From: Sinomicrobium soli
GTDB lineage: Bacteria > Bacteroidota > Bacteroidia > Flavobacteriales > Flavobacteriaceae
Direction of reading: 5' to 3'
NCBI RefSeq assembly: GCF_003285545.1
Contig: NZ_QLNV01000002.1
Span: forward strand, 372,001-436,000
Length of the DNA stretch: 64,000 nucleotides
Below the pieces are notes generated by a model that was given only the letters and a program-made list of their open reading frames with translations, searched no databases and was not told the origin of the DNA. A program made the translations under genes and the position numbers. Shown here in pieces: positions 1 to 64,000 of the stretch (its first letter is position 1; each line of letters starts with the position of its first letter).

Positions 1-81
1 GGCATTACGGGCTATCTCAAATACCTGGAAAACGACTTTTCTTCCCAGAATGTAACGGCCAAAGCCCGTTTTAAGGTATAG
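1..81 (+). CDS. C-terminal end of an upstream protein (partial)
   Basis: The window opens inside a reading frame that runs 26 codons to a TAG at 79-81. The encoded tail ends ...NVTAKARFKV. The alternating pattern and basic/aromatic ending are compatible with the last strand of an outer-membrane beta-barrel, but the fragment is too short to name the family. It converges with the AraC-type gene on the other strand, only 13 nt away. Confidence 0.5.
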   Translation, partial: GITGYLKYLENDFSSQNVTAKARFKV

Positions 82-94
82 TAACCCTCACGTG

Positions 95-970
95 TTACCT
101 GTACCTGCGGACAAAATCTGACGGGGTCATACCCGTATTGCGCCGGAAAAACCTGGAAAAGTAGGCATAATCTTCATATCCCAGAGTACGCGCAATGGCG
201 GCAAATGATTTCGGGGCGTGCACAAGAAGGCGTTTGGCTTCCAGCAAAACCCTGTCTGCCACCAGTTCCGTAACTGTTTTTCCCAGTGACAACTTAACCA
301 TACGATTCAAGTGTTTCGGACTGATATTCATCATGGCGGCATAGGCCGATGCCGATTTTTCTACAGGATAATGCTCCTCTATAAGTCTTTCCAGTATCCT
401 GATTTTCTTCGTGTATCCGGCCGGAACGGTAACCTCGCTGTTTTCCGTTTGCAGGTACAGGCGGCTCATATTGATATACAGTATATCGAGAAGACTGGCC
501 ACAAGAGGGGTACTCATATAACCGCCCCGCATGTGCTCCCGGAAAATCCGGGCAAACAGGCCCGATATGCACTCCCGGTCTTCATCAGGGATAAAAAGTG
601 AAGACGGATTCTGCACGGAATAATAAAAAGGAAAGTTATAAAGAGACCTGTTCATAAAATGCATCTCATAAAATTCACGAGTGTGAAAAAGTACAAAACC
701 ATCTGTATCTGCCGTAAACTTCCAATGATGCGTCTGTCCGGGAGACATCATAAATACACTCCCGGGAAGAATCGGATAGGAATGAAAATCTATTTCGTGC
801 ACCCCACTCCCCGAGGAAAAGAAAACCAGAACAAAAAAATCATGTTTGTGGGGCAGGGATATGGCTTCATGAAAACTTCCCGCATGCTGCTTAAAGGTAT
901 TGCTGTAAAAATAGGAATACTCCTTTTCCGGGCCGAATTCGTCAATATGCAAAACCTTTATTTCTTTCAT
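95..970 (-). CDS. AraC-family transcriptional regulator
   Basis: The 291-residue protein has the usual two-part AraC layout. Residues about 15-120 form a cupin-like sensor half (HKHDFF, then LPGSVFMMSPGQTHHW, typical of the His-rich barrel that binds a small ligand). Residues about 190-291 hold two helix-turn-helix motifs, the second with the family signature GYEDYAYFSRFFRRNTGMTPSDF. It probably activates or represses a nearby or unlinked catabolic or uptake gene in response to an effector. The adjacent genes do not reveal the target. It is transcribed away from the DUF983 gene, with a 209-nt divergent gap. Confidence 0.9.
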   Translation of the reverse strand: MKEIKVLHIDEFGPEKEYSYFYSNTFKQHAGSFHEAISLPHKHDFFVLVFFSSGSGVHEIDFHSYPILPGSVFMMSPGQTHHWKFTADTDGFVLFHTREFYEMHFMNRSLYNFPFYYSVQNPSSLFIPDEDRECISGLFARIFREHMRGGYMSTPLVASLLDILYINMSRLYLQTENSEVTVPAGYTKKIRILERLIEEHYPVEKSASAYAAMMNISPKHLNRMVKLSLGKTVTELVADRVLLEAKRLLVHAPKSFAAIARTLGYEDYAYFSRFFRRNTGMTPSDFVRRYR

Positions 971-1179
971 ACTTATGGATCACTGTATCTCACAAGGGCT
1001 TACAAAATGTCTCAAAAACACAAATAAAAGCGTAAAAAGCACAACGATTTTTCCACCCTCTACCCTCAACTTTGCACTATAAATACTCCCGGCATAACTT
1101 ATGGTAAGCCCAATTAATACAACCAGGTAAAAAACAGATTCCCGATTGCGGAGAGGGAGACAGGCAAATATACATCAAC

Positions 1180-1554
1180 ATGTCATACATTATAAATATC
1201 ATTAAAGGAAAATGTCCTGATTGTGAAAAAGGAGACATATTTATCAGCAAAGGCAACCCCTTATTGTTCAGAATGCCTAAAATGCACAAAAAATGTACCT
1301 GTTGCCAGCACAGTTTCATAAAGGAACCAGGCTATTTTTTCGGGGCGATGTATGTTAGTTATGCCTTATCGATGGCAGAAATGATAGCGGTGTTCGTCTT
1401 GTGCAAGCTTATCCTGGGGATGAACAGTATTCCCGTATTTTTGATCGTACTCGTTATCGCCCTGTTCTCCAGCACTATTAATTTCCGTCTTTCCAGAACC
1501 ATCTGGATATATATATTCAGTAAAAGGAAAACCGACAGACCTATAAGAACATAA
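1180..1554 (+). CDS. DUF983 family membrane protein
   Basis: The 124-residue protein matches DUF983. It starts with a zinc-ribbon-like CPDC (Cys12, Cys15), then the MPKMHKKCTCC stretch with the second Cys pair, followed by the conserved EPGYFFGAMYVSYAL motif. Two hydrophobic helices lie at about 56-76 and 82-101. The function of the family is not established. The gene stands alone, between the divergent AraC regulator and rsmE. Confidence 0.88.
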   Translation: MSYIINIIKGKCPDCEKGDIFISKGNPLLFRMPKMHKKCTCCQHSFIKEPGYFFGAMYVSYALSMAEMIAVFVLCKLILGMNSIPVFLIVLVIALFSSTINFRLSRTIWIYIFSKRKTDRPIRT

Positions 1555-1676
1555 AAATCAATGATATACATTATTACAAAATCAAAAACTCCCTTATGAT
1601 TTTATTCTTACCTTAGCGCCAAAGCACCAGCAATTCCGGGCAGCTCCGAGTGGCCGGTGTGAGCAAGTTTGTACCC

Positions 1677-2384
1677 ATGAATTTATTTTTCAATCCCGGT
1701 ATTACGGATAAGACAGACTCATTTACCTTCGATCGCGAGGAGAGCAGGCATATTGTAAAAGTCCTGCGAAAATCGGAAGGAGACCTCATTTATATTACCG
1801 ACGGCCGCGGCCACCTGTTCCGGGCCGAAGTGACCCTCGCCGACCCTCGGCACTGCACCATTGCCATCACAGACAAAGAAATACAGCCCGAAAGGCCATA
1901 TTACCTGCATATGGCAGTGGCTCCTACCAAAATGAACGACCGCTATGAGTGGTTCCTGGAAAAAGCTACGGAAATCGGGATCGACGAAATAACCCCGGTC
2001 ATCTGCGACCATTCCGAAAGGACCGTGATCAAAAACGGGAGGCTGGAAAAGATCATTCAGTCGGCCGTGAAACAATCACTTTCCGCTTATTTGCCCAAAC
2101 TCAACAACCCCGTATCCCTGGCAGATTTCCTGGAAAAGGAACAGGACGGACAGGCATTTATGGCACACTGCGAAGACGGACAGGAACGCGTACTGTTGCA
2201 ACGGCAGATCAGGCCGGGCGGAAACTATACCATACTGATCGGCCCGGAGGGTGATTTTTCTCCGGAAGAGATCGAAAAGGCACTGCGCAAAGGATATATT
2301 CCCGTATCTTTGGGAAATACAAGGCTCCGTACCGAAACTGCTGCCGTGGTGGCCTGCCATACCGCGGCCCTGACCAACCAATAG
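1677..2384 (+). CDS. rsmE: 16S rRNA (uracil-1498-N3)-methyltransferase RsmE
   Basis: The 235-residue product is RsmE, the SPOUT-class enzyme that methylates N3 of U1498 in 16S rRNA using S-adenosylmethionine. The PUA-like N-terminal half contains DREESRHIVKVLR. The C-terminal knotted domain carries LIGPEGDFSPEE and LGNTRLRTETAAVVA, the cofactor-binding loops. The ATG at 1677 (MNLFFNPG) is chosen over an in-frame GTG at 1650, because RsmE proteins begin near this motif. A TACCTTAG sequence at 1609-1616 is a near-match to the lineage -7 element. The DUF4159 gene follows after 26 nt, suggesting co-transcription. Confidence 0.95.
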   Translation: MNLFFNPGITDKTDSFTFDREESRHIVKVLRKSEGDLIYITDGRGHLFRAEVTLADPRHCTIAITDKEIQPERPYYLHMAVAPTKMNDRYEWFLEKATEIGIDEITPVICDHSERTVIKNGRLEKIIQSAVKQSLSAYLPKLNNPVSLADFLEKEQDGQAFMAHCEDGQERVLLQRQIRPGGNYTILIGPEGDFSPEEIEKALRKGYIPVSLGNTRLRTETAAVVACHTAALTNQ

Positions 2385-2410
2385 CACACCCGGGCCATAA
2401 AAAAGACCAT

Positions 2411-3052
2411 ATGAACAAACTGGCCATACTGCTTCTGCTGTTATCCTTTTCCCCGGCACCTGCCCAGGAGATCGCCGTACTCAAATACGGCGGAGGGGGC
2501 GACTGGTATGCCAACCCTACCGCCCTGCCCAATCTCATCCGGTTCAGCAACCGTCAGCTGAACACCCGCATCAGTGAAAAACCGGCCACCGTAGAAGCCG
2601 GAAGTATGGATATCTTCCAGTATCCCCTGCTCCACATGACCGGGCACGGCCATGTGTTCTTCAGTGACAAAGAAGCCGAAAACCTGCGTACCTACCTGCT
2701 GTCGGGAGGGTTCCTCCACGCCGATGACAATTACGGGCTCAGGCCCTATCTCGAAAAAGAGATGCAGAAGGTGTTCCCGGACAAGACTTGGACCGAAATT
2801 CCGCCCGACCATCCCGTGTTTAACCAGAAGTTCCATTTCCCCGACGGCCTGCCCAAGATACACGAACACGATAATAAACGCCCGCAGGCGTTCGGATATT
2901 TTCACGAAGGAAGGCTGGTATTCCTCTTCACCTTCGAATCTGACCTAGGCGACGGCTGGGAAGACCCCCAAGTGCATAACGACCCCGAAGAAGTACGGCA
3001 GAAAGCGCTGCGGATGGGAGCCAATATTGTACAATATGTCTTTCAGAACTGA
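2411..3052 (+). CDS. DUF4159 domain-containing secreted protein
   Basis: The 213-residue protein starts with a Sec signal peptide (MNKLAILLLLLSFSPAPAQ, predicted cleavage near residue 19). The mature part fits DUF4159: LKYGGGGDWYANPTALPNL near the N-terminus, then LHMTGHGHVFFSD, GGFLHADDNYG and FTFESDLGDGWED. It resembles a class I glutamine-amidotransferase-like fold seen in proteins coupled to MoxR/BatA systems, but no catalytic role is known. It follows rsmE by 26 nt. Exported to the periplasm; function unknown. Confidence 0.85.
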   Translation: MNKLAILLLLLSFSPAPAQEIAVLKYGGGGDWYANPTALPNLIRFSNRQLNTRISEKPATVEAGSMDIFQYPLLHMTGHGHVFFSDKEAENLRTYLLSGGFLHADDNYGLRPYLEKEMQKVFPDKTWTEIPPDHPVFNQKFHFPDGLPKIHEHDNKRPQAFGYFHEGRLVFLFTFESDLGDGWEDPQVHNDPEEVRQKALRMGANIVQYVFQN

Positions 3053-3125
3053 TATGAACTGACGGGAAAATTACCTGCATACCGATTTTTAACACCCGTC
3101 CGTGCCCCCGATCGTATATATTCCG

Positions 3126-3133
3126 TACTTTTG
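3126..3133 (+). promoter_or_regulatory. -7 promoter element ahead of the copper locus
   Basis: TACTTTTG at 3126-3133 matches the Bacteroidota -7 consensus TAnnTTTG exactly. No TTG at the ideal distance is evident upstream. Transcription would begin near 3139, that is on or next to the GTG at 3138, so the first gene could be read from a nearly leaderless mRNA. Confidence 0.4.
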
Positions 3134-3137
3134 CCCC

Positions 3138-3506
3138 GTGAAACACTTTTTCCTCATAACAGCGATAGTGATCGGTCTCAAACCGGCTTTTCCCTTTCTG
3201 GAATACGCGGTTAACTACGACTATATATCGCAGGTGCTCTGTATCAACAAAGACAGGCCCGAGGAACAGTGTTTCGGCAAGTGTTACCTGATGAGCGCCG
3301 TGAAAAAGGAAGTGGAAAACGAGGGGAAAGACAAAGCTGCGACCGTCAAGTTCGAACACCAGCTGCTCTTTCACCAGGAAGTCACGGCAAACAACCCCGA
3401 AGTAATCGCTACCGGCGATAAAAAAGAGAGCTTCTGCCAAAAACAGGAACACTACAGCTCACTCTTTATCAAAACAACCTTTAAACCTCCGATCTCATTG
3501 GCTTAG
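3138..3506 (+). CDS. Small Cys-rich membrane-anchored protein of the copper locus
   Basis: The reading frame opens at 3102, but the GTG at 3138 (VKHFFLITAIVIGL) gives a protein of 122 residues that begins with a hydrophobic anchor or signal, so it is preferred. Behind it lies a conserved-looking block LCINKDRPEEQCFGKC with spacing C-x9-C-x3-C, followed by a His/Lys-rich tail and one more Cys (ESFCQKQEH). Thiols spaced this way could bind a soft metal. The gene opens the run of copper-uptake genes on the same strand, 84 nt before the next start, which supports a metal-related role by context only. No family name can be assigned with certainty. Confidence 0.6.
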   Translation: MKHFFLITAIVIGLKPAFPFLEYAVNYDYISQVLCINKDRPEEQCFGKCYLMSAVKKEVENEGKDKAATVKFEHQLLFHQEVTANNPEVIATGDKKESFCQKQEHYSSLFIKTTFKPPISLA

Positions 3507-3590
3507 GCTATCGTAATGACCCCCATTACGGGGTACACATCCGGCAGAATATACCGGGGGACAATTACACATACTCAAAAAGCGTATTCA

Positions 3591-4031
3591 ATGAGATCAT
3601 TTATCCTTTTTTCACTGCTGTGGGCTGCCGTTTTTTCCGTAACGACCTCCTGCAGTGACAAACCTTCTGAAGAAGTCCGTAAATACCAGGAACTATACCG
3701 GGAAGTCATTGCCGTTCACGACGAGGTGATGCCCAAAATGGGAGAACTGAACGCCTTGTCCAGAACCCTGAAACAGGAACAGGACTCCATTTCGGCAACA
3801 CACACCGGTATCCTGGACAGCCTGAAATTATCGCATACCACGATGATGGAATGGATGAAGGACTTCAGTGAAAAATTCCCTTACGGCAAATCTGATCCCC
3901 TGCAAAAGACTCCCGAAGAGCTGCACAGGGATATCGAGCTACTGCAGGCCGAACTCGGGGAAGTCAACCGGATGAAAGACCTTATTGAAGAGAGTATGAC
4001 TAAGGCCAAAAAAGCGATATCGGGGAAATAA
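3591..4031 (+). CDS. Helical lipoprotein of unknown function
   Basis: From the ATG at 3591 the protein has 146 residues. A lipoprotein signal ends at Cys21 (SVTTSC), followed by acidic SDKPSEE. The rest is predicted to be nearly all alpha-helical: EEVRKYQELYREVIAVHDEVMPKMGELNALSRTL and a second long helix with heptad-like spacing to the C-terminus, consistent with a coiled coil. Met and His residues (VHDEVMPKM, MMEWMKDF) are frequent but do not form a known motif. It lies inside the copper locus, between the Cys-rich protein and the YtkA/FixH-like lipoprotein. Upstream in-frame codons from 3516 lack a signal peptide and are not used. Confidence 0.75.
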   Translation: MRSFILFSLLWAAVFSVTTSCSDKPSEEVRKYQELYREVIAVHDEVMPKMGELNALSRTLKQEQDSISATHTGILDSLKLSHTTMMEWMKDFSEKFPYGKSDPLQKTPEELHRDIELLQAELGEVNRMKDLIEESMTKAKKAISGK

Positions 4032-4077
4032 TATTGCTTTCCCCGGAAATAGTCACCCCCATCTAACATTGTCAATA

Positions 4078-4986
4078 ATGCAAAAAACAAGGGTTTTTGT
4101 CATCGCGGCATGCTGTGCCGTCATGTCCTGCACCGTAGACAAAGCGGATTATGAAGCAGAGACAGGTCATTCAGATACAGATCATTACGAATTCAAGGAA
4201 GTCACGGCCCTCCAAAGCGAAAACCACACTATAAGTATAGAAGCTCTTAACGGGCTGCTCTACAAAGGTTATAACGAGATTCGTTTGAAGATTGACGGTG
4301 GCGGTAACACCACTAATATTTCTGAGGTGTCTTTTTTACCGATAATGACTACCGCAGAAGAGGAAGTTTCCTGTCCTCACAGATATCTCTTAGAATACAA
4401 CGACGAAGGGTATTTTTCCGGATATGCGGTGTTTACCCATGAAAGCAGTCAGGGAAACTGGGAGCTATATATCGGTTTTTCTGCTGATGGCGAAGCTTAC
4501 CAAGCGTCGGCGCCGGTTACGGTAGAAGAGCAGCCCAACAAAAACCTGAACATGACCTCGTTCACCGGAAATGACGGTTACCAGTACGTCATTGCACTGG
4601 TGGCTCCCCGGAAACCGGAAGTTGCGGAAAACAACCTTGTTGCCGGAATTTACAAATACGACCAGCCGGCCGGCACTGTCGGGACTCTCCCTGATCCTTC
4701 ACAGTTTTCCTATTCAGAAGCGAGCAACTATACGTTACAGATCGACCCGCGAATGCCTGAACCTTCTATGGGAAATCACTCTTCCCCAAACAACGTCGAC
4801 CTGGTGCAGGAAGACGACAAACTGTATCACGGTGTGGTCAATTACACCATGACCGGGAACTGGACCCTGAATTTCATCATGGTAGACGGAAATGGAAGGA
4901 TCATAAAAGGAACAGAGGTTTCTACGGATTTTACTCCCGGGGTGGAAGGAGCGAAAAGCGAACTTTTTATCGATATTTTGTTCTGA
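4078..4986 (+). CDS. Lipoprotein with two YtkA/FixH-like domains, putative copper binder
   Basis: With the start at 4078 the protein has 302 residues and a lipobox ending at Cys18 (CAVMSC), then TVDKADYEAE, an acidic stretch that may mark surface export. Two similar halves follow. Half one (about 50-150) has FLPIM, then SCPHRY, then FSGYAVFTHESSQGNWELYIGF. Half two (about 170-300) has DPRMPEPSMGNHSSPN, then YHGVVNYTMTGNWTLNFIM. The repeated GNW and the Met/Cys/His cluster before it suggest two Ig-like domains, each presenting soft-metal ligands, as in YtkA/FixH-type proteins. The stop lies 1 nt before the start of the TonB receptor, so translation is probably coupled. Domain assignment is by pattern only. 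Confidence 0.7.
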   Translation: MQKTRVFVIAACCAVMSCTVDKADYEAETGHSDTDHYEFKEVTALQSENHTISIEALNGLLYKGYNEIRLKIDGGGNTTNISEVSFLPIMTTAEEEVSCPHRYLLEYNDEGYFSGYAVFTHESSQGNWELYIGFSADGEAYQASAPVTVEEQPNKNLNMTSFTGNDGYQYVIALVAPRKPEVAENNLVAGIYKYDQPAGTVGTLPDPSQFSYSEASNYTLQIDPRMPEPSMGNHSSPNNVDLVQEDDKLYHGVVNYTMTGNWTLNFIMVDGNGRIIKGTEVSTDFTPGVEGAKSELFIDILF

Positions 4987-4987
4987 G

Positions 4988-6973
4988 ATGATGAAGTTCC
5001 TTACCACTATGGCATTTTTCGGGACGGTAGTTCTGAATGCCCAAGATATCGTGAAACAGCAGGACAGTATAACTGAACTCGAAGAAGTGGAAGTAATCGC
5101 CACTGCCAAAAAGCGGATTGAAACGGATATGAAAATGGCGGTTTCCGTCGATGAATACCTGGCTTCCTCCGCCGATATAAGTTTTGTAAAACGGGGGGCC
5201 TTTGCATGGGAGCCCCTGCTTAACAATATGAGTACGGAACGCACTGCGGTTACTATAGACGGCATGCATATTTTCGGGGCCTGTACCGATAAGATGGACC
5301 CGGTCACTTCGTATGTGGAGAGCAACAACCTTTCCGGGATCGACATAAAATCGGGGCAGGCGGGCAGTTTACACGGCTCTACCATTGCTGGAAGCATTGA
5401 CCTGAAACGGAAAAGCACGCCGTTCGGGCTGGAAAAAAAATGGGGCGGTACCTACCAGAGCGGTTTCGAATTAAACAACGATCAGTGGTTCAACCTCGGA
5501 AACATATCCTATTCCGGCGACGGGTTTACAGCAGACGGAAGTGTTTCCTTCCGCAAGGCGGGCAATTATTCCGACGGTCATAACGACGAAGTACATCATT
5601 CGCAATTCAGCAAATTCAACACCTCATTAGGGATGGCCTATAAAACGGGCCCGCTTTCTTCCATACGGGCAGACGCTATTTTTGACGTGGCCAAAAATGT
5701 CGGGTTTCCCGCATTGCCCATGGACCTGTGGCTTTCCCGGGCAATAATTACATCGGCTTCATACAAACAGCTGTTTGAAGACGGACTAATAAGAGCCTGG
5801 GACACCAAATTTTATTTTAATGCCATAGAACACTATATGGACGACACCACGCGTCCCGAAAACCTGGTCCATATGGATATGCCCGGGTGGAGTACCACCT
5901 ACGGGCTGCTTTCCAGGGCAACCCTGAAGCACGGTCGTTTTGCTTCTGAAATCCAGCTGAATGCCTATGAAAACCTGTCGATCGCAGAGATGCACATGTA
6001 CCCGCAGGACCGGAGCAAAAAGACGATGTTTGCCTATAGCTGGCCGGAGGTCACTACCCGCTTTGGCGGGATCTCGGTAAATAACTCCTGGGATATATCG
6101 GAAAAGAGTCAGTTGAATTTCGGCGGTGCTATCGGACTGCATTTTAACCGCTCCAGGTATGTGGAATTCAACCGGATATTTCACCCGGAAGCCTCCCCCG
6201 AAAAAACAAGGTTCCTGCCCAGCCTGCATGCCGGGTACCTGCTAAACCTCGGGCATTTCCACTTTTCAGCAGGCACAGGATACGGGCACAGGGCGCCTTC
6301 CGTGTCGGAAGGTTACGGATACTATATCTACAACAGTTTTGACCGGTACGATTACATAGGCAATCCCGACCTGAAAAACGAGGTCTCCTACGAGATCAAT
6401 GCCAGTGCAGGGTTTAAGAACAGGAAAATGAGTATGGAGGCCAGGGCAAATTATTTTCATATCGAAAATTATATCGTCGGGGAGATACTGAGCACAGGGA
6501 GCCCCATGAATTATCAGTCTGTAGGGGTGAAAGGCTATACCTCCCTGGACTATGCCACACTTTTCAATATGTCGCTGAACGCCAGTGGTGAAATCCTGCC
6601 GAATTTACACGGCGAAGGTACGCTCACCTACGCAAGGGGGACAGATCACAAAAACAAGAACCTCCCCTTTATCCGTCCGTTGAGCTACCGGGCCTCCCTT
6701 CACTTTACGCATCGTCACTTCGGGTTCCGGACATCGTTCAACGGCGATGCCATACAAAAAGATTACAGCCCGGAATACGGGGAAGACCAGACTCCCGCCT
6801 ATGCGATCTGGAATATTTCCGCCGATTACACCTTTATGATCGGAAACCACGTCACCGTCTTACAGCTCGGCGCGGAGAATGTATTTGACACCTATTACAG
6901 CACCTATGCCGACTGGGGCAATATCCCCAGAATGGGCCGGAATATTTTTACGTCCCTGAAATTCAATTTTTAA
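4988..6973 (+). CDS. TonB-dependent receptor, OprC-like copper importer
   Basis: The 661-residue protein has a signal peptide (cleavage after NAQ, about residue 19), a plug domain at about 30-150 and a beta-barrel ending in Phe (SLKFNF). It lacks the N-terminal carboxypeptidase-like domain of SusC proteins and is short, like OprC/NosA. Two motifs support copper: IDGMHIFGACTDKMDP puts Cys99 and Met103 four residues apart, and EHYMDD puts His282 and Met284 two apart, the same spacings as the CxxxM and HxM ligands of the OprC copper site. Neighbours encode MbnP and MbnH homologues. Inferred role: TonB-driven uptake of copper ions or a copper complex across the outer membrane. Siderophore-like copper ligands remain an alternative substrate. 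Confidence 0.88.
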   Translation: MMKFLTTMAFFGTVVLNAQDIVKQQDSITELEEVEVIATAKKRIETDMKMAVSVDEYLASSADISFVKRGAFAWEPLLNNMSTERTAVTIDGMHIFGACTDKMDPVTSYVESNNLSGIDIKSGQAGSLHGSTIAGSIDLKRKSTPFGLEKKWGGTYQSGFELNNDQWFNLGNISYSGDGFTADGSVSFRKAGNYSDGHNDEVHHSQFSKFNTSLGMAYKTGPLSSIRADAIFDVAKNVGFPALPMDLWLSRAIITSASYKQLFEDGLIRAWDTKFYFNAIEHYMDDTTRPENLVHMDMPGWSTTYGLLSRATLKHGRFASEIQLNAYENLSIAEMHMYPQDRSKKTMFAYSWPEVTTRFGGISVNNSWDISEKSQLNFGGAIGLHFNRSRYVEFNRIFHPEASPEKTRFLPSLHAGYLLNLGHFHFSAGTGYGHRAPSVSEGYGYYIYNSFDRYDYIGNPDLKNEVSYEINASAGFKNRKMSMEARANYFHIENYIVGEILSTGSPMNYQSVGVKGYTSLDYATLFNMSLNASGEILPNLHGEGTLTYARGTDHKNKNLPFIRPLSYRASLHFTHRHFGFRTSFNGDAIQKDYSPEYGEDQTPAYAIWNISADYTFMIGNHVTVLQLGAENVFDTYYSTYADWGNIPRMGRNIFTSLKFNF

Positions 6974-7009
6974 GAAAACAGATATAATTAATAACATAAA
7001 TCAAAACAA

Positions 7010-7885
7010 ATGAAACATCTGAAAAAGTACGTTCTGCTATCAACCCTCACATTGGCGCTGATCTCCTGTAGTTCAGACGATGACCATCCCGTTGCCAACA
7101 ACATGACCCTTCATTTCCACAACACCTTCAAGGATACCGGTATTGTTCTCGGTGACGCCGCTTCTCCCGATGCTACGGTAAACACATCGGCAGCCGGACA
7201 GGTCCATCACTTTTCCGAACTGAAATACGTGATCAGCAATATCCGTCTCATACCGCAGGACGGCAGTGAATTTCCCTATAACGTAAACGACCTGGACAGG
7301 GGGGCGACGGTTATCGACCAGTCAAAACCGGAAAGCCTGGACTACATCCTGAACAACATCCCGTCGGGAGAATACCGGCAGGTAAAATTCGGCCTGGGGG
7401 TCAGGCAGGAACTGAACACCCTGGACGAGGTGAGATTTCCGGAATTCTACGCTACGGCAGGGGCCAACGACACGGAAATGATGTGGGAATGGGGAACCGG
7501 TTACCGCTTTGTGAAACTGGAAGGTTTTTACGATACCGATCACAAGGAAATGTCTGTCCATACCGGAAGCACCGTAGAAGGGACCAACGGTGACGAAGAC
7601 ACCTATACACAAGGGGTGGATGCCTACCGGGATATTACCTTAGACCTCCCTGTCAACGCCGCAGTAGGAAAAAATGCCCCCGTAATAACCATAAAGGCAG
7701 ACTTTGACAAGCTGCTGAGCGGAAAGACCAACACCATTACCCTGACCACAGGAACCTCGATGGGAGATAATGCCACTCCCAATATTCACACCGCCGACCA
7801 GATGGTGAAATTCGTGGACAACCTGGGCGGGAACGGTTCGGGCGACCTTACCGGGATGTTCGCTGTAGAAGAGGTAGAAAACTGA
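7010..7885 (+). CDS. MbnP-family copper-binding lipoprotein
   Basis: The 291-residue protein has a lipobox ending at Cys20 (LALISC) followed by SSDDDH, an acidic motif of the kind that directs lipoproteins to the cell surface in this phylum. The mature protein shows MbnP features: an opening beta strand MTLHFHNTF, AAGQVHHFSELKYVISNIRLI, and the block MMWEWGTGYRFVKLEG with Trp159 and Trp161. In characterised MbnP proteins a Trp is oxidised to kynurenine by the partner peroxidase and helps bind copper. It sits 36 nt after the receptor and before the MbnH-like gene. Which Trp is modified here cannot be read from sequence. Confidence 0.88.
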   Translation: MKHLKKYVLLSTLTLALISCSSDDDHPVANNMTLHFHNTFKDTGIVLGDAASPDATVNTSAAGQVHHFSELKYVISNIRLIPQDGSEFPYNVNDLDRGATVIDQSKPESLDYILNNIPSGEYRQVKFGLGVRQELNTLDEVRFPEFYATAGANDTEMMWEWGTGYRFVKLEGFYDTDHKEMSVHTGSTVEGTNGDEDTYTQGVDAYRDITLDLPVNAAVGKNAPVITIKADFDKLLSGKTNTITLTTGTSMGDNATPNIHTADQMVKFVDNLGGNGSGDLTGMFAVEEVEN

Positions 7886-7893
7886 TTCGTTAT

Positions 7894-7929
7894 AAGAGCT
7901 GGCCGGGAAACAACCTTCGGTCAGCTCTT
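7894..7929 (+). other. Intercistronic hairpin between the MbnP and MbnH genes
   Basis: AAGAGCTGGCCG (7894-7905) pairs with CGGTCAGCTCTT (7918-7929), leaving one mismatch and a 12-nt loop. An A-rich rather than U-rich tail follows, so it looks more like an RNA-stability or processing stem than a full terminator. It could set the ratio of lipoprotein to peroxidase. Confidence 0.5.
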
Positions 7930-7983
7930 AAAATAAAATACGGAACCCGTTCTGGGTTATCTCAACGTCTCACTGCAAAAGGC

Positions 7984-9006
7984 ATGAAAAAAATAGCCGG
8001 AATTTTCGCTGTCATACTGCTGCTGTTGTCCTGTAATCCGGACCACACGGAAGACTTCTTTTTTTATGACAACCCGGAACTTCCGCTGCATATTCCGGAC
8101 GGCTTTCCGGAGCTCAACCCCTCGGTAAGTATCAATCCCCCTACCAGGTACGGGGTGGAACTGGGTGAAAAACTGTTTCACGAAAAGAAATTCAGCAGCA
8201 ACAATACCATTTCCTGTGCCGGTTGCCATCAACAGTCCCATGCTTTTGCCGACAATCACGCTCAGGCCGTGGGAATTCACGACAGGGTCGGGCTCCGGAA
8301 TACGCCGCCGGTCCAGAATATGGCCTTTATGAAATTCTATAACTGGGACGGGAACATCCTTCAACTGGAAAAACAACCGCTGGTTCCCGTAATAACACAT
8401 GAGGAAATGGACTCCTCCATCCTCGAGGTCATCGGCAAGATCAGTGGCGACCCCGTATACAGGGAGCTGTTCCGCAAGGCATTCGGCGATGAAGAGATCA
8501 CCCCCGACAGGGTCTACCGGAGTATTGCACAGTATGAATACACCCTGGTATCGGCCAACAGTAAATACGACAAGGTAATGCGGGACGAAGGAGAAACCTT
8601 TACGGAAAGTGAAGCGAGGGGATATCAAACCTTCAGGCAGAAATGCGCCGACTGCCACAGTACGGAACTGTTTACCGATCAGAGTTTCAGGAATATCGGT
8701 TTCCCGGTAAACCCCGGCCCCGATGAAGCCGGGCGCGGCAGGGTAACGGGAATCCCGGAAGACTATATGAGGTTCAGGGTCCCTTCTTTAAGAAATGTGG
8801 AATACACCGCTCCTTACGGAAGTTTCGGCCAGTTTCCCACCCTGAAGGCCGTACTGGATTATTTTGACAACGGCGTTCCGGATGCCGCCAATCTCGACCC
8901 GGTGTTTAAAGCAAACGGGAACAGGATACCGCTTACCGAAGGAGAAAAAGACGACCTTATCTCATTTATGAAAACGCTGAGCGACCAGGCATTTACGGGA
9001 CGATGA
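7984..9006 (+). CDS. MbnH-like di-haem cytochrome c peroxidase (MauG superfamily)
   Basis: The 340-residue protein has a lipoprotein signal ending at Cys17 (LLLLSC). Two haem c attachment sites are present: CAGCH at 78-82 and CADCH at 221-225. The architecture matches bacterial di-haem peroxidases and the MauG/MbnH group: LGEKLFHEKKFS before the first haem, GLRNTPPVQNMAF between, and FRVPSLRNVEYTAPYGSFGQF after the second. Placed directly after an MbnP gene, it most likely oxidises Trp residues of MbnP with peroxide-derived equivalents instead of serving only for peroxide removal. It is the last gene of the copper locus; no strong terminator is seen. Confidence 0.9.
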   Translation: MKKIAGIFAVILLLLSCNPDHTEDFFFYDNPELPLHIPDGFPELNPSVSINPPTRYGVELGEKLFHEKKFSSNNTISCAGCHQQSHAFADNHAQAVGIHDRVGLRNTPPVQNMAFMKFYNWDGNILQLEKQPLVPVITHEEMDSSILEVIGKISGDPVYRELFRKAFGDEEITPDRVYRSIAQYEYTLVSANSKYDKVMRDEGETFTESEARGYQTFRQKCADCHSTELFTDQSFRNIGFPVNPGPDEAGRGRVTGIPEDYMRFRVPSLRNVEYTAPYGSFGQFPTLKAVLDYFDNGVPDAANLDPVFKANGNRIPLTEGEKDDLISFMKTLSDQAFTGR

Positions 9007-9042
9007 TCGCAGACATCAAAATCAGGGATATTTGCAGGGTGC

Positions 9043-9125
9043 TGTTTGTTCGGTTACAGGTTGCTGGTCTGAAATATTCAGGGCGTTGACAATGCTCTTC
9101 GAGTTTGCAACTTTGCAGCCCATAA
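9043..9125. repeat. Left direct repeat flanking the toxin-antitoxin pair
   Basis: The segment 9043-9073 matches 10174-10204 at 29 of 31 positions. The segments 9089-9102 and 9104-9125 are repeated again near 10233-10271. The two copies, in the same orientation, bracket the toxin-antitoxin genes. The rest of the 410-nt gap between the peroxidase and the antitoxin (9126-9416) shows no convincing gene; a 77-codon frame overlapping this repeat is not supported. Confidence 0.7.
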
Positions 9126-9416
9126 ACTTCTTGTACGAACAAAAAACTAAACGCCTCTCAGAGAGAAGCTGGATATATCTGCTTTCTACCAACAGGAGCG
9201 GGTTTATAAATTATTATTTGAACAGAGAGCATTTGTTTTTTATTTTTGTATGTACCGGTACCTGAAAGCCCATTTAAATTGTTCAGAGACAAACGCTCAG
9301 AACTAAAAAAAACATCAGAATAATCACAAAGAAGGGAGATATTCCTGTATGCAGAAGGAGGTAAAACCAGTATCTTTCATCAAAAAACAACTGTCTAATC
9401 AGTTAAAACAAATACA

Positions 9417-9650
9417 ATGAACATACAAGACGAAAAAGCGATCATCATAGAGCAATTCAGGCAGGTAAACGATATAAACCTGATCCATGCCATTAAAAGC
9501 ATGCTCGACTATGCAATGAAAAAAGAACAGGAAATCCTTGAGGTTCCTGAAGCCCACCGGCAACTGGTAATGGAACGTTTTGAAAAGGTACGTAAAAATC
9601 CTGACCGTCTTTTGGATTGGGATGAAGCTAAAAAAAGATTAAAGACCTGA
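9417..9650 (+). CDS. Antitoxin of a RelE/ParE-type module (addiction module component)
   Basis: The 77-residue protein is mostly helical and ends in LLDWDEAKKRLK, the signature tail of the small 'addiction module component' antitoxin family. Proteins of this group bind and neutralise a RelE/ParE toxin and repress their own promoter. The toxin gene follows in the same direction but after 129 nt, an unusually wide gap for such a pair. No other function is suggested. Confidence 0.82.
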   Translation: MNIQDEKAIIIEQFRQVNDINLIHAIKSMLDYAMKKEQEILEVPEAHRQLVMERFEKVRKNPDRLLDWDEAKKRLKT

Positions 9651-9779
9651 ACAAACAAATGTGATTGTTTCCGGATACGGGTTATTCATATAAAATGTAA
9701 TGAAAATAAGCTCAACATGAACTCCTGAACATGCATGACTTTTTTGCAGATTTTTACAGGCAAAAAGTTTTAAAAACAG

Positions 9780-10091
9780 ATGAAAAAATTCAAAGTAAAA
9801 ATTGAACCTGAAGCTCTTGCTGATATTCAAGAAATTACCGACTGGTATAATGAACAACAGAAAAAACTTGGAGAAAGGTTTCAGAAAACAGCTATTAAAC
9901 ACATAAATTCACTCAGCAGAAACCCACAGATCTACGCCATTCGCTACAAAGATATCCGCTGTGTTATTATCAAGAAATTCCCCTATATGGCGCATTTCTA
10001 TATCGACAACAAGAACAACATAGTTGAAGTTCTCGCTGTGATAAGCACTGACCGAAACCCTAAGATCTGGCATGAAAAAACAAATACATAA
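9780..10091 (+). CDS. RelE/ParE-family toxin
   Basis: The 103-residue protein fits the RelE/ParE fold: an N-terminal strand FKVKIEPEALADI, a long helix EITDWYNEQQKKLGERF, then strands IRCVIIKKFPYMAHFYID and VEVLAVISTDRNPKIW. This subgroup acts either as an mRNA interferase or on gyrase; the sequence alone does not decide which. An A-rich stretch precedes the ATG at 9780. It forms a pair with the antitoxin at 9417. Confidence 0.87.
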   Translation: MKKFKVKIEPEALADIQEITDWYNEQQKKLGERFQKTAIKHINSLSRNPQIYAIRYKDIRCVIIKKFPYMAHFYIDNKNNIVEVLAVISTDRNPKIWHEKTNT

Positions 10092-10173
10092 TCAGCAATT
10101 TCCGGCCGCACAACTCCAAAACTAAGAACTACGAACTAACAACTGGGTCAAAGACATTCGCAGAGCTAAGCGT

Positions 10174-10271
10174 TGTTTGTTCGATTACAGGCTGCTGGTC
10201 TGAATTCTGAACTCCAAACTAACAACTCCGGAACAATGCTCTTCGAAGATTTGTAACTTCGAAGCACATAA
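10174..10271. repeat. Right direct repeat flanking the toxin-antitoxin pair
   Basis: This is the second copy of the repeat at 9043-9125, in the same orientation and about 1.13 kb away. It is longer because of an inserted AT-rich stretch of the aagaactacgaactaac type, which also occurs just upstream (10110-10140) and near 63485-63520. The arrangement resembles a cassette bounded by repeats, but no recombinase or transposase is present. Confidence 0.65.
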
Positions 10272-10286
10272 GCGTTGCCCGGAAAT

Positions 10287-10312
10287 AAAAAAGGGACCTT
10301 TTTCAGGCCCCT
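10287..10312 (-). terminator. Rho-independent terminator of lysA
   Basis: On the minus strand a GC-rich stem (GGGCCTG...GGTCCC, one mismatch) is followed by six U residues, 14 nt past the lysA stop codon. Confidence 0.7.
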
Positions 10313-10325
10313 TTCTAACGATGTA

Positions 10326-11597
10326 TTATTGTTTTACGGTAATGTTCTCTTCTTTGGGCTGCTTTGGCTGTTTTCCGGTATCCAGGTCTACCTCCACCTG
10401 GTTGCGTACCAGGTCTTCGAAGGTTTCCCGTTTGCGGATAAGATGTGCCTGCCCGTTGTACCACAATACTTCCGCCGGCCTGAACCGGGAATTGTAATTG
10501 CTGGCCATGGTAAAGCAGTAGGCCCCGGCATTTTTAAAGCACAGTATATCCCCCTCGGTGATCTGGGCGATCCGGCGGTTATTGGTAAAGGTATCCGTTT
10601 CGCAGATATATCCCACTACCGAGTAGAACCGATCGCGTCCGTCAGGGTTGGATATGTTTACGATATCGTGATGCGCCCCGTAAAGCATGGGGCGGATCAG
10701 GTGGTTGAAACCGGTATCCACTCCCGCAAATACCGTAGAGGTCGTCTGTTTTACCACATTGACCCGCGCCAGGAAGAACCCGGCCTCACTTACCAGGAAT
10801 TTCCCCGGCTCAAAAGCCAGGGTCAGGTCTTTACCGTATTCCTTGCAGAATTCGTTAAACCTCCTGGAGAGTTTTTTCCCGAACTCCTCGATATTGGTCT
10901 CTATATCCCCTTCTTTATAAGGCACTTTAAAACCGCTTCCGAAATCTATAAAATCGAGATCCTTAAAGTGTTTAGCCGTCTCAAAAAGAATTTCGGACGC
11001 ATACAGGAACACCTCTATATCGAGAATATCGCTCCCCGTATGCATGTGAATACCGTTTATACGCATCCTCGTGTTCTCCACAATACGGAGTAAATGCGGC
11101 ATCTGGTGAATACTGATCCCGAACTTGGAATCGATATGCCCTACCGAAATATTCGTATTGCCCCCCGCCATCACATGAGGGTTGATGCGTATGCACACCG
11201 GGATGTCCGAATGCTTGGTACCGAACTGCTCCAGTATGGAAAGGTTGTCGATATTGATCTGTACCCCCAGGGCAGCCACTTCCTCTATTTCTTCGAGCGA
11301 CACCCCGTTGGGGGTAAAAATGATATCACCGGGCCTGAACCCCGCCCTTAATCCGAGCTGTACCTCCTGGAGGGAAACCGTATCCAGCCCGCTCCCGAGA
11401 TTATTCAGTACCTTCAGCACCGAAATATTCGACAGTGCTTTTACAGCATAGTTGATCTTCAGGTGCTTCACCTTGCCGAAGGCACCGGTAAGTCTTTGAT
11501 ACTGAGAGACGATCTTCTCAGCGTCGTAAACGTAAACCGGAGCTCCATACTCCTTTGCTATCTGTAGCAAATCCTGATTATTCATATATAAAGACAT
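10326..11597 (-). CDS. lysA: Diaminopimelate decarboxylase
   Basis: The 423-residue protein is a fold-type III PLP decarboxylase that converts meso-diaminopimelate to L-lysine, the last step of lysine biosynthesis. The Schiff-base lysine is Lys53 in INYAVKAL. Further family motifs are HMHTGSDI, FIDFGSGFKVPY, EPGKFLV, and near the C-terminus CETDTF and NAGAYCFTMASNYNSR, which includes the active-site Cys and Tyr of the dimer interface. The start at 11597 is kept; an ATG at 11585 is also possible. The gene has its own promoter and terminator and looks monocistronic. Confidence 0.96.
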   Translation of the reverse strand: MSLYMNNQDLLQIAKEYGAPVYVYDAEKIVSQYQRLTGAFGKVKHLKINYAVKALSNISVLKVLNNLGSGLDTVSLQEVQLGLRAGFRPGDIIFTPNGVSLEEIEEVAALGVQINIDNLSILEQFGTKHSDIPVCIRINPHVMAGGNTNISVGHIDSKFGISIHQMPHLLRIVENTRMRINGIHMHTGSDILDIEVFLYASEILFETAKHFKDLDFIDFGSGFKVPYKEGDIETNIEEFGKKLSRRFNEFCKEYGKDLTLAFEPGKFLVSEAGFFLARVNVVKQTTSTVFAGVDTGFNHLIRPMLYGAHHDIVNISNPDGRDRFYSVVGYICETDTFTNNRRIAQITEGDILCFKNAGAYCFTMASNYNSRFRPAEVLWYNGQAHLIRKRETFEDLVRNQVEVDLDTGKQPKQPKEENITVKQ

Positions 11598-11631
11598 GTA
11601 TTAGTGTTCGGAATTTCCAAGTATAAACGCA

Positions 11632-11660
11632 CAAATATAAAGGTTTTAGCTTCAGTTCAA
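11632..11660 (-). promoter_or_regulatory. lysA promoter (TTG-N18-TATATTTG)
   Basis: On the minus strand TTG (11660-11658), an 18-nt spacer and TATATTTG (11639-11632) match the Bacteroidota consensus in both boxes and spacing. Transcription would start near 11625, giving a leader of about 28 nt before the lysA start codon. Confidence 0.65.
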
Positions 11661-11818
11661 AGAAAAAGCGGTCTCATAAAATAAAAAACAAACATTTCGT
11701 GACAAGTAAAACAAAAAACCGTTATAAGCTGGCTATTCCTGTCATATCGTATCTCCCTGTTACCATTGTCCACTTCTAAAAAAACAGGGATAAACTGGTT
11801 ATATTAAGGCAGGTTTGT

Positions 11819-11826
11819 TATTTTTG
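11819..11826 (+). promoter_or_regulatory. Putative sucC promoter -7 element
   Basis: TATTTTTG fits TAnnTTTG; the -33 position carries TGG in place of TTG. The 348-nt gap between lysA and sucC otherwise holds only the divergent lysA promoter and a roughly 110-nt leader, with an imperfect inverted repeat around 11845-11905 (GCCGGG near 11850 and CCCGGC near 11899). No small gene is evident. Confidence 0.35.
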
Positions 11827-11945
11827 TACATCATTTAAACTAATGGCTGTTGGCCGGGTTTTGCGGCTGGTGGTCCCATAGACAGCCGGGTATTCTTCCC
11901 GGCCTATGAAAAGAAAATAAATACAAACAGATTGAAATCTTTGTT

Positions 11946-13139
11946 ATGAATTTACACGAGTACCAGGGAAAAGAAATACTGGCCGGTTTTGGCGTACGGG
12001 TACAGCGCGGTATCGTAGCGCACAATGCCCAGGAAGCCGTTTCGGCTGCAAAACAACTCACTCAGGAAACTGGCACCGGCTGGCATGTGATCAAGGCCCA
12101 GATACACGCCGGTGGCCGCGGTAAAGGCGGCGGGGTGAAGCTGGCCAAAGACCTGAAACAGGTGGAGGAACTGGCCGAACAGATCATAGGGATGGACCTG
12201 GTAACTCCGCAGACCCCTCCGGAAGGTAAAAAGGTAAACCAGGTACTGGTGGCCGAAGATGTATATTACCCGGGAGACAGTGAAACTTCGGAGTTTTACA
12301 TGTCGGTACTGCTGAACCGTTCGAAAGGACGAAACATGATCATGTATTCAACCGAAGGCGGAATGGATATCGAGGAAGTCGCAGAAAAGACCCCTCACCT
12401 CATCTTTACGGAAGAGATCGACCCTGCAGTAGGATTGCTGCCGTTCCAGGCGAGGAGGATCGCCTTTAACCTGGGGCTTGGCGGAACCGCCTTCAAGGAA
12501 ATGACCAAATTCGTTAGTGCGTTGTACACCGCTTATATCAAGTCCGACGCTTCCCTGTTCGAGATCAATCCCGTACTGAAAACATCAGACGACAAGATCA
12601 TGGCCGTAGACGCCAAGGTAACCCTCGACGACAATGCCCTGTTCCGCCACAAGGACTACGCCGAAATGCGTGATCTCCGCGAAGAGAACCCCATAGAGGT
12701 AGAAGCCAAGGCGGTAGGGCTGAACTATGTGGACCTCGACGGGAACGTGGGGTGCATGGTGAACGGTGCCGGACTGGCTATGGCCACGATGGACCTCATA
12801 AAACAGGCCGGTGGCGAGCCCGCCAACTTCCTCGATGTAGGAGGTACTGCCGATGCCAAACGGGTGGAAACCGCCTTCCGCATCATCCTCAAGGACCCCA
12901 ATGTAAAGGCCATACTCGTCAATATATTCGGAGGTATCGTACGCTGTGACCGTGTTGCACAGGGTATCGTAGATGCATACAAAAACATGGGAGATGCCAT
13001 TAAGGTGCCTATCATCGTGAGGTTGCAGGGAACCAATGCGGAAATCGCCAAGGAACTGATAGACAATTCGGGCCTTGCCGTTCACTCTGCCGTTCAGTTC
13101 CAGGAGGCTGCCGATAAGGTAAAAGAAGTTTTAGGCTAA
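11946..13139 (+). CDS. sucC: Succinyl-CoA ligase [ADP-forming] beta subunit
   Basis: The 397-residue protein is the ATP-grasp beta subunit of succinyl-CoA synthetase, which makes ATP (or GTP) from succinyl-CoA in the TCA cycle. It opens with MNLHEYQGKEIL, contains AQIHAGGRGKGGGVKLA (nucleotide-binding loop), EINPV near 200, NGAGLAMATMD and IFGGIVRCDRVAQGI for succinate/CoA binding. The length is normal. The alpha subunit gene sucD is not in the window. A strong hairpin terminator follows the stop. Confidence 0.97.
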   Translation: MNLHEYQGKEILAGFGVRVQRGIVAHNAQEAVSAAKQLTQETGTGWHVIKAQIHAGGRGKGGGVKLAKDLKQVEELAEQIIGMDLVTPQTPPEGKKVNQVLVAEDVYYPGDSETSEFYMSVLLNRSKGRNMIMYSTEGGMDIEEVAEKTPHLIFTEEIDPAVGLLPFQARRIAFNLGLGGTAFKEMTKFVSALYTAYIKSDASLFEINPVLKTSDDKIMAVDAKVTLDDNALFRHKDYAEMRDLREENPIEVEAKAVGLNYVDLDGNVGCMVNGAGLAMATMDLIKQAGGEPANFLDVGGTADAKRVETAFRIILKDPNVKAILVNIFGGIVRCDRVAQGIVDAYKNMGDAIKVPIIVRLQGTNAEIAKELIDNSGLAVHSAVQFQEAADKVKEVLG

Positions 13140-13177
13140 GGATCTTCGGGATCAGGACTAAAAAATAATATATCAGG

Positions 13178-13209
13178 AACTCCCGGGAAAATAAATTCCG
13201 GGAGTTTTT
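13178..13209 (+). terminator. Rho-independent terminator of sucC
   Basis: A perfect 9-bp stem AACTCCCGG / CCGGGAGTT (13178-13186 with 13198-13206) is followed by a run of T residues. Confidence 0.85.
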
Positions 13210-13248
13210 GTTTTATATATACAGACGAAACAACCTACCCGATTCTTT

Positions 13249-13650
13249 ATGAACACCAAAAGAGAAAAACTCAGCCTGCTCGCCGACATGATCGCCCTGG
13301 CACGAATTGACGGAGCCGTCAAGGAAATTGAATACCGCTTCCTGCTCTCCGTAGCCCGGCAACTGGAAATATCCAAAGACACTCTCGACGACCTCTTTAC
13401 CCACGAGGTGGAAAACGTCCCGCTAAAACCCGAATCGGAACGGATCGTACAGTTCCACAGGCTTGTCCTTCTCATGAATATTGACCATAGCTCCTCTCCG
13501 GAAGAAATGGAAAAGATAAAACAATTCGGCCTCCGGATGGGACTGAATCCCGTAGCCACCAACAGGGTACTGGAAATCATGCACCGCTACCCCGACAATG
13601 TGGTTCCGCCCGATGTCCTGATCGATATCTTCAGGACCCATTACAACTGA
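13249..13650 (+). CDS. TerB-like helical protein
   Basis: The 133-residue all-helical protein begins KLSLLADMIALARIDGAVKEIEYRFLLSVARQLEI, which resembles the tellurite-resistance TerB fold with its Asp/Glu-lined metal site. No tellurite operon surrounds it, so the name reflects fold similarity only. It lies between the sucC terminator and the heat-shock gene and appears monocistronic. No signal peptide or membrane segment; presumably cytoplasmic. Confidence 0.72.
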   Translation: MNTKREKLSLLADMIALARIDGAVKEIEYRFLLSVARQLEISKDTLDDLFTHEVENVPLKPESERIVQFHRLVLLMNIDHSSSPEEMEKIKQFGLRMGLNPVATNRVLEIMHRYPDNVVPPDVLIDIFRTHYN

Positions 13651-13684
13651 CCCATTCCCCTAACCCTGTTTCGGCAACCGAAAA

Positions 13685-13732
13685 CTGACTTATTGTCATG
13701 TAAATATCGTCAAAAACAGACATATTGTCCTG
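13685..13732 (+). promoter_or_regulatory. Paired palindromic operator upstream of hsp20
   Basis: Two 16-nt sites, CTGACTTATTGTCATG (13685-13700) and CAGACATATTGTCCTG (13717-13732), agree at 13 of 16 positions. Each contains GAC-N5-GTC dyad symmetry. Their centres are 32 nt apart, about three helical turns. A -7-like TTTATTTG sits at 13749-13756, so the second site would cover the -33 region. They look like binding sites for a dimeric stress regulator. Confidence 0.5.
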
Positions 13733-13807
13733 TTTTCGGGATTGGAATTTTATTTGTTATACACTAACCGGAAAGTAAAAATGTCTAATCCTAAAAACAG
13801 TAGTATT

Positions 13808-14236
13808 ATGAGCCTTATAAAAAGAAATAACGACGTCTGGTTTCCCACTATTTTCGAAGATTTTTTCAAACCCGACTGGATGGGTGGTTCTCAAAACACA
13901 GCCACTCGCATTCCGGCGGTAAACATCAGGGAAAACGACAGGGAATTTACCGTAGAACTGGTAGTTCCGGGAAAGAGCAAGGAAGACTTCAACATTGAAG
14001 TGGACGACAAGGTGCTGACCATTTCTTCAGAACACAAGGAAGAAAAAAACGAGGAGAATGAAAAATACACCCGCAGGGAGTATCGCCATTTCTCCTTTAA
14101 AAGGACCTTTAACCTTCCGGATACCGTAAACGACGACGACATCAATGCTTCGTACGAAAACGGCATCCTGAAACTCACCCTGCCCAAAAGAGAAGAAGCC
14201 TTGCCGAAACCCAAAAAACTCATTGAGATTTCATGA
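13808..14236 (+). CDS. Small heat shock protein (Hsp20/alpha-crystallin family)
   Basis: From the ATG at 13808 (MSLIKRNNDVWFP) the protein has 142 residues. It is an ATP-independent holdase that binds unfolding proteins in the cytoplasm. The alpha-crystallin domain spans about 35-130: PAVNIRENDREFTVELVVPGKSKEDFNIEVDDKVLTI, then REYRHFSFKRTFNLPDTV and YENGILKLTLPK, with the C-terminal anchor motif replaced by KKLIEIS. A second ATG at 13781 would add nine residues and has a GGAAAG upstream. The putative transcription start near 13763 excludes the TTG at 13742. Stress control through the paired palindromes is likely. Confidence 0.94.
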   Translation: MSLIKRNNDVWFPTIFEDFFKPDWMGGSQNTATRIPAVNIRENDREFTVELVVPGKSKEDFNIEVDDKVLTISSEHKEEKNEENEKYTRREYRHFSFKRTFNLPDTVNDDDINASYENGILKLTLPKREEALPKPKKLIEIS

Positions 14237-14253
14237 TCGGGGTTAGGTTAATG

Positions 14254-14312
14254 GGTTATTAAGTTGTTGATCTTAATGTATGTTTCCTAAATAACGTAAT
14301 ACCTTAATAACC
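14254..14312. repeat. Inverted GGTTATTAAG/CTTAATAACC repeat
   Basis: GGTTATTAAG (14254-14263) and CTTAATAACC (14303-14312) are perfect inverse copies around an AT-rich centre, with further GGTTA and AATAACC units beside them. The same GGTTATT theme recurs at 51555-51679, 52394-52430 and 59334-59410. Confidence 0.6.
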
Positions 14313-14329
14313 TAATAACCGAACACAAA

Positions 14330-14354
14330 GAAGTCGCCCTTCCCGGGCGGCTTC
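14330..14354 (-). terminator. Hairpin after the DUF4136 gene
   Basis: GAAGTCGCCC (14330-14339) pairs with GGGCGGCTTC (14345-14354) with one mismatch. On the minus strand it lies directly after the DUF4136 stop, followed by a modest T-rich tail. It may also stop hsp20 transcripts from the other side. Confidence 0.6.
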
Positions 14355-14356
14355 TG

Positions 14357-14881
14357 CTATTTTTTACGGGGCGGGTACCTGGAGAATACCTTTTGTACTA
14401 CCTTGTGGTACATGGCTTCCTTGGCTTCCGGACTTGCATTATTGCGCACCTTTACCTCGTAAACCCCCTGCCAGAACAGCTCGTCCCGTCCGGCATCTAT
14501 AAGATCGAAGGTCACTTCCTGAGAGGCTGCATTCGAACGGATGGGAATAGGTATTCCTCCCGAGATACCGATCCCTCCCCTCCGGCCACCGGTCCCCACA
14601 CCGATACCCACAGAGCTGTTATAAGGTCTTTCGTAGTTCCTCGTAAAAATATTGATATACATATCCGGGGTATCCGACAGCGTCATCCCCCTTGTCTTCA
14701 GCAGGGCTTCTACCGCGGCAGTAACCCGTTTCTCGTCGAGCTGGTTCAGCCCCGACCGCATTTCAGGATAAAAACCAAAGGTTCTGTACGAAGAAAAAGA
14801 TACCGAAGGATCATAATCCGTTTTTACCGAAGCACAGCTCCCCAGTAACAGGAGCACCACTAAAATACAGGAAAATCGCAT
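14357..14881 (-). CDS. DUF4136 domain-containing lipoprotein
   Basis: The 174-residue protein has a lipobox ending at Cys16 (LLLLGSC) and the DUF4136 pattern: VKTDYDPSVSFSSYRTFGF near the start, then ITFDLIDAGRDELFWQGV-like text (EVTFDLIDAGRDELFWQG) and KVFSRYPP at the end. A Gly-rich stretch (GVGTGGRRGGIGISGG) lies in the middle. Members are outer-membrane or periplasmic lipoproteins without a known activity. A TATTTTTG on the minus strand (14905-14898) may be its promoter. Confidence 0.85.
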   Translation of the reverse strand: MRFSCILVVLLLLGSCASVKTDYDPSVSFSSYRTFGFYPEMRSGLNQLDEKRVTAAVEALLKTRGMTLSDTPDMYINIFTRNYERPYNSSVGIGVGTGGRRGGIGISGGIPIPIRSNAASQEVTFDLIDAGRDELFWQGVYEVKVRNNASPEAKEAMYHKVVQKVFSRYPPRKK

Positions 14882-14933
14882 AACATATCGCTTTTTCCAA
14901 AAATAAGCAATTTATACAAAAGTCTGACGAAAC

Positions 14934-15944
14934 CTATTCCTCCTGCCTGTTCAGCATCTCCCACAACCGGTCCTTGAGCTCCTGTAATCCCTGCCGGGCC
15001 ACTGCGGAAATAAACATATAGGGAATACCGTCGAAAGCATCGCGAAGTTCCTCATTCATTTCAGACTTCAGCTCCTCATCCAGCATATCCGATTTGGAGA
15101 TGACGATAAACCTGTCCTTATCCAGCATCTCCGGGTTATACCTCCTGAGCTCATCGAGCAGGATATGATATTGTTTTTTGATATCGCCACTGTCGGCAGG
15201 TATCAGAAAAAGCAGTGTGGAATTGCGTTCTATATGCCGCAGAAAATAATGCCCGAGCCCCTTGCCTTCGGCCGCACCTTCGATGATGCCGGGAATATCC
15301 GCCATTACAAAAGTCTGGAAATCCCGGTGTTGTACTATCCCCAGGTTGGGTTTTAAAGTCGTAAATTCATAATCCGCTATCTTGGGTTTGGCCGCTGTAA
15401 TTACCGACAGCAAAGTGGATTTCCCCGCATTCGGAAACCCCACCAGGCCTACGTCGGCCAGCACCTTGAGTTCCAGGGTAATACTTCTCTCCTCCCCCTC
15501 CAGTCCGGGTTGTGCATAACGGGGCGTCTGGTTGGTCGACGACCTGAAATGCCAGTTTCCCTGTCCGCCCTTACCCCCCCGGGCGATGATCTTTTCTTCC
15601 CCGTCCCCGGTGATCTCAAACAGCACTTGCCCTGTTTCCGTATCTTTTACCACGGTACCGAGAGGTACGTCCATATACACATCCGTTCCGTCAGCCCCGG
15701 TACTCCGGCTACTGCCTCCGTGTTCCCCGTGCCCGGCGCGAAAATGCTTTTTGAATTTGAAATGAAAAAGCGTCCACAGGTTCTTGTCGCCCCGGATCAC
15801 AATATGGCCGCCACGTCCGCCATCACCGCCATCCGGGCCTCCTTTAGGCACGTATTTTTCCCTCCTCAGATGGGTAGACCCCTTTCCTCCGTTTCCCGAA
15901 GACACATGTATCTTTACGTAATCGACAAAATTCCCCTCAGTCAT
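14934..15944 (-). CDS. obg: GTPase Obg (CgtA)
   Basis: The 336-residue protein is the ribosome-associated GTPase needed for 50S maturation and stringent-response control. The Gly-rich Obg fold occupies about 1-158 ([22 protein letters not shown] begins it). The G domain follows with G1 [10 protein letters not shown]3 DIPGI and G4-like SKSD. The C-terminal Obg-specific extension seen in some species is absent. It lies 27 nt downstream of the HPRT-adenylate kinase gene and is probably in the same transcript. Confidence 0.96.
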
Positions 15945-15971
15945 CCTTATTGCTCTTATCCGGGATCCGGA

Positions 15972-17096
15972 TTATTTGTTGACCGCGGTCTCCAGGTTTT
16001 CGATAACCCCGGACAAGCGGGCTGTGATCTCTTCTATACTGCCTATGCCGTTTACACTGTAAAACTTGCCCTGCTCCTTGTAATAACCGATCAGCGGGGC
16101 CGTTTTTTCATTGTATTCCTCAAAACGGTACCTGATCTTGCTTTCGTCCTGGTCATCACTTCTTCCGCTTACCTTACCGCGTTCCAGCAACCTGCCGATA
16201 AGTACCTCATCATCAGCCTCCAGGGCTATGGTAGCACTGATGCCCATTCCCTTGCTCTCCAGTAAACGATCCAGCGCCTCAGCCTGGGCCGTGGTTCTCG
16301 GAAAACCGTCGAAGATAAAACCTTCGGCCTCCATATTGTGCTCTACCTCGGCCTGCAGCATATTGATGGTGACCTCATCCGGCACGAGTTCTCCGCGATC
16401 TATATACTGTTTGGCCAGTGTTCCGAGTTCGGTTTTATTCTTTATGTTATACCTGAACACATCACCCGTGGAAATATGCACCAGATGGTACTTTTCCTTT
16501 AAGAATGCCGCCTGTGTTCCCTTGCCCGCTCCGGGCTTTCCAAAGAGCACTAAATTAATCATGTTTTTTTCTTTTAATTGGTATATTTCAGGGAGGTTTC
16601 TTCCCAATCCGTCATAATCGAGGCCATACCCCACTATAAAACGTACGGGAAGCTCCATGCCTACATAATCGATGGGAAGGGACTGTTTATAAGCTTCCGG
16701 TTTATAAAAAAGCGTAGCCACCCTGAGGTTTTTTACGTTCATCCCGGAAAAAATGCGGTGAATTTCCACCAGGGTATTCCCGCTATCGACGATGTCCTCC
16801 AGCACGACCACGGTGCGCCCCTCCACATTTTCCTCCAGGCCTACAAGGTGTCTGACCTGTCCCGAAGAAGAAGTTCCGTGATATGAAGCCAGTTTTACAA
16901 AGGATATTTTACAGTCTTCCGGGTACTTTTTCATAAAATCGGAAGCAAACATAAAAGCGCCGTTGAGCACCGCCACAAAAACCGGCTCTTCTCCCGGAAA
17001 ATCACTGCTGACCTGCTGTGCCAAACGCGCTACCGACCGGTCGATATCGGCCGCAGAAATGAATGGTTCAAAATATTTATCATGAAGTCTTACCAC
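15972..17096 (-). CDS. adk: Hypoxanthine phosphoribosyltransferase fused to adenylate kinase
   Basis: One frame encodes 374 residues. Residues 1-178 are a purine phosphoribosyltransferase that salvages hypoxanthine/guanine with PRPP: VAVLNGAFMFASD, VVVLEDIVDSGNTL (PRPP loop), GYGLDYDGLGRNLPEIY. Residues 179-374 are a complete adenylate kinase of the short type: P-loop GKPGAGKGTQ, STGDVFR, DGFPRT and GRSDDQ. The join runs through KEKN-Met179 across a run of seven A (minus strand; 16570-16564). One base fewer there would place a TGA overlapping the adk ATG, giving two coupled genes. Start is GTG. Both activities serve purine nucleotide balance; whether the fusion is genuine needs confirmation. 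Confidence 0.9.
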   Translation of the reverse strand: MVRLHDKYFEPFISAADIDRSVARLAQQVSSDFPGEEPVFVAVLNGAFMFASDFMKKYPEDCKISFVKLASYHGTSSSGQVRHLVGLEENVEGRTVVVLEDIVDSGNTLVEIHRIFSGMNVKNLRVATLFYKPEAYKQSLPIDYVGMELPVRFIVGYGLDYDGLGRNLPEIYQLKEKNMINLVLFGKPGAGKGTQAAFLKEKYHLVHISTGDVFRYNIKNKTELGTLAKQYIDRGELVPDEVTINMLQAEVEHNMEAEGFIFDGFPRTTAQAEALDRLLESKGMGISATIALEADDEVLIGRLLERGKVSGRSDDQDESKIRYRFEEYNEKTAPLIGYYKEQGKFYSVNGIGSIEEITARLSGVIENLETAVNK

Positions 17097-17190
17097 AATG
17101 ATCCAAAAAAACGCCTTGTAAAACAGCTTTCAGCTTTAAAAAGACCTGTTAATTTTCTCTGTAAATAAAGCTCAAATGAGTTCAAAGGCA

Positions 17191-17220
17191 CAAATATACG
17201 ATATTACACTTTCCGATCAG
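17191..17220 (-). promoter_or_regulatory. Putative promoter of the hpt-adk gene
   Basis: On the minus strand TATATTTG (17198-17191) matches the -7 consensus; CTG stands 19 nt upstream in place of TTG. The leader would be about 90 nt. Confidence 0.45.
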
Positions 17221-17296
17221 TGGTTTACCCTCACGGATTTTAACATTGCGGAAATGCCCGTGATATTTTCTTTCATTCATACGCGCTCCCCAGGGT

Positions 17297-17725
17297 TTAT
17301 TTACTCTCCGTAGTCCATGCCACCCTTTCCATTTCCATAGGGACTTCCGCGTTCAGCATTTTGCTTACGGGGCATCTTTCTCCTATTTCCAGCAAACGCT
17401 TTACCTGCTCCCCGGAAAGCTCCTTTTCAAAAGAAACCTCCTTCCGGATACGCTGCTGCACCCCTTCCGGGGTCATCACCGGAGCAAAGGAGGCATGTAC
17501 CTTTATGGTCCCCGGCTTCCATTCCTTTCGCTGTGCATACATCCGCATGGTTATCGCCGTACAGGATGCCAGGGCCCCCAGGAGATAATCTGTGGGAGAG
17601 GCCTTCTTATCCCCTCCCCCCAGGCTTTCGGGCTCATCGACAAAAAAGACATGCTTTCCGTCGGTAACCCTTGTCATGTAATCGTCCAGCCCGTTACATG
17701 CCGTGACCCCTTTGTTTTTTGCCAT
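17297..17725 (-). CDS. OsmC family protein
   Basis: The 142-residue protein belongs to the OsmC/Ohr superfamily of thiol peroxidases. The two redox cysteines are present: Cys55 in GALASCTAITMRMYA and Cys118 in ERCPVSKML. Members reduce organic hydroperoxides; this branch (SPTDYLLGALASC) is the general OsmC/YhfA type rather than Ohr. It is monocistronic, with a TATCTTTC near-consensus -7 element on its strand at 17757-17750. The 280-nt gap to the next gene holds nothing else recognisable. Confidence 0.92.
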   Translation of the reverse strand: MAKNKGVTACNGLDDYMTRVTDGKHVFFVDEPESLGGGDKKASPTDYLLGALASCTAITMRMYAQRKEWKPGTIKVHASFAPVMTPEGVQQRIRKEVSFEKELSGEQVKRLLEIGERCPVSKMLNAEVPMEMERVAWTTESK

Positions 17726-18005
17726 CTTACTACAGGTTTTAAACTCCCGGAAAGATACGAATTCCGGACGGAGTTACCTCTTTCAGCCTTTATTTACCCG
17801 TACATTTCCTTCTGTCGCTGCAACGGATGCCCGACAACACCAGCGATATCCCTGCACTGACTTATTTACCCGGGCCTTCAATTGTTAAATTCTGTTAAAC
17901 CCGTCATTTCCCTGTAACATCATCCATCTCCGCCCGTCCATTTAACACATACCATCAAACAAGAGAATTTCCATCATTCATCAATCAAAAAAGCAGTAAA
18001 AAACA

Positions 18006-20387
18006 ATGAAAAACGTATTGAAATTCGCCGTATTTCTGATTTCCCTTAGCCTCACTGCGCAATCCCGGAATCCCGGAACAGTGAGCGGAAAGGTTATTGA
18101 CGGGCAGTTCGAAGAACCGGTGCCTTATGCATCCGTAGTGGCCCGGTCGGGCAAAGACGGAAAGATCATTACCGGGGGAACCACCTCCGAAGACGGATCT
18201 TTCGAGATCAAGGGGCTTCCGGAAGGAGAGATCGATATTGAAATCCAATACATAGGATACAAGACCCACAGGCAGGCCATAACCATTTCGCCGGCCGCTC
18301 CCGGGCATCGTATGGACACTGTTGTACTGGAAGAAAACATCGCCGAACTGGAAGGGGTGGACGTAGTCGCGGAACGCTCCACCATAGAGCAGAAAACAGA
18401 CCGCAAGATAATCAATGTCGGCAAGGACCTCACGACCACCGGGGCCACGGCTTCCGAAATCATGAACAACATCCCGTCGGTAAATGTAGACCAGGACGGA
18501 AACCTGGCACTGCGGGGTAACCAGAATGTCAGGGTCATGGTAGACGGAAAACTTTCCAATGTGCCCGTAGCGCAGTTGCTGAAACAGATCCCCTCCACAT
18601 CTATCAAAAAAATAGAGCTTATCACCAATCCCTCAGCCAAATACAATCCCGAAGGAATGAGCGGGATCATCAACATCGTACTGCATAAAAATGCCAATAT
18701 AGGGCTAAACGGAAACATTAACCTGGGACTTACCAAGGCCGAAAATGCCAAATTCAACTCATCGGTGGACCTGAATTACAGGCACGGAAAGATCAACGTA
18801 TACGGAAGTTACGGCAATAATATAGGAAAGTACAGCAATAACGGCCGGCTTTCGCGGAGCGGGGAAAACATGGAGCAGCAGCTATCCTTCGACAGCAACC
18901 ACAAATCTCACCTGTACAAGGCAGGGCTGGACTTTTACCTGAACGACAGGAATACCATCTCCGTCTTTACCAACCAGAACACCTTTGACGGCAAGGAAGA
19001 CGGTGCTTCGAACATCATCTACTTCGACGATGAGGGCAGGAACTTCCGGCAATCAATATTTTCGGACGATTCGAACCACAGCCAGCAATACAATTTCGAC
19101 TATAAGCTGGACTTTGCCAGGGAAGGGCACAATATAGAACTGGAAGTGGACCACAACCGTTTTTCGGCCGACGGCATGATGGACAACACCTTCAGCGGGC
19201 CGTCGGATGTGCCGGATTACATTGATAATACGGAGACCAAAAGACAACAGACCACCGCCAACCTGGACTATGTAAACCCCCTGTCTGAAAAATCCAACCT
19301 CGAACTGGGAGCAGAAGCGAGGCTCTTTGAAACCAACCTGGATTTCAATTCTACCGGTATGTCTTTCAGTCCCGACGGGGACCTGGTCCCCACCCCGAGT
19401 ACAAAGTTCGATTACAACATGGATATTTACTCGGCCTATGCCACTTTCGGGCAGAATTTCGGGAAGTGGTCATACCAGGTAGGGGCCCGGATCGAAAACG
19501 TGGAAGTCAGGGCAGATACCAATACGGTAAGGGCCTTTACGGATAGATATACCCAGGTGTACCCCTCCGCCTTTGTCACCTATTCCCCTTCGGAAAAGAA
19601 CCAGTACCAGGTGAGTTTCAGCCGCAGGGTAGACCGGCCGGGCATAGGGCAGGTAAACCCCATACGCAAGTGGAGCACCCCCCTCATATCGCAGTTCGGG
19701 AACGAAAGCCTTTCGCCCCAGTTTACCAACTCCATAGAAGCGAACTACACCCGGAGAATAAAAGAAGGAAGTATTACGGCCGGTGTGTTTTACCGCCGTA
19801 TCGAAGATGAGATCAACCAGACCATATACGCCGATCCTTTAGACAGGAACAGGCTTATCCTGACGTATGACAACTTCGAGAACAATGCTTCCTACGGGGT
19901 CGAACTATCCGGGAATTACAAACCCCTGAAATGGTGGAATTTCAATACCAGTTTCGACTTGTTCACCCAAACGCAAAAAGGTTACCTGGACATGGAATAC
20001 GCCGAAATCGAAAACACTTCCTACAACTTCCGGCTGAACAATAATTTTACGGTGACCAAAGCGCTCACCCTGTCCCTTTTCGGGTTCTATCGCGGGCGGA
20101 ACAAGTCTTTGCAGTTCGACGCCAAACCGATGTACTTCGTCAATACCGGTGCCCGGTATGCCTTTGCCGACGGAAAAGGAAGCATCAGCCTGAACATTAA
20201 CGATATATTCAACACCATGCGGTTCGGGTTCGACAGCGACCGCCCGATAAGACAGTCCGGCCGGTTTACCTGGGAAAGCAATTCGGTTTACCTGGGGCTC
20301 TCCTATCGTTTCGGAAGCGGAAAGAACAGGCAGGTACAGCGAAAGAACAGGGACGACAATACCAAGGAAGGCGGCGGAATCATGTAA
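18006..20387 (+). CDS. Outer-membrane beta-barrel family protein (TonB-receptor-like)
   Basis: The 793-residue protein has a signal peptide (cleavage after TAQ, about residue 19), a carboxypeptidase-regulatory-like domain at about 25-110 (SGKVIDGQFEEPVPYASV), a plug-like region at about 135-235 (ASEIMNNIPSVNVDQDGNLALRG, then IKKIELITNPSAKYNPEGMSGIINI) and a 14-plus-strand barrel typical of the OMP_b-brl_3 group. The C-terminus is unusual for a barrel, with a charged tail GSGKNRQVQRKNRDDN. Substrate unknown. It stands alone, with a strong terminator downstream and no partner SusD. Confidence 0.88.
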   Translation: MKNVLKFAVFLISLSLTAQSRNPGTVSGKVIDGQFEEPVPYASVVARSGKDGKIITGGTTSEDGSFEIKGLPEGEIDIEIQYIGYKTHRQAITISPAAPGHRMDTVVLEENIAELEGVDVVAERSTIEQKTDRKIINVGKDLTTTGATASEIMNNIPSVNVDQDGNLALRGNQNVRVMVDGKLSNVPVAQLLKQIPSTSIKKIELITNPSAKYNPEGMSGIINIVLHKNANIGLNGNINLGLTKAENAKFNSSVDLNYRHGKINVYGSYGNNIGKYSNNGRLSRSGENMEQQLSFDSNHKSHLYKAGLDFYLNDRNTISVFTNQNTFDGKEDGASNIIYFDDEGRNFRQSIFSDDSNHSQQYNFDYKLDFAREGHNIELEVDHNRFSADGMMDNTFSGPSDVPDYIDNTETKRQQTTANLDYVNPLSEKSNLELGAEARLFETNLDFNSTGMSFSPDGDLVPTPSTKFDYNMDIYSAYATFGQNFGKWSYQVGARIENVEVRADTNTVRAFTDRYTQVYPSAFVTYSPSEKNQYQVSFSRRVDRPGIGQVNPIRKWSTPLISQFGNESLSPQFTNSIEANYTRRIKEGSITAGVFYRRIEDEINQTIYADPLDRNRLILTYDNFENNASYGVELSGNYKPLKWWNFNTSFDLFTQTQKGYLDMEYAEIENTSYNFRLNNNFTVTKALTLSLFGFYRGRNKSLQFDAKPMYFVNTGARYAFADGKGSISLNINDIFNTMRFGFDSDRPIRQSGRFTWESNSVYLGLSYRFGSGKNRQVQRKNRDDNTKEGGGIM

Positions 20388-20418
20388 TTATAGTTAGTTA
20401 ATAGGGTTTTTTACTTAA

Positions 20419-20452
20419 GGGCGCAACACCTTGCCATGTTGCGCCCTTTTTT
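20419..20452 (+). terminator. Rho-independent terminator after the barrel gene
   Basis: GGGCGCAAC (20419-20427) pairs perfectly with GTTGCGCCC (20438-20446), followed by six T. Confidence 0.9.
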
Positions 20453-20574
20453 ATGTAAACAAGTCTTTTCCTGTAAAATATCCGGGGCAGCTTACCGTTA
20501 ATCACATGTCGCAAAGAAGCCGAACAAAATTTTAAAATTACCGCTATTCGTAGTACTTTCGTAAAAAATTCCGC

Positions 20575-21810
20575 ATGCAAAAGATTATAGACCGCTTTAT
20601 CAGCTATGTGACCATAGACACCCAGTCCGACCCCAAATCGACATCCACTCCCAGCACAGCCAAACAGTGGATACTGGCCAACAGGCTGGTGGAGGAACTC
20701 AGGGACATAGGCATGCAGGATGTTTCGGTAGATGAGAATGGCTACGTGATGGCCACCCTCCCTTCCAATACGGATCACGAGGTTCCCGTAATCGGTTTTA
20801 TCGCTCACATGGACACTTCTCCCGATTTTAACGGGACCAATGTAAGGCCGCGGGTCATAGAAAAATACGACGGAAAGGATATCGTACTGAATGAAGAAGA
20901 GAACATCGTACTCTCTCCCCGTTATTTCGAGGACCTCGTACAATACAAGGGCCAAACGCTTATCGTAACCGACGGCACCTCCCTGCTCGGGGCCGATGAC
21001 AAGGCCGGTATTGCAGAAATCGTGACCGCCATGGAATACCTGATCGGTCACCCGGAGATCAAACACGGAAAGATCCGGGTAGGTTTTACACCGGACGAGG
21101 AGATCGGGCGCGGAGCAGGCAAATTCAATGTGGAAAAATTCGGGGCCGAATGGGCCTATACCATGGATGGCAGCCAGATCGGCGAACTGGAATACGAGAA
21201 TTTCAACGCTGCCGGGGTCACCATAAGAATAAAGGGAAAAAGCGTACACCCGGGTTATGCCAAAGGAAAAATGGTAAACTCCATGCTTATTGCCAACAAG
21301 TTTGCCAATATGCTGCCCCCAAAGGAAATACCGCAACGCACGGAAGGTACGGAAGGTTTTTTTCACTTCCACAGCATAAAAGGCGATGTGGAAAATACCG
21401 TACTCGAAGGTATCGTACGGGACCACGATTTTGACAAGTTCGAGGCCCGCAAGGAGCTCCTTCAGAAAATAGCCAACGAACTGAATTTCCGGTACGGAAA
21501 TGTCATCACCCTGGAGATGGAGGACCAGTACTACAACATGCGTGAAAAGATAGAACCCGTTTTCCATATCGTGGAAATAGCGGAACAGGCCATGAAGGCC
21601 GCCGGGGTACCCCCCATCATCAAGCCCATACGCGGAGGCACCGACGGTTCGCAACTCTCGTATATGGGCCTGCCCTGCCCCAACATATTTGCGGGCGGGC
21701 ACAATTTTCACGGCAAATACGAATACGTGCCCGTACAAAGCATGCAGAAGGCCACGGAGGTCATTGTACAGATCGCCAGGCTCACGGCGGAGCAGCAGGC
21801 GGGGTTGTAG
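20575..21810 (+). CDS. pepT: Peptidase T (aminotripeptidase)
   Basis: The 411-residue protein is an M20-family di-zinc aminopeptidase that removes the N-terminal residue of tripeptides. Metal ligands are visible: His78 and Asp80 in AHMDTSPDF, the bridging Asp in GADDKAG, the catalytic Glu pair in TPDEEIGRG, Asp in YTMDGS, and the distal His in [14 protein letters not shown]. It has no signal peptide, so it is cytoplasmic. A TACTTTCG near-match to the -7 element lies at 20554-20561. It is flanked by terminators on both sides. Confidence 0.96.
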
Positions 21811-21892
21811 TTCTTAGTTGTAGGTTGCTGTATTTTATGGTTTAAAGTCATCCTTCGACTGCGCTCAGAATCCCGAGCCCGGGATGACCGGA
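21811..21892. repeat. Dispersed intergenic repeat of the 'ccttcgactgcgctcag' type
   Basis: The stretch after pepT contains ttcttagttgtag, then catccttcgactgcgctcag and cccgagcccgggatgacc with a GC-rich palindrome CCCGAGCCCGGG. Similar text (cccgatgctcgggacag, ggaatgac) occurs at 63390-63422. Such units are commonly scattered between genes in flavobacteria. Confidence 0.5.
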
Positions 21893-21960
21893 CCCGGTTG
21901 TTTTCTTACCTGCAAACATAGGATCACAACTCCAGCCTGAGAAAAGAAAGACCAAAAACC

Positions 21961-21987
21961 AAAAAAACCGCCCGAAGGCGGTTTTTT
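21961..21987. terminator. Bidirectional terminator between pepT and yajC
   Basis: CCGCC-CGAA-GGCGG (21967-21980) is flanked by an A-run before and a T-run after, so it can end both the pepT and the convergent yajC transcripts. Confidence 0.85.
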
Positions 21988-22006
21988 TCATTTCATTACA
22001 ATGCTG

Positions 22007-22303
22007 CTATTTATTGGATACCGGGGCCGGGGTATTGAGTTTCCGGCTCATTTCCATGGAAATGGCAGAACGTTCAAACTTTATTTTCCCTGCAAGGGTT
22101 TCGATAACACAGGACTGATCTGCGTCGTTCAGTTCCACGATCTTTCCGTGCATACCACTCTTGGTGACTACCTTATCCCCTTTCTTGAGTTCTGCCGCAA
22201 ACTTCTTTTCCTGTTTCTGTCGTTTTATCTGCGGGCGGATCATAAAGAAATAGATCACCACAAACATCAATAAAAAGGGGGCCAGTTGACTGATTGATTC
22301 CAT
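22007..22303 (-). CDS. yajC: Preprotein translocase subunit YajC
   Basis: The 98-residue protein has one transmembrane helix at about 7-24 followed by the hallmark FMIRPQIKRQKQEKKF and a small beta domain (LKKGDKVVTKSGMHGKIVEL). YajC associates with SecDF at the inner membrane. The DUF1573 gene is 27 nt upstream on the same strand and nusB upstream of that; all three are probably one transcript. Confidence 0.95.
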   Translation of the reverse strand: MESISQLAPFLLMFVVIYFFMIRPQIKRQKQEKKFAAELKKGDKVVTKSGMHGKIVELNDADQSCVIETLAGKIKFERSAISMEMSRKLNTPAPVSNK

Positions 22304-22330
22304 AAGCTGATTTAGATATTTTTGCTGTTT

Positions 22331-22777
22331 TTACTTACCGGGCTCCTCTACAAAAGCCTTTATTTTTACCTGCTCGTTCCCTTTTTCGGTATTGGTAACT
22401 ATGGTGACGGTCTTGGAGACCGACGCCTGCCCCGAACCGTTGTATTTCACCAGCAACTCTCCTGTTTCTCCGGGAGCAATAGGCTTGTTTTTGGGATACT
22501 CGGGAACAGTACACCCGCAACTGCTGCTAGCATCCGTAATCACCAGGGGGGCGTCTCCGGTATTGGTAAACTTAAATATGGTCTCTACCGGGGTACCTCT
22601 CTGAATGGTCCCGAAATCGTGTTCCCTTTTGTCAAACTCAATGGCAGGCAGCTTTTTGGAAGCCTCATCCCTGGCTGCGGCCTGTTCTACATTTTCAGAC
22701 TTCACTTTGCTGGCGGCATTGTCTTTACAGGCTGTAAATGCAGCTACCGCAAATGCGATCAATAAAACTTTTTTCAT
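22331..22777 (-). CDS. DUF1573 domain-containing lipoprotein
   Basis: The 148-residue protein carries a lipobox ending at Cys17 (AAFTAC) followed by KDN. The DUF1573 domain begins at about 50: FDKREHDFGTIQRGTPVETIFKFTNTGDAPLVI, then SSSCGCTVPEYPK and PIAPGETGELLVKYN. This is an Ig-like (ASPM-like) fold with a conserved CGC. Its role is unknown; the gene is commonly next to nusB and yajC in this group. Confidence 0.88.
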   Translation of the reverse strand: MKKVLLIAFAVAAFTACKDNAASKVKSENVEQAAARDEASKKLPAIEFDKREHDFGTIQRGTPVETIFKFTNTGDAPLVITDASSSCGCTVPEYPKNKPIAPGETGELLVKYNGSGQASVSKTVTIVTNTEKGNEQVKIKAFVEEPGK

Positions 22778-22838
22778 GATGATTATATATTTCTGATGAA
22801 CAAGTGTTTTTTCACTAAAGGCATAAAAGTAAGGATAA

Positions 22839-23783
22839 TTACATTAATCCGCGGCCCGCTTTGTTCAGTTTATTACCGGACTGGAAATCCTTTACCATTT
22901 TATCCAGTATGCCATTGATAAAAATACTGCTTTTGGGCGTGGAATACTCCTTGGCAATTTCCAGGTATTCGTTCATGGTTACCTTTACGGGAATCGAGGG
23001 AAATTTCAGAAATTCACATATGGCCATCTTCAGCAATACCTCATCGACCTCGGCAATACGGTCGGTATCCCAGTTGGGGGTTTTTCCCGCAATCTCCTTC
23101 ACCAGCATCTCATCGTTCAGCAGTGTCTTCCTGAAAAGTTCCCTGGCAAACAACCTGTCGTCCTCATCCTTAAAAAGCCTGGGAAGAAAATAGCCTTCCC
23201 TGTCGGCAGGCTTCACCTTTCTCAACTGTTTCAGAATAAAGGTATTCACCAGAGGCAGATCGTCTACCCAGGTCAGATTGTAATCTTCTATATACTCGTA
23301 CAGTTTTTCATTAGGTGCAATAACATCCCTGAAAAGCTCCTGCAGAAATTCCTTGTCTTCCTTAAACGAAGACTGCCGTGTGGCCATATAAGACTGGTAA
23401 AGACCGCTTTCCTGCATCTCCCGTAACAATACCTTTACGTATTCCTCATCCAGGTACCAGTTGTTGAGCTTCCTGTTTTCAAGTTCGTCGGAAAGGCTGA
23501 TATTATTCACCAGCATGGAAATCACCCGGTTGTCTACGAATTTCCTGTTCGGGTTTTTCTCTTCCTCGGTGGCAAGATACTTCTTTTCGGAAGCAGAGAG
23601 CCTTTCCCCGGCCATTTTACTCATCGCCCTCAACAGGTTGAGCAGGACCAGGTAGAGGTCGTACATATTCTCCATACTCGTAGAAAGAAATTTTTCCTCC
23701 TTATCCAGATCAGCCCTTTGGGACTGTGTAAGTGCGTAGATGGATTGCATTACCTTAACGCGAATATGTCTTCTTGTTAGCAT
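22839..23783 (-). CDS. nusB: Transcription antitermination factor NusB
   Basis: The 314-residue protein contains the NusB RNA-binding fold at the C-terminus (TDRIAEVDEVLLKMAICEFLKFPSIPVKVTMNEYLEIAKEY, FINGILDKM) and the N-terminal RRHIRVKVMQSIYAL helix. It is about twice the length of the E. coli protein; the extra helical middle section (about 45-190) is normal for the Bacteroidota form. NusB with NusE binds boxA in rRNA leaders to prevent premature termination. It heads the nusB, DUF1573, yajC run. Confidence 0.94.
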   Translation of the reverse strand: MLTRRHIRVKVMQSIYALTQSQRADLDKEEKFLSTSMENMYDLYLVLLNLLRAMSKMAGERLSASEKKYLATEEEKNPNRKFVDNRVISMLVNNISLSDELENRKLNNWYLDEEYVKVLLREMQESGLYQSYMATRQSSFKEDKEFLQELFRDVIAPNEKLYEYIEDYNLTWVDDLPLVNTFILKQLRKVKPADREGYFLPRLFKDEDDRLFARELFRKTLLNDEMLVKEIAGKTPNWDTDRIAEVDEVLLKMAICEFLKFPSIPVKVTMNEYLEIAKEYSTPKSSIFINGILDKMVKDFQSGNKLNKAGRGLM

Positions 23784-23801
23784 ATTAAAGAACCTGCCTT
23801 T

Positions 23802-23834
23802 AAAAAATCAAGGCGAAAGAACTATTCTTTCGCC
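23802..23834 (-). terminator. Hairpin between the dehydrogenase gene and nusB
   Basis: GGCGAAAGAA (23812-23821) and TTCTTTCGCC (23825-23834) form a perfect 10-bp stem with a 3-nt loop. On the minus strand it is followed by TTGATTTTTT, so it should end the amino-acid dehydrogenase transcript. It also lies at the very 5' end of the predicted nusB mRNA. Confidence 0.75.
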
Positions 23835-23837
23835 CTG

Positions 23838-23869
23838 CAAAAATAAGTGTTTCCTGCCGCAAATTCCAA
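23838..23869 (-). promoter_or_regulatory. Putative nusB promoter
   Basis: TATTTTTG (minus strand, 23845-23838) with TTG 21 nt upstream (23869-23867). The predicted start of transcription falls inside the preceding hairpin. Confidence 0.45.
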
Positions 23870-23917
23870 GTTTTTTATGTTACCTTATCGGAATTCCGGT
23901 TTCAGGCGCCGCGTTGT

Positions 23918-25021
23918 CTATGCCGTTTTCTCCTTTCTCCGGGCCTCAATACGTTCCCGGGCTACCCTCAGGGCAGACTGGTGTGAAGTACATTCATGAG
24001 CGTCGGCATCTGCCAGGATTTCCCTAGTAGTATGGTATATGTTTTCGGTTTTACGCATGATCTCGTCCCTGCCATAACCTTCCAGTTCGGCATACACATT
24101 AATAATACCTCCGGCATTGATAAGAAAGTCAGGGGCATATACGATACCCTTTTCCCTCAGCATAAGCCCGTGCCTGTTTTCATCCGCCAGCTGGTTATTG
24201 GCCGCTCCGGCCACTACCCCGGCCCTGAGCCGGCCTATGGTATCGTCGTTGATGGTGGCTCCCAGTGCACAGGGGGCATATACATCCACTTCGGCACCGT
24301 ACAGATCGTCGCCTGCATAGATCACAGCACCGTATTTGTCGCTCACCGCTTCCAGGCGGTCTTCATTAATGTCGGTAATATACACTTTGGCCCCTTCCTC
24401 GGCCAGGTAGGAAACCAGGGCCTCGCCCACATGTCCGATACCCTGTACCAGTACGGTCCTTCCTTCCATTCTGTCACTTCCGAATTTATGGGCCACCGCG
24501 GCCTTCATTCCCATAAAGACCCCGTAAGCCGTGACCGGTGAAGGATTACCCGCACCGCCCCTCGACTCGGAAACCCCCGTAACATAGGGAGTAACATCGC
24601 GTACGAGATCCATGTCGGAGGTTTCCATCCCCACATCTTCCGCGGTAATGTATTTCCCTCCGAGGCTGTGTACATACTCGGCAAACTTACGCATCAATTC
24701 AGGGGTCTTCTGTGTTTTGGCATCCCCGATAATCACGGCCTTTCCTCCTCCGAGATTGAGCCCGGTAACCGCCGATTTATAGGTCATCCCCCTGGAAAGG
24801 CGCAAAACATCGTTCAGGGCTTCCCATTCCGTAGCGTAATTCCACATCCGCGTTCCGCCCAAAGCAGGTCCGAGCACCGTATTATGTATGCCTATAATTG
24901 CTTTTAATCCTGTATCTTTGTCGTAACAAAAAACAATCTGTTCGTGATCGTCAAATGAAAGTTGCCCGAATACCGGGGCCACTTTTCTCAATTCACCGGG
25001 TTGTAATAGTTCTGTTGTCAT
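23918..25021 (-). CDS. Leucine-type amino-acid dehydrogenase (Glu/Leu/Phe/Val dehydrogenase family)
   Basis: The 367-residue protein is an NAD-dependent oxidative deaminase, of the leucine/branched-chain length class (about 360) rather than glutamate dehydrogenase (about 450). It has HNTVLGPALGGTRMW, the catalytic-lysine block NLGGGKAVIIGD, TAEDVGM, then the NAD fold VQGIGHVGEALVSYLAEEGAKVYITD, and GAANNQLADE. It links branched-chain amino-acid and keto-acid pools. A TAATTTTG -7 element on its strand (25082-25075) is the likely promoter, and a hairpin follows. Confidence 0.93.
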   Translation of the reverse strand: MTTELLQPGELRKVAPVFGQLSFDDHEQIVFCYDKDTGLKAIIGIHNTVLGPALGGTRMWNYATEWEALNDVLRLSRGMTYKSAVTGLNLGGGKAVIIGDAKTQKTPELMRKFAEYVHSLGGKYITAEDVGMETSDMDLVRDVTPYVTGVSESRGGAGNPSPVTAYGVFMGMKAAVAHKFGSDRMEGRTVLVQGIGHVGEALVSYLAEEGAKVYITDINEDRLEAVSDKYGAVIYAGDDLYGAEVDVYAPCALGATINDDTIGRLRAGVVAGAANNQLADENRHGLMLREKGIVYAPDFLINAGGIINVYAELEGYGRDEIMRKTENIYHTTREILADADAHECTSHQSALRVARERIEARRKEKTA

Positions 25022-25161
25022 TTTAGTGATGTGTTATGTAGCGTTCATTTTGATAATTCGTTAAAAAACACAAGCAAAATTACATAAAAATTGAACATAA
25101 TTTAAAAACATACCGCTTAAAATAACGATTTATCAAAACACCTGTTGTTTTCCGGATTTTT

Positions 25162-26919
25162 ATGAAAGAACTGAAATACATTAACAAATACTTTAAAAAG
25201 TATAAGGGAAAAATCCTTATCGGCATCATAATCACCATTATAGCCCGTATATTTTCACTGGTCATGCCCCCCTACGTCAGCAAATCCATAGCAGCGGTAG
25301 AACACTTCCTTTCCGATGCGGATGCCGACCAGGCAGCGTTCACGTCCATTCTGCTCACCAATATACTCGTCATTATAGGTACCACGCTGTTATCGGCTTT
25401 CTTTACCTTTCTGATGCGCCAGACCATTATCAATGTCTCCAGGTATGTAGAATACGACCTCAAGAACGAAATATTCGCTCATTACGAAAGGCTATCCCTG
25501 AATTTTTACAAAAAGAACCGCACCGGCGACCTGATGAACCGCATCAGCGAAGATGTGAACCAGGTACGCATGTATACCGGGCCTGCGGTGATGTACAGTA
25601 TCCAGACCCTTACGCTTTTTATCTGCGTCGTTCCGATCATGTTCTACAAATCGCCCACCATGGCCCTGTACAGCCTTATTCCGCTTCCCGTACTTTCCGT
25701 ACTTATATATAAGATAAGCCGGGTCATTCACAAAAAGAGCACTGTGGTACAGCAGTACCTTTCCACCCTGTCTACTTTTTCCCAGGAAACCTTTTCGGGC
25801 ATCTTTGTCATCAAGGCCTACGGGATCCAGCCCAGGATCAACCGGGAACTGGAGCAGCTTGCCGAAGAAGGAAAGGACAAAAGCATGAACCTCGCCCGGG
25901 TAGAAGCCTGGTTTATGCCCCTTATGGTACTTCTTATCGGTATCAGCAGTACGATAGCCATATATGTAGGAGGAAAACAATATATCGATGGCGACATTGC
26001 AACGGTAGGCACCATAGCCGAATTCATCATATACATCTCCATGCTTACCTGGCCGGTGGCCATCGTAGGCTGGGTCACCTCAACCGTACAACGCGCCGAG
26101 GCTTCCCAGAAACGGATAAACGAATTCCTGGGCTCCGTACCGCAGATACAGAATCACAACGCCTCTCCTACCCCGGTACGAGGGAAGATAGAATTCCGCA
26201 ATGTTTCGTTTACTTACGAAGATACCGGGATCACTGCCCTGAAAAATCTGTCGTTCGAACTGAATCCCGGCGAGACCCTGGCCATTATCGGGCGTACCGG
26301 CTCCGGAAAATCGACCATTCTCGACCTTGTAGCCCGGCTTTACGACACCAGTTCGGGAGAGGTCCTTATCGATGACACCCCCGTAACAGACCTGAATCTT
26401 AACGATCTGAGAAATGCCATCGGCGCAGTGCCCCAGGAGGCCTTCCTGTTCTCCGACAGCATTAAAAACAATATAAAATTCGGAAAACCGGAAGCGACGG
26501 ACGAAGAGGTCAGGGACGCTGCCAGACGGGCCGAAGTCCATAAAAACATCCAGAAATTCACCCATCAGTACGACACCGTCCTCGGAGAGCGGGGTATTAC
26601 ACTGAGCGGAGGGCAGAAACAGCGCGTCGCCATAGCCCGGGCACTGCTCAAAGACCCCGAGATCTATCTTTTCGACGACTGCCTTTCTGCAGTAGATACG
26701 GAAACCGAAGAAAAGATACTCAAACACCTTCACAAGGTCTCCAGCAACAAAACCACCATCATTGTAAGCCACAGGGTATCATCGGCCAGGAATGCAGACA
26801 GGATCATTGTTCTCGACAAAGGCAAAGTGATTCAGCAAGGCACTCATAATCAACTCATAAATGCAGAAGGATATTACAAAAACCTGTACCTGAGCCAACT
26901 CTCTGAAAAAGAAATGTGA
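25162..26919 (+). CDS. ABC transporter, fused permease and ATPase (MsbA-like exporter)
   Basis: The 585-residue half-transporter has six transmembrane helices in about 15-315 and an ATPase domain from about 340. Walker A is GRTGSGKST (377-385), the signature is LSGGQ (481-485), and Walker B is IYLFDDCLSAVD (501-512). The position normally held by the catalytic Glu is Asp506, so its own hydrolytic site is likely weak, as in asymmetric heterodimeric exporters. No partner half is adjacent. It could export lipids or drugs; the substrate is unknown. It is divergent from the dehydrogenase and precedes the PUR-like gene by 81 nt. Confidence 0.93.
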   Translation: MKELKYINKYFKKYKGKILIGIIITIIARIFSLVMPPYVSKSIAAVEHFLSDADADQAAFTSILLTNILVIIGTTLLSAFFTFLMRQTIINVSRYVEYDLKNEIFAHYERLSLNFYKKNRTGDLMNRISEDVNQVRMYTGPAVMYSIQTLTLFICVVPIMFYKSPTMALYSLIPLPVLSVLIYKISRVIHKKSTVVQQYLSTLSTFSQETFSGIFVIKAYGIQPRINRELEQLAEEGKDKSMNLARVEAWFMPLMVLLIGISSTIAIYVGGKQYIDGDIATVGTIAEFIIYISMLTWPVAIVGWVTSTVQRAEASQKRINEFLGSVPQIQNHNASPTPVRGKIEFRNVSFTYEDTGITALKNLSFELNPGETLAIIGRTGSGKSTILDLVARLYDTSSGEVLIDDTPVTDLNLNDLRNAIGAVPQEAFLFSDSIKNNIKFGKPEATDEEVRDAARRAEVHKNIQKFTHQYDTVLGERGITLSGGQKQRVAIARALLKDPEIYLFDDCLSAVDTETEEKILKHLHKVSSNKTTIIVSHRVSSARNADRIIVLDKGKVIQQGTHNQLINAEGYYKNLYLSQLSEKEM

Positions 26920-26927
26920 TATTTTTG
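26920..26927 (+). promoter_or_regulatory. -7 element ahead of the PUR-like gene
   Basis: TATTTTTG overlaps the stop region of the transporter gene and would start a transcript about 65 nt upstream of the ATG at 27001. No clear TTG box is present. Confidence 0.35.
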
Positions 26928-27000
26928 TTGCTTGATTTCATTTTTTTTCACATTTTTGGTTCTGTTTAACTATACAACTAATTTTAAGATTAGAGGGATT

Positions 27001-27372
27001 ATGAGTGAAAAAGATTTACTTGAGAAAGACGAAATATTCTCTAAGGTTTTGCGGGCCGGAAGGAGAACCTATTTCTTTGATGTAAGGGAAACCAAAGCAG
27101 GAGATTACTACCTCACCATTACAGAAAGCAAAAAATTCACGCATGACGACGGTTCTTTCCATTACAAAAAACACAAGATCTACCTCTACAAGGAAGATTT
27201 TGATGCTTTCAGGGAAATTCTGACGGAAATGACCGATTATGTGGTAGAAGAAAAAGGTGAAGAGGTTATTTCGGAACGCCATCAAAAGGACTTTAAAAAG
27301 GAAGCTATCGGTGCTAACGGAGAATCTTCCCACAACGACAGTTTTACTGACCTGAGTTTTGACGACATATAA
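27001..27372 (+). CDS. PUR-alpha-like DNA/RNA-binding protein (DUF3276)
   Basis: From the ATG at 27001 the protein has 123 residues. It matches the bacterial PUR family: IFSKVLRAGRRTYFFDVRETKAGDYYLTITESK, then HKIYLYKEDFDAFREILTEM, which form a beta-beta-beta-beta-alpha PUR repeat that binds single-stranded nucleic acid. The acidic Ser-rich tail (SFTDLSFDDI) is characteristic. Upstream in-frame codons from 26932 give a hydrophobic leader that does not fit the family and are excluded. A terminator follows. Confidence 0.9.
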   Translation: MSEKDLLEKDEIFSKVLRAGRRTYFFDVRETKAGDYYLTITESKKFTHDDGSFHYKKHKIYLYKEDFDAFREILTEMTDYVVEEKGEEVISERHQKDFKKEAIGANGESSHNDSFTDLSFDDI

Positions 27373-27400
27373 GCGTTAAAATTTTTCTTAAAAAAATTCT

Positions 27401-27431
27401 AACCGTTCCCCGAAAAGGAACGGTTTTTTTT
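27401..27431 (+). terminator. Rho-independent terminator after the PUR-like gene
   Basis: AACCGTTCC (27401-27409) pairs with GGAACGGTT (27417-27425) and is followed by eight T. Confidence 0.9.
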
Positions 27432-27466
27432 ATATTTATTGCTAACTAACACTAACTCCGATAATT

Positions 27467-29977
27467 GTGAAAAAGCTGACACTACTCCTTTTACTCGTGC
27501 ATTTTTCCCATGCACAGGAATCCGTCGACCTCGATTATTATCTGCCTCAGAACGTTTCCTATAACCCGGATATTCCTGTACCCCGCAGTGTCATCGGGCA
27601 CGAGGTCGGCGAATGGCATGTAACCCATGACCGGCTTATCGAATACATGAAAATACTTTCTGAAGCGTCAGACCGCATTGCGATGGAAGACAGGGGGACT
27701 ACATACGAAGGACGGCCCTTGCCCCTGCTCGTCATCACTGCTCCGGAAAACCACCGGAATATCGAGAACATACGGCAACAGCATATCAAACTCACGGAAA
27801 GCGGGGGTAGTGACCTCAATACGGATACCATGCCCACGGTCGTCTACCAGGGTTTTTCCATACACGGTAACGAACCCAGCGGTTCCAATGCGGCACTGAT
27901 TGCCGCATACTACCTCGCTGCCGGGCAGGGGCCGGAAATGGATGAGTTGCTGAACAACGTTGTCATACTCTTTGACCCAGCCATGAACCCGGACGGACTG
28001 CAGCGCTTTGCACACTGGGCGAATACGAACCGGAGCAAGAACCTGAACCCCGACAATAATGAAAGGGAATACCACGAAACATGGCCGGGGGGAAGGACCA
28101 ACCATTACTGGTTTGACATGAACCGTGACTGGCTGCCCGTACAATTACCGGAAAGCCGGGCCCGGATAAAGAGTTTTCACCGGTGGCTGCCCAATATCCT
28201 TACCGATCATCACGAAATGGGTACCAATACCACCTTCTTCTTTCAACCGGGAGAGCCCGCACGGGTACACCCGCTTACCCCGGAAACAAACCAGGAACTG
28301 ACCCGGGAAATCGCACAATTTCACGTCAGGGCATTAGACGATATCGGGTCGCTTTATTTTTCGGAAGAGAACTACGACGATTATTTTTACGGAAAAGGCT
28401 CTACCTTTCCCGACATAAACGGGGGTATAGGCATCCTCTTCGAGCAGGGTAGCTCCCGGGGGCATGTACAGGAAAGCGACAACGGACTTTTAACCTTTCC
28501 GTTCACCATAAGAAACCAGTTTGTAACCGCTCTTTCTACCCTGGAAGCTGCTAAAAACATGCGTAAAAAACTTCTCGATTACCAACGTGATTTCTATGCC
28601 AAAACCCGTACGGAAGCAGCCAGAAGTAAAGGCAGTGCTATTGTGTTCGGCAATGAAAAGGACGCGGCAAAAACCTATCACCTTGCCGAAATACTCAAAA
28701 AGCACCGGATCAGGATATACGATGTAGCCGAAGATTTTACAGAAAAAGGCAAACGGTACAAAAAAGGGTTCAGCTATATTGTTCCCCGCAACCAGAAAAA
28801 CACAAAGATCATAGATGCCATGTTCGAAACCCGTACCGAGTTTGCCGACAGCCTCTTTTACGACATCTCGTCCTGGACCTTTCCGCTGGCATTTGACATG
28901 GATTATACGGAAGTAAACACTTCCCGGGCAGGCAGCGAAATAACAGAGCTGCAACTTCCCGAAGGTAAAGTCACAAAAAAAAGCGACTATGCCTATCTGT
29001 TCGAATGGCACGAATACTATACCCCGAAGGCCTTATACCGGATATTACAGAAGGGTATACGTGCAAAAGTAAGCAGAAGTGTTTTCTCCGTAGAGGATAA
29101 GGAATATGACTATGGCACCATCATGATCCCGGTGCACAACCAGGATATGAACAGTGACGAACTGCATTCCTTTTTGCTGGAGGTCGCCGAAGAATCGCAC
29201 ATAGATATCCACGGGGTATCTACCGGATACGCCGCGGGTACGGACCTTGGCAGCAGTCAGTTCGGCACACTGGAAATGCCTAAGGCGGCCATGCTTACGG
29301 GGAACGGGATCACTCCTTATGATGCCGGGGAAGTATGGCACCTGCTGGACCAGCGCTACGATATTCCTCTCACCAAAATAGATGAAAGTTATTTCAACCG
29401 CGTAGACCTGGACAAATACAATATATTTATCCTGACCAGCAGCCGGGGCCATCTGGACAGCACCATTAAGATCAAATTAAACAACTGGGTAAAAAACGGT
29501 GGTACGCTCATTGCCTGTCGCAATGCCATAAGCTGGCTGAAAAGCAATGAGCTTATAAAAACAGAATTCCGCAAAACCGATATTGTCGCCAAAGGCATCA
29601 CTTACGGGGAACAACGGGATTTCCATGGGGCACAGGTAACCGGGGGGGCCATATTCAAAGCAGACATAGACCGGTCGCATCCCATAAATTTCGGGTATAA
29701 AAACAACAGCATATCATTATTCCGCAATACCAATATTTTTATGGAACCGGATAAACAAAGCTATAACAACCCCATACAATATACGGATGCTCCCCTGGTA
29801 AGCGGGTATATCTCCGAAGAGAACCTCGAACAGCTGAAGGGTTCGGTACCGTTTAAAATACAGCGGTCGGGCAAAGGAAAGATCATCCTGTTTACCGACA
29901 ACACCAATTTCAGGGCCTTCTGGTTCGGCACCAACAAATTATTTATGAATGCCATATACTTTCATAAATTCATGTAA
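27467..29977 (+). CDS. M14-family zinc carboxypeptidase, secreted
   Basis: The 836-residue protein starts with GTG and a signal peptide (LLLLLVHFSHAQ). The M14 catalytic domain covers about 40-380. Zinc ligands His133 and Glu136 lie in SIHGNEPSG, and the third His in ILTDHHEMGTNTTFFF (His248/His249). FDPAMNPDG and NRDW are also family motifs. A long C-terminal region (about 400-836) has a glutamine-amidotransferase-like look (IFILTSSRGHLD, NWVKNGGTLIACRNA, KIILFTDNTNFRAFW). Probably degrades peptides in the periplasm or outside. Monocistronic, 95 nt after the PUR-like gene. Confidence 0.92.
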   Translation: MKKLTLLLLLVHFSHAQESVDLDYYLPQNVSYNPDIPVPRSVIGHEVGEWHVTHDRLIEYMKILSEASDRIAMEDRGTTYEGRPLPLLVITAPENHRNIENIRQQHIKLTESGGSDLNTDTMPTVVYQGFSIHGNEPSGSNAALIAAYYLAAGQGPEMDELLNNVVILFDPAMNPDGLQRFAHWANTNRSKNLNPDNNEREYHETWPGGRTNHYWFDMNRDWLPVQLPESRARIKSFHRWLPNILTDHHEMGTNTTFFFQPGEPARVHPLTPETNQELTREIAQFHVRALDDIGSLYFSEENYDDYFYGKGSTFPDINGGIGILFEQGSSRGHVQESDNGLLTFPFTIRNQFVTALSTLEAAKNMRKKLLDYQRDFYAKTRTEAARSKGSAIVFGNEKDAAKTYHLAEILKKHRIRIYDVAEDFTEKGKRYKKGFSYIVPRNQKNTKIIDAMFETRTEFADSLFYDISSWTFPLAFDMDYTEVNTSRAGSEITELQLPEGKVTKKSDYAYLFEWHEYYTPKALYRILQKGIRAKVSRSVFSVEDKEYDYGTIMIPVHNQDMNSDELHSFLLEVAEESHIDIHGVSTGYAAGTDLGSSQFGTLEMPKAAMLTGNGITPYDAGEVWHLLDQRYDIPLTKIDESYFNRVDLDKYNIFILTSSRGHLDSTIKIKLNNWVKNGGTLIACRNAISWLKSNELIKTEFRKTDIVAKGITYGEQRDFHGAQVTGGAIFKADIDRSHPINFGYKNNSISLFRNTNIFMEPDKQSYNNPIQYTDAPLVSGYISEENLEQLKGSVPFKIQRSGKGKIILFTDNTNFRAFWFGTNKLFMNAIYFHKFM

Positions 29978-30010
29978 ACCAAAACATCCGGAACGGGCAG
30001 GAAAATGTCG

Positions 30011-30346
30011 TCAGGCAATACGCTGCCCGTTTTCTATCTTAAAATCGGGGGTGAGCAACACCACGTCTCCCTCTTCGCCCACAGCGCCGATCACAAGGCA
30101 CTCACTCATAAAATTTGCTATCTGTTTTTTGGGAAAGTTCACCACGGCCACGATCTGCCGGTCCAGCAGATCTTCCCTGTGATATCTTTTCGTGATCTGT
30201 GCCGACGATTTTCGTATCCCGATCTCTTTTCCGAAATCGATCACCAGCTGGTAGGCCGGTTTTCGCGCCTCGGGAAAATCGCGAACTTCAACAATGGTGC
30301 CGACACGCATCTCTACCTTTTCAAAATCACTCCAGGTTATTTCCAT
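30011..30346 (-). CDS. tRNA-binding domain protein (CsaA-like)
   Basis: Only the last 111 residues of a longer open frame are real, starting at the ATG at 30346 (MEITWSDFEKVEMRVG). This is the EMAP/tRNA-binding OB fold: VEMRVGTIVEV, RKPAYQLVIDFG, SSAQITKRY and VVNFPKKQIANFMSECLVLG-type text (residues about 70-90). CsaA proteins bind tRNA or act as export-related chaperones. The frame upstream of the ATG overlaps the thioredoxin-family gene on the other strand and is not coding. Confidence 0.93.
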   Translation of the reverse strand: MEITWSDFEKVEMRVGTIVEVRDFPEARKPAYQLVIDFGKEIGIRKSSAQITKRYHREDLLDRQIVAVVNFPKKQIANFMSECLVIGAVGEEGDVVLLTPDFKIENGQRIA

Positions 30347-30487
30347 AAGGTACGGTTTAAGTGATCCCAAAAATACCACGGGAAAACACCCTGTGCAAGG
30401 GAGTATCGCAAAAATTCGTAACTTAGTATCCTGCAAGGGCCCTTTCGGGTACCCCACCCATATTTTAATCAGGATAAACCGGAAAAA

Positions 30488-31048
30488 ATGGCAAGAACAC
30501 CCAGCAATATGCTCCCCCTGGGGACGAAAGCAGCGGCATTCAAACTTCCCGATACGGTTTCGGGAAAAACCATAAGCCTTGAAAGCATCCGTGGAAAAAA
30601 GGCCACGGTAATCATGTTTATATGCAATCACTGCCCGTTCGTACAACTGATAAACCCTGAAATTGCAGCCATAGCCAGGGAATACGCTCCCAAAGGGGTC
30701 GCCTTCGCAGCCATTTCCAGCAACGATGTGGAACACTATCCCCAGGATGCCCCCGAACTTATGGCCGAAAATGCGGCAAAGCAGGGGTTCTCCTTTCCAT
30801 ACCTTTACGATGAAACACAGGAAGTGGCCAAGGCATACGATGCCGCATGCACTCCCGATTTCTATGTCTTCGATGCCGGTCTCCTGCTGGTATACCGGGG
30901 CCAGCTGGACGGTGCAAGGCCCGAAAACGGTATTCCCGTCACGGGCAAAGACCTGAGAGAAGCCCTGGATGCCCTGCTCCGGGGAGAAGCCGTCAGCGAA
31001 ACGCAGAAACCCAGTATAGGATGTGGTATAAAATGGAAAAAACAATAG
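30488..31048 (+). CDS. Thioredoxin-fold protein (AhpC/TSA-like)
   Basis: The 186-residue protein has a redox CxxC at Cys46-Cys49 in MFICNHCPFV, preceded by a peroxiredoxin-like strand pattern (LPLGTKAAAFKLPDTVSGKTISL). KAYDAACTPDFYVFD provides the cis-Pro region. No signal peptide is present, so it is cytoplasmic. Its partner is unknown. It precedes the peroxiredoxin gene by 121 nt, but a separate promoter region lies between. Confidence 0.92.
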   Translation: MARTPSNMLPLGTKAAAFKLPDTVSGKTISLESIRGKKATVIMFICNHCPFVQLINPEIAAIAREYAPKGVAFAAISSNDVEHYPQDAPELMAENAAKQGFSFPYLYDETQEVAKAYDAACTPDFYVFDAGLLLVYRGQLDGARPENGIPVTGKDLREALDALLRGEAVSETQKPSIGCGIKWKKQ

Positions 31049-31120
31049 CCCCCTGTACGGTCATTGCCGGCACTTATACCACCATTAAAATATTTTATTC
31101 CCAAAATTTCGTATTCTCAC

Positions 31121-31152
31121 TTTAGTCTACTAACTTTATAGACTAAATAGTC
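31121..31152 (+). promoter_or_regulatory. Palindromic operator at the peroxiredoxin promoter
   Basis: TTTAGTCTA (31121-31129) and TAGACTAAA (31139-31147) are perfect inverse copies around a 9-nt spacer that holds the near-consensus -7 element TAACTTTA (31131-31138). GACTA-AA-TAGTC (31141-31152) adds a third half-site. A repressor bound here would block transcription; a 5'-mRNA hairpin is the alternative. Confidence 0.45.
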
Positions 31153-31169
31153 ATTTAAAAAATCACGTC

Positions 31170-31811
31170 ATGAGTACATTGAAATTAGGAGACAAGGCTC
31201 CGAACTTTACGGCACAGACTTCCGAGGGAGAAATAGATTTCTACGAGTACCTCGGAGACGGATGGGGTATTCTCTTTTCGCATCCGGCAGACTACACCCC
31301 GGTATGTACTACCGAACTCGGGGCGGTAGCCAAATATAAGGACGAATTTGCGAAAAGGAATGTAAAAGTGCTCGCCCTGAGTGTGGACGGCCTGGAATCG
31401 CACAAGGGCTGGATAAAGGATATCAACGAGACCCAGGATACCACGGTCAATTTCCCGATCATTGCAGATGAGGATCGTAAGGTTTCGAACCTTTACGACA
31501 TGATCCACCCCAATGCCAACTCCACGCTTACCGTACGCTCGGTATATGTCATAGGGCCCGACAAGACTATCAGGCTGATGATCACCTATCCGGCTTCCAC
31601 GGGAAGGAATTTTGAGGAACTGCTGAGGGTTATCGACTCTTTACAACTCACGCAGTACCACAAGGTTGCCACTCCGGCCAACTGGAAACACGGTGAAGAT
31701 GTGGTTATTTCTCCTGCGGTGTCCAATGAAGACGCTACCGGGATATTCAAAAAAGGTTTCAGGGAGGTAAAACCTTACCTGAGACTTACGCCGCAGCCTG
31801 ATCTCGATTAG
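31170..31811 (+). CDS. Peroxiredoxin (1-Cys/Prx6 type)
   Basis: The 213-residue protein reduces peroxides with the peroxidatic Cys46 in HPADYTPVCTTELG. The extended C-terminal domain (TPANWKHGEDVVISPAVS..., DATGIFKKGFREVKPYLRLTPQPD) identifies the Prx6 subgroup. No resolving Cys is seen in the usual 2-Cys position. Cytoplasmic. The upstream palindrome suggests oxidative-stress control. A strong terminator follows. Confidence 0.95.
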   Translation: MSTLKLGDKAPNFTAQTSEGEIDFYEYLGDGWGILFSHPADYTPVCTTELGAVAKYKDEFAKRNVKVLALSVDGLESHKGWIKDINETQDTTVNFPIIADEDRKVSNLYDMIHPNANSTLTVRSVYVIGPDKTIRLMITYPASTGRNFEELLRVIDSLQLTQYHKVATPANWKHGEDVVISPAVSNEDATGIFKKGFREVKPYLRLTPQPDLD

Positions 31812-31851
31812 TCCGTAGGGGCCGTCGATACGTCGTAAAACAGCAATAAAA

Positions 31852-31886
31852 AGGAGCGATAGATCTGTGCTATCGCTCCTTTTTTT
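31852..31886. terminator. Bidirectional terminator between the peroxiredoxin and immunophilin genes
   Basis: AGGAGCGATAG (31852-31862) pairs with CTATCGCTCCT (31870-31880), flanked by an A-run and a T-run. Confidence 0.9.
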
Positions 31887-31900
31887 ATAACGAAATATTA

Positions 31901-32833
31901 TTATCCCACTTTTACCAGCTGCACATCAAAAACCAGGGTTGCATCCGGGGGGATCACCCCGCCGGCACCCCGGCTCCCGTAGGCCAGCTGCGGAGGGATT
32001 ACCAGTCTTACCTTATCTCCGGTCTGAAGCAGGCCTATCCCCTCTTCCCAACCCGGGATCACCTGTCCGGCCCCCAGCCGGAAACTGATGGGCTGGTTTC
32101 TCCTGAAAGAAGAATCGAAAACGGTACCGTCCGTAAGCATCCCTTCGTAATGTACGGAAACCTCTTTTCCCTTTTCGGCTTTTTCTCCCTCTCCCTTTTC
32201 CAGTACCTTATACCACAATCCGCTTCCGGTCTGTTCAAAACCTTCCGTAAGTTCGCGCAAAGCCTCCTCAGTCTTCTTTCTCTCCAGGGCCAGCCGTTCT
32301 TCTTTCGAGGCCTCAAATTTCCTGAAGGCTGCTACGGCATCCCATTGTTCCGCCTCATCTCCTACCCTTACGATTTCCAGTTTTTCTATACGGTCTCCCT
32401 GCTGAATGGCATCCACCACATCCTGTCCGTTCTCCACAAACCCGAATACCGTATGCTTATTGTCGAGCCATGAGGTTTCTACATGGGTAATAAAGAATTG
32501 GCTTCCATTAGTGCCGGGACCGGCATTGGCCATCGAAAGCACTCCGGGCCCCTTGTGTTTCAACTCCGGATGGAATTCGTCGTCAAACTGATAACCAGGG
32601 CCTCCAACACCGGTTCCCTGGGGGCATCCCCCCTGGATCATAAAATCGGGGATAACCCTGTGAAAGGAAAGACCGTCGTAATACGGCTGCCCTTCCGGTT
32701 TTACCTCGTTTTCCAGTGTTCCTTCGGCCAGACCTACAAAATTCCCTACGGTCCCCGGTGTCTTATCGTGAGTGAGTTTTACGAGAATTTCCCCCTTACC
32801 GGTGTGGAATCTCGCATAAATACCGTTTTGCAT
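31901..32833 (-). CDS. Dual peptidyl-prolyl isomerase: cyclophilin-FKBP fusion
   Basis: The 310-residue protein joins two unrelated prolyl isomerases. Residues about 5-160 are a cyclophilin: [25 protein letters not shown] and [13 protein letters not shown] charged helical linker (about 165-205) leads to an FKBP domain at about 208-310: [18 protein letters not shown], the VIPGWEEG core and [27 protein letters not shown]. Fusions in this order are known as dual-family immunophilins and were described from flavobacteria. No signal peptide is seen, so it is a cytoplasmic folding factor. TATCTTTG (minus strand, 32865-32858) is a perfect -7 element 25 nt upstream. Confidence 0.95.
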
Positions 32834-32875
32834 GAGTTTTTTATTTGTTTAAGTCCGCAAAGATAGCGATATTTT

Positions 32876-33430
32876 TTATGCATTCTGGTAGATATACACC
32901 TCGGTAGCCCCCATACCGTACTTCCGGTAATCCGCATCGTAGTATTTCAGGTTGTCATAACGTCCGAAAAGAAATTCCAGTTCCGTCCTGAGCACTCCTT
33001 CGCCTACACCGTGTATAAATACGACTTTCCTGATCCGCCTGCGAATGGCAAATTCCAGCTGTCTCGTGGCAGTGTCCAGCTGAATGGTGAGTATATCGTA
33101 ATTGCTCAGCCCTTTTACCGAGGGCACCAGCTTTTCAATATGAAGGTCCACCTCCATGCCGGGCATATCCCGTTCCTTTGCCTTCGGCACCGGTTTTTTC
33201 CTGCGTTCCGGCTGCTCCTTATCCGCCAGGTACCTGTCCGGTGACAGGGATGCATTCCGCAACAGGGACTCATCGGATATCTTTACCACTTCGGCAGGTG
33301 ACAACTGCAATTCAAAACCCTCATCGGTACGTATTACGAGCACGCCGTTCCTTATGCCGGTGACCTCACCCCTGAGGGAGTCGTCTATAGCCTCTACGCG
33401 GTCTCCCTTTTGAATGTTTTCCCTCTCCAT
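32876..33430 (-). CDS. Smr/MutS2-type domain protein
   Basis: The 184-residue protein has an SH3-like N-terminal part (IQKGDRVEAIDDSLRGEVTGIRNGVLVIRTDEGFEL) and a C-terminal Smr domain: VDLHIEKL, LDTATRQLEFAIRRR, KVVFIHGVGEGVLRTELEFLF. Smr domains can nick DNA or RNA; the DLH and HGxGxG motifs are intact. The small membrane-protein gene lies 20 nt upstream on the same strand. Confidence 0.9.
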   Translation of the reverse strand: MERENIQKGDRVEAIDDSLRGEVTGIRNGVLVIRTDEGFELQLSPAEVVKISDESLLRNASLSPDRYLADKEQPERRKKPVPKAKERDMPGMEVDLHIEKLVPSVKGLSNYDILTIQLDTATRQLEFAIRRRIRKVVFIHGVGEGVLRTELEFLFGRYDNLKYYDADYRKYGMGATEVYIYQNA

Positions 33431-33450
33431 ATCGCCGTTATTCTAAAGTT

Positions 33451-33669
33451 CTACTCCTCTTCTTCTTCCCTGTTCTCATTGCTGTTGTCACGCGGATTGT
33501 CCTTTATCCATTTGGCCGTAGCACCGTACAGGCCGTACATCAGCAAAACAAATCCCGCGATCAGGATATAGGGCCTGTCCTCTCCGCCCTTGCCCTGACC
33601 GATAAAAGCCAGTACGGCCCCGAGAATTATCAGAAGAAAATACAACAGGGGGTGATTTTTAAAACGCAT
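33451..33669 (-). CDS. Small membrane protein of unknown function
   Basis: Starting at the ATG at 33669 the protein has 72 residues, with two hydrophobic helices (YFLLIILGAVLAFIG, ILIAGFVLLMYGLYG) and an acidic tail DNSNENREEEEE. A perfect TATTTTTG on the minus strand (33689-33682) predicts transcription near 33675, which rules out the upstream start at 33684. No family is recognised. It probably leads the transcript that includes the Smr gene. Confidence 0.75.
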   Translation of the reverse strand: MRFKNHPLLYFLLIILGAVLAFIGQGKGGEDRPYILIAGFVLLMYGLYGATAKWIKDNPRDNSNENREEEEE

Positions 33670-33729
33670 GTTTCTTTTTCTCAAAAATAATATTAATTTA
33701 GATACCCGTAGCTAAACACCATTTCAATT

Positions 33730-34008
33730 TTGAAGGCAGATCAATATATGCTTCCCTGCATCAACAAGCAAATTCTGGGCGTGGAATGCCCGGGATGCGG
33801 GATGCAGCGCGCCGTAGCCCTGTTGTTCGAAGGCGACTTTACAGCTGCTTTTTACATGTACCCGGCCATTTACCCCCTGATACTGTTTTTTATATCCCTT
33901 CTGGCAGACCATCTCTGGAAAAAGAAAAACTTCTCGGGTACCTCATCGGTACTGGCTGCCATAAGTGTTGTTGTTATTCTCGGAAATTATATCATGAAAT
34001 TCATTTAA
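33730..34008 (+). CDS. DUF2752 membrane protein
   Basis: The protein has 92 residues from a TTG at 33730, or 86 from the ATG at 33748 (MLPCINKQ). It carries the DUF2752 hallmark CPGCGMQRAVALL, a zinc-ribbon-like or thiol pair, then two membrane helices. A second member of the family is at 62404. The CCC-motif gene follows 18 nt downstream in the same direction. Function unknown. Confidence 0.86.
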   Translation: MKADQYMLPCINKQILGVECPGCGMQRAVALLFEGDFTAAFYMYPAIYPLILFFISLLADHLWKKKNFSGTSSVLAAISVVVILGNYIMKFI

Positions 34009-34026
34009 ACAAACAGACTTCATACT

Positions 34027-34347
34027 ATGGAAACACAAAAATTACCAAACGCCACAACAGCGCTCGTACTGAGTATTGCATCCCTGTTCTGCTGCTGTTT
34101 TTACGGCATAGGGATTATCCCGGCAGTCATTGCGCTGGTCCTGGCCAACAAGGACGTCAAAAAATACAAACTGGAACCCGAACTGTACAGCAACTACAAC
34201 AATGTAAAAACGGCAAAGATCATTGCCATTATTGGTATCGTGATGAACCTGGCATATTTCGTATACTTCCTGGTACTTCTGAGCACCCTTGGCATGGAGG
34301 GCATCATGGAGCAGTACAGGATCATGCAGGAGCAATATGACATGTAG
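34027..34347 (+). CDS. CCC-motif membrane protein
   Basis: The 106-residue protein contains the triple-Cys motif LFCCCFYGIGII in its first membrane helix and a second helix IIAIIGIVMNLAYFVYFLVLL. This matches the 'CCC motif' (DUF4190-like) family that accompanies DUF2752 genes in Bacteroidota. No activity is known. A terminator hairpin follows. Confidence 0.87.
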   Translation: METQKLPNATTALVLSIASLFCCCFYGIGIIPAVIALVLANKDVKKYKLEPELYSNYNNVKTAKIIAIIGIVMNLAYFVYFLVLLSTLGMEGIMEQYRIMQEQYDM

Positions 34348-34379
34348 TACATCCTGATATACCGGGAGTTATAAAAAAA

Positions 34380-34412
34380 GAGGCTGCCCTGATCTTTCGG
34401 ACAGCCTCTTTT
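34380..34412 (+). terminator. Rho-independent terminator of the DUF2752 pair
   Basis: GAGGCTGCCC and GGACAGCCTC form the stem with one bulge, followed by eight T. Confidence 0.85.
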
Positions 34413-34469
34413 TTTTCGAAACGGGATGACATTGATCCGGTTAAAAACTTTGTGCTTCCGGCTTCGCGC

Positions 34470-34700
34470 CTATTCCGTAATATTCCTTATGTTCCGCAAC
34501 AGTTGCTCCAGCCCGTTTGCCTTGATCTCAAGCACGGCTTCCAGCTGTTTTCCGAGAGTTCCACCCGGAAAACCTTTTTGCCTGAACCATACGAGGTAAG
34601 CTTCCGGAAGCTCCGTCAGGTACCTGTCTTTATATTTGCCGAACGGCATTCTGGCCTTTGCCAGTTTTTCGAGAAATTCCCGGTTGTATCCTGTTTCCAT
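34470..34700 (-). CDS. DUF3820 family protein
   Basis: The 76-residue protein fits DUF3820: MPFGKYKDRYLTELPEAYLVWF, then GFPGGTLGKQLEAVLEIKANGLEQLL. The fold resembles an exonuclease-associated domain, but no role is established here. It ends 57 nt downstream of the terminator of the opposite-strand pair, and its start lies beside the MITE-like element. Confidence 0.87.
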   Translation of the reverse strand: METGYNREFLEKLAKARMPFGKYKDRYLTELPEAYLVWFRQKGFPGGTLGKQLEAVLEIKANGLEQLLRNIRNITE

Positions 34701-34708
34701 CCTGCATT

Positions 34709-34934
34709 AATATAGAACTCGTCTTGGGTTGTTTCATTTAGGCTAACCTGCCCTTGCGACAGCTGGCTCGTTCGCTAAAACAGCCCAGTGGGCTGTTTCG
34801 TAACGCTCCGCCCTGTGCCCAGATCAAGGCTTTTTGAGCCACATAGCCATAGCTATGGGGAGAGAAAAAGACAAAATATAGGTGCAAAAGATGGTTTTGC
34901 AGCATATTATAATAACTCAAGACGAGTTCATATT
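34709..34934. mobile_element. MITE-like element with 22-bp terminal inverted repeats
   Basis: The left end AATATAGAACTCGTCTTG (34709-34726) and the inverse of the right end, AATATGAACTCGTCTTG (34934-34918), match with one gap, and the similarity runs on through GGTT/AGTT to about 22 bp. The 226-bp interior has no convincing gene but two further palindromes: AAACAGCCC-AGT-GGGCTGTTT (about 34779-34799) and CCATAGCTATGG (about 34845-34856). Size, ends and lack of a transposase fit a miniature inverted-repeat element. Target-site duplication is not clear. Confidence 0.65.
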
Positions 34935-35512
34935 ATATCAGGTAAAAATAGGGATAATTCCAACAAGTCCGAAACATCCATTCATCCGGTATTTAATACT
35001 TTTCATCCGGTTTTAAAAAAATTACTTTCATCAATCATGCCCATCACATTCAGGAGATTTATTTTCAGATTTGATATTTAGACAGGTATCCAGTACTCTA
35101 TTTCACCGGGAAAATGCACTACTTTAATAAAAAAAGCTATAAAACATGCTACAATCCCACTTATTCCTAATGTAAATGTTTAAAAAAATATTATCACACA
35201 AACAATCCCTCCGGATTTACTGCCGGAAACTTTTTATTTAAACAGCAACAGCACTATTGTCCTGTTAAAACTTGAAACACGACACATATATTACTGATTA
35301 TAAATACAATATACATATTTTAAAAGTAAACGGACTTAAATTTTTCTTTGATGATTATTTGCCAAAATTCAAAATTCCTATTTTGCAAACCACTTAAAAT
35401 CAAATACATTTATAAGTCCAATCGACCTGAATATTAATTATCTGATTTTTATGGGACACTAGTGCAGCAACAGCATAAATAACTATCAACATTTTAATTT
35501 AATCCATTATCT
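34935..35512. other. AT-rich non-coding region upstream of aqpZ
   Basis: About 580 nt are much richer in A and T than the neighbouring genes. No frame with family character, no RNA gene and no exact TAnnTTTG box was found. It probably holds the aqpZ control region, possibly foreign or decayed DNA next to the MITE-like element. Confidence 0.5.
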
Positions 35513-36199
35513 ATGAAAAAATTTTTAGCTGAATTTATAGGCACCTTCTGGTTGGTCCTGGGAGGATGCGGAAGTGCAGTCCTGGCTGCAGCATTCCCCG
35601 AACTGGGAATTGGTTTGCTGGGTGTTTCACTGGCTTTTGGTTTAACGGTACTAACCATAGCCTATGCCCTGGGCCATATTTCGGGTGCACACCTTAACCC
35701 CGCCGTATCAGTAGGACTATGGGCCGGGGGACGCTTCAGTACGAGGGAACTTGCTCCCTATATCGTTGCACAAGTACTGGGTGGACTGCTGGCTGCTGTC
35801 GTACTTTATGTTATTGCTACTGGTAACGGTAGTGATATAGGCGGTTTTGCGGCTAACGGATACGGTGAACATTCACCGGGAGGATACAGCGTGCAAGCGG
35901 CACTGCTCACCGAAATAGTAATGACCTTTATGTTCCTGATTGTAATTTTGGGAGCCACCGACCAAAGAGCGCCTGCCGGATTTGCAGGTATTGCCATAGG
36001 ACTTGCCCTGACACTGATTCACCTGATCAGTATTCCAGTAACCAATACCTCTGTCAATCCTGCACGAAGTATCAGCCAGGCTGTTTTTGTAGGCGACTGG
36101 GCCCTTGAGCAACTATGGTTATTCATCTTGGCTCCTGTTGCAGGTGCCATTCTGGCCGGACTGGTATACCGTATCTTTCAGAAAGAAAGCAATTCCTGA
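35513..36199 (+). CDS. aqpZ: Aquaporin Z
   Basis: The 228-residue protein has six membrane helices and both NPA boxes: Asn62-Pro63-Ala64 in [11 protein letters not shown] and Asn182-Pro183-Ala184 in NTSVNPARS. The selectivity-filter residues correspond to those of E. coli AqpZ (Phe42, His170, Thr179, Arg185), which points to a water channel rather than a glycerol facilitator. It is in the inner membrane. The gene is alone between the AT-rich region and the moxR terminator. Confidence 0.96.
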
Positions 36200-36225
36200 C
36201 CTCTGACATACATGCACTATAAAAA

Positions 36226-36251
36226 ACGGCACCGGAGATTTACGGTGCCGT
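36226..36251 (-). terminator. Terminator of the moxR transcript
   Basis: ACGGCACCG (36226-36234) and CGGTGCCGT (36243-36251) form a perfect 9-bp stem. On the minus strand it is followed by T6, 26 nt past the moxR stop; it also lies after aqpZ on the plus strand. Confidence 0.82.
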
Positions 36252-36276
36252 CTCATAACATGATATATCTTAACTA

Positions 36277-37230
36277 CTACAAAAGCGTTTTTATAATATA
36301 CTCCACACTGATATTTTCTGCTTCCGCCTTGTAATTCTTGATAATACGGTGTCTCAGTATCCCGGTGGCCACCGCCTTTACATCCTCTATATCCGGAGAG
36401 AACTTCCCGCGAACCGCCGCATGTGTCTTGGCAGCAAGGATCAGGTTCTGCGACGCCCTCGGGCCGGCACCCCAATCCACGTATTCACTTACGATCTTCG
36501 CAGCCTGCGGGCTTCCGGGACGTGTACTTCCCACCAGGCGGACTGCGTATTCCACCACGTTGTCGGCAACAGGTATGCGCCGTACCAGATGCTGAACGGC
36601 TACAATTTCCGCCGCATCAAATACGGGAGACAGTTTTACTTCCCTGTCTACCGTAGTCGATTTGACTACGGCGACCTCCTCTTCAAAGGAGGGGTAGCCC
36701 AGTTCGATGGCAAACATAAACCTGTCGAGTTGTGCTTCGGGCAGGGGATAGGTTCCCTCCTGCTCTATCGGGTTCTGGGTTGCCAGTACGAAGTAAGGCG
36801 GTTTGAGGTCATGGCGCTTGCCGGAAACCGTTACCGACCTTTCCTGCATGGCCTCCAGCAGAGCGGCCTGTGTCTTCGGCGGGGTACGGTTAATTTCATC
36901 TGCCAGTATGATATTGGCGAATACGGGCCCCTTGATAAAACGGAACTCCCGGTTGGCATCGAGGATCTCATTTCCCAGGATATCACTGGGCATAAGGTCG
37001 GGGGTAAACTGTATCCGTTTGAAATCCAGTCCCAGCACGTCAGACACCGTGCGTATCATCAGGGTCTTGGCCAGTCCCGGAACACCGATCAGGAGTGCGT
37101 GCCCGCCGGAATATACGGAAAGTAATATTTCTTCTACGACATCTTTCTGGCCTATGATCACCCTGGCTATTTCATCTCTCAGGATTTGATGTTTTTTTAC
37201 CAGTTCCTTTAAAGCCGCAACATCAGACAT
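36277..37230 (-). CDS. MoxR family AAA+ ATPase
   Basis: The 317-residue protein is an AAA+ chaperone-like ATPase. Walker A is GVPGLAKT, Walker B is IILADEINR, and sensor 1 lies in FVLATQNPIEQEGTYPLPEAQLDRF. MoxR proteins usually work with VWA-domain (BatA/B) proteins, but none follows here: the next gene downstream is on the other strand. It is 89 nt downstream of the SurA-like foldase gene on the same strand. Confidence 0.94.
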   Translation of the reverse strand: MSDVAALKELVKKHQILRDEIARVIIGQKDVVEEILLSVYSGGHALLIGVPGLAKTLMIRTVSDVLGLDFKRIQFTPDLMPSDILGNEILDANREFRFIKGPVFANIILADEINRTPPKTQAALLEAMQERSVTVSGKRHDLKPPYFVLATQNPIEQEGTYPLPEAQLDRFMFAIELGYPSFEEEVAVVKSTTVDREVKLSPVFDAAEIVAVQHLVRRIPVADNVVEYAVRLVGSTRPGSPQAAKIVSEYVDWGAGPRASQNLILAAKTHAAVRGKFSPDIEDVKAVATGILRHRIIKNYKAEAENISVEYIIKTLL

Positions 37231-37319
37231 AGGTTTTTTCGGTTTAAGAAGATTAGAAAGATTACCGGAAAGTCGCCGGAATCGTTAAAAACAGTCTGTA
37301 AAAAGCTTTCCTTTACGCA

Positions 37320-38777
37320 CTATTTCTTAACCCAGTTATTGGAAAAATCACAGCCCTTATAATCGGCATTTACCATAATATAGGTATCCGTTATGGTTTT
37401 CTCCATCCATTCTTTTACGGCCTTGATCTGTTTTTCCTTGAGCGCCAGGTCTTTTATCTTGAGGTAATCTTTTACATAATCCGCCTTGTGATCGTCATAC
37501 CTGTTGGTCACTTTTATAATCTTAAAGGTAACCTTGCCCGGTTTCCTGGGATCTTCTTCTTCATATACGGGAGATATCTTCCCGGTTTCAAGGTTTCTGA
37601 CCTGGTTATACATGGTGGGGTCCAGTTTGGTAAGCTCAAACCGCGTATCCATATTACTGGGGTTCCGCAACTGTCCTCCCTCGAATTTCGTCTCCTTTTC
37701 ATCAGAAAATTCCCGTGCGGCATCTGAAAAAGAAACCTCTCCGTCTGCAATCTTCTGACGCACTTCTTCCAATTCCTTTTTGGCCTTTGCCAGGGCTTCG
37801 GCCGGGATTTCCGGATTGATCAGTATATGTCTGAGGTCGAGTTCCTGTCCCATGATCTTGTCTACCATAATAATATGCCATCCGAAATCTGTTTCAAAAG
37901 GTTCGGAGATCTCTCCTTCCTGCAGGCTATAGGCCACGTCCATAAACTCCTTGGCAAACCCTGTATTCCTGGTAACGTGATAGTACCCTCCCTTGGAACT
38001 GGACCCCGGGTCTTTGGAATACAGTATGGCCTTGGTGGCAAAACTGGAACCGTTTTCCTCTATGTCCCGCTTCATCTCATTGAGACGATCGACCACCTTC
38101 TGCTTTTCTTCCTCCGGGACTTCCGGTTCTTTCACGATCTGGGAAATCTCCAGTTCCGCACCGAATACGGGGCGCTCATCTTCGGGAATATTGTTGAACC
38201 ACTGCCGCACTTCCTCGGGAGTGATCTCAATTTCATCAACGATCTTGGTCTGCATGTTTTCCGCCAGCATCCTTATCTTGTTGATCTGGAAAAGCTCTTC
38301 CTTAAAGCTTTCCTCATCCGATTTCTTATAATAGGCCAGCAGCTTTTCCATAGTTCCTACCTGTCCCACGAGAAAGTTGAGCTGTTGTTCCGTCTGGGCC
38401 ATGATCTGCTTGTCAGACACCTCAAGGCTGTCCTGTACGGCCTGATGGGCATAGAGTTTGTCCTCCATCAGTTTTCCGAGCAACTGACAGCGGGTAATAT
38501 CTTTAATGGAATTACCCTGGTTCTGCAGGTCGATATAACTTTTATCGATATCCGATTCCAGTATGATATAATCTCCCACCACAGCGATCACACCGTCTAT
38601 TTTCACCTTGTCGGAAGACAGGTTCTGGGATACCTCCGTAGTATCGCGTGCCGCTGCCGCCTCGTTATTCTCTTCCACTGCATTTTCCGCAACTGCCGTT
38701 TCCTGCCCCATGGACACCTGCATCACACATAAGGCAACCCCGGCAATAATCTTACTTATCCGATCCATAAATTTCAA
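37320..38777 (-). CDS. SurA-like periplasmic peptidyl-prolyl isomerase
   Basis: The 485-residue protein has a signal peptide (IIAGVALCVMQVSMGQ), a SurA N-domain (about 55-180) and two parvulin domains: VFGAELEISQIV...FATKAILYSKDPGSSSKGGYYHV and ELDLRHILINPE...FSDAAREFSDEKETKFEGGQL. SurA escorts outer-membrane proteins through the periplasm. The start could also be the ATG at 38768 (MDRISK). It overlaps the end of the upstream lipoprotein gene by 26 nt, so the two are translationally linked. Confidence 0.92.
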   Translation of the reverse strand: MKFMDRISKIIAGVALCVMQVSMGQETAVAENAVEENNEAAAARDTTEVSQNLSSDKVKIDGVIAVVGDYIILESDIDKSYIDLQNQGNSIKDITRCQLLGKLMEDKLYAHQAVQDSLEVSDKQIMAQTEQQLNFLVGQVGTMEKLLAYYKKSDEESFKEELFQINKIRMLAENMQTKIVDEIEITPEEVRQWFNNIPEDERPVFGAELEISQIVKEPEVPEEEKQKVVDRLNEMKRDIEENGSSFATKAILYSKDPGSSSKGGYYHVTRNTGFAKEFMDVAYSLQEGEISEPFETDFGWHIIMVDKIMGQELDLRHILINPEIPAEALAKAKKELEEVRQKIADGEVSFSDAAREFSDEKETKFEGGQLRNPSNMDTRFELTKLDPTMYNQVRNLETGKISPVYEEEDPRKPGKVTFKIIKVTNRYDDHKADYVKDYLKIKDLALKEKQIKAVKEWMEKTITDTYIMVNADYKGCDFSNNWVKK

Positions 38778-39615
38778 ATTTCTTTTTACTCAAAGCCTCT
38801 TCTACAATTTCTCTCTCTGTGTTCCGTACAAAATCCAGCTTTTTCTTATTCAGCAATATCTGTTTTATCGTCGGTTTCACATAAGAGATAGGAGCGGTGT
38901 CATTTCGCTCCAGGATATCATTAATATACACCAAATATACCCCTAAGGAATCTTCCAGCTCAATAAAATGCGATTTTTTTATCTTATTTTCATGTTCTTC
39001 CAGTGCAAGAACGGGAATTTTTCGTAATATCTGGGTCTTTTTGGCCCAGATAGTATCTTCCAGGGAATAGGATTTGAACTGTATGGCCATTTCTTCCAGG
39101 CTTTCCCGGTCTTCCGGTTCGAAGCGTTCAAATTTTTCCCGTACATCGTCGAGCTTCCCGAAATCGGGACTCAACTCGATATACCGGAACTGCCACAATT
39201 CCTCGTTGAGCCTGAAATTATCCTTTCTCATCCCGTAAAAGGAAGTGATTTCCGAATTGGTAATGGCCGTATCCATCGCACTATTCACCAGGGCCTCCTT
39301 ATAGGTGTTGGTATACAGGTCGATCTTGTATTCCTCTATAAGCTTTTCAAATTCCCTCAGCTGTTCTTCCGGGAGGTTCATTTCGGCCTTTTCCATAACG
39401 AGCTGTCTCAGGGCCCAGGAATTCACAAAATTGTTGCGCACCACGGCACTGTCTTCCGCAGACATGTTTTCCCCGTATATCCCGGCGAGATCGCGGGGAT
39501 AAAGAAAATGGTCCCCTACCCGGGCCACTGCGTCTTTCTCATCTTCTCCCGCAAAATACGAACAACCCGCCAGGGCAAAGAGCATTATAAAAGCGATCAC
39601 ACAATTCCTGTACAT
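38752..39615 (-). CDS. PpiC-related lipoprotein, probable periplasmic chaperone
   Basis: The 287-residue protein has a lipobox ending at Cys18 (LFALAGC) and then a helical SurA_N-like region (VARVGDHFLYPRDLAGIYG, NSWALRQLVMEKAEMNLPEEQL). A clear parvulin active site is missing, so it is likely a chaperone without isomerase activity. It precedes the SurA-like gene in an overlapping arrangement and shares the well-formed promoter at 39716-39745. Confidence 0.83.
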   Translation of the reverse strand: MYRNCVIAFIMLFALAGCSYFAGEDEKDAVARVGDHFLYPRDLAGIYGENMSAEDSAVVRNNFVNSWALRQLVMEKAEMNLPEEQLREFEKLIEEYKIDLYTNTYKEALVNSAMDTAITNSEITSFYGMRKDNFRLNEELWQFRYIELSPDFGKLDDVREKFERFEPEDRESLEEMAIQFKSYSLEDTIWAKKTQILRKIPVLALEEHENKIKKSHFIELEDSLGVYLVYINDILERNDTAPISYVKPTIKQILLNKKKLDFVRNTEREIVEEALSKKKFEIYGSDK

Positions 39616-39715
39616 CTCATTTTTTTACGCACCGCATCCACAATCCCGGGGAAAACCCGTAAAACAGATCCCTTATCTGCCGGCCATCTTCAAAACGGTG
39701 CCATCCAAAAGCAAA

Positions 39716-39745
39716 CAAAAATAGTAATTCGATAAAACATTGCAA
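39716..39745 (-). promoter_or_regulatory. Promoter of the foldase operon (TTG-N19-TATTTTTG)
   Basis: On the minus strand TTG (39745-39743), a 19-nt spacer and TATTTTTG (39723-39716) match the consensus exactly. The leader is about 95 nt before the lipoprotein start at 39615. The rest of 39616-39889 shows no gene. Confidence 0.65.
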
Positions 39746-39889
39746 GTCAGCCGCCAAACGTTTAACAAAGATTTAGTAGGAACTGCCGGCGGGTTGCTGA
39801 TTATTACGGTTTACAGCGGTTATTCCCCCGATGTTCAGGGCAGGCACTGCGGTCCCGATGACAACTTCCGGCTTCCGACTCCGGCTACA

Positions 39890-41368
39890 TCACCCTCTCC
39901 GGCTGTAGTTCGGCGCTTCTTTTGTAATGGCCACATCGTGCGGGTGGCTTTCGTGAATACCCGAAGAGGTGATCTGCACAAACCTGCCGTTCTCTTTCAG
40001 GCTTTCGATATCTCCGGCGCCGCAATATCCCATACCGGCCCTGAGCCCGCCTATAAACTGGTGCATGCTCTCTACCAGGTCGCCCTTATAGGCTACCCGC
40101 CCCACGATACCTTCGGGGACCAGTTTTTTGATATCGTCTTCGACATCCTGGAAATAGCGGTCCTTACTGCCCTGTTTCATGGCTTCCACAGAACCCATTC
40201 CCCTGTAGCTCTTAAACTTCCGGCCTTCGTAGATAATTGTTTCTCCCGGTGATTCCTTGGTACCCGCAAGCAGCGACCCGAGCATTACACAATCGGCTCC
40301 TGCAGCTATGGCTTTGGGAATATCCCCGGTATAGCGTATTCCCCCGTCGGCAATTACCGGAACTCCGGAACCCTTAATGGCCGCAGCCACTTCCAGTACT
40401 GCGGAAAACTGCGGAAAACCGACACCGGCAACAACCCTTGTCGTACAGATAGACCCGGGGCCTATGCCTACCTTCACGGCATCTGCACCGTTTTCCACAA
40501 GGTATTGTGCAGCTTCGGCCGTCGCTATGTTCCCCACCACAACATCCAGTTCGGGAAAAGATTCCTTGACCAGTTTTAAAATACTCACCACCCCCCGGGT
40601 ATGCCCGTGAGCCGTATCGATAATAATGGCATCGACCCCGGCACCGACCAGGACTTCGGCACGCTCAACCGCATCTGCAGTAACCCCGATGGCCGCAGCC
40701 ACCCTGAGACGTCCGTATTTATCCTTGTTGGCCAGGGGCTTCTGGGTAAGCTTGGTGATATCCCTGAAAGTTATAAGCCCTACCAGTTTGTTTTCGGCAT
40801 TGACCACGGGAAGCTTTTCGATCTTGTTTTCCTGCAGTATCCCTTCGGCATCCACCAGTGAAGTTCCCTCTCCTACCGTGACCAGGTTCTCGGAAGTCAT
40901 GACCTCCTGAATGGGACGGCCGTCACTTTTCTCAAACCTCAGGTCCCTGTTGGTCACGATCCCCTTGAGGTACCCGTTCTCATCCACTATGGGAATGCCC
41001 CCGATACTGTGCTCTGCCATGTTTTTCTTGGCATCGGCCACCTTTGCCGTCAGCGGCAGGGTAACCGGGTCTATGATCATGCCGCTCTCGGCACGTTTTA
41101 CTTTGCGCACTTCCAGGGCCTGTGCCTCTGCGGTCATATTCTTGTGCAGAACGCCTATCCCCCCCTCTCTCGCCATCGCTATCGCCATGGCAGATTCCGT
41201 TACCGTATCCATTGCCGCCGACACGATCGGGACATTGATGGTAATATTTCTGGTAAACCTGGTCTGGATATTCACCTCTCTGGGAAGTACTTCAGAGTAG
41301 GCCGGGACGAGAAGGACATCATCATATGTCAACCCTTCTCCTACAATTTTTGAACTATGAGCTTTCAT
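39890..41368 (-). CDS. guaB: IMP dehydrogenase
   Basis: From the ATG at 41368 ([22 protein letters not shown]) the protein has 492 residues. It oxidises IMP to XMP with NAD, the committed step to GMP. The barrel is interrupted by two CBS domains at about 95-205 ([28 protein letters not shown]). The catalytic Cys is in [11 protein letters not shown], and the flap region contains RGMGSVEAM. The reading frame extends 13 codons upstream, but those lack family character. A TATATTTG -7 element lies 26-33 nt before this ATG. Confidence 0.96.
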
Positions 41369-41370
41369 CT

Positions 41371-41401
41371 GCAACTTATCAATTAGTTGCACGCAAATAT
41401 A
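41371..41401 (-). promoter_or_regulatory. guaB -7 element and leader hairpin
   Basis: TATATTTG (minus strand, 41401-41394) is a perfect -7 box. Between it and the guaB ATG, GCAACT (41390-41385) and AGTTGC (41376-41371) form a 6-bp stem almost touching the start codon. The hairpin could modulate translation. Confidence 0.45.
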
Positions 41402-41456
41402 CGTCAATTTCAGGGACTACGGCTTCTTTTTCAGATTTTTTAATCCACAGCAAAGA

Positions 41457-42317
41457 TCATTTCGGCCCGAACACCTTTACAGCCTCATTATACGCACTCT
41501 CGAAACTCATGGGGGAGAGCCCCGTATCCACTCTCGCAGCGGTAAAATAAGACAGCATCTTTTCCGTGGGCATGTTTCCGGTGAGTTCGTCCCTGGCCAT
41601 GGGGCATCCTCCGAACCCCTGAATGGCCCCGTCGAACCTCCTGCAGCCCGAACGATAGGCCGCATCCACCTTCTCATACCAGGACGAGGGCGTGGTGTGG
41701 AGGTGTGCCCCGAACTCCATCTCCGGATATGCCGGGATCAGGTGGGAGAACAGGTAACGTATGACTTCCGGGGTAGAGCTGCCTACGGTATCGGAAAGCG
41801 ATAGTATCCGCACTCCCATGCCAGAAAGTTTTTCGGTCCACTCCGCCACGATCTCCACATTCCAGGGATCTCCGTAGGGATTTCCGAAGCCCATGGAGAG
41901 ATAGGCGACCACTTCCTTCCCGGAGCCCGCAGCGATATCCAGTATCCGTTGTAATATCACGGTAGATTCGGCTATGGTCCTATGCGTGTTCCGCATCTGA
42001 AAATTCTCCGATATGGAAAAAGGATAGCCCAGGTAACTGATCCCGGGATATGCCGAAGCATCCTCTGCCCCCCTTACATTGGCCACGATAGCCAGCAGTT
42101 TGCTCCGGGTATCCGACAGGTCGAGAGCCTCCAGTACCCTGGCTGTATCGGCCATTTGGGGGATGGCCTTTGGCGATACGAAGCTGCCGAAATCAACCGT
42201 GTGAAACCCCACACGCAAAATCGACTGAATATAGGCCACCTTCATTGCCGTGGGTATAAAATCCCGGATCCCCTGCATGGCATCCCTCGGACATTCTATG
42301 AGTTTTACGCTATCCAT
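41457..42317 (-). CDS. Hydroxymethylglutaryl-CoA lyase
   Basis: The 286-residue TIM-barrel protein of the DRE metallolyase family splits HMG-CoA to acetyl-CoA and acetoacetate in leucine breakdown. It has the ECPRDAMQG opening (metal and catalytic Arg/Asp), MGFGNPYGDPWN, LSDTVGSSTPE, FGAHLHTTP (metal His pair) and the signature GFGGCPMARDELTGNMPTE with the active-site Cys. Its start overlaps the end of the HAD gene by 8 nt, so they form an operon. Confidence 0.93.
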   Translation of the reverse strand: MDSVKLIECPRDAMQGIRDFIPTAMKVAYIQSILRVGFHTVDFGSFVSPKAIPQMADTARVLEALDLSDTRSKLLAIVANVRGAEDASAYPGISYLGYPFSISENFQMRNTHRTIAESTVILQRILDIAAGSGKEVVAYLSMGFGNPYGDPWNVEIVAEWTEKLSGMGVRILSLSDTVGSSTPEVIRYLFSHLIPAYPEMEFGAHLHTTPSSWYEKVDAAYRSGCRRFDGAIQGFGGCPMARDELTGNMPTEKMLSYFTAARVDTGLSPMSFESAYNEAVKVFGPK

Positions 42318-42972
42318 TCACCCGGCAAAGCATTTTCATCTGTTCAGGAGTAAACTCTTCAAAATCGTCGATCAGCAGATCGGCCAGGGACAGGTCCTGG
42401 TTTCCCGAATTGGGGTTCCGGTATCCTACCGCCTTCATTCCCGCAGCCCTGGCGGCCTTAACGCCATTGGTGCTGTCTTCTATGACCACAAAGGTTTCCG
42501 GAGCGATCCCGTATAATGCCGCAATGCGAAGAAAAATATCGGGAAAGGGTTTGCCCCGGGCCACGTGTTCGCTACTCACCACATGGTCAAAATATCCCGA
42601 AAGTCCCGCCTTTTCCATAAAGATCTCGATAAGCCGTACCGGGGAAGAAGACCCCAGTGACAACCGGACGCCTTCTGCCTTCAGCCTGTCGAGCAGGTCT
42701 GTAATGCCCCGGGTCAGCGGTACCTCCCGCTCGCCGATGACCTCAAAAAAATAGGACTTATGTGCTTCCAGCAGTTCTGCAGCACCTCCTTCGAGCTTAA
42801 AATCCTTCTGCAGTTTCTCCCACATCATCAACGCTCCCATACCTACCAGCCCGAAATGATATTCACGACTGATATGCACTCCTTTAGCCTGCATTACCTC
42901 TCCCAGGATCTGCATGTGAATCGGTTCGCTGTCTACCAGCACACCATCCATATCAAAAATAACGTGTTTCAT
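42310..42972 (-). CDS. HAD-superfamily phosphatase (beta-phosphoglucomutase-like)
   Basis: From the ATG at 42972 the protein has 220 residues. HAD motif I is FDMDGVLVDSEP, motif II is SLGSSSP, the lysine of motif III lies in ARGKPFPDIFL, and motif IV is VVIEDSTNGVKAA. The helical cap of about 16-80 puts it in subfamily I with beta-phosphoglucomutase and 2-deoxyglucose-6-phosphatase relatives; the substrate is not predictable. A TACATTTG box on the minus strand (43008-43001) is its likely promoter. An in-frame TTG at 42981 is less likely as a start. Confidence 0.92.
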   Translation of the reverse strand: MKHVIFDMDGVLVDSEPIHMQILGEVMQAKGVHISREYHFGLVGMGALMMWEKLQKDFKLEGGAAELLEAHKSYFFEVIGEREVPLTRGITDLLDRLKAEGVRLSLGSSSPVRLIEIFMEKAGLSGYFDHVVSSEHVARGKPFPDIFLRIAALYGIAPETFVVIEDSTNGVKAARAAGMKAVGYRNPNSGNQDLSLADLLIDDFEEFTPEQMKMLCRVNG

Positions 42973-43048
42973 ATACTCCAAAATCTTGAACCTGTTTGTT
43001 CAAATGTAAAAATTTATTATCGGATTGTAGTCTCCGGGTCACCGTCCT

Positions 43049-44077
43049 TTATTTCTTATTGCCTCTTTTCAGCAATGCCCTGTTTATCCGTTTTACCAAA
43101 GAGGGCCCTTCATAGATAAACCCGGTATACACCTGTACCAGGCTGGCACCGGCTTCGAGTTTTTCCAGGGCGTCTTCCGGCGAATGCACGCCTCCCACAC
43201 CGATAATGGGAAAACTGCCGCCGCTTTCCCTGTTCAGGAAACGTATCACCTCGGTAGACCGTTCCTTCAGGGGTTTTCCGCTCAGCCCGCCTGTTTCTTC
43301 CCTGTTCGGGGAGGCCAGCCCCTCCCTGGAGATCGTCGTATTGGTCGCTATGACCCCTGCTATTCCCGTTTCCCCTACGATGGCTACAATATCCTTTAAC
43401 TGGCCGTCGGTAAGGTCGGGGGCTATTTTCAGCAATACCGGTTTGGCGCCCTTGTTCTGTAAGGGGTGCTGTTGCAGGGTGAGCAGGAGCTGCTTCAGGG
43501 GCTCCTTGTCCTGCAGCGCCCTGAGACCGGGCGTATTGGGCGAACTCACATTCACCACAAAATAATCCACATAAGGGTACAGGGCCTCGAAACACTTGCG
43601 GTAATCCCCGGCGGCGGCTTCGTTGGGGGTCACCTTGTTCTTCCCTATATTTCCCCCTATCAGCACACCTTTGTTTTTTTTCAGTCGCTCTGCAGCGGCT
43701 TTCACCCCGCCGTTATTAAACCCCATACGGTTTATGACAGCGCTGTCTTCCCGGAGGCGGAACAACCGCTTCGGCGGATTTCCCGGCTGTGGTTCCGGCG
43801 TGAGTGTCCCGATCTCTACAAACCCGAAGCCAAAGCCCGAAAGTTCGTTAAACAACCTGGCATCCTTGTCAAACCCCGCAGCCAGCCCTACCGGGTTGCT
43901 GAATTTCAGACCGAAAACCTCGCGTTCCAGCGCGGGGTCCTTTACCGTGTACAGGGCAGCGATCAGGCCCCGCATTCCCGGGATGCCGTTTACCCATTTG
44001 ATAAAGCCGAAAGTAAAATGATGTACTTTTTCCGGATCGAACTGAAAAAGCAGGGGGCGAATAAAATATCTGTACAT
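43049..44077 (-). CDS. pyrD: Dihydroorotate dehydrogenase (quinone), class 2
   Basis: The 342-residue protein oxidises dihydroorotate to orotate with FMN and membrane quinone in pyrimidine synthesis. The N-terminal helical extension ([22 protein letters not shown]) that docks on the membrane marks class 2. FMN and catalytic motifs are [34 protein letters not shown] (catalytic Ser) and [22 protein letters not shown] on the minus strand (44108-44101) lies just upstream of the start. Confidence 0.96.
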
Positions 44078-44229
44078 GATGTCATTGTGTTCTTGTCCGG
44101 CAAAAATACGGGAAAAGACCGACAGATCATATACAACGGTTATAAAATGCCGTACTCATATACCAGGAAGTCCGATGGGTCGTAAAGAACGGTCAGGTTC
44201 CGGAGATCACTCCCTTTCCGGGAACGTCA

Positions 44230-44976
44230 TCAACTGTCAAAGTCGAGTTTCTTACGGCGAAGTTCAAAATTCTGCCCGAGGTATACCTTGCGCACCATCT
44301 CATCGGCAGCCAGTTCTTCCGGTTCCCCGGCCTTGAGTATGCTACCTTCGAACATAAGATACGAACGCTCGGTAATCGCCAGGGTTTCCTGCACATTGTG
44401 GTCGGTGATCAGGATACCGATATTCTTGTTCTTGAGCTGTGCCACGATACGCTGTATATCCTCCACCGCCACCGGGTCTACCCCGGCAAAAGGTTCGTCC
44501 AGCAGGATAAAATTCGGGTCCGTGGCCAGGGCACGGGCAATTTCGGTCCTTCTCCTCTCCCCTCCCGAGAGCAGGTCGCCCCTGTTTTTGCGGATATGCC
44601 CCAGGCCGAATTCCTCGATCAGCCCCTCCATCTTCATGTGCTGCTCCTTTTTGGACAGTTTGGTGAGCTGTAATACGCTGAGTATATTCTCTTCGATACT
44701 GAGTTTTCTGAACACCGAAGCCTCCTGGGCCAGGTACCCTATTCCGTTTTGCGCCCTTTTATACATGGGGAAACGGGTAATATTCAGGTCGTCCAGATAG
44801 ATACTCCCTCCGTTGGGCTTGATAAGACCGACGATCATGTAAAAAGAAGTGGTCTTTCCCGCACCGTTGGGGCCCAGCAGTCCCACGATTTCCCCCCGGT
44901 TCACTTCGAGGGAAATCCCCTTGACTACTTTTCGTCCCTTATAGGACTTCATGATATTATCGGCTCTGAGTTTCAT
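44230..44976 (-). CDS. lptB: LPS export ABC transporter ATP-binding protein LptB
   Basis: The 248-residue ATPase drives lipopolysaccharide transport from the inner membrane with LptFG. Walker A is GPNGAGKTT, the Q-loop lies in [16 protein letters not shown], the signature is LLSGGERRR, and Walker B is [13 protein letters not shown]. The conserved [12 protein letters not shown] stretch is typical of LptB. The permease genes are not in the window. Confidence 0.95.
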
Positions 44977-45159
44977 GTATTACATTTACTTATTCTGGTC
45001 TCCCCCTCTCCGGGCATACGCCTGGACACAAAAAACATGCCGGCATTGCCCGGTGCCATGCATTCCGGCACCTGTGCCGGGTATATTTAATCCTGCTCCA
45101 CGCGTAAAAATACAAAAAACATCCTTTTTACCTTCCGGTCCGGATATACCTTAACAGCT

Positions 45160-45513
45160 CTAAGAAGTCTTTTCTTCCAGGGCATCCCAGAACTCATAGG
45201 CCCTCCGGAGATGCGGCACTACAATGGTACCGCCTACCAGCGTGGCTATTCCGAGCGCTTCGGTGACCTCTTCTCCCGAAAGTCCTGCCTTATGGCATTG
45301 TTCCAGGTGATATTTTACACAATCGTCGCACCGCAATACGGCAGAAGCTACCAGTCCCAGCAACTCCTTGGTACGCACATCGAGGGCCCCGGGCATATAA
45401 GCATTGGTATCCAGGTTAAAGATACGTTTTACCAGCTTGTTATTATCAGCCAGGATACGGTCGTTCATCCTGGAACGGTATGCATTAAATTCGTCTACAA
45501 TATTTTCAGCCAT
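45160..45513 (-). CDS. Carboxymuconolactone decarboxylase family protein
   Basis: The 117-residue protein has the AhpD-like active motif CDDCVKYHLEQCHKAG with a redox CxxC and a distal His, preceded by VRTKELLGLVASAVLR. Such small proteins can act as decarboxylases or thiol-dependent peroxidase partners; the motif points to a redox role. It lies 12 nt downstream of tatC on the same strand and is probably co-transcribed. Confidence 0.92.
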   Translation of the reverse strand: MAENIVDEFNAYRSRMNDRILADNNKLVKRIFNLDTNAYMPGALDVRTKELLGLVASAVLRCDDCVKYHLEQCHKAGLSGEEVTEALGIATLVGGTIVVPHLRRAYEFWDALEEKTS

Positions 45514-45525
45514 ATCCCTTTTGTC

Positions 45526-46371
45526 TTACATTTTACGCAGCGCTTCCTGTTCCTCTTTTTCCCTTTTGGCCTGTTTTTTCAGTACACGGGACGAAATAAA
45601 GATGCTCACCTCGTACAGGATCATGATCGGAATCGACACCACGATCTGGCTCGCGATATCGGGAGGGGTGATCACCGCAGAGAGGATCAGCACGATAACG
45701 AGCGACACCTTCCGCTGCTTCCTCAGGAATTCCGGCGTCACCAGCCCCACCCTGGTGAGGAAATAAATAAGTATGGGCAACTCGAAGATCAGTCCGCACG
45801 AGATCACCGAGGCCCTGATCGTAGATATATACGAACTCAGGTCGATATCGTTGTGCACCTCCTGGCTCACCTGGTAGGTCGCCAGAAAATTGATGGACAG
45901 CGGGGATATCACATAATACCCGAACAACACCCCGATAAAGAACAGCAATGAGGCAATAAAAATAAAGCCCCTGGCATTTTTTCTTTCGTTTTCATACAGT
46001 CCGGGACCTATGAATTTCCAGAACTCATAGAGCACATAAGGGAAAGCCAGTATGAACCCCGCCCAGATGGCGGTCCAGATATGTGCCGAAAACTGCCCGG
46101 CCATGGTACGGCTCTGTACCTGGAACGGCAGCTCCTTGTCGCAGAAAGAATCGTCCATCCCTATGGCCCTGGACATCTTACAGAAGAACTCATAGGTTAC
46201 GAAATCAGATTTTTTCGGACCGAAAATGATGGTGTCAAAAATAAAGTCTTTGGCTATAAAGGCCACAACACCTACAATGACCACTGCCAGGGTAGCCCTT
46301 ATGAGATGCCACCGGAGTTCTTCCAGGTGGTCGAGGAACGACATCTCCTCCTGATTCTTTTTCTCAGCCAT
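45526..46371 (-). CDS. tatC: Sec-independent translocase subunit TatC
   Basis: The 281-residue inner-membrane protein has six predicted helices and the TatC signature: MSFLDHLEELRWHLIRA at the start, FPYVLYEFWKFIGPGLYENERK in the middle and SAVITPPDIASQ near the end. It recognises twin-arginine signal peptides. Its ATG shares a base with the kdsD stop (TAATG), indicating coupling. tatA is not in the window. Confidence 0.95.
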   Translation of the reverse strand: MAEKKNQEEMSFLDHLEELRWHLIRATLAVVIVGVVAFIAKDFIFDTIIFGPKKSDFVTYEFFCKMSRAIGMDDSFCDKELPFQVQSRTMAGQFSAHIWTAIWAGFILAFPYVLYEFWKFIGPGLYENERKNARGFIFIASLLFFIGVLFGYYVISPLSINFLATYQVSQEVHNDIDLSSYISTIRASVISCGLIFELPILIYFLTRVGLVTPEFLRKQRKVSLVIVLILSAVITPPDIASQIVVSIPIMILYEVSIFISSRVLKKQAKREKEEQEALRKM

Positions 46372-47336
46372 TACAGTATTCCTTCTTTTATCAGATTATG
46401 CAGATGAAGGACCCCGGCATATCCCTTATCATCCTCTACCAGGAGCTGGGATATACTGTTCTTCTCCATCATCTCCATGGCATCCACGGCCAGCGCATCT
46501 GCCTCAATACTTTTCGGGTTTACGCTCATGATGTCCCGGGCCACGAGTTTACCGATATTGTCGTACCTGTTCAGCATCCTCCTGATGTCTCCGTCGGTAA
46601 TCACTCCCACTATCTTTCCCTGTTCCGTTACAGCAGTGGCCCCCAGCATTTTCTCGGAGATCTCCACGATCACCTTTTTCACATCGGTATCCGGGCTCAC
46701 TTCAGGCTGCATGTTTGCCGTTACGACATCCCTTACCCGCAGGTATAATTTTTTCCCCAGGGCCCCGCCGGGATGATACTTTGCAAAATCCTTGCTGGTA
46801 AACCCCCTCAGGTCGAGCAGGCATATGGCCAGTGCATCTCCGATAACCAGCTGGGCCGTGGTACTGGTGGTAGGCGCCAGGTTATTCGGGCAGGCTTCCT
46901 TTTCCACATAGGCATTCAACACGTAATCGGCCTGCTGCCCCAGCAGGGAATCCTTATTGGCCGTAATGGCAATAAGCGTATTGGCCCCGTTTTTGAGCAG
47001 GGGCACCAGCACCTTTATTTCGGGGGTATTCCCGCTTTTGGAAATACAGATCACCGTATCGTCTTTCTGGATGGTCCCGAGGTCCCCGTGAATGGCATCT
47101 GCGGCATGCATGAATACTGCAGGGGTTCCTGTCGAGTTCAGGGTAGCTACTATTTTTGTAGCTATAATCGCACTCTTCCCGATCCCCGTGATCACCACCC
47201 TTCCCGGACTTTCGAAAATATGAGTTACGGCACTTGAAAATTCATCATCTATCAAAGATTTAAGATGATTTATTGCGGTACTTTCAGTTTCAATTACTTT
47301 TTTTGCAACTGCTTTTATAGCCTCGTTATTACTCAA
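46371..47336 (-). CDS. kdsD: Arabinose-5-phosphate isomerase (KdsD/KpsF family)
   Basis: The 321-residue protein interconverts ribulose-5-P and arabinose-5-P, the first step toward Kdo of LPS. A SIS domain spans about 35-170 (GRVVITGIGKSAIIATKIVATLNSTGTPAVFMHAADA), followed by two CBS domains (MLGATAVTEQGKIVGVITDGDI; NSISQLLVEDDKGYAGVLHLHNLI). The start codon appears to be TTG at 47336, with no closer ATG. It is divergent from recQ and overlaps tatC by one base. Confidence 0.95.
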   Translation of the reverse strand: MSNNEAIKAVAKKVIETESTAINHLKSLIDDEFSSAVTHIFESPGRVVITGIGKSAIIATKIVATLNSTGTPAVFMHAADAIHGDLGTIQKDDTVICISKSGNTPEIKVLVPLLKNGANTLIAITANKDSLLGQQADYVLNAYVEKEACPNNLAPTTSTTAQLVIGDALAICLLDLRGFTSKDFAKYHPGGALGKKLYLRVRDVVTANMQPEVSPDTDVKKVIVEISEKMLGATAVTEQGKIVGVITDGDIRRMLNRYDNIGKLVARDIMSVNPKSIEADALAVDAMEMMEKNSISQLLVEDDKGYAGVLHLHNLIKEGIL

Positions 47337-47358
47337 GATTTTTTTAAGGATTTATAAT

Positions 47359-47388
47359 TTGTCAAAAATAAAGTTTGTTATATCTTTA
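47359..47388 (+). promoter_or_regulatory. recQ promoter (TTG-N19-TATCTTTA)
   Basis: TTG at 47359-47361, a 19-nt spacer and TATCTTTA at 47381-47388 match the consensus at all but the last position. The 88-nt divergent gap also holds TATTTTTG for kdsD on the other strand (47370-47363), so both genes share one control region. Confidence 0.55.
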
Positions 47389-47424
47389 GTTGTGCAAATG
47401 TATGTAAAATAGTAAAACGATAGA

Positions 47425-49626
47425 ATGAGTTCAGTTGAAATTGACCTGCATAAAAAGTTAAAGCAATATTTCGGCTTTAACCAGTTCAAGGGATTACAGG
47501 AGGGCGTCGTAAAAAGCATAGTTGACAATCACAATACATTTGTGATCATGCCTACCGGGGGAGGCAAATCGCTCTGTTACCAGCTGCCTGCGCTGGTGAA
47601 AGAGGGTACTGCGATTGTGGTTTCCCCGCTTATCGCACTGATGAAAAACCAGGTAGATGCCCTGCGCGGCCTTTCGTCCAGTGAAGGTATTGCCCATGTG
47701 CTCAACTCTTCACTGACCAAAAACGAGGTAAGGACCGTGATGAAGGATATTTCGGAAGGCACGACAAAACTGCTGTATGTAGCCCCGGAATCCCTGACCA
47801 AGGACGAGTATATCGATTTTCTCCGTTCCGTGAAAATCTCGTTTGTCGCCATAGACGAAGCACACTGTATTTCGGAATGGGGGCATGACTTCCGCCCGGA
47901 GTACCGCAATCTGCGCAACATCATCAAGCGGCTGGGATACGATATTCCCATTATTGCGCTGACGGCTACGGCCACTCCCAAGGTACAGGAAGACATCCTG
48001 AAAAACCTGGGGATCACGGATGCCAACACGTTCAAAGCTTCTTTTAACCGTCCCAATCTCTATTACGAGGTCAGGCCGAAGACCAAGAATGTGGATGCCG
48101 ATATCATCCGTTTTGTAAAACAGAACCAGGGAAAATCCGGGATTATCTACTGTCTCAGCAGGAAACGGGTGGAAGAACTGGCACAGACCCTGCAGGTAAA
48201 CGGTATAAGTGCCGTTCCGTACCACGCCGGGCTGGATGCCAAGACCAGGGCGAGGCACCAGGACATGTTCCTGATGGAGGACGTAGATGTGGTGGTGGCT
48301 ACCATCGCCTTCGGAATGGGCATAGACAAACCCGACGTACGCTTTGTCATACACCACGACATCCCCAAAAGCATAGAGAGTTATTACCAGGAAACCGGAA
48401 GGGCAGGAAGAGACGGAGGAGAAGGACACTGCCTGGCTTTCTATTCGTACAAGGATATTGAGAAGCTGGAAAAATTCATGGCCGGCAAACCGGTGGCCGA
48501 ACAGGAGATAGGCCATGCTTTGTTACAGGAAATGGTGGCGTATGCGGAGACTTCCATGTCCAGGAGAAAATTTATCCTGCACTACTTCGGGGAAGAATTT
48601 GATGAAGTCAGCGGAGAAGGTGCCGACATGGACGACAATATCCGGAACCCCAAGAAGAAACACGAGGCCAAGGACGATGTGGTCAAGCTGCTCTCCGCCG
48701 TCAAAAACACCAACCAGAAATTCAAGGCCAAAGAGATCGTCAACGTGCTTACCGGGAAGGTAAACGCACTGATAAAATCGCATAAAACCGATGAAAAACC
48801 GTTTTTCGGGCTCGGAAGCGAAAAAGACTCCAAACACTGGATGGCACTGGTACGCCAGACCCTTGTGGCCGGGTTGCTGAGAAAGGAGATCGAAACCTAT
48901 GGCGTGCTTTTCCTTACCCCTGCGGGCAGCGATTTTCTGGAACACCCGCAATCGTTCATGATGACCGAAGACCACACTTATGAAGATTCGGGCGAGGACG
49001 CCATAGTCACGGCAAAAAAATCGGGTACCTTAGCGGCCGATGCCACATTGCTCCGGATGCTCAGGGACCTGAGAAAACGGGAAGCCCGGAAACTCGAAGT
49101 CCCCCCCTTTGTCGTATTTCAGGACCCTTCCCTCGAAGACATGGCCCTGAAATATCCCATTGATATGAAGGAACTGCTCAACGTACACGGTGTGGGAGAA
49201 GGAAAAGCCAGGAAATACGGCAGGCCCTTTATAGAGCTCATCGCCAGTTACGTCAGGGAAAACGACATCATAAGGCCCGACGACCTGGTCGTTAAAAGTA
49301 CCGGCGCCAACTCGGCGCTGAAACTGTACATCATTCAGAATGTAGACCGCAAGCTCCCCCTCGACGATATTGCCCGGGCCAAAGGGCTGGAAATGAATGA
49401 TTTCATCAAGGAAATGGAACAGATCGTCTACAGCGGTACCAAACTGAATATCAATTACTGGATAGACGAGATCCTGGACGAGGACCAGCAGGAAGAACTC
49501 CAGGAATATTTCCTCGAAGCCGAAACCGATAAAATATCCCTCGCCATGGAAGAATTTGACGGGGATTATGAAGATGAAGAAATACGGCTGTACCGTATCA
49601 AGTTTATCAGTGAAGTCGCCAATTGA
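47425..49626 (+). CDS. recQ: ATP-dependent DNA helicase RecQ
   Basis: The 733-residue SF2 helicase unwinds DNA 3' to 5' in recombination and repair. Walker A is MPTGGGKSLCYQ, motif II is AIDEAHCISEWGHDFRPEY, and motif VI is QETGRAGRDG. The zinc-binding RQC region lacks the classical CxxC spacing, with MSRRKFILHYFGEEF in its place. The HRDC domain occupies about 525-605 (LRDLRKREARKLEVPPFVVF). The C-terminal acidic tail is longer than in E. coli. Confidence 0.96.
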   Translation: MSSVEIDLHKKLKQYFGFNQFKGLQEGVVKSIVDNHNTFVIMPTGGGKSLCYQLPALVKEGTAIVVSPLIALMKNQVDALRGLSSSEGIAHVLNSSLTKNEVRTVMKDISEGTTKLLYVAPESLTKDEYIDFLRSVKISFVAIDEAHCISEWGHDFRPEYRNLRNIIKRLGYDIPIIALTATATPKVQEDILKNLGITDANTFKASFNRPNLYYEVRPKTKNVDADIIRFVKQNQGKSGIIYCLSRKRVEELAQTLQVNGISAVPYHAGLDAKTRARHQDMFLMEDVDVVVATIAFGMGIDKPDVRFVIHHDIPKSIESYYQETGRAGRDGGEGHCLAFYSYKDIEKLEKFMAGKPVAEQEIGHALLQEMVAYAETSMSRRKFILHYFGEEFDEVSGEGADMDDNIRNPKKKHEAKDDVVKLLSAVKNTNQKFKAKEIVNVLTGKVNALIKSHKTDEKPFFGLGSEKDSKHWMALVRQTLVAGLLRKEIETYGVLFLTPAGSDFLEHPQSFMMTEDHTYEDSGEDAIVTAKKSGTLAADATLLRMLRDLRKREARKLEVPPFVVFQDPSLEDMALKYPIDMKELLNVHGVGEGKARKYGRPFIELIASYVRENDIIRPDDLVVKSTGANSALKLYIIQNVDRKLPLDDIARAKGLEMNDFIKEMEQIVYSGTKLNINYWIDEILDEDQQEELQEYFLEAETDKISLAMEEFDGDYEDEEIRLYRIKFISEVAN

Positions 49627-49816
49627 TTTTCCCTCTATATACAGTCCCCAACTGTCCGCTCCCTTTCTTACCATAACCTATCCTTCTTCAAAGCCGATTT
49701 GCCCAACAATGTCATTCTGCTGTAAATCCGGAGATATTCTTAGCCCTCCCAACTTCAGACTTCGTGCTTTCATATTGCCCCTTTTTGCATATATTTGACA
49801 AATTTTTTAACAAAAA

Positions 49817-49878
49817 GAGCCTGAAGCGTATAAAAAGTCCGGTCCCATTGTATTTAAGGACTTTTTCCAAACAGGCTC
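49817..49878 (+). other. Structured 5' leader of the M28 peptidase gene
   Basis: Two nested stems: GAGCCTG (49817-49823) with CAGGCTC (49872-49878), and AAAAAGTCC (49832-49840) with GGACTTTTT (49858-49866). A perfect -7 box TATATTTG is at 49790-49797, so the structure would lie in the leader. It could be an RNA control element or a small dispersed palindrome. The remainder of 49627-49910 holds nothing else. Confidence 0.5.
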
Positions 49879-49910
49879 CCAGTGTCCATAAAAAACATAA
49901 AAACTAAGGA

Positions 49911-51482
49911 ATGAGAAAATTAGTTTATCTGGCCCTGTCGCTGGCCTTTGCCTGCAACAGCTCTCAAAAGGCAACAACACCTATCCAGAAAAAAGCCGAT
50001 TACGATCCGGTACCTTATGCCGGTACCATTACCCGGGAAGAACTCAAAGACCACCTGTACACCTATGCTTCCGACGAGTTCGAAGGCAGGGAAACGGGAA
50101 AACCGGGCCAGAAAAAGGCGGTGGAATACCTGAAAAAACACTATGTAGACCTGGGCATCCCCGCTGCACAGGGGAACGGTGACTATTTTCAGAAGGTTCC
50201 GCTTATCATCAGTACCATGCCCGAAGGTACGGCAAGTGTTTCGGGACAGCAGTTTCAGATAGGGGAAGACCTGGTCGCTTTACAAGCCCCTGCCCGGAAA
50301 GAATACACTGCCGATGAGATCGTATATGCCGGTTATGGCATCGATACCCCCGAATACTCCGATTTCGACGGTATTGACGTGCAGGACAAAATTATCGTTA
50401 TCGCTGTCGGAGAACCTAAAAACGACGATGGCACCTATGTTATTTCCGGTACGGCCACACCTTCCAAATGGTCTGACCTGAAAATATCACTTCCGGACCG
50501 GCTGGACATTGCGGATAAAAAAGGGGCCAAAGGCGTCCTTATCTTTGACGGGTCGCTGTACACGATGATCCTCCAGCAATACAATTTCATGAAAACCCGT
50601 TCCGCCGGCGGACGCATGCAGCTCGACGCCGAAGAAGACAATGATTTCTTCTATGCCTTCGTAAGCCCGGAAATGGCCGGAGCCATTGCCCCGGACCTGG
50701 AAAACATGGAAAGCGGTGCTGCGGTCAAAACCGATTTCAGGATCACCTTTACCAGTGAATCGGAACACATCGATTCTGAAAATGTAGTAGCCTATATCAA
50801 GGGATCTGAAAAACCGGAAGAATATGTGGTGATCTCCTCGCACCTGGACCATATCGGGGTGAACGACGACGGGCAGATCAATAACGGTGCCGACGACGAC
50901 GGTTCGGGAACGGTTGCGATGCTGGAAATAGCCCAGGCATTCAAAAAAGCGGCAGACGACGGCAACGGCCCGAAAAGATCGGTGGTATTCCTGCATGTTA
51001 CCGGCGAAGAAAAAGGATTACTGGGGTCTGATTACTATACCAGGAAACCCGTTTTCCCGCTCGAGAACACCGTTACCGACCTCAATATCGACATGATAGG
51101 GCGCATAGACCCGAAAAGGGAGGGAGACCGCAATTATGTATACCTCATAGGATCGGACAAGCTGAGTACCGAACTGCACAACCTCTCTGAGGAAGTCAAT
51201 AAAAAATACTGTAACATAGAACTGGACTACACCTTCAACGACGACAATGACCCCAACCGCTTTTATTACAGGAGCGACCATTACAATTTTGCAAAAAACA
51301 ACATTCCCGTGATCTTCTATTTCAACGGGACCCACGACGACTACCACCAGCCCGGAGACACTCCCGACAAGATCAACTACGATCTCCTGGAAAACCGCGC
51401 ACGACTGGTATTCCACACTGCCTGGGAGGTAGCCAACCGCGACAAGCGGCTCGTGGTAGACAAAGCCATGCCGGAAGAATAG
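49911..51482 (+). CDS. M28-family zinc aminopeptidase, lipoprotein
   Basis: The 523-residue protein has a lipobox ending at Cys15 (LAFAC). A PA-type insert (about 85-260) precedes the M28 core. Di-zinc ligands appear in order: VVISSHLDHIGV (His), NNGADDDGSGTVAMLE (bridging Asp), HVTGEEKGLLGS (catalytic Glu pair), NIDMIGR (Asp) and RSDHYNFA (His). It releases N-terminal residues from peptides, probably at the cell envelope. A terminator follows. Confidence 0.94.
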   Translation: MRKLVYLALSLAFACNSSQKATTPIQKKADYDPVPYAGTITREELKDHLYTYASDEFEGRETGKPGQKKAVEYLKKHYVDLGIPAAQGNGDYFQKVPLIISTMPEGTASVSGQQFQIGEDLVALQAPARKEYTADEIVYAGYGIDTPEYSDFDGIDVQDKIIVIAVGEPKNDDGTYVISGTATPSKWSDLKISLPDRLDIADKKGAKGVLIFDGSLYTMILQQYNFMKTRSAGGRMQLDAEEDNDFFYAFVSPEMAGAIAPDLENMESGAAVKTDFRITFTSESEHIDSENVVAYIKGSEKPEEYVVISSHLDHIGVNDDGQINNGADDDGSGTVAMLEIAQAFKKAADDGNGPKRSVVFLHVTGEEKGLLGSDYYTRKPVFPLENTVTDLNIDMIGRIDPKREGDRNYVYLIGSDKLSTELHNLSEEVNKKYCNIELDYTFNDDNDPNRFYYRSDHYNFAKNNIPVIFYFNGTHDDYHQPGDTPDKINYDLLENRARLVFHTAWEVANRDKRLVVDKAMPEE

Positions 51483-51506
51483 TTTTTCGTATTCCCGCAT
51501 CAAGAC

Positions 51507-51539
51507 AAGACCGCACTGAAATAACAGGCGGTCTTTTTT
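51507..51539 (+). terminator. Rho-independent terminator after the M28 gene
   Basis: AAGACCGC (51507-51514) pairs with GCGGTCTT (51528-51535), followed by T6. Confidence 0.8.
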
Positions 51540-51591
51540 GGTTTATGGAATTGCTATGGTTATTAGGTTATTGGGTTATTTAGTCAACACG

Positions 51592-51679
51592 CAATAACTC
51601 AGTAACTCAATAACTCAGTAACTCAATAACTCAGTAACTCAATAACTCAGTAACCCAATAACTCAGTAACTCAATAACC
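51592..51679. repeat. 8-nt tandem repeat array, 11 units (CARTAACY)
   Basis: CAATAACT and CAGTAACT alternate for 11 uninterrupted units (88 nt), so the higher-order period is 16 nt. A GGTTATT-rich stretch (51555-51580) precedes it. The array lies between the M28 terminator and the response-regulator gene. Length variation by slippage is plausible. Confidence 0.9.
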
Positions 51680-51769
51680 CAAGGATAAAAAATACCTGAA
51701 ACGAGGGATGGGAATAACCCCTTTTCTCCCCTATATTAGCAGCAATATTTTACGCGAAATACGACCATA

Positions 51770-52393
51770 ATGACAGAAGTATTTATCACAGATGATCATC
51801 CCATAGTACTGGACGGGCTCAGGAATCTCCTGGAAACCAGCGAAGACATATTGCCCGCCGGCATCTTCCAGAACGGCACAGACACCCTGAAAGCCCTGAA
51901 GGAAAGGGAACCGGACGTATTGCTGCTCGACATCAACCTTCCCGATATCAACGGAATAGAGCTGAGCAAACAAATACACGACACCTATCCCGAACTGAAG
52001 ATCATCATTCTCAGCGTACACAACGAAAAAGCCGTAATACGAAGTGTACTGCAAAACGGCGTAAACGGGTACGTCCTCAAAAACTCCATTGGCGACGATA
52101 TCCTGGAAGCCGTCCGGAAAGTGATGGACGGAGACCTCTACATGTGCCGGCAAACCCGGCAGATCTACGAAAGCGAGGACAGCAACGGGCCGGATGTGAT
52201 CCCGAAGATCACCCGCAGGGAAAGGGAAATACTCCAGCTGGTCACGGAAGGGTACACTTCCGCGCAAATTGCAGACAAACTGTTTATCAGCCCGTATACC
52301 GTAGAGACACACCGGAAGAACCTGATGGAAAAATTTGACGTCAACAACATGACAGCGATCATCAGATACGCTACGGAGTTCAAATTGTTATAA
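51770..52393 (+). CDS. LuxR/NarL-family response regulator
   Basis: The 207-residue protein has a receiver domain at about 1-120 with acidic pocket Asp8/Asp9, phospho-acceptor Asp54 (LLLDINLP) and the conserved Lys in VLKNS, and a LuxR-type HTH at about 140-205 (ITRREREILQLVTEGYTSAQIADKLFISPYTVETHRKNLMEKF). A TATATTAG box (51732-51739) may be its promoter. It converges with the histidine kinase gene, its probable partner, with 65 nt between the stop codons. Confidence 0.95.
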   Translation: MTEVFITDDHPIVLDGLRNLLETSEDILPAGIFQNGTDTLKALKEREPDVLLLDINLPDINGIELSKQIHDTYPELKIIILSVHNEKAVIRSVLQNGVNGYVLKNSIGDDILEAVRKVMDGDLYMCRQTRQIYESEDSNGPDVIPKITRREREILQLVTEGYTSAQIADKLFISPYTVETHRKNLMEKFDVNNMTAIIRYATEFKLL

Positions 52394-52458
52394 TGGTTAT
52401 CGTTGTATTCAGACAACGCGTAATAACCAGACATTCTTCAACAAAATCAACGTTACTT

Positions 52459-54522
52459 TTAAGAAACTGCGGAACCGGAATTGACATTCATCAGGCACTC
52501 AATAGTTATGGTAGTGCCTTTCCCCTTTTCGGATAAGATATCCATATCGCCCCCCAGAAACTCTACCCTGGCTCGGATATTGGTCCATCCCGCACTGCGT
52601 TTTCCGGAAATGGCCTCCATGTCAAAACCGACGCCATCGTCTTCCACAGTCAGGAATATCTTGTCTTCTACCTGTTGTAACTGTACGTAGATCAGGGATG
52701 CCCTGGCGTGTTTTATCGCATTGTTTACCAACTCCTGCATAATGCGGTAGACCACCATCTGCCTGGAATGGTCCATATCATTCGTATAATTGAAAACACT
52801 GCAGTCCATACGTATCCGGGAATTCCTGAACCGTTCGCAATACTCCTTTATCGCCTCTCCCAACCCGTATCTTATCAGTATCTCCGGCATCATACTATGG
52901 GCTATACGGCGCAATTCATTAACGGCATCATCCAGGTGTTCCATCGTCTTGTCCATCAGCCCCTGCCCCTTGGCTTCGGTAAGTATATTTCGCACTGCCG
53001 ACATTTCAATTTTGATTCCCGACAACAGTCCGCCAAGCCCGTCGTGCAGGTCCCGGGCCAGCCTGCTCCGTTCCTGCTCCTGCCCTTCCAGCATGGCAGA
53101 GAGCAGGGCTATGTGGTTTTTCTGCTCTATTTCTCCCATTTCCATGAGGTGGAGCTGTTTCTGCTGCTTCATGGCCCTGGTACGTTGCTGATTGGCATAA
53201 AACAGGAAGATCACAGCGATAAACCCGATAATGGTAAGGCCTATATAAAGCTGGTTCAGCTTTTTTCCATACACCAGTTTTTCCTGGAGCACTGCCAGCT
53301 CCCGTTCTTTTCTGCTGGCCTCATACTGGGCTTCCAGTTTCTGAGCGAGCGCCATTTTCTCCATGTCGAACTTATCGGTATATTCCCGCACATACTGCTT
53401 GTAATATTGAAGTGCCTCGGCAGGTTTTCCCTGTTTTTCCCGGATCATGGAAAAGTACTGCGATACCTTGGGTACTATCCGCTGGTTGGCAACCGGGTCT
53501 TCATGTACGGAAATAGCCGCATTGCCCACCAGGAATTCTGCCCGGGTATAGTCTTCTTCAGAGATGGCATAATCGGCCAGCATGATATAACTCCTGGCCA
53601 GTACCGAATGCTCCCCGATACGACGCGCTTCCTCCACGGCCATATCGAGATAGTTAAACACGGAATCGCGATAAGACACCGGCAGATACCCCGAATATAT
53701 TTCAGCGATATGGTAAGCGGCCACCGGCAAACGGGAAAGGTGTATCACCCGGTCGCGATGGCGTTCCAGCACGTTTACCGAATGTTTGTAGTAATACAGT
53801 GCCGAATCGCGGAGGTGTTCCCTCGACATATCCTTTGTAAAACGGTCGAAAAAGCTATGGGCCTTTAACTGAATGGCCGTGGTCATGGCATCGGGATCTC
53901 CGCTTTTCCGGGCATCCTCCATACACAGGGCGGCATATTTACGCTGGTTCTGGGTATCACTCCACTGGCCATAGATATCTGATATATCAGCATATACCTC
54001 ACTCCGCCATTCGTATTTTTCAGTCCCTTCCAGGTCTTCCAGGGCCCTGAACAGGTCGATAATGGCCTCCCGGAGCTTATTTTCCCTGACCATCAGCCGG
54101 CCCCTGGTGTACTGTACATATCCCAGGACCGCCTTATGCGAGGTATTCTTTACATAATAGACAGCACTATCCATACTCTCTCCCGCCTGTAACATCTGGT
54201 CGTCACCGGCGTAATACCGGGCAAGAACCGCAAACAGGAAAGCCTTATAGTGCTTGTCTTCAAGGTGGTCGGCAAGCCTCAATGCCCGTTGTATCATCTC
54301 AAAACCATCCTTGTGTTCCCTCCGGTAGTATACCACCTCGGCCAGTCTTGCCATGGTCATTATCCTTTCCGGCTCCGACAGGTTCCGCCGCGCAAGTTCC
54401 AGCCGGAGGGAATCCTCCACAATATGCGCTTTGACCGGCAGGGCAGCCCCCAGCGCCAATCCCAGAAAAAGCCATAGGGCAAACGAAGCGGGTGATATTT
54501 TATACAAGAGGTTCCTGAACAT
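52459..54522 (-). CDS. TPR-containing sensor histidine kinase (HisKA_3 type)
   Basis: From the ATG at 54522 the protein has 687 residues. A signal peptide or anchor (SFALWLFLGLALGAALPVKA) leads to a periplasmic helical region of TPR-like repeats (about 45-400). One membrane helix (LYIGLTIIGFIAVIFLFYANQ) precedes the kinase core. The phospho-acceptor is His493 in LARDLHDGLGG, and the ATPase lobe has ELVNNAIKHARA and EDDGVGFD. This is the NarX/LiaS class that pairs with LuxR-type regulators such as the convergent one at 51770. The frame upstream of 54522 is excluded by the promoter at 54579-54609. Confidence 0.93.
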   Translation of the reverse strand: MFRNLLYKISPASFALWLFLGLALGAALPVKAHIVEDSLRLELARRNLSEPERIMTMARLAEVVYYRREHKDGFEMIQRALRLADHLEDKHYKAFLFAVLARYYAGDDQMLQAGESMDSAVYYVKNTSHKAVLGYVQYTRGRLMVRENKLREAIIDLFRALEDLEGTEKYEWRSEVYADISDIYGQWSDTQNQRKYAALCMEDARKSGDPDAMTTAIQLKAHSFFDRFTKDMSREHLRDSALYYYKHSVNVLERHRDRVIHLSRLPVAAYHIAEIYSGYLPVSYRDSVFNYLDMAVEEARRIGEHSVLARSYIMLADYAISEEDYTRAEFLVGNAAISVHEDPVANQRIVPKVSQYFSMIREKQGKPAEALQYYKQYVREYTDKFDMEKMALAQKLEAQYEASRKERELAVLQEKLVYGKKLNQLYIGLTIIGFIAVIFLFYANQQRTRAMKQQKQLHLMEMGEIEQKNHIALLSAMLEGQEQERSRLARDLHDGLGGLLSGIKIEMSAVRNILTEAKGQGLMDKTMEHLDDAVNELRRIAHSMMPEILIRYGLGEAIKEYCERFRNSRIRMDCSVFNYTNDMDHSRQMVVYRIMQELVNNAIKHARASLIYVQLQQVEDKIFLTVEDDGVGFDMEAISGKRSAGWTNIRARVEFLGGDMDILSEKGKGTTITIECLMNVNSGSAVS

Positions 54523-54578
54523 TCGTAAATTATTATTTGAGAAACGGTTTCCGAAAATATGGCTGTTATACCTTCGTA

Positions 54579-54609
54579 CAAAGGTACCCGGGCACGGCAT
54601 CATGTACAA
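54579..54609 (-). promoter_or_regulatory. Histidine kinase promoter (TTG-N20-TACCTTTG)
   Basis: Minus strand: TTG (54609-54607), 20-nt spacer, TACCTTTG (54586-54579). Transcription would start near 54572, about 50 nt before the kinase ATG. Confidence 0.55.
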
Positions 54610-54627
54610 TCCCAGAAAAAGGGTATT

Positions 54628-55449
54628 TTAGGGAGTATCGGTCTTCCCGTGAGGGACCTCATCCTTCCCCTGCACTGCTGCGGGAAGCCCGTCTTCCAGG
54701 TTGGGCAACGGCGCTCCTACCGTAAATTGCTGAGTGGTAATACGCATGGTATAAAAACTTCTCTTTCTCTCGGCTTCCAGCACTATACTTTCTGTAGATG
54801 CGAACATGTTTTCGGTAGGTACTTCCCAGAACCCCCACTGCGTCCCTGCCGACCATATGGTTTCCCTGCTGCCATCGGTACGCGTCCAGCGCAACACGGG
54901 CTGCCCCAGGAGAATATCTTCCTCGGAAGACATGGTTTCCAGGCTGTCCTGTAGCGATTTCGGGACAGGTACGGGCTCAAAAAAAAGCCGGAAGGCTTCG
55001 GGTATACCCGCTTCATCTTCAGATATCACCCCGTCTTTCAGATCATATACTACCGTCCGCCCTGGGGTACGTACCGTGAGATTTCCCTCGAAGGTCAGTT
55101 CAAAACGACATTCGCCGGGATTTACATAATGCCCCGTCATGCCAAAACCCCACGATTCCACCCGCTGTACGATCTTGTCCTTATGTATGCTAAGGCGATA
55201 TCGTCGGGTACCCAGCAGGTCTATTTCCTTTTTCGAAAGGCCCGACACCTTTTTTCCGGCATCCTCACATATTCCTACCGCATCGAGATAACGTTGCCTG
55301 ATAATATTGTTCCCGTCATCATCTACAGTCTCCATACGCTGATCCACATAGATATCCGGAACTTCATCGGTACCACACGAAAAAAGCAATAACACAACAC
55401 CCCCGGTAAACAAAAGGCGTAAAACCTGTAACGGGGTGTGCATATTCAT
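54628..55449 (-). CDS. Lipoprotein of unknown function
   Basis: From 55449 (MNMHTPLQ) the protein has 273 residues, with a lipobox around LLLFSC followed by GTDEVPD. The mature part is predicted mainly beta, rich in Trp and charged residues (VESWGFGMTGHYVNPGECRFELTF, WSAGTQWGFWEVP). No family is recognised. In-frame codons up to 55539 lack a signal sequence and are left out. It ends 105 nt before the kinase start on the same strand, with a kinase promoter between. Confidence 0.72.
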   Translation of the reverse strand: MNMHTPLQVLRLLFTGGVVLLLFSCGTDEVPDIYVDQRMETVDDDGNNIIRQRYLDAVGICEDAGKKVSGLSKKEIDLLGTRRYRLSIHKDKIVQRVESWGFGMTGHYVNPGECRFELTFEGNLTVRTPGRTVVYDLKDGVISEDEAGIPEAFRLFFEPVPVPKSLQDSLETMSSEEDILLGQPVLRWTRTDGSRETIWSAGTQWGFWEVPTENMFASTESIVLEAERKRSFYTMRITTQQFTVGAPLPNLEDGLPAAVQGKDEVPHGKTDTP

Positions 55450-55601
55450 GAGGTAACGGTTGTTGTTTTTCGTGGCAATCACGGGGTAAAAATACTTTTT
55501 TTCAACAAAACACAGCCTAATAATCATGGTTTTATACACTTCCCCGGAAAGAGATCACTCCCCGGCACAAGCCTGGCTTTGCTTCTCAGAATAATAAACA
55601 A

Positions 55602-55622
55602 CCCGGATGTCCGACACCCGGG
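55602..55622 (-). terminator. Terminator of the cobalamin operon
   Basis: CCCGGATGTCC and GACACCCGGG form a stem with one mismatch, 24 nt past the last stop of the operon; the minus-strand tail is TTGTTTATT. Confidence 0.65.
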
Positions 55623-55646
55623 CTGCCTCCTGTTTTACGGGTAAAT

Positions 55647-57014
55647 TCATTCTTCATGAAAAACGGACACCGAAGGGAAGTAGTAGCCTTCATAGGCCTT
55701 TTCTTCCTTTCTGCCGGCAGTGTGTGCGTCGTACAGGAGAAGCAGATTATTACTGAAACTCTCTCCGAACCCTTTATTTACGGTATTGACCACCAGGGTT
55801 TCCGCGTTCCGGTCATACCCTATTCCCGAACCATAAGTAACCCGTTCTCCGGGCAGGGTTACAAAGGGAGAAGACAGGGAAGCGGTATCTCCGGTATAGC
55901 GATAAATCTCATTTCCCCCGCTAAACGCACTGTTCTTTGCAATATACACCTCCGTATCTCCCGCGGTAATAGACCCCGGGTGCCAGGCTCCCCACGAACC
56001 GTGGGCCTGGAACCCGAGTTCCACTTCCACGGTCTCCAGAGAAAACGGTTCTACTCCTATAAGCCGGGTACCCCCGGCCATCCATACCCTGCCGTCGGCG
56101 GTCTGTGCAAACCCTGTAACGATCCCCGGTATGGTCTTTTCTATTTCCAGGGAAGAAGCGTTCAGGATTATGGCGCCCTGGCTTTGTGAAAGGACAAAGA
56201 CATGGTTACCTGCTTTTATCAGGTCGCCGGTCTGCCCGTCAATACCTTCTACCCTACTGCCCATTTCCAGCGGCTCCAGGTTTAAGTTATACAGCCCGTT
56301 GCCCGAACTCACCAGCCCCCGGCTGTTATCCAGTCCCGCAAAAGCACGCCAGTCATTACCGCCCTGTGCCGGTATTCTTCCTTTCTCTTTCAAAGAATAG
56401 GCATCTGCCACCACCAGGGGGCCGCCTACTTTTGAAAGGAGAAAGAGCTGTTCATTATGGATCGTTCCGAACTGCAGCGTGGAACTTACAGGTAACAGGT
56501 CCTTGTCCGGGTTGGCCTTTACGAACACACTGTCCTCCACAGCCCCGGTATCGTACCGGTAAAAACTTAAGGTACCCGTTCCATGCCCGAACCAGCCTTC
56601 GTTAACAATAAAAAAACCGTTTTCATATCCTCCGAGAGTATGGATCTTATAGACGACAGCGGCTTCATCCTCATCATTTGTAACGGTAAAAGATATTTCA
56701 TAATCTCCGCGCTCGGCAGGCTCAAAGGTAAAAACGGAGTCCTTTCCCACTTCTTCGCCGGCAATCATCCAGCGGCAAGAAACCGAACTCCCGGACTGCC
56801 ATTGAGGCTGTAGTGTAATGGTCTGCCCCAGGGTAAGTGTATCCTGTAGCTTCTGTTCGATGATCACCACGGAATCCCGGGGCACTTCAACCTCTCCCCC
56901 GGGGTTTCCTGAGGGATCATCTTCCGTAAAGTTATCATCATCGCTGTCACATGCCACAAAACCGGCAAAAACCAGCAGGCATAGTATGCGGATTATATAT
57001 CTGGTATGTTTCAT
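55647..57014 (-). CDS. PKD plus beta-propeller surface lipoprotein (BtuG-like, second copy)
   Basis: The 455-residue protein has a lipobox ending at Cys22 (AGFVAC) followed by DSDDDN, an acidic surface-export signal. A PKD-like domain (about 50-125: QWQSGSSVSCRWMIAGEEVGKDSVFTFEPAERGDYEISF) precedes a YncE/DUF5074-type propeller opening with ENGFFIVNEGWFGHGTGTL. The same opening occurs in the protein at 58209. Propellers of this type (BtuG) bind B12 at the surface of Bacteroides. Last gene of the riboswitch-led operon, so a cobalamin-binding role is inferred. Confidence 0.82.
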   Translation of the reverse strand: MKHTRYIIRILCLLVFAGFVACDSDDDNFTEDDPSGNPGGEVEVPRDSVVIIEQKLQDTLTLGQTITLQPQWQSGSSVSCRWMIAGEEVGKDSVFTFEPAERGDYEISFTVTNDEDEAAVVYKIHTLGGYENGFFIVNEGWFGHGTGTLSFYRYDTGAVEDSVFVKANPDKDLLPVSSTLQFGTIHNEQLFLLSKVGGPLVVADAYSLKEKGRIPAQGGNDWRAFAGLDNSRGLVSSGNGLYNLNLEPLEMGSRVEGIDGQTGDLIKAGNHVFVLSQSQGAIILNASSLEIEKTIPGIVTGFAQTADGRVWMAGGTRLIGVEPFSLETVEVELGFQAHGSWGAWHPGSITAGDTEVYIAKNSAFSGGNEIYRYTGDTASLSSPFVTLPGERVTYGSGIGYDRNAETLVVNTVNKGFGESFSNNLLLLYDAHTAGRKEEKAYEGYYFPSVSVFHEE

Positions 57015-57040
57015 TGCTGTAAATTTTATTCGTTGTTTTT

Positions 57041-58171
57041 TTATGGCATATTAAGATCGGAAACCCCGAGGATCTCGGTAGACAGTTCTCCCAGCCATCC
57101 CATATTGGCCTGTATACCGGTCTGTACCCGGATAAAATCGATACCTTCCAGTGATACCTTATCGCCATTTTCATCCATAGCATCCGAAATATCGATCTCA
57201 TCGCCTCCCTGGATATTATCGGCATATCCGTAATCGAAGGGTGCGCTGGTTATGTATGAAGGATTGCTCATATCAATATTCACAGAAGGCAACAGGGTAC
57301 CCTTAAGCGTATAACTGTCTTCTTCTATCCATTCCGGGTAATAGGGCTGCTGGTGAAAAGCATTGACAGCCACTTCCCCGCTGTTGCCCCGGTTATCGGT
57401 CCACGGTACACTTTGTGCAGGGTCCCCTGGCCGGTAGTATGTCACTTCATAATCGCGGGTAGCCCCTTCCATATCGTGAGCGCTTCCCTTTATCTCATAC
57501 CAGGTGTCATCAGGCAATCCGTTGCCGTTCTCGTCGGCCATCACATAGATAATACCGGGTTCGGAAAAATTGCTCATCGCATTGTTGGCAAACAGGATAT
57601 CCGGCTCTCCTTCCCTGTTGATCACCGTATGGTCGAAGCCGAGTACGATACTTCCTCCCCAGGCCCCGAGGGTCACCATCCCGGTTTTACCGAGAATCCC
57701 CTCGGCGCTTTCAAAATTACCCGGGCTCTTGTTCATAAACTGCCCCGGGGCAGGGCGATATTCGAAAAGTTCAGTGACATAGCGGTTGCTGTCCCCGGTC
57801 ACCGGACGGATATTAAGGGGAACTGTAATTTCAAATTTCCTTGTCACTTCTCCCCCATCGTTAAAAGCGCGGTATACCAGGGTATGTTTACCGCTTATTA
57901 CCGCTTCAAAAACATACCGGTTACCGGAAGCGACCAGCGAATCGTTCAATATCCATTCTTCTTCATATACCAGTTGATCTAAGTTGCCGGAAACAAACTC
58001 CAGCTGTTCCCCGATAGGGATTTCCAGTGACGTATCGGTTACCGACAGTGCTACCCTGGGTTTTATGGGGATAAGCTCATCATCCCCTGTACAGGACCCC
58101 GTAAAAACGGCCATTACAGCGCTGCATACATAAAGGGCAATGCTTTTACCCAGTGTGTTCTTTGTGTTCAT
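57041..58171 (-). CDS. PKD-like surface lipoprotein of the cobalamin operon
   Basis: The 376-residue protein has a lipobox ending near Cys27 (VFTGSC) followed by TGDDELIP. A PKD-like segment (about 40-115: VSGNLDQLVYEEEWILNDSLVASGNRYVF) is followed by a larger beta domain (about 125-370) with TLGAWGGSIVLGFDHTVIN, PGIIYVMADENGNGLPDDTWYEIKG and YGYADNIQGGDEIDI. Similar 'cell surface protein' genes accompany btuB genes in Bacteroidota, and some act as extra B12-binding lipoproteins; a specific match to BtuH cannot be claimed. The two flanking genes are 26 and 37 nt away. Confidence 0.78.
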   Translation of the reverse strand: MNTKNTLGKSIALYVCSAVMAVFTGSCTGDDELIPIKPRVALSVTDTSLEIPIGEQLEFVSGNLDQLVYEEEWILNDSLVASGNRYVFEAVISGKHTLVYRAFNDGGEVTRKFEITVPLNIRPVTGDSNRYVTELFEYRPAPGQFMNKSPGNFESAEGILGKTGMVTLGAWGGSIVLGFDHTVINREGEPDILFANNAMSNFSEPGIIYVMADENGNGLPDDTWYEIKGSAHDMEGATRDYEVTYYRPGDPAQSVPWTDNRGNSGEVAVNAFHQQPYYPEWIEEDSYTLKGTLLPSVNIDMSNPSYITSAPFDYGYADNIQGGDEIDISDAMDENGDKVSLEGIDFIRVQTGIQANMGWLGELSTEILGVSDLNMP

Positions 58172-58208
58172 TTCTTTTAGATTAAATAGTTAGTTATTGT
58201 AAGCGTCC

Positions 58209-59327
58209 TTATTTTACAAAAGCTATATGTGCCGGAATATCACCTGTGACCTGTGTCCATTTTAATGTACCATCGGGGTTAAAGCAATACAGGGTTCCCG
58301 GGCTTACGTAATCTTTGGCATCGGTAAGCAGTATTTCACCGTTCTCAGGATTAATGGCTATACCATAAGGAACCTCTATGTTTTCCTGAGTTTCATCTTT
58401 AATAAACATTTCGTTGATTATTTTCTCCGTACGCGTATCGATCATGCTGTACGAAACCACATTTTCATTGGTGTGATAATTAAATTCGGTGCTATAGGCA
58501 TAGAGTATCCCGTCATGAAGGGTCATGTTGCTCACTCCAAGGTCAAAAACCTTTTTTACGGTATCTGCCGCTACCACGTACAAACTGGAGGGTATATCGT
58601 AATAATCACCTCTAGAAGAGACATACAAATCTCCGTAACTATCGACCTTTACTCGGTGCAGATTGATCCCCAGTGCTATACGCTTCTCCTCTTTAAATGA
58701 TACTATATCGATCACGGAAAGTGTATTCTCATAATCCGGTGGACTATACCCCCCGGAATTGGCCACATAAAGTTTTCCGTTATACCCGGCCAGCTCCTCC
58801 GGTTGTCTTCCCACTTCTACCGTACGGGTAATTTCCAGGCTGGTAGTATCGATCTCGGCCACCATCCCGTTGGGGGCATCGGGGTCTATGGCCACTTCTC
58901 CGAGATAGGCGCTCAGGTAGGCCTTCCCCCCGTAAAAAGTGATATAGCGGCAGTTCTGCACATCTATTTTCCCCAGCCGTTTCCCGGTATGTACATCGAG
59001 TACTTCCACCTTATTGGAAACATTGACCACCACATAGAGTTTGGAGCCATAGACGGCAATATCGTTCCCCACATCGCCCAGCCCGCCTACCAGGCCGGGA
59101 TTGGCCTTGCTGAACACATTCCTGGTATAGGTGCCGGAGCCGTAATCGTAAAAATCCAGCGACGCTTTATTCGCCCCCATATTACCTTCGTTCAGCAGGT
59201 AAAAGCCATCGGTATATGTTCTTTCCTCTCCTTTTTCTTCGGGATCAAAAGTGTCGTCGTTACGGCAGCCCGCCACCAGGATCACTCCGCAAAAAAACAG
59301 GTACCTGAAGTGTACTATATTTTTCAT
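58209..59327 (-). CDS. BtuG-like beta-propeller surface lipoprotein
   Basis: The 372-residue protein has a lipobox ending at Cys21 (LVAGC) followed by RNDDTFDPEE. A seven-bladed YncE/DUF5074 propeller covers the rest: DGFYLLNEGNMGANKASLDFYDYGSG, then repeated blades such as GSKLYVVVNVSNKVEVLDVHTGK and NGKLYVANSGGYSPPDYENTLSVID. BtuG proteins of Bacteroides pair with BtuB and capture cobalamin with very high affinity. The location directly after the btuB-like gene and behind a B12 riboswitch supports the same job here. Confidence 0.87.
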   Translation of the reverse strand: MKNIVHFRYLFFCGVILVAGCRNDDTFDPEEKGEERTYTDGFYLLNEGNMGANKASLDFYDYGSGTYTRNVFSKANPGLVGGLGDVGNDIAVYGSKLYVVVNVSNKVEVLDVHTGKRLGKIDVQNCRYITFYGGKAYLSAYLGEVAIDPDAPNGMVAEIDTTSLEITRTVEVGRQPEELAGYNGKLYVANSGGYSPPDYENTLSVIDIVSFKEEKRIALGINLHRVKVDSYGDLYVSSRGDYYDIPSSLYVVAADTVKKVFDLGVSNMTLHDGILYAYSTEFNYHTNENVVSYSMIDTRTEKIINEMFIKDETQENIEVPYGIAINPENGEILLTDAKDYVSPGTLYCFNPDGTLKWTQVTGDIPAHIAFVK

Positions 59328-59343
59328 TTGTATTGGTTATTGA

Positions 59344-59392
59344 GTTATTCGGTTATTAAGGTTATCAGGCATCGTCTGAATAACCGAATAAC
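59344..59392. repeat. Inverted repeat between the receptor and propeller genes
   Basis: GTTATTCGGTTATT (59344-59357) and AATAACCGAATAAC (59379-59392) are perfect 14-nt inverse copies, with more GGTTAT and GATAAC units around. It occupies the 103-nt gap inside the operon and belongs to the GGTTATT family found elsewhere in the window. In RNA it would form a long stem able to tune expression of downstream genes. Confidence 0.75.
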
Positions 59393-59430
59393 CTGATAAC
59401 TTAGTAACTGCTCCGTGCTCCTTCCCTTCT

Positions 59431-61449
59431 TCACAGGGTATAGTTCAGCACAATACGATAAGAACGCCCCGGCATGGGGAAATTCCTGATCACATCGTAA
59501 TATTGGTTCAAAAGGTTATTGATCTCGACGGCAACCTCCATTTTGTTTCCGAAAACATTCATTTCATGCCTTGCAGCCATATCATGGGTATACCAGGGCT
59601 GCAGGTAATTCGACGGGATATTGGCCTTCTGGCTATAGCGTTCGCCGGTGTATATAAAGCTGTAATTGAGCTGCCATTTGCGGTATGCTGCCGAAATACC
59701 GGCGCTTCCGCTGTGCACCGGGATATAGGGGATCTGGTCTCCGTATGCCGAACTTCCGGGAGTTACATCAAGCGCTTCCTGCCAGGTAAAGCTGAGCTGT
59801 GCCCCGTATACCAGTCCCCACCCGGTTTCCCCGGACAGCTTTGCTTTCGCCTCTATTCCCGTGGTTTCCACCTTTCCCAGGTTGAGCATCGTCCACCGGA
59901 ACAGGTTGGTTCCCGGTACGGCAACGATCTTGTCCCTGATCCATATCCTGTAAACATCGCCCTGAAGTTCCAGCAGGTATGTTCCGGGGTGGTACCTATA
60001 GGAAAAGCCGGCATTGAGCTGTCTGGTATATTCCGGTTTTAAAAAAGTATTGCCTATAAACGTGTAATAGAGGTCATTGAACGTCGGCATCCGGAAGATA
60101 CGCTTGTAAAAAGCCCTTAACCTGAAATCCGGGTTACCGAACGGTTGCCAGCCCGCCATCAGGGTGGGGGTAAATTCCTGCCGGTCTTCCGCCCCTTTAT
60201 AATACCGTACCCGGTCTTTGACCGTGGTACTCAGCAACCCCGCCTGTATGTTTAACCGGGGCAGGTCTATATTGGTGGTCAGTGCCACCAGGTAATTGTT
60301 CCGTTCAGGGTAGGCAAAGCGGTACAGATTGGCATCCAGGGTATTGTTTTCGTAATCCACGGCCAGTCCCAGTTTCCAGAAACCGGTGAACCTATACGTA
60401 TTGGACAGGGAAAAATAAAGGCTTTCCTGGTGGTACCTGTTATCCAGAAAGCCGGAGGTCGTCACCATTTCCGGGTCGAGGTAACGGCTGTAATCCTTGC
60501 TGTATTTCCCCCGGAATACCACGGAATAACGTTCGCTTACCTGCTGCCGGAACTCACCCTGGAGAAAACTGTTCCTGTCCCACAGGCGCTGCGCCCGGTA
60601 AAACCTGTTGGCCACTACCGCGCCGGGCAGTCCTCTTTCGGAATCGTAATGATAGTATTTCAGGAACCATTTGCTGTTGAACCCCGTGGTACCGTAAAGT
60701 GCCCCTTCTACCCGCCAGGCATTGATATCGGCATTTTCCCTGGTGGCCGTAGTGTCGTAAACACCATTGGTAAACCGGTATTTATAACGCCCATGTGCAT
60801 AGGTATAGGCCGTGCTCAACCGGGCCGAAAGGTAGTCGCTGATCTTGTAATCAAGATTGAGATAAGGATTTGCCAGTCCGAATGAACCCGTTTTTATTCC
60901 CGCGTGAAGATGATAGGTCTCGCCCGCTGCAAATTCCGGTTTCCGGGATTGCAGGTATATGGTGCTGGCCGATGCATAGGCTTTTGCCGACTGCCCCGCG
61001 TCCGGGCGCTGGCCGTTGTAAAGGGCGATCTCTTCCATATTGTCCAGGGCATACTTGCCCAGGTCTACCTGCCCGTTCTGGGCATTCCCGAGACGGATAC
61101 CGTCGTAAAACACCCCGGTATGCTCGGTGCCCATACTGCGTACATTGATGGTCTTCAGGCCGCCCACCCCGCCGTAATCCTTAAGCTGCACCCCGCTGAA
61201 ATACCTGACGGCATCGGCTACCGAAAGGCTGTTCAGCTTTTTCAACGCCTCTCCCGTCAACACCTGTACCGGTACAGGAGCCGTATGTTCCGGCAGTTTT
61301 CGCTGTTGCCACAGCACCACCTCTTCCAGCTGGCGGTACTCCGTAAGGCTATCCTTTTCCTGGGCATATCCCGCATAAGCGGCAAACACCGGCAGGCACC
61401 CCCACAGGTAACGCCATATTGCAGTACATCTGTTGTTTTTAGCTGACAT
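59431..61449 (-). CDS. btuB: BtuB-like TonB-dependent cobalamin receptor
   Basis: From the ATG at 61449 the protein has 672 residues. After a signal peptide (VFAAYAGYAQ) comes the TonB-box region, then the plug: SVADAVRYFSGVQLKDYGGVGGLKTINVRSMGTEHTGVFYDG (about 75-120), and a 22-strand barrel ending YRIVLNYTL. It is of the compact BtuB type without an N-terminal carboxypeptidase-like domain. The cobalamin riboswitch directly upstream fixes the substrate class as B12 or related corrinoids. An upstream in-frame TTG at 61461 is less likely as a start. Confidence 0.92.
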   Translation of the reverse strand: MSAKNNRCTAIWRYLWGCLPVFAAYAGYAQEKDSLTEYRQLEEVVLWQQRKLPEHTAPVPVQVLTGEALKKLNSLSVADAVRYFSGVQLKDYGGVGGLKTINVRSMGTEHTGVFYDGIRLGNAQNGQVDLGKYALDNMEEIALYNGQRPDAGQSAKAYASASTIYLQSRKPEFAAGETYHLHAGIKTGSFGLANPYLNLDYKISDYLSARLSTAYTYAHGRYKYRFTNGVYDTTATRENADINAWRVEGALYGTTGFNSKWFLKYYHYDSERGLPGAVVANRFYRAQRLWDRNSFLQGEFRQQVSERYSVVFRGKYSKDYSRYLDPEMVTTSGFLDNRYHQESLYFSLSNTYRFTGFWKLGLAVDYENNTLDANLYRFAYPERNNYLVALTTNIDLPRLNIQAGLLSTTVKDRVRYYKGAEDRQEFTPTLMAGWQPFGNPDFRLRAFYKRIFRMPTFNDLYYTFIGNTFLKPEYTRQLNAGFSYRYHPGTYLLELQGDVYRIWIRDKIVAVPGTNLFRWTMLNLGKVETTGIEAKAKLSGETGWGLVYGAQLSFTWQEALDVTPGSSAYGDQIPYIPVHSGSAGISAAYRKWQLNYSFIYTGERYSQKANIPSNYLQPWYTHDMAARHEMNVFGNKMEVAVEINNLLNQYYDVIRNFPMPGRSYRIVLNYTL

Positions 61450-61557
61450 CTCCCGTATCAAACCTATTTATATGGCCGGGACGACGGAAAGTAAAAGGAT
61501 ACGGATATCCTCATATTCCGGCTTCAATCCCCGAAAGCCATGAATAAACCATATAAA

Positions 61558-61716
61558 CCGGCAGGTATTCTGACTTGCTCCCTCCCCCGGCCTTCCCATT
61601 CCTCTCCGGAACAGTGGCCATTAAACGGGTTCGGTTTTTACGAGCTTACAGCTGCGGGACAGTTCCGGATTCACACCGGATTCCCTTTTAATACCGGTGC
61701 AGGGCACCGGTAACCG
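61558..61716 (-). promoter_or_regulatory. Cobalamin (B12) riboswitch
   Basis: On the minus strand the RNA runs from GGTTACCGGTGCC through GAATCCGGTGTGAATCC, GTCCCGCAGCTGTAAG, GCCACTG, GGAATGGGAAGGCC to the B12 box AGTCAGAATACCTGCC (61575-61560). All the conserved blocks of the class are present in order. TTTATATGG next to the B12 box (61557-61549) is complementary to CCATATAAA (61475-61467), 18-26 nt before the receptor ATG, which may be the expression platform. Bound cobalamin would reduce synthesis of the uptake operon. Confidence 0.96.
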
Positions 61717-61724
61717 ATTTTCGG

Positions 61725-61732
61725 CAAAGATA
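61725..61732 (-). promoter_or_regulatory. -7 promoter element of the cobalamin operon
   Basis: TATCTTTG on the minus strand (61732-61725) fits TAnnTTTG exactly and lies 9 nt before the first riboswitch block. No TTG box is seen at the expected distance. The remaining 61733-61954 contains no gene that can be supported. Confidence 0.6.
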
Positions 61733-61954
61733 GTTTATTTTGGCGAACCGGGGAACGCGGGTCTCATAGAACCGTCAGTTACGGGCTTAAAGCCAGTATT
61801 TTCAGTCTGTCACAGGAGTCTGCAATTCCGGGAGAATCCGGGCATAATCGAATCCGATGTGATGGTGATTATAGAAAAAAAACACAGATCATTATTCAGC
61901 TTTTATTTCCAGTAAAGCGACCTTCAGATTATGGTTCTGAACAGGGAGTTCATA

Positions 61955-62317
61955 TCATTCCTGTACTATATGGGCCAATAAATTAATGGTCACTCCGTTA
62001 GGGTCCTTTATAAAAAATCGCCTTACTCCCCAGCTTTCATTGGTAATCGGATAGACAATTTCAATATTTTGCTTTGTAGCACGCTCATACCAATGATCTA
62101 TACCGGAAACTTCAATGGATAAGAATACCGCTGAATTATCCGGACTTTTGTCCTTTTCATTCCGGAATACGGATATTTGCGCAGTGGTATTTTCTACAGA
62201 TACAAAAGTCAGTATCCATCCCATATCCATGGCCAGTTCCATGCCTAAAAAATCTACATAAAATTTCTTACTCTTTTCTATGTCATCCGAATAGATATTC
62301 GGCACAATTCTTCGCAT
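61955..62317 (-). CDS. VOC (glyoxalase-fold) family protein
   Basis: From the ATG at 62317 (MRRIVPNIYSDDIEKSKKFYVDFLG) the protein has 120 residues with the paired beta-alpha-beta-beta-beta modules of the vicinal-oxygen-chelate fold. AVFLSIEVSGIDHWYERA and WGVRRFFIKDPNGVTINLLAH form the second half. Substrate unknown; such proteins include dioxygenases, glyoxalases and antibiotic-binding proteins. The upstream in-frame extension to 62377 does not fit the fold. Confidence 0.88.
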   Translation of the reverse strand: MRRIVPNIYSDDIEKSKKFYVDFLGMELAMDMGWILTFVSVENTTAQISVFRNEKDKSPDNSAVFLSIEVSGIDHWYERATKQNIEIVYPITNESWGVRRFFIKDPNGVTINLLAHIVQE

Positions 62318-62403
62318 GTTTAATGATGTTTTTATGTGTAAGCGGTGACCAATGCTGCGTAATATACAAATATACACAATGATCTATTTCCTTTTACGGA
62401 CTA

Positions 62404-62718
62404 TCAATGCACATGACACCCTGTCCCGGTTACTTTAAGCATATAGCTGACAAGAATGATACTCCCGGTGATATATACCAGTATTCTAAGGCAGTGCTCC
62501 TTAACTCCGGTTGGACGGTTCTTCTGCCATAGGGCAAGGGCAAAAAGCAGTAATAAGGGAATGGTGGCGGGATACAGCTCCAGGCTTTTCCCGAAATTGC
62601 CCTGCAGCAGGGCCAGCAACGACCTCTGAAAACCGCAGCCGGGGCAGTCGAGCCCTGTAAGCCACTTTACAGGACAGGGTATAAGATGATGCCGAAGCCA
62701 GTGCCAGATCTCAGACAT
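62404..62718 (-). CDS. DUF2752 membrane protein (second copy)
   Basis: The 104-residue protein has CPGCGFQRSLLALLQGNF, the DUF2752 hallmark, with two membrane helices (ATIPLLLLFALALW, ILVYITGSIILVSYML). It is a paralogue of the protein at 33730. The DUF5684 gene lies upstream on the same strand, separated by a hairpin. Function unknown. Confidence 0.86.
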   Translation of the reverse strand: MSEIWHWLRHHLIPCPVKWLTGLDCPGCGFQRSLLALLQGNFGKSLELYPATIPLLLLFALALWQKNRPTGVKEHCLRILVYITGSIILVSYMLKVTGTGCHVH

Positions 62719-62734
62719 GTCATAAAATGATCAT

Positions 62735-62762
62735 AAAGCCCGGATGTTGGTGTCCGGGCTTT
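62735..62762 (-). terminator. Hairpin after the DUF5684 gene
   Basis: AAAGCCCGGA (62735-62744) and TCCGGGCTTT (62753-62762) form a perfect 10-bp stem. On the minus strand it lies 41 nt past the DUF5684 stop and just before the DUF2752 start. Confidence 0.7.
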
Positions 62763-62803
62763 CTGTTTACTATATCGTCCTGCTTTGTTCTTTTGCAGGC
62801 TTT

Positions 62804-63202
62804 CTATATTTCCGGGTCTATCACCTGAGCCTCCTGTGCAGACGGCCCCTGGTAACGGGCATCTCCGAAACCGAGAATGGGGAAAAACACAAATGGCAGC
62901 AGCACGAGCCCGATAGTAAATCCTTCGCTCTTTCCGAAACTTTTACTCAACAGGTTGGTGATCCACACCTGAGCCACGATATTGACGCAGGGTAGCAGCA
63001 ACAGCACGATCCACCACATGGGTTTCCCTACGATCTCTATGAGTACCACAATATTGTATATCGGTACGATCGCGGCCCACCCGGGTTTTCCGGCTTTTTC
63101 AAAAACCTTCCACATTCCTGCTATGAGAAGTACTATTATTGCCAGGTAAATTACCATCCCAATAAGTCCGGCTACCGCGCCGATCTGATCATTTGTTTCC
63201 AT
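62804..63202 (-). CDS. DUF5684 domain-containing membrane protein
   Basis: The 132-residue protein has three hydrophobic helices and the DUF5684 pattern MWKVFEKAGKPGWAAIVPIYNIVVLIEIVGKPMWWIVLLLLP, followed by NIVAQVWITNLLSKSFGKSEGFTIGLVLLPFVFFPILGFGDARY. Inner-membrane protein with no known activity. Confidence 0.87.
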   Translation of the reverse strand: METNDQIGAVAGLIGMVIYLAIIVLLIAGMWKVFEKAGKPGWAAIVPIYNIVVLIEIVGKPMWWIVLLLLPCVNIVAQVWITNLLSKSFGKSEGFTIGLVLLPFVFFPILGFGDARYQGPSAQEAQVIDPEI

Positions 63203-63528
63203 TTTTACTACCGTTTGAAGTTTTTAGATTATGTATGCTGCAAAAATAGCAAAAACCACAAACCGTACACCATCCCCGAAAACAAGTATTTTAACCGGAT
63301 CGGGGAAAGATCTCTACCTGGGCACAAGAGCTTCAACAGCATAACGGAAGTCCCGGAGATTTAACTGCGTTGAGCCCTTCGGGGTTCTCCTATCCCGATG
63401 CTCGGGACAGACTGTCGGAATGACAACCACGAACCTGTTCAGAGTCATGAGCCCCCCCCCATCAACAACTTGTAAACCAGCACACTAATAACTAACAACT
63501 ACGAACTAAGAACTAAGAACTACACCCC
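63203..63528. other. Intergenic region with dispersed repeats
   Basis: The gap holds CCCGATGCTCGGG (palindrome, about 63393-63405), a C9 run near 63452, and a stretch of aactaagaactac units at about 63485-63525 like those near 10110 and 21811. No gene or RNA is supported. Confidence 0.5.
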
Positions 63529-64000
63529 CTAATGTACCGCCGAGGCATCAACTTTCCCGGAGCCCTTTCTGATGAGCAGTACAAAAGGTACGCAGACCAG
63601 GAACAACACCCCGAGGTACATAAAGATATCCATATACGACAATACGGTACTCTGCCTGGTAATGGCCCCTTCCAGCAACTGGTAGGCCTTGTTCAGCGAT
63701 TCGTTGATGCTGTACCCCTTGCTGATAAACATCTGCTGGTAGGCATTAATGCGCTCCTGTACTTCAAAATCGGCCCCGTTAAGATTGGGGATGAGGTTTA
63801 CCCGGTGCTGTTGTCCCAGCCGGGCCACAAAGGTGGTAATAATGGCAATCCCGAACGAACCTCCCAACTGCCTCATCATCCCGGTAAACGCCGCTCCCTC
63901 TCCGATATCCTTTCCCTTAAGCGTGGACAGCGACAGGGTGGTTATAGGCACAAACAGCAGTCCCAGTCCGATACCCCTGGTGACCAGCGGCCAGAAAAAA
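63529..64000 (-). CDS. DHA2-family MFS efflux transporter (C-terminal part, runs off the window)
   Basis: The frame is open to the window edge. The visible 156 or so residues read WPLVTRGIGLGLLFVPITT, GMMRQLGGSFGIAIITTFVARLGQQHR and a final membrane helix FMYLGVLFLVCVPFVLLIRK. This is the C-terminal third of an EmrB/QacA-type 14-helix drug exporter (motif G-x-G-x-G-x3-P and the MRQLGGSFGIA segment). Partner HlyD-like and TolC-like genes would be outside the window. Confidence 0.92.
   Translation of the reverse strand, partial: FFWPLVTRGIGLGLLFVPITTLSLSTLKGKDIGEGAAFTGMMRQLGGSFGIAIITTFVARLGQQHRVNLIPNLNGADFEVQERINAYQQMFISKGYSINESLNKAYQLLEGAITRQSTVLSYMDIFMYLGVLFLVCVPFVLLIRKGSGKVDASAVH

Follow-up and report, generated by a model that had tools for sequence, protein, structure and literature searches.

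A probable copper-import operon of Bacteroidota headed by a candidate copper-sensing leader peptide

Introduction

Six genes of Sinomicrobium soli, among them an OprC-like receptor and an MbnP/MbnH-like pair, raise the question of whether they form a copper-import system and how such a system might sense the metal. MbnP and MbnH have been reported beside receptors outside methanobactin loci (PMC3621798), and in Proteobacteria MbnPH-like and OprC-type genes occur in operons whose first gene encodes a Cys/RAPP leader (PMC9426467). The methanobactin-independent use of the pair together with outer-membrane import, to which a preliminary description of this DNA had pointed, is supported here but was already published. 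An OprC-like receptor carrying CxxxM and HxM has also been described from a flavobacterium (PMC11213822). CutF-like proteins were sorted into 29 published clusters, with many Bacteroidota among the members listed (PMC9973294), while RAPP/RGPP copper leaders are reported to be missing from Bacteroidota (PMC12992588). We propose, with a probability of about 0.68, that the locus is a copper-import operon whose promoter abuts the start codon of its first gene, A, and that A is a copper-sensing leader acting in cis. Two points go beyond the first reading of the locus: the assignment of A as a leader peptide, and the placement of the MbnH-like enzyme in a clade lacking the MauG-type axial Tyr and the MHDGR loop.

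Results and discussion

The six open frames, A to F, lie on the forward strand at positions 3102-9006 of the window, the 64,000-nucleotide stretch of DNA analysed, as given by its list of open reading frames. Start codons read from the sequence are GTG at 3138 for A and ATG at 3591 and 4078 for B and C, and the intergenic gaps measure 84 (A-B), 46 (B-C), 1 (C-D), 36 (D-E), and 98 (E-F) nucleotides. Three sets of loci were used for comparison. The first comprised 101 sequences, namely the window and 100 fetched regions, which hold 102 of the 111 PF20243 matches listed, nine being left out; the second, the phylum-wide set for A, consisted of 60 hand-picked regions from matches to A, of which one 44-base stretch (L215) was excluded to leave 59; the third was the set of named loci, the best 80 of at least 582 relatives. 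As repeat loci are present (e.g. L267/L169, L268/L048, and L271/L041), counts are given for distinct sequences; earlier tallies that included repeats (64 for F, 205 and 212 for A) give the same picture.

Of the named loci (best 80 of at least 582 relatives), 52 have a close receptor; A, C, and D occur together in 50 of these and E and F in 51, and the gene order A-C-D-E-F recurs beyond chance among the loci compared. The six genes had been put forward as one conserved unit, to be checked by co-occurrence in relatives; this holds for A, C, D, E, and F and fails for B, which is absent from all 80 of the named loci (best 80 of at least 582) and is accessory. A DUF4159 gene at 2411 was considered as a further member and set aside, as it was found in 2 of the 101 sequences and the promoter box described below lies behind it. 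A methanobactin operon was likewise rejected: a search of the 99.7% complete genome with TIGR04159 returned no match to MbnB, which upholds the claim that methanobactin genes are lacking as far as MbnB, the one gene searched for, is concerned. The locus is probably a copper-import operon of Bacteroidota that serves outer-membrane uptake, a function we infer from the genes it holds.

E and F were described as an MbnP/MbnH pair, and the family assignment stands. Gene E (7010..7885, forward strand) encodes a lipoprotein that matches the PF20243 MbnP model at 122.4 bits, above the cut-off of 27, and carries a WxW motif at W159/W161 (7484-7492) and H184; its score against TIGR04052, 58.6 bits, falls below the cut-off of 140. 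A single-sequence search of the PDB gave a chance match only for E, and a profile search placed WxW and HxGS in register with 7l6g at an overall E-value of 0.38, behind two unrelated chains; the assignment of E therefore rests on Pfam. Gene F (7984..9006, forward strand) encodes an MbnH-like di-heme enzyme with two CxxCH motifs. Of 103 F frames, 101 have both motifs; the other two are halves of a single split gene. NCBIfam ranks the TIGR04039 'MbnH family' model first for F at 200 bits, ahead of MauG at 171 and below the cut-off of 362.85. E and F are thus like the characterised pair (TIGR04052/TIGR04039; 7l6g/6e1c) in being neighbours, in PF20243, in WxW, and in the two heme motifs, and differ from it in that both score below the NCBIfam cut-offs and in the heme site of F.

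This site was first compared in an alignment from which F and E proteins shorter than 200 residues were excluded. MauG Tyr294 is an axial heme ligand (PMC7567364). In the clade that contains F, this position is held by Phe in 41, Leu in 17, and Met in 3 of 61 distinct sequences (Phe294 in the window, with GSFGQ at residues 279-283), whereas all 110 readable sequences outside the clade have Tyr, one further row there being gapped at the heme site. The MHDGR loop, PYMHDGR in the MbnH/MauG type, is also lost from the clade, and the PYMHDG His is gone in 61 of 61. Trp is found at position 121 in 60 of the 61 and would correspond to the inter-heme Trp of MbnH and MauG. As the clade has lost both the axial Tyr and the loop, kynurenine formation cannot be assumed here, and the Trp-to-kynurenine step that had been carried over from the methanotroph proteins is uncertain for this locus. 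An unlikely reading that still deserves weight is that F is simply a cytochrome c peroxidase which removes peroxide, with E binding copper in the absence of Trp oxidation. The loss of Tyr and His throughout the clade is consistent with this, as is the single-sequence PDB search, in which the classical peroxidase 1iqc ranks first (E-value 3.8e-39) and MbnH 6e1c fourth (8.5e-34). However, a profile of 18 F proteins finds 6e1c first, leaning on 12 of the 18 that come from other settings, and the MbnH model leads in NCBIfam. Moreover, every one of the 101 sequences in the first set has both E and F (about 4 kb apart in L035), and WxW is kept in all 51 named loci that have the pair (best 80 of at least 582 relatives). 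Methionine, a usual heme ligand of peroxidases, occupies the ligand position in just 3 of the 61. The clade of F is a natural collection of MauG-like enzymes lacking the axial Tyr, which gives a direct test of the role of that ligand.

Gene A (3138..3506, forward strand) encodes 122 residues with a hydrophobic N-terminal helix, a three-Cys motif CINKDRPEEQCFGKC (C35-C49; codons at 3240..3284), and a terminal Pro-Pro (P117-P118; codons at 3486..3491) four residues before the stop. Like B and C, it had no Pfam or NCBIfam match at an E-value of 0.01, including none to DUF2946, the CruR family. In 35 aligned copies, P16, C35, N37, C45, G47, C49, L51, P117, and P118 are invariant. Of 206 distinct copies, 204 carry the terminal Pro-Pro, placed 61-72 residues after the Cys motif; the two that do not are short frames in L248 and L264. 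By comparison, Pro-Pro occurs within the last 16 residues of 14 of 529 other frames of 100-250 residues in the first locus set. The linker between the two motifs is 65 ± 2.2 residues long despite an unconserved sequence (23% identity over 400 sampled pairs versus 19% when shuffled), and an AlphaFold2 model of A (mean pLDDT 65), whose low confidence limits its use to the statement that no fold is predicted, leaves it without predicted structure. The same genome encodes a second small Cys protein with a late Pro-Pro, HYC_CC_PP (NF047658), which differs from A in its motifs, and A does not match NF047658; the gene behind HYC_CC_PP is presumably an RND pump.

A TAnnTTTG promoter-like box (TACTTTTG; 3126..3133, forward strand) lies 4 nucleotides before the start codon of A. 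It stands at the start of 115 of 206 distinct copies of A, versus 1 of 91 for C, 2 of 107 for D, 2 of 170 for E, and 2 of 174 for F; judged by this motif, A alone among the genes examined is frequently preceded by a promoter box. Of 179 leading copies, 114 have the box, the exact form being absent from the other 65; among the 27 copies located downstream of B, C, D, or E, one has it, which suggests that these inner copies sit inside operons like a cis element. A conserved hairpin or attenuator behind A was dropped as a candidate: a mean z of -1.34 over 113 copies looked low on its own, but values for other gaps in those loci were lower still, and the gaps behind A showed no excess RNA structure (mean z -1.13 for 61 gaps versus -1.95 for 129 other same-strand gaps).

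In small size, N-terminal export signal, Cys motif, late Pro-Pro, and position as first gene before copper genes, A resembles CutF-like proteins (PMC9973294) and CruR/DUF2946 (PMC9426467) as these are described. It differs from both in its Cys motif (CxNKDKPxLxCxGKC) and from CruR in the spacing between Cys and Pro-Pro, about 67 residues in A versus 45 (PMC9426467), and in its end, mostly Phe or Leu followed by His, Arg, or Lys, and chiefly F-[HRK]-P-P (FKPP in the window) rather than RAPP. A is probably a leader peptide of the CutF/CruR type that senses copper and acts in cis, and this candidate assignment replaces the earlier view of the Cys-rich protein as a new part of the system. Alternatively, A could be a normal protein of the envelope that acts as a copper chaperone anchored in the membrane, its Cys motif passing the metal on and its Pro-Pro serving as a binding tail. 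The hydrophobic helix and Cys motif would suit such a role, and 50 of the 59 loci of the phylum-wide set lead to a receptor and/or MbnP/MbnH, yet an unconserved linker of fixed length and no predicted structure that makes up over half of the protein, the box abutting the start codon, and additional copies within operons, all but one of them lacking the box, make a chaperone distinctly unlikely.

Gene D (4988..6973, forward strand) encodes a TonB-dependent receptor for which OprC was the sole match at an E-value of 1e-5 or better in a single-sequence PDB search; by profile, OprC matched over nearly the full length at 5.6e-80, the next PDB protein following at 2.7e-36. The copper ligands CxxxM of the plug (C99xxxM103) and HxM of the barrel (H282xM284) are invariant in 28 of 28 aligned receptors and in register with OprC. 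Both were found in all 80 named loci (best 80 of at least 582 relatives) by a looser test, plain HxM within residues 230-420, adopted because a stricter pattern failed on 27 receptors in which the His follows a different residue. As D scores 76.5 bits against TIGR01778, far under the curated cut-off of 472.45, we call it OprC-like rather than a member of that family; it also differs from OprC/NosA of Pseudomonas in lying in another operon. With all four ligands kept, the proposal of outer-membrane copper import is supported. D might instead import copper bound to a chelator produced elsewhere, in effect a stolen chalkophore, as CrtA, another copper receptor, imports chelated copper, but CrtA is described as having no conserved Cys or Met (PMC12914433), and we consider chelate uptake improbable for a receptor with the full OprC site.

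Genes C and B encode lipoproteins. As both were sought only in loci preselected for MbnP, A, or D, the copper setting in which they stand arises partly by construction. In C (4078..4986, forward strand), the C-terminal domain (DPRMPEPSMGNHSSPNN...YTMTGNW) resembles CrdA of Helicobacter pylori (PDB 9ll2, a copper resistance protein) both by profile (E-value 5.9e-7) and by fold (AlphaFold2 model with mean pLDDT 85; Foldseek E-value 9e-5, TM 0.73 by target). C is longer than CrdA and is a lipoprotein, and its N-terminal part gave no convincing match. B (3591..4031, forward strand) has 146 residues and His/Met motifs, HDxxM and MMxWM, shared among its homologues; it was seen in eight loci including the window, all chosen for MbnP or A. 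The resemblance of C to a copper-resistance determinant, together with HYC_CC_PP preceding an apparent pump, could be taken to mean that the locus captures and sequesters copper for protection and is copper-induced. This is very improbable, as TonB-dependent receptors import, OprC and BfrG/CrtA are reported to be copper-repressed (PMC8610252, PMC9426467), and none of the six was recognised as an efflux gene.

Under the copper-import reading, transcription would start from the promoter abutting A, D would use TonB energy to carry ionic copper across the outer membrane, C and B would capture copper or hand it over at the surface or in the periplasm, and F would oxidise or activate E, which would hold the metal. 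The ribosome tunnel and translocon together span about 65 residues. With a spacing of about 67, the Cys motif would just meet the periplasm when the ribosome reaches the Pro-Pro of A. At low copper, the ribosome would pause there, allowing expression of the downstream genes, whereas copper bound to the Cys motif would end the pause and turn the operon off, as reported for CruR and opposite in sign to CutF. A bolder and tentative extension, to which we give clearly less than even odds, is that A proteins are phylum-wide periplasmic copper rulers, their spacing matched to tunnel plus translocon so that the ribosome reads copper outside, and that the clade of F comprises MbnH enzymes in which the electron-transfer heme has been rewired, its ligand position lacking Tyr and His and seldom having Met, for a different maturation of MbnP. 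The outer-membrane copper importers studied in the literature cited here are those of Proteobacteria, and this locus would add a Bacteroidota import operon with a putative switch. With A, sensing of copper by a nascent chain is indicated for a phylum reported to lack RAPP-type copper leaders (PMC12992588).

The A family is present in 105 of 296 Bacteroidota genomes. With the genome of S. soli excluded, A is found in 19 of 24 genomes with MbnP versus 15 of 74 without, counts that ignore relatedness. In the phylum-wide set, the 50 of 59 loci with a receptor and/or MbnP/MbnH downstream of A also favour the import reading, while the other nine have neither and count against it. Other neighbours of A include SCO1, PCuAC, PepSY_TM, YHS, COX1, DUF2911, and SOD (one representative each), the Fe/Mn superoxide dismutase being no copper protein.

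Gene content of the locus

Between positions 3102 and 9006, the forward strand of the window carries six open frames, encoding a Cys-rich leader-peptide candidate (A, likely start GTG 3138), an accessory lipoprotein (B, ATG 3591), a lipoprotein with a CrdA-like domain (C, ATG 4078), an OprC-like TonB-dependent receptor (D, 4988), an MbnP-family lipoprotein (E, 7010; PF20243, 122 bits) and an MbnH-like di-heme enzyme of the MauG/peroxidase family (F, 7984). A, B and C have no family match in Pfam or NCBIfam. The 4.61 Mb genome, which is 99.7% complete, encodes MbnP, A and a receptor of the D type in a single copy each, and two additional receptors align with the D type over the barrel only. MbnB found no match in this genome, bearing out for that gene the preliminary description's statement that no methanobactin genes are visible. 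The locus is real and widespread and, judged from sequence, is probably a copper-import operon. The kind of operon is already known, and the variant is new in its leader, lipoprotein and heme enzyme; our search of the open-access literature found no earlier paper describing this operon in Bacteroidota or the variant form of F.

Downstream of F, two small frames of 77 and 103 aa lie at 9418-10091 and are perhaps a toxin-antitoxin pair, the 103-aa frame having a weak, below cut-off match to RelE/StbE (E 0.0067). Judged by eye, these frames may be bordered by short similar stretches, one around 9030-9140 and the other around 10160-10270.

Conservation and settings

Among 199 genomes from the host family, 99 encode a PF20243 protein, as do 25 of 99 in the phylum sample, and E and F were both found in all 101 loci compared (100 fetched plus the window). 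These occur in three settings, in which the names of neighbours rest on one representative each. Type I is A-C-D-E-F, with C and D in nine of the 101 loci, the window counted; type II is A, at times A-B-A, followed by E-F and a ~330-aa protein without a family match; and in type III, E-F is flanked by choice-of-anchor-B and propeller proteins and by an iron-sulfur operon of the SUF kind. The ~330-aa protein, which comes after E-F in many of the type II loci (clusters c10/d3; L080:5882-6865, L165:3997-4956 and relatives), is without a Pfam match and contains CDxCGC close to the N-terminus. In type III loci such as L065 and L106, the MbnP/MbnH-like pair has T9SS choice-of-anchor-B proteins on one side and the SUF operon on the other, and in four further loci (L033, L036-L038) a cluster c22 protein adjoins the pair, being a YHYH-domain T9SS protein in L033.

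Named genomes were scanned with an alignment of D sequences and the best 80 of 582 relatives kept. Among these, 52 loci have a receptor with at least 58% identity, in genera including Flavobacterium, Chryseobacterium, Winogradskyella, Maribacter, Myroides and Sphingobacterium, among others. E-F is present in 51 of them, Bergeyella cardium (L270) being the sole exception, and A-C-D in 50, with contig ends nearby in the remaining two. The other 28 loci (43-47% identity) contain C and D, and in most cases A, and none contains E-F, which ties E-F to one receptor clade. As B is absent from all 80 named loci while A-C-D and E-F recur, the six-gene locus of the preliminary description reduces to a conserved unit of five genes. 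B occurs in eight loci with the common motifs HDxxM and MMxWM, and may have a copper role, its setting in copper loci being partly by construction through locus choice.

Receptor D and lipoprotein C

A profile of 28 D sequences matched OprC first (E 5.6e-80), the second structure following at E 2.7e-36 over the barrel only, in agreement with the receptor type first assigned. In the profile alignment, the plug motif ACxxxMD falls onto CPNRM of OprC and the barrel motif HxMD onto DHIMD; C99, M103, H282 and M284 of D are invariant (28/28), and the copper ligands described for OprC are Cys143, Met147, His323 and Met325 (PMC8610252). D scores under the cut-off of the OprC-family model TIGR01778. 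A flavobacterial OprC-like receptor with a CxxxM-HxM motif has been noted earlier in Bizionia (PMC11213822).

The C-terminal part of C matches Helicobacter pylori CrdA by profile (E 5.9e-7), and its predicted model (mean pLDDT 85.4) matches apo CrdA (E 9e-5, TM by target 0.73) and silver-bound CrdA (E 7e-4, TM 0.71) in Foldseek. Against this, an unrelated complex heads the Foldseek list (E 6.6e-6, TM 0.21), and antibody or immunoglobulin-like folds of low TM make up most of the 50 rows displayed. Invariant residues of C include M226, H234 and M258.

The MbnP/MbnH-like pair

In the family set, 62 of the 102 MbnP proteins contain WxW, and so do all 51 named loci that have E-F (best 80 of 582 relatives). 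The 40 proteins lacking it all belong to type III loci, where the pair presumably serves another use. Kynurenine formation in MbnP was reportedly described in earlier published work. Counts for F, like those for A, cover distinct sequences with repeats between locus sets removed, and give the same picture as the first counts. The heme-site split is absolute: GS[F/L]GQ in 61/61 type I proteins versus MHDGR in all 110 readable others. At the position of MauG Tyr294, the 110 others have Tyr and type I has Phe (41), Leu (17) or Met (3), with a Tyr one residue earlier in 61/61. Met262, a possible heme ligand at a guess, is found in 59/61 type I proteins versus 3/111 others. Tyr294 is described as conserved in all MauGs, with Met or His in peroxidases (PMC7567364), and the His of the PY-x-H-N-G signature as essential (PMC4496055). 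In a single-sequence PDB search classical peroxidases came closest to F and MbnH (6e1c) ranked fourth, whereas a mixed F profile ranked 6e1c first. F is thus MbnH-like by family, but is not to be classed with the MauG-type enzymes whose chemistry is proven. In L083 (8755-9838), F is broken into two overlapping frames with one CxxCH each.

The leader candidate A

The A family was found in 105 of 296 Bacteroidota genomes; in the phylum set, the 59 loci with A contain a receptor (29), MbnP/MbnH (15), both (6) or neither (9). A Pro-Pro (PP) lies near the end of 204 of 206 distinct copies from three locus sets, 61-72 residues (mean 66.7) after the Cys motif, and the two exceptions are short frames; PP falls within the last 16 residues in 14 of 529 other 100-250 aa frames from the first locus set. 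In 113 distinct copies the linker keeps a length of 65 ± 2.2 residues despite low identity (mean 23% versus 19% shuffled), with His, Arg or Lys preceding PP in 93 and 2-4 residues following it in 104.

A TAnnTTTG box, which we take to be the Bacteroidota -7 box, occurs at the start of 115/206 copies versus 8/206 for the reversed string (69 sites in three bins versus ~4 in the shuffled control), and before C, D, E and F in 1/91, 2/107, 2/170 and 2/174. It marks 114 of 179 leading copies versus 1 of 27 that follow B, C, D or E. The window's own box stops 4 nt upstream of the GTG, so the mRNA would start almost at the start codon.

The ribosome tunnel and translocon together span ~65 residues, and the 67-residue spacing of A would suit a Cys motif already past the translocon. 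CruR of Bordetella, the first gene of a copper-repressed receptor operon, differs in having a spacing of 45 residues and functioning without its signal peptide; copper on its CXXC lifts a pause at RAPP, after which Rho terminates transcription (PMC9426467), and the arrest was later demonstrated in vitro (PMC12992588). CutF is described as requiring export, a Cys motif and a Pro-rich end, and the 5,334 CutF-like proteins with PP at most 15 residues from the end include many from Bacteroidota and often lie next to receptors (PMC9973294). Unmasking of a ribosome site, as for CutF, is less likely for A than read-through control, since RNA hairpins after A show no excess and Bacteroidota mRNAs are described as lacking Shine-Dalgarno sequences (PMC6847099). 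A is very likely among the published CutF-like proteins (PMC9973294), and its kind of leader is therefore known. The earlier view of A as a new part narrows to what is added here, namely its link to this operon, the constant distance from Cys motif to PP, the placing of the promoter and the copies found inside operons. In the same genome, a HYC_CC_PP protein with a late PP (L302:1498-1923; C11:228997-229401) lies directly upstream of a pump-like frame that presumably resembles an RND pump, and is perhaps an efflux counterpart of A.
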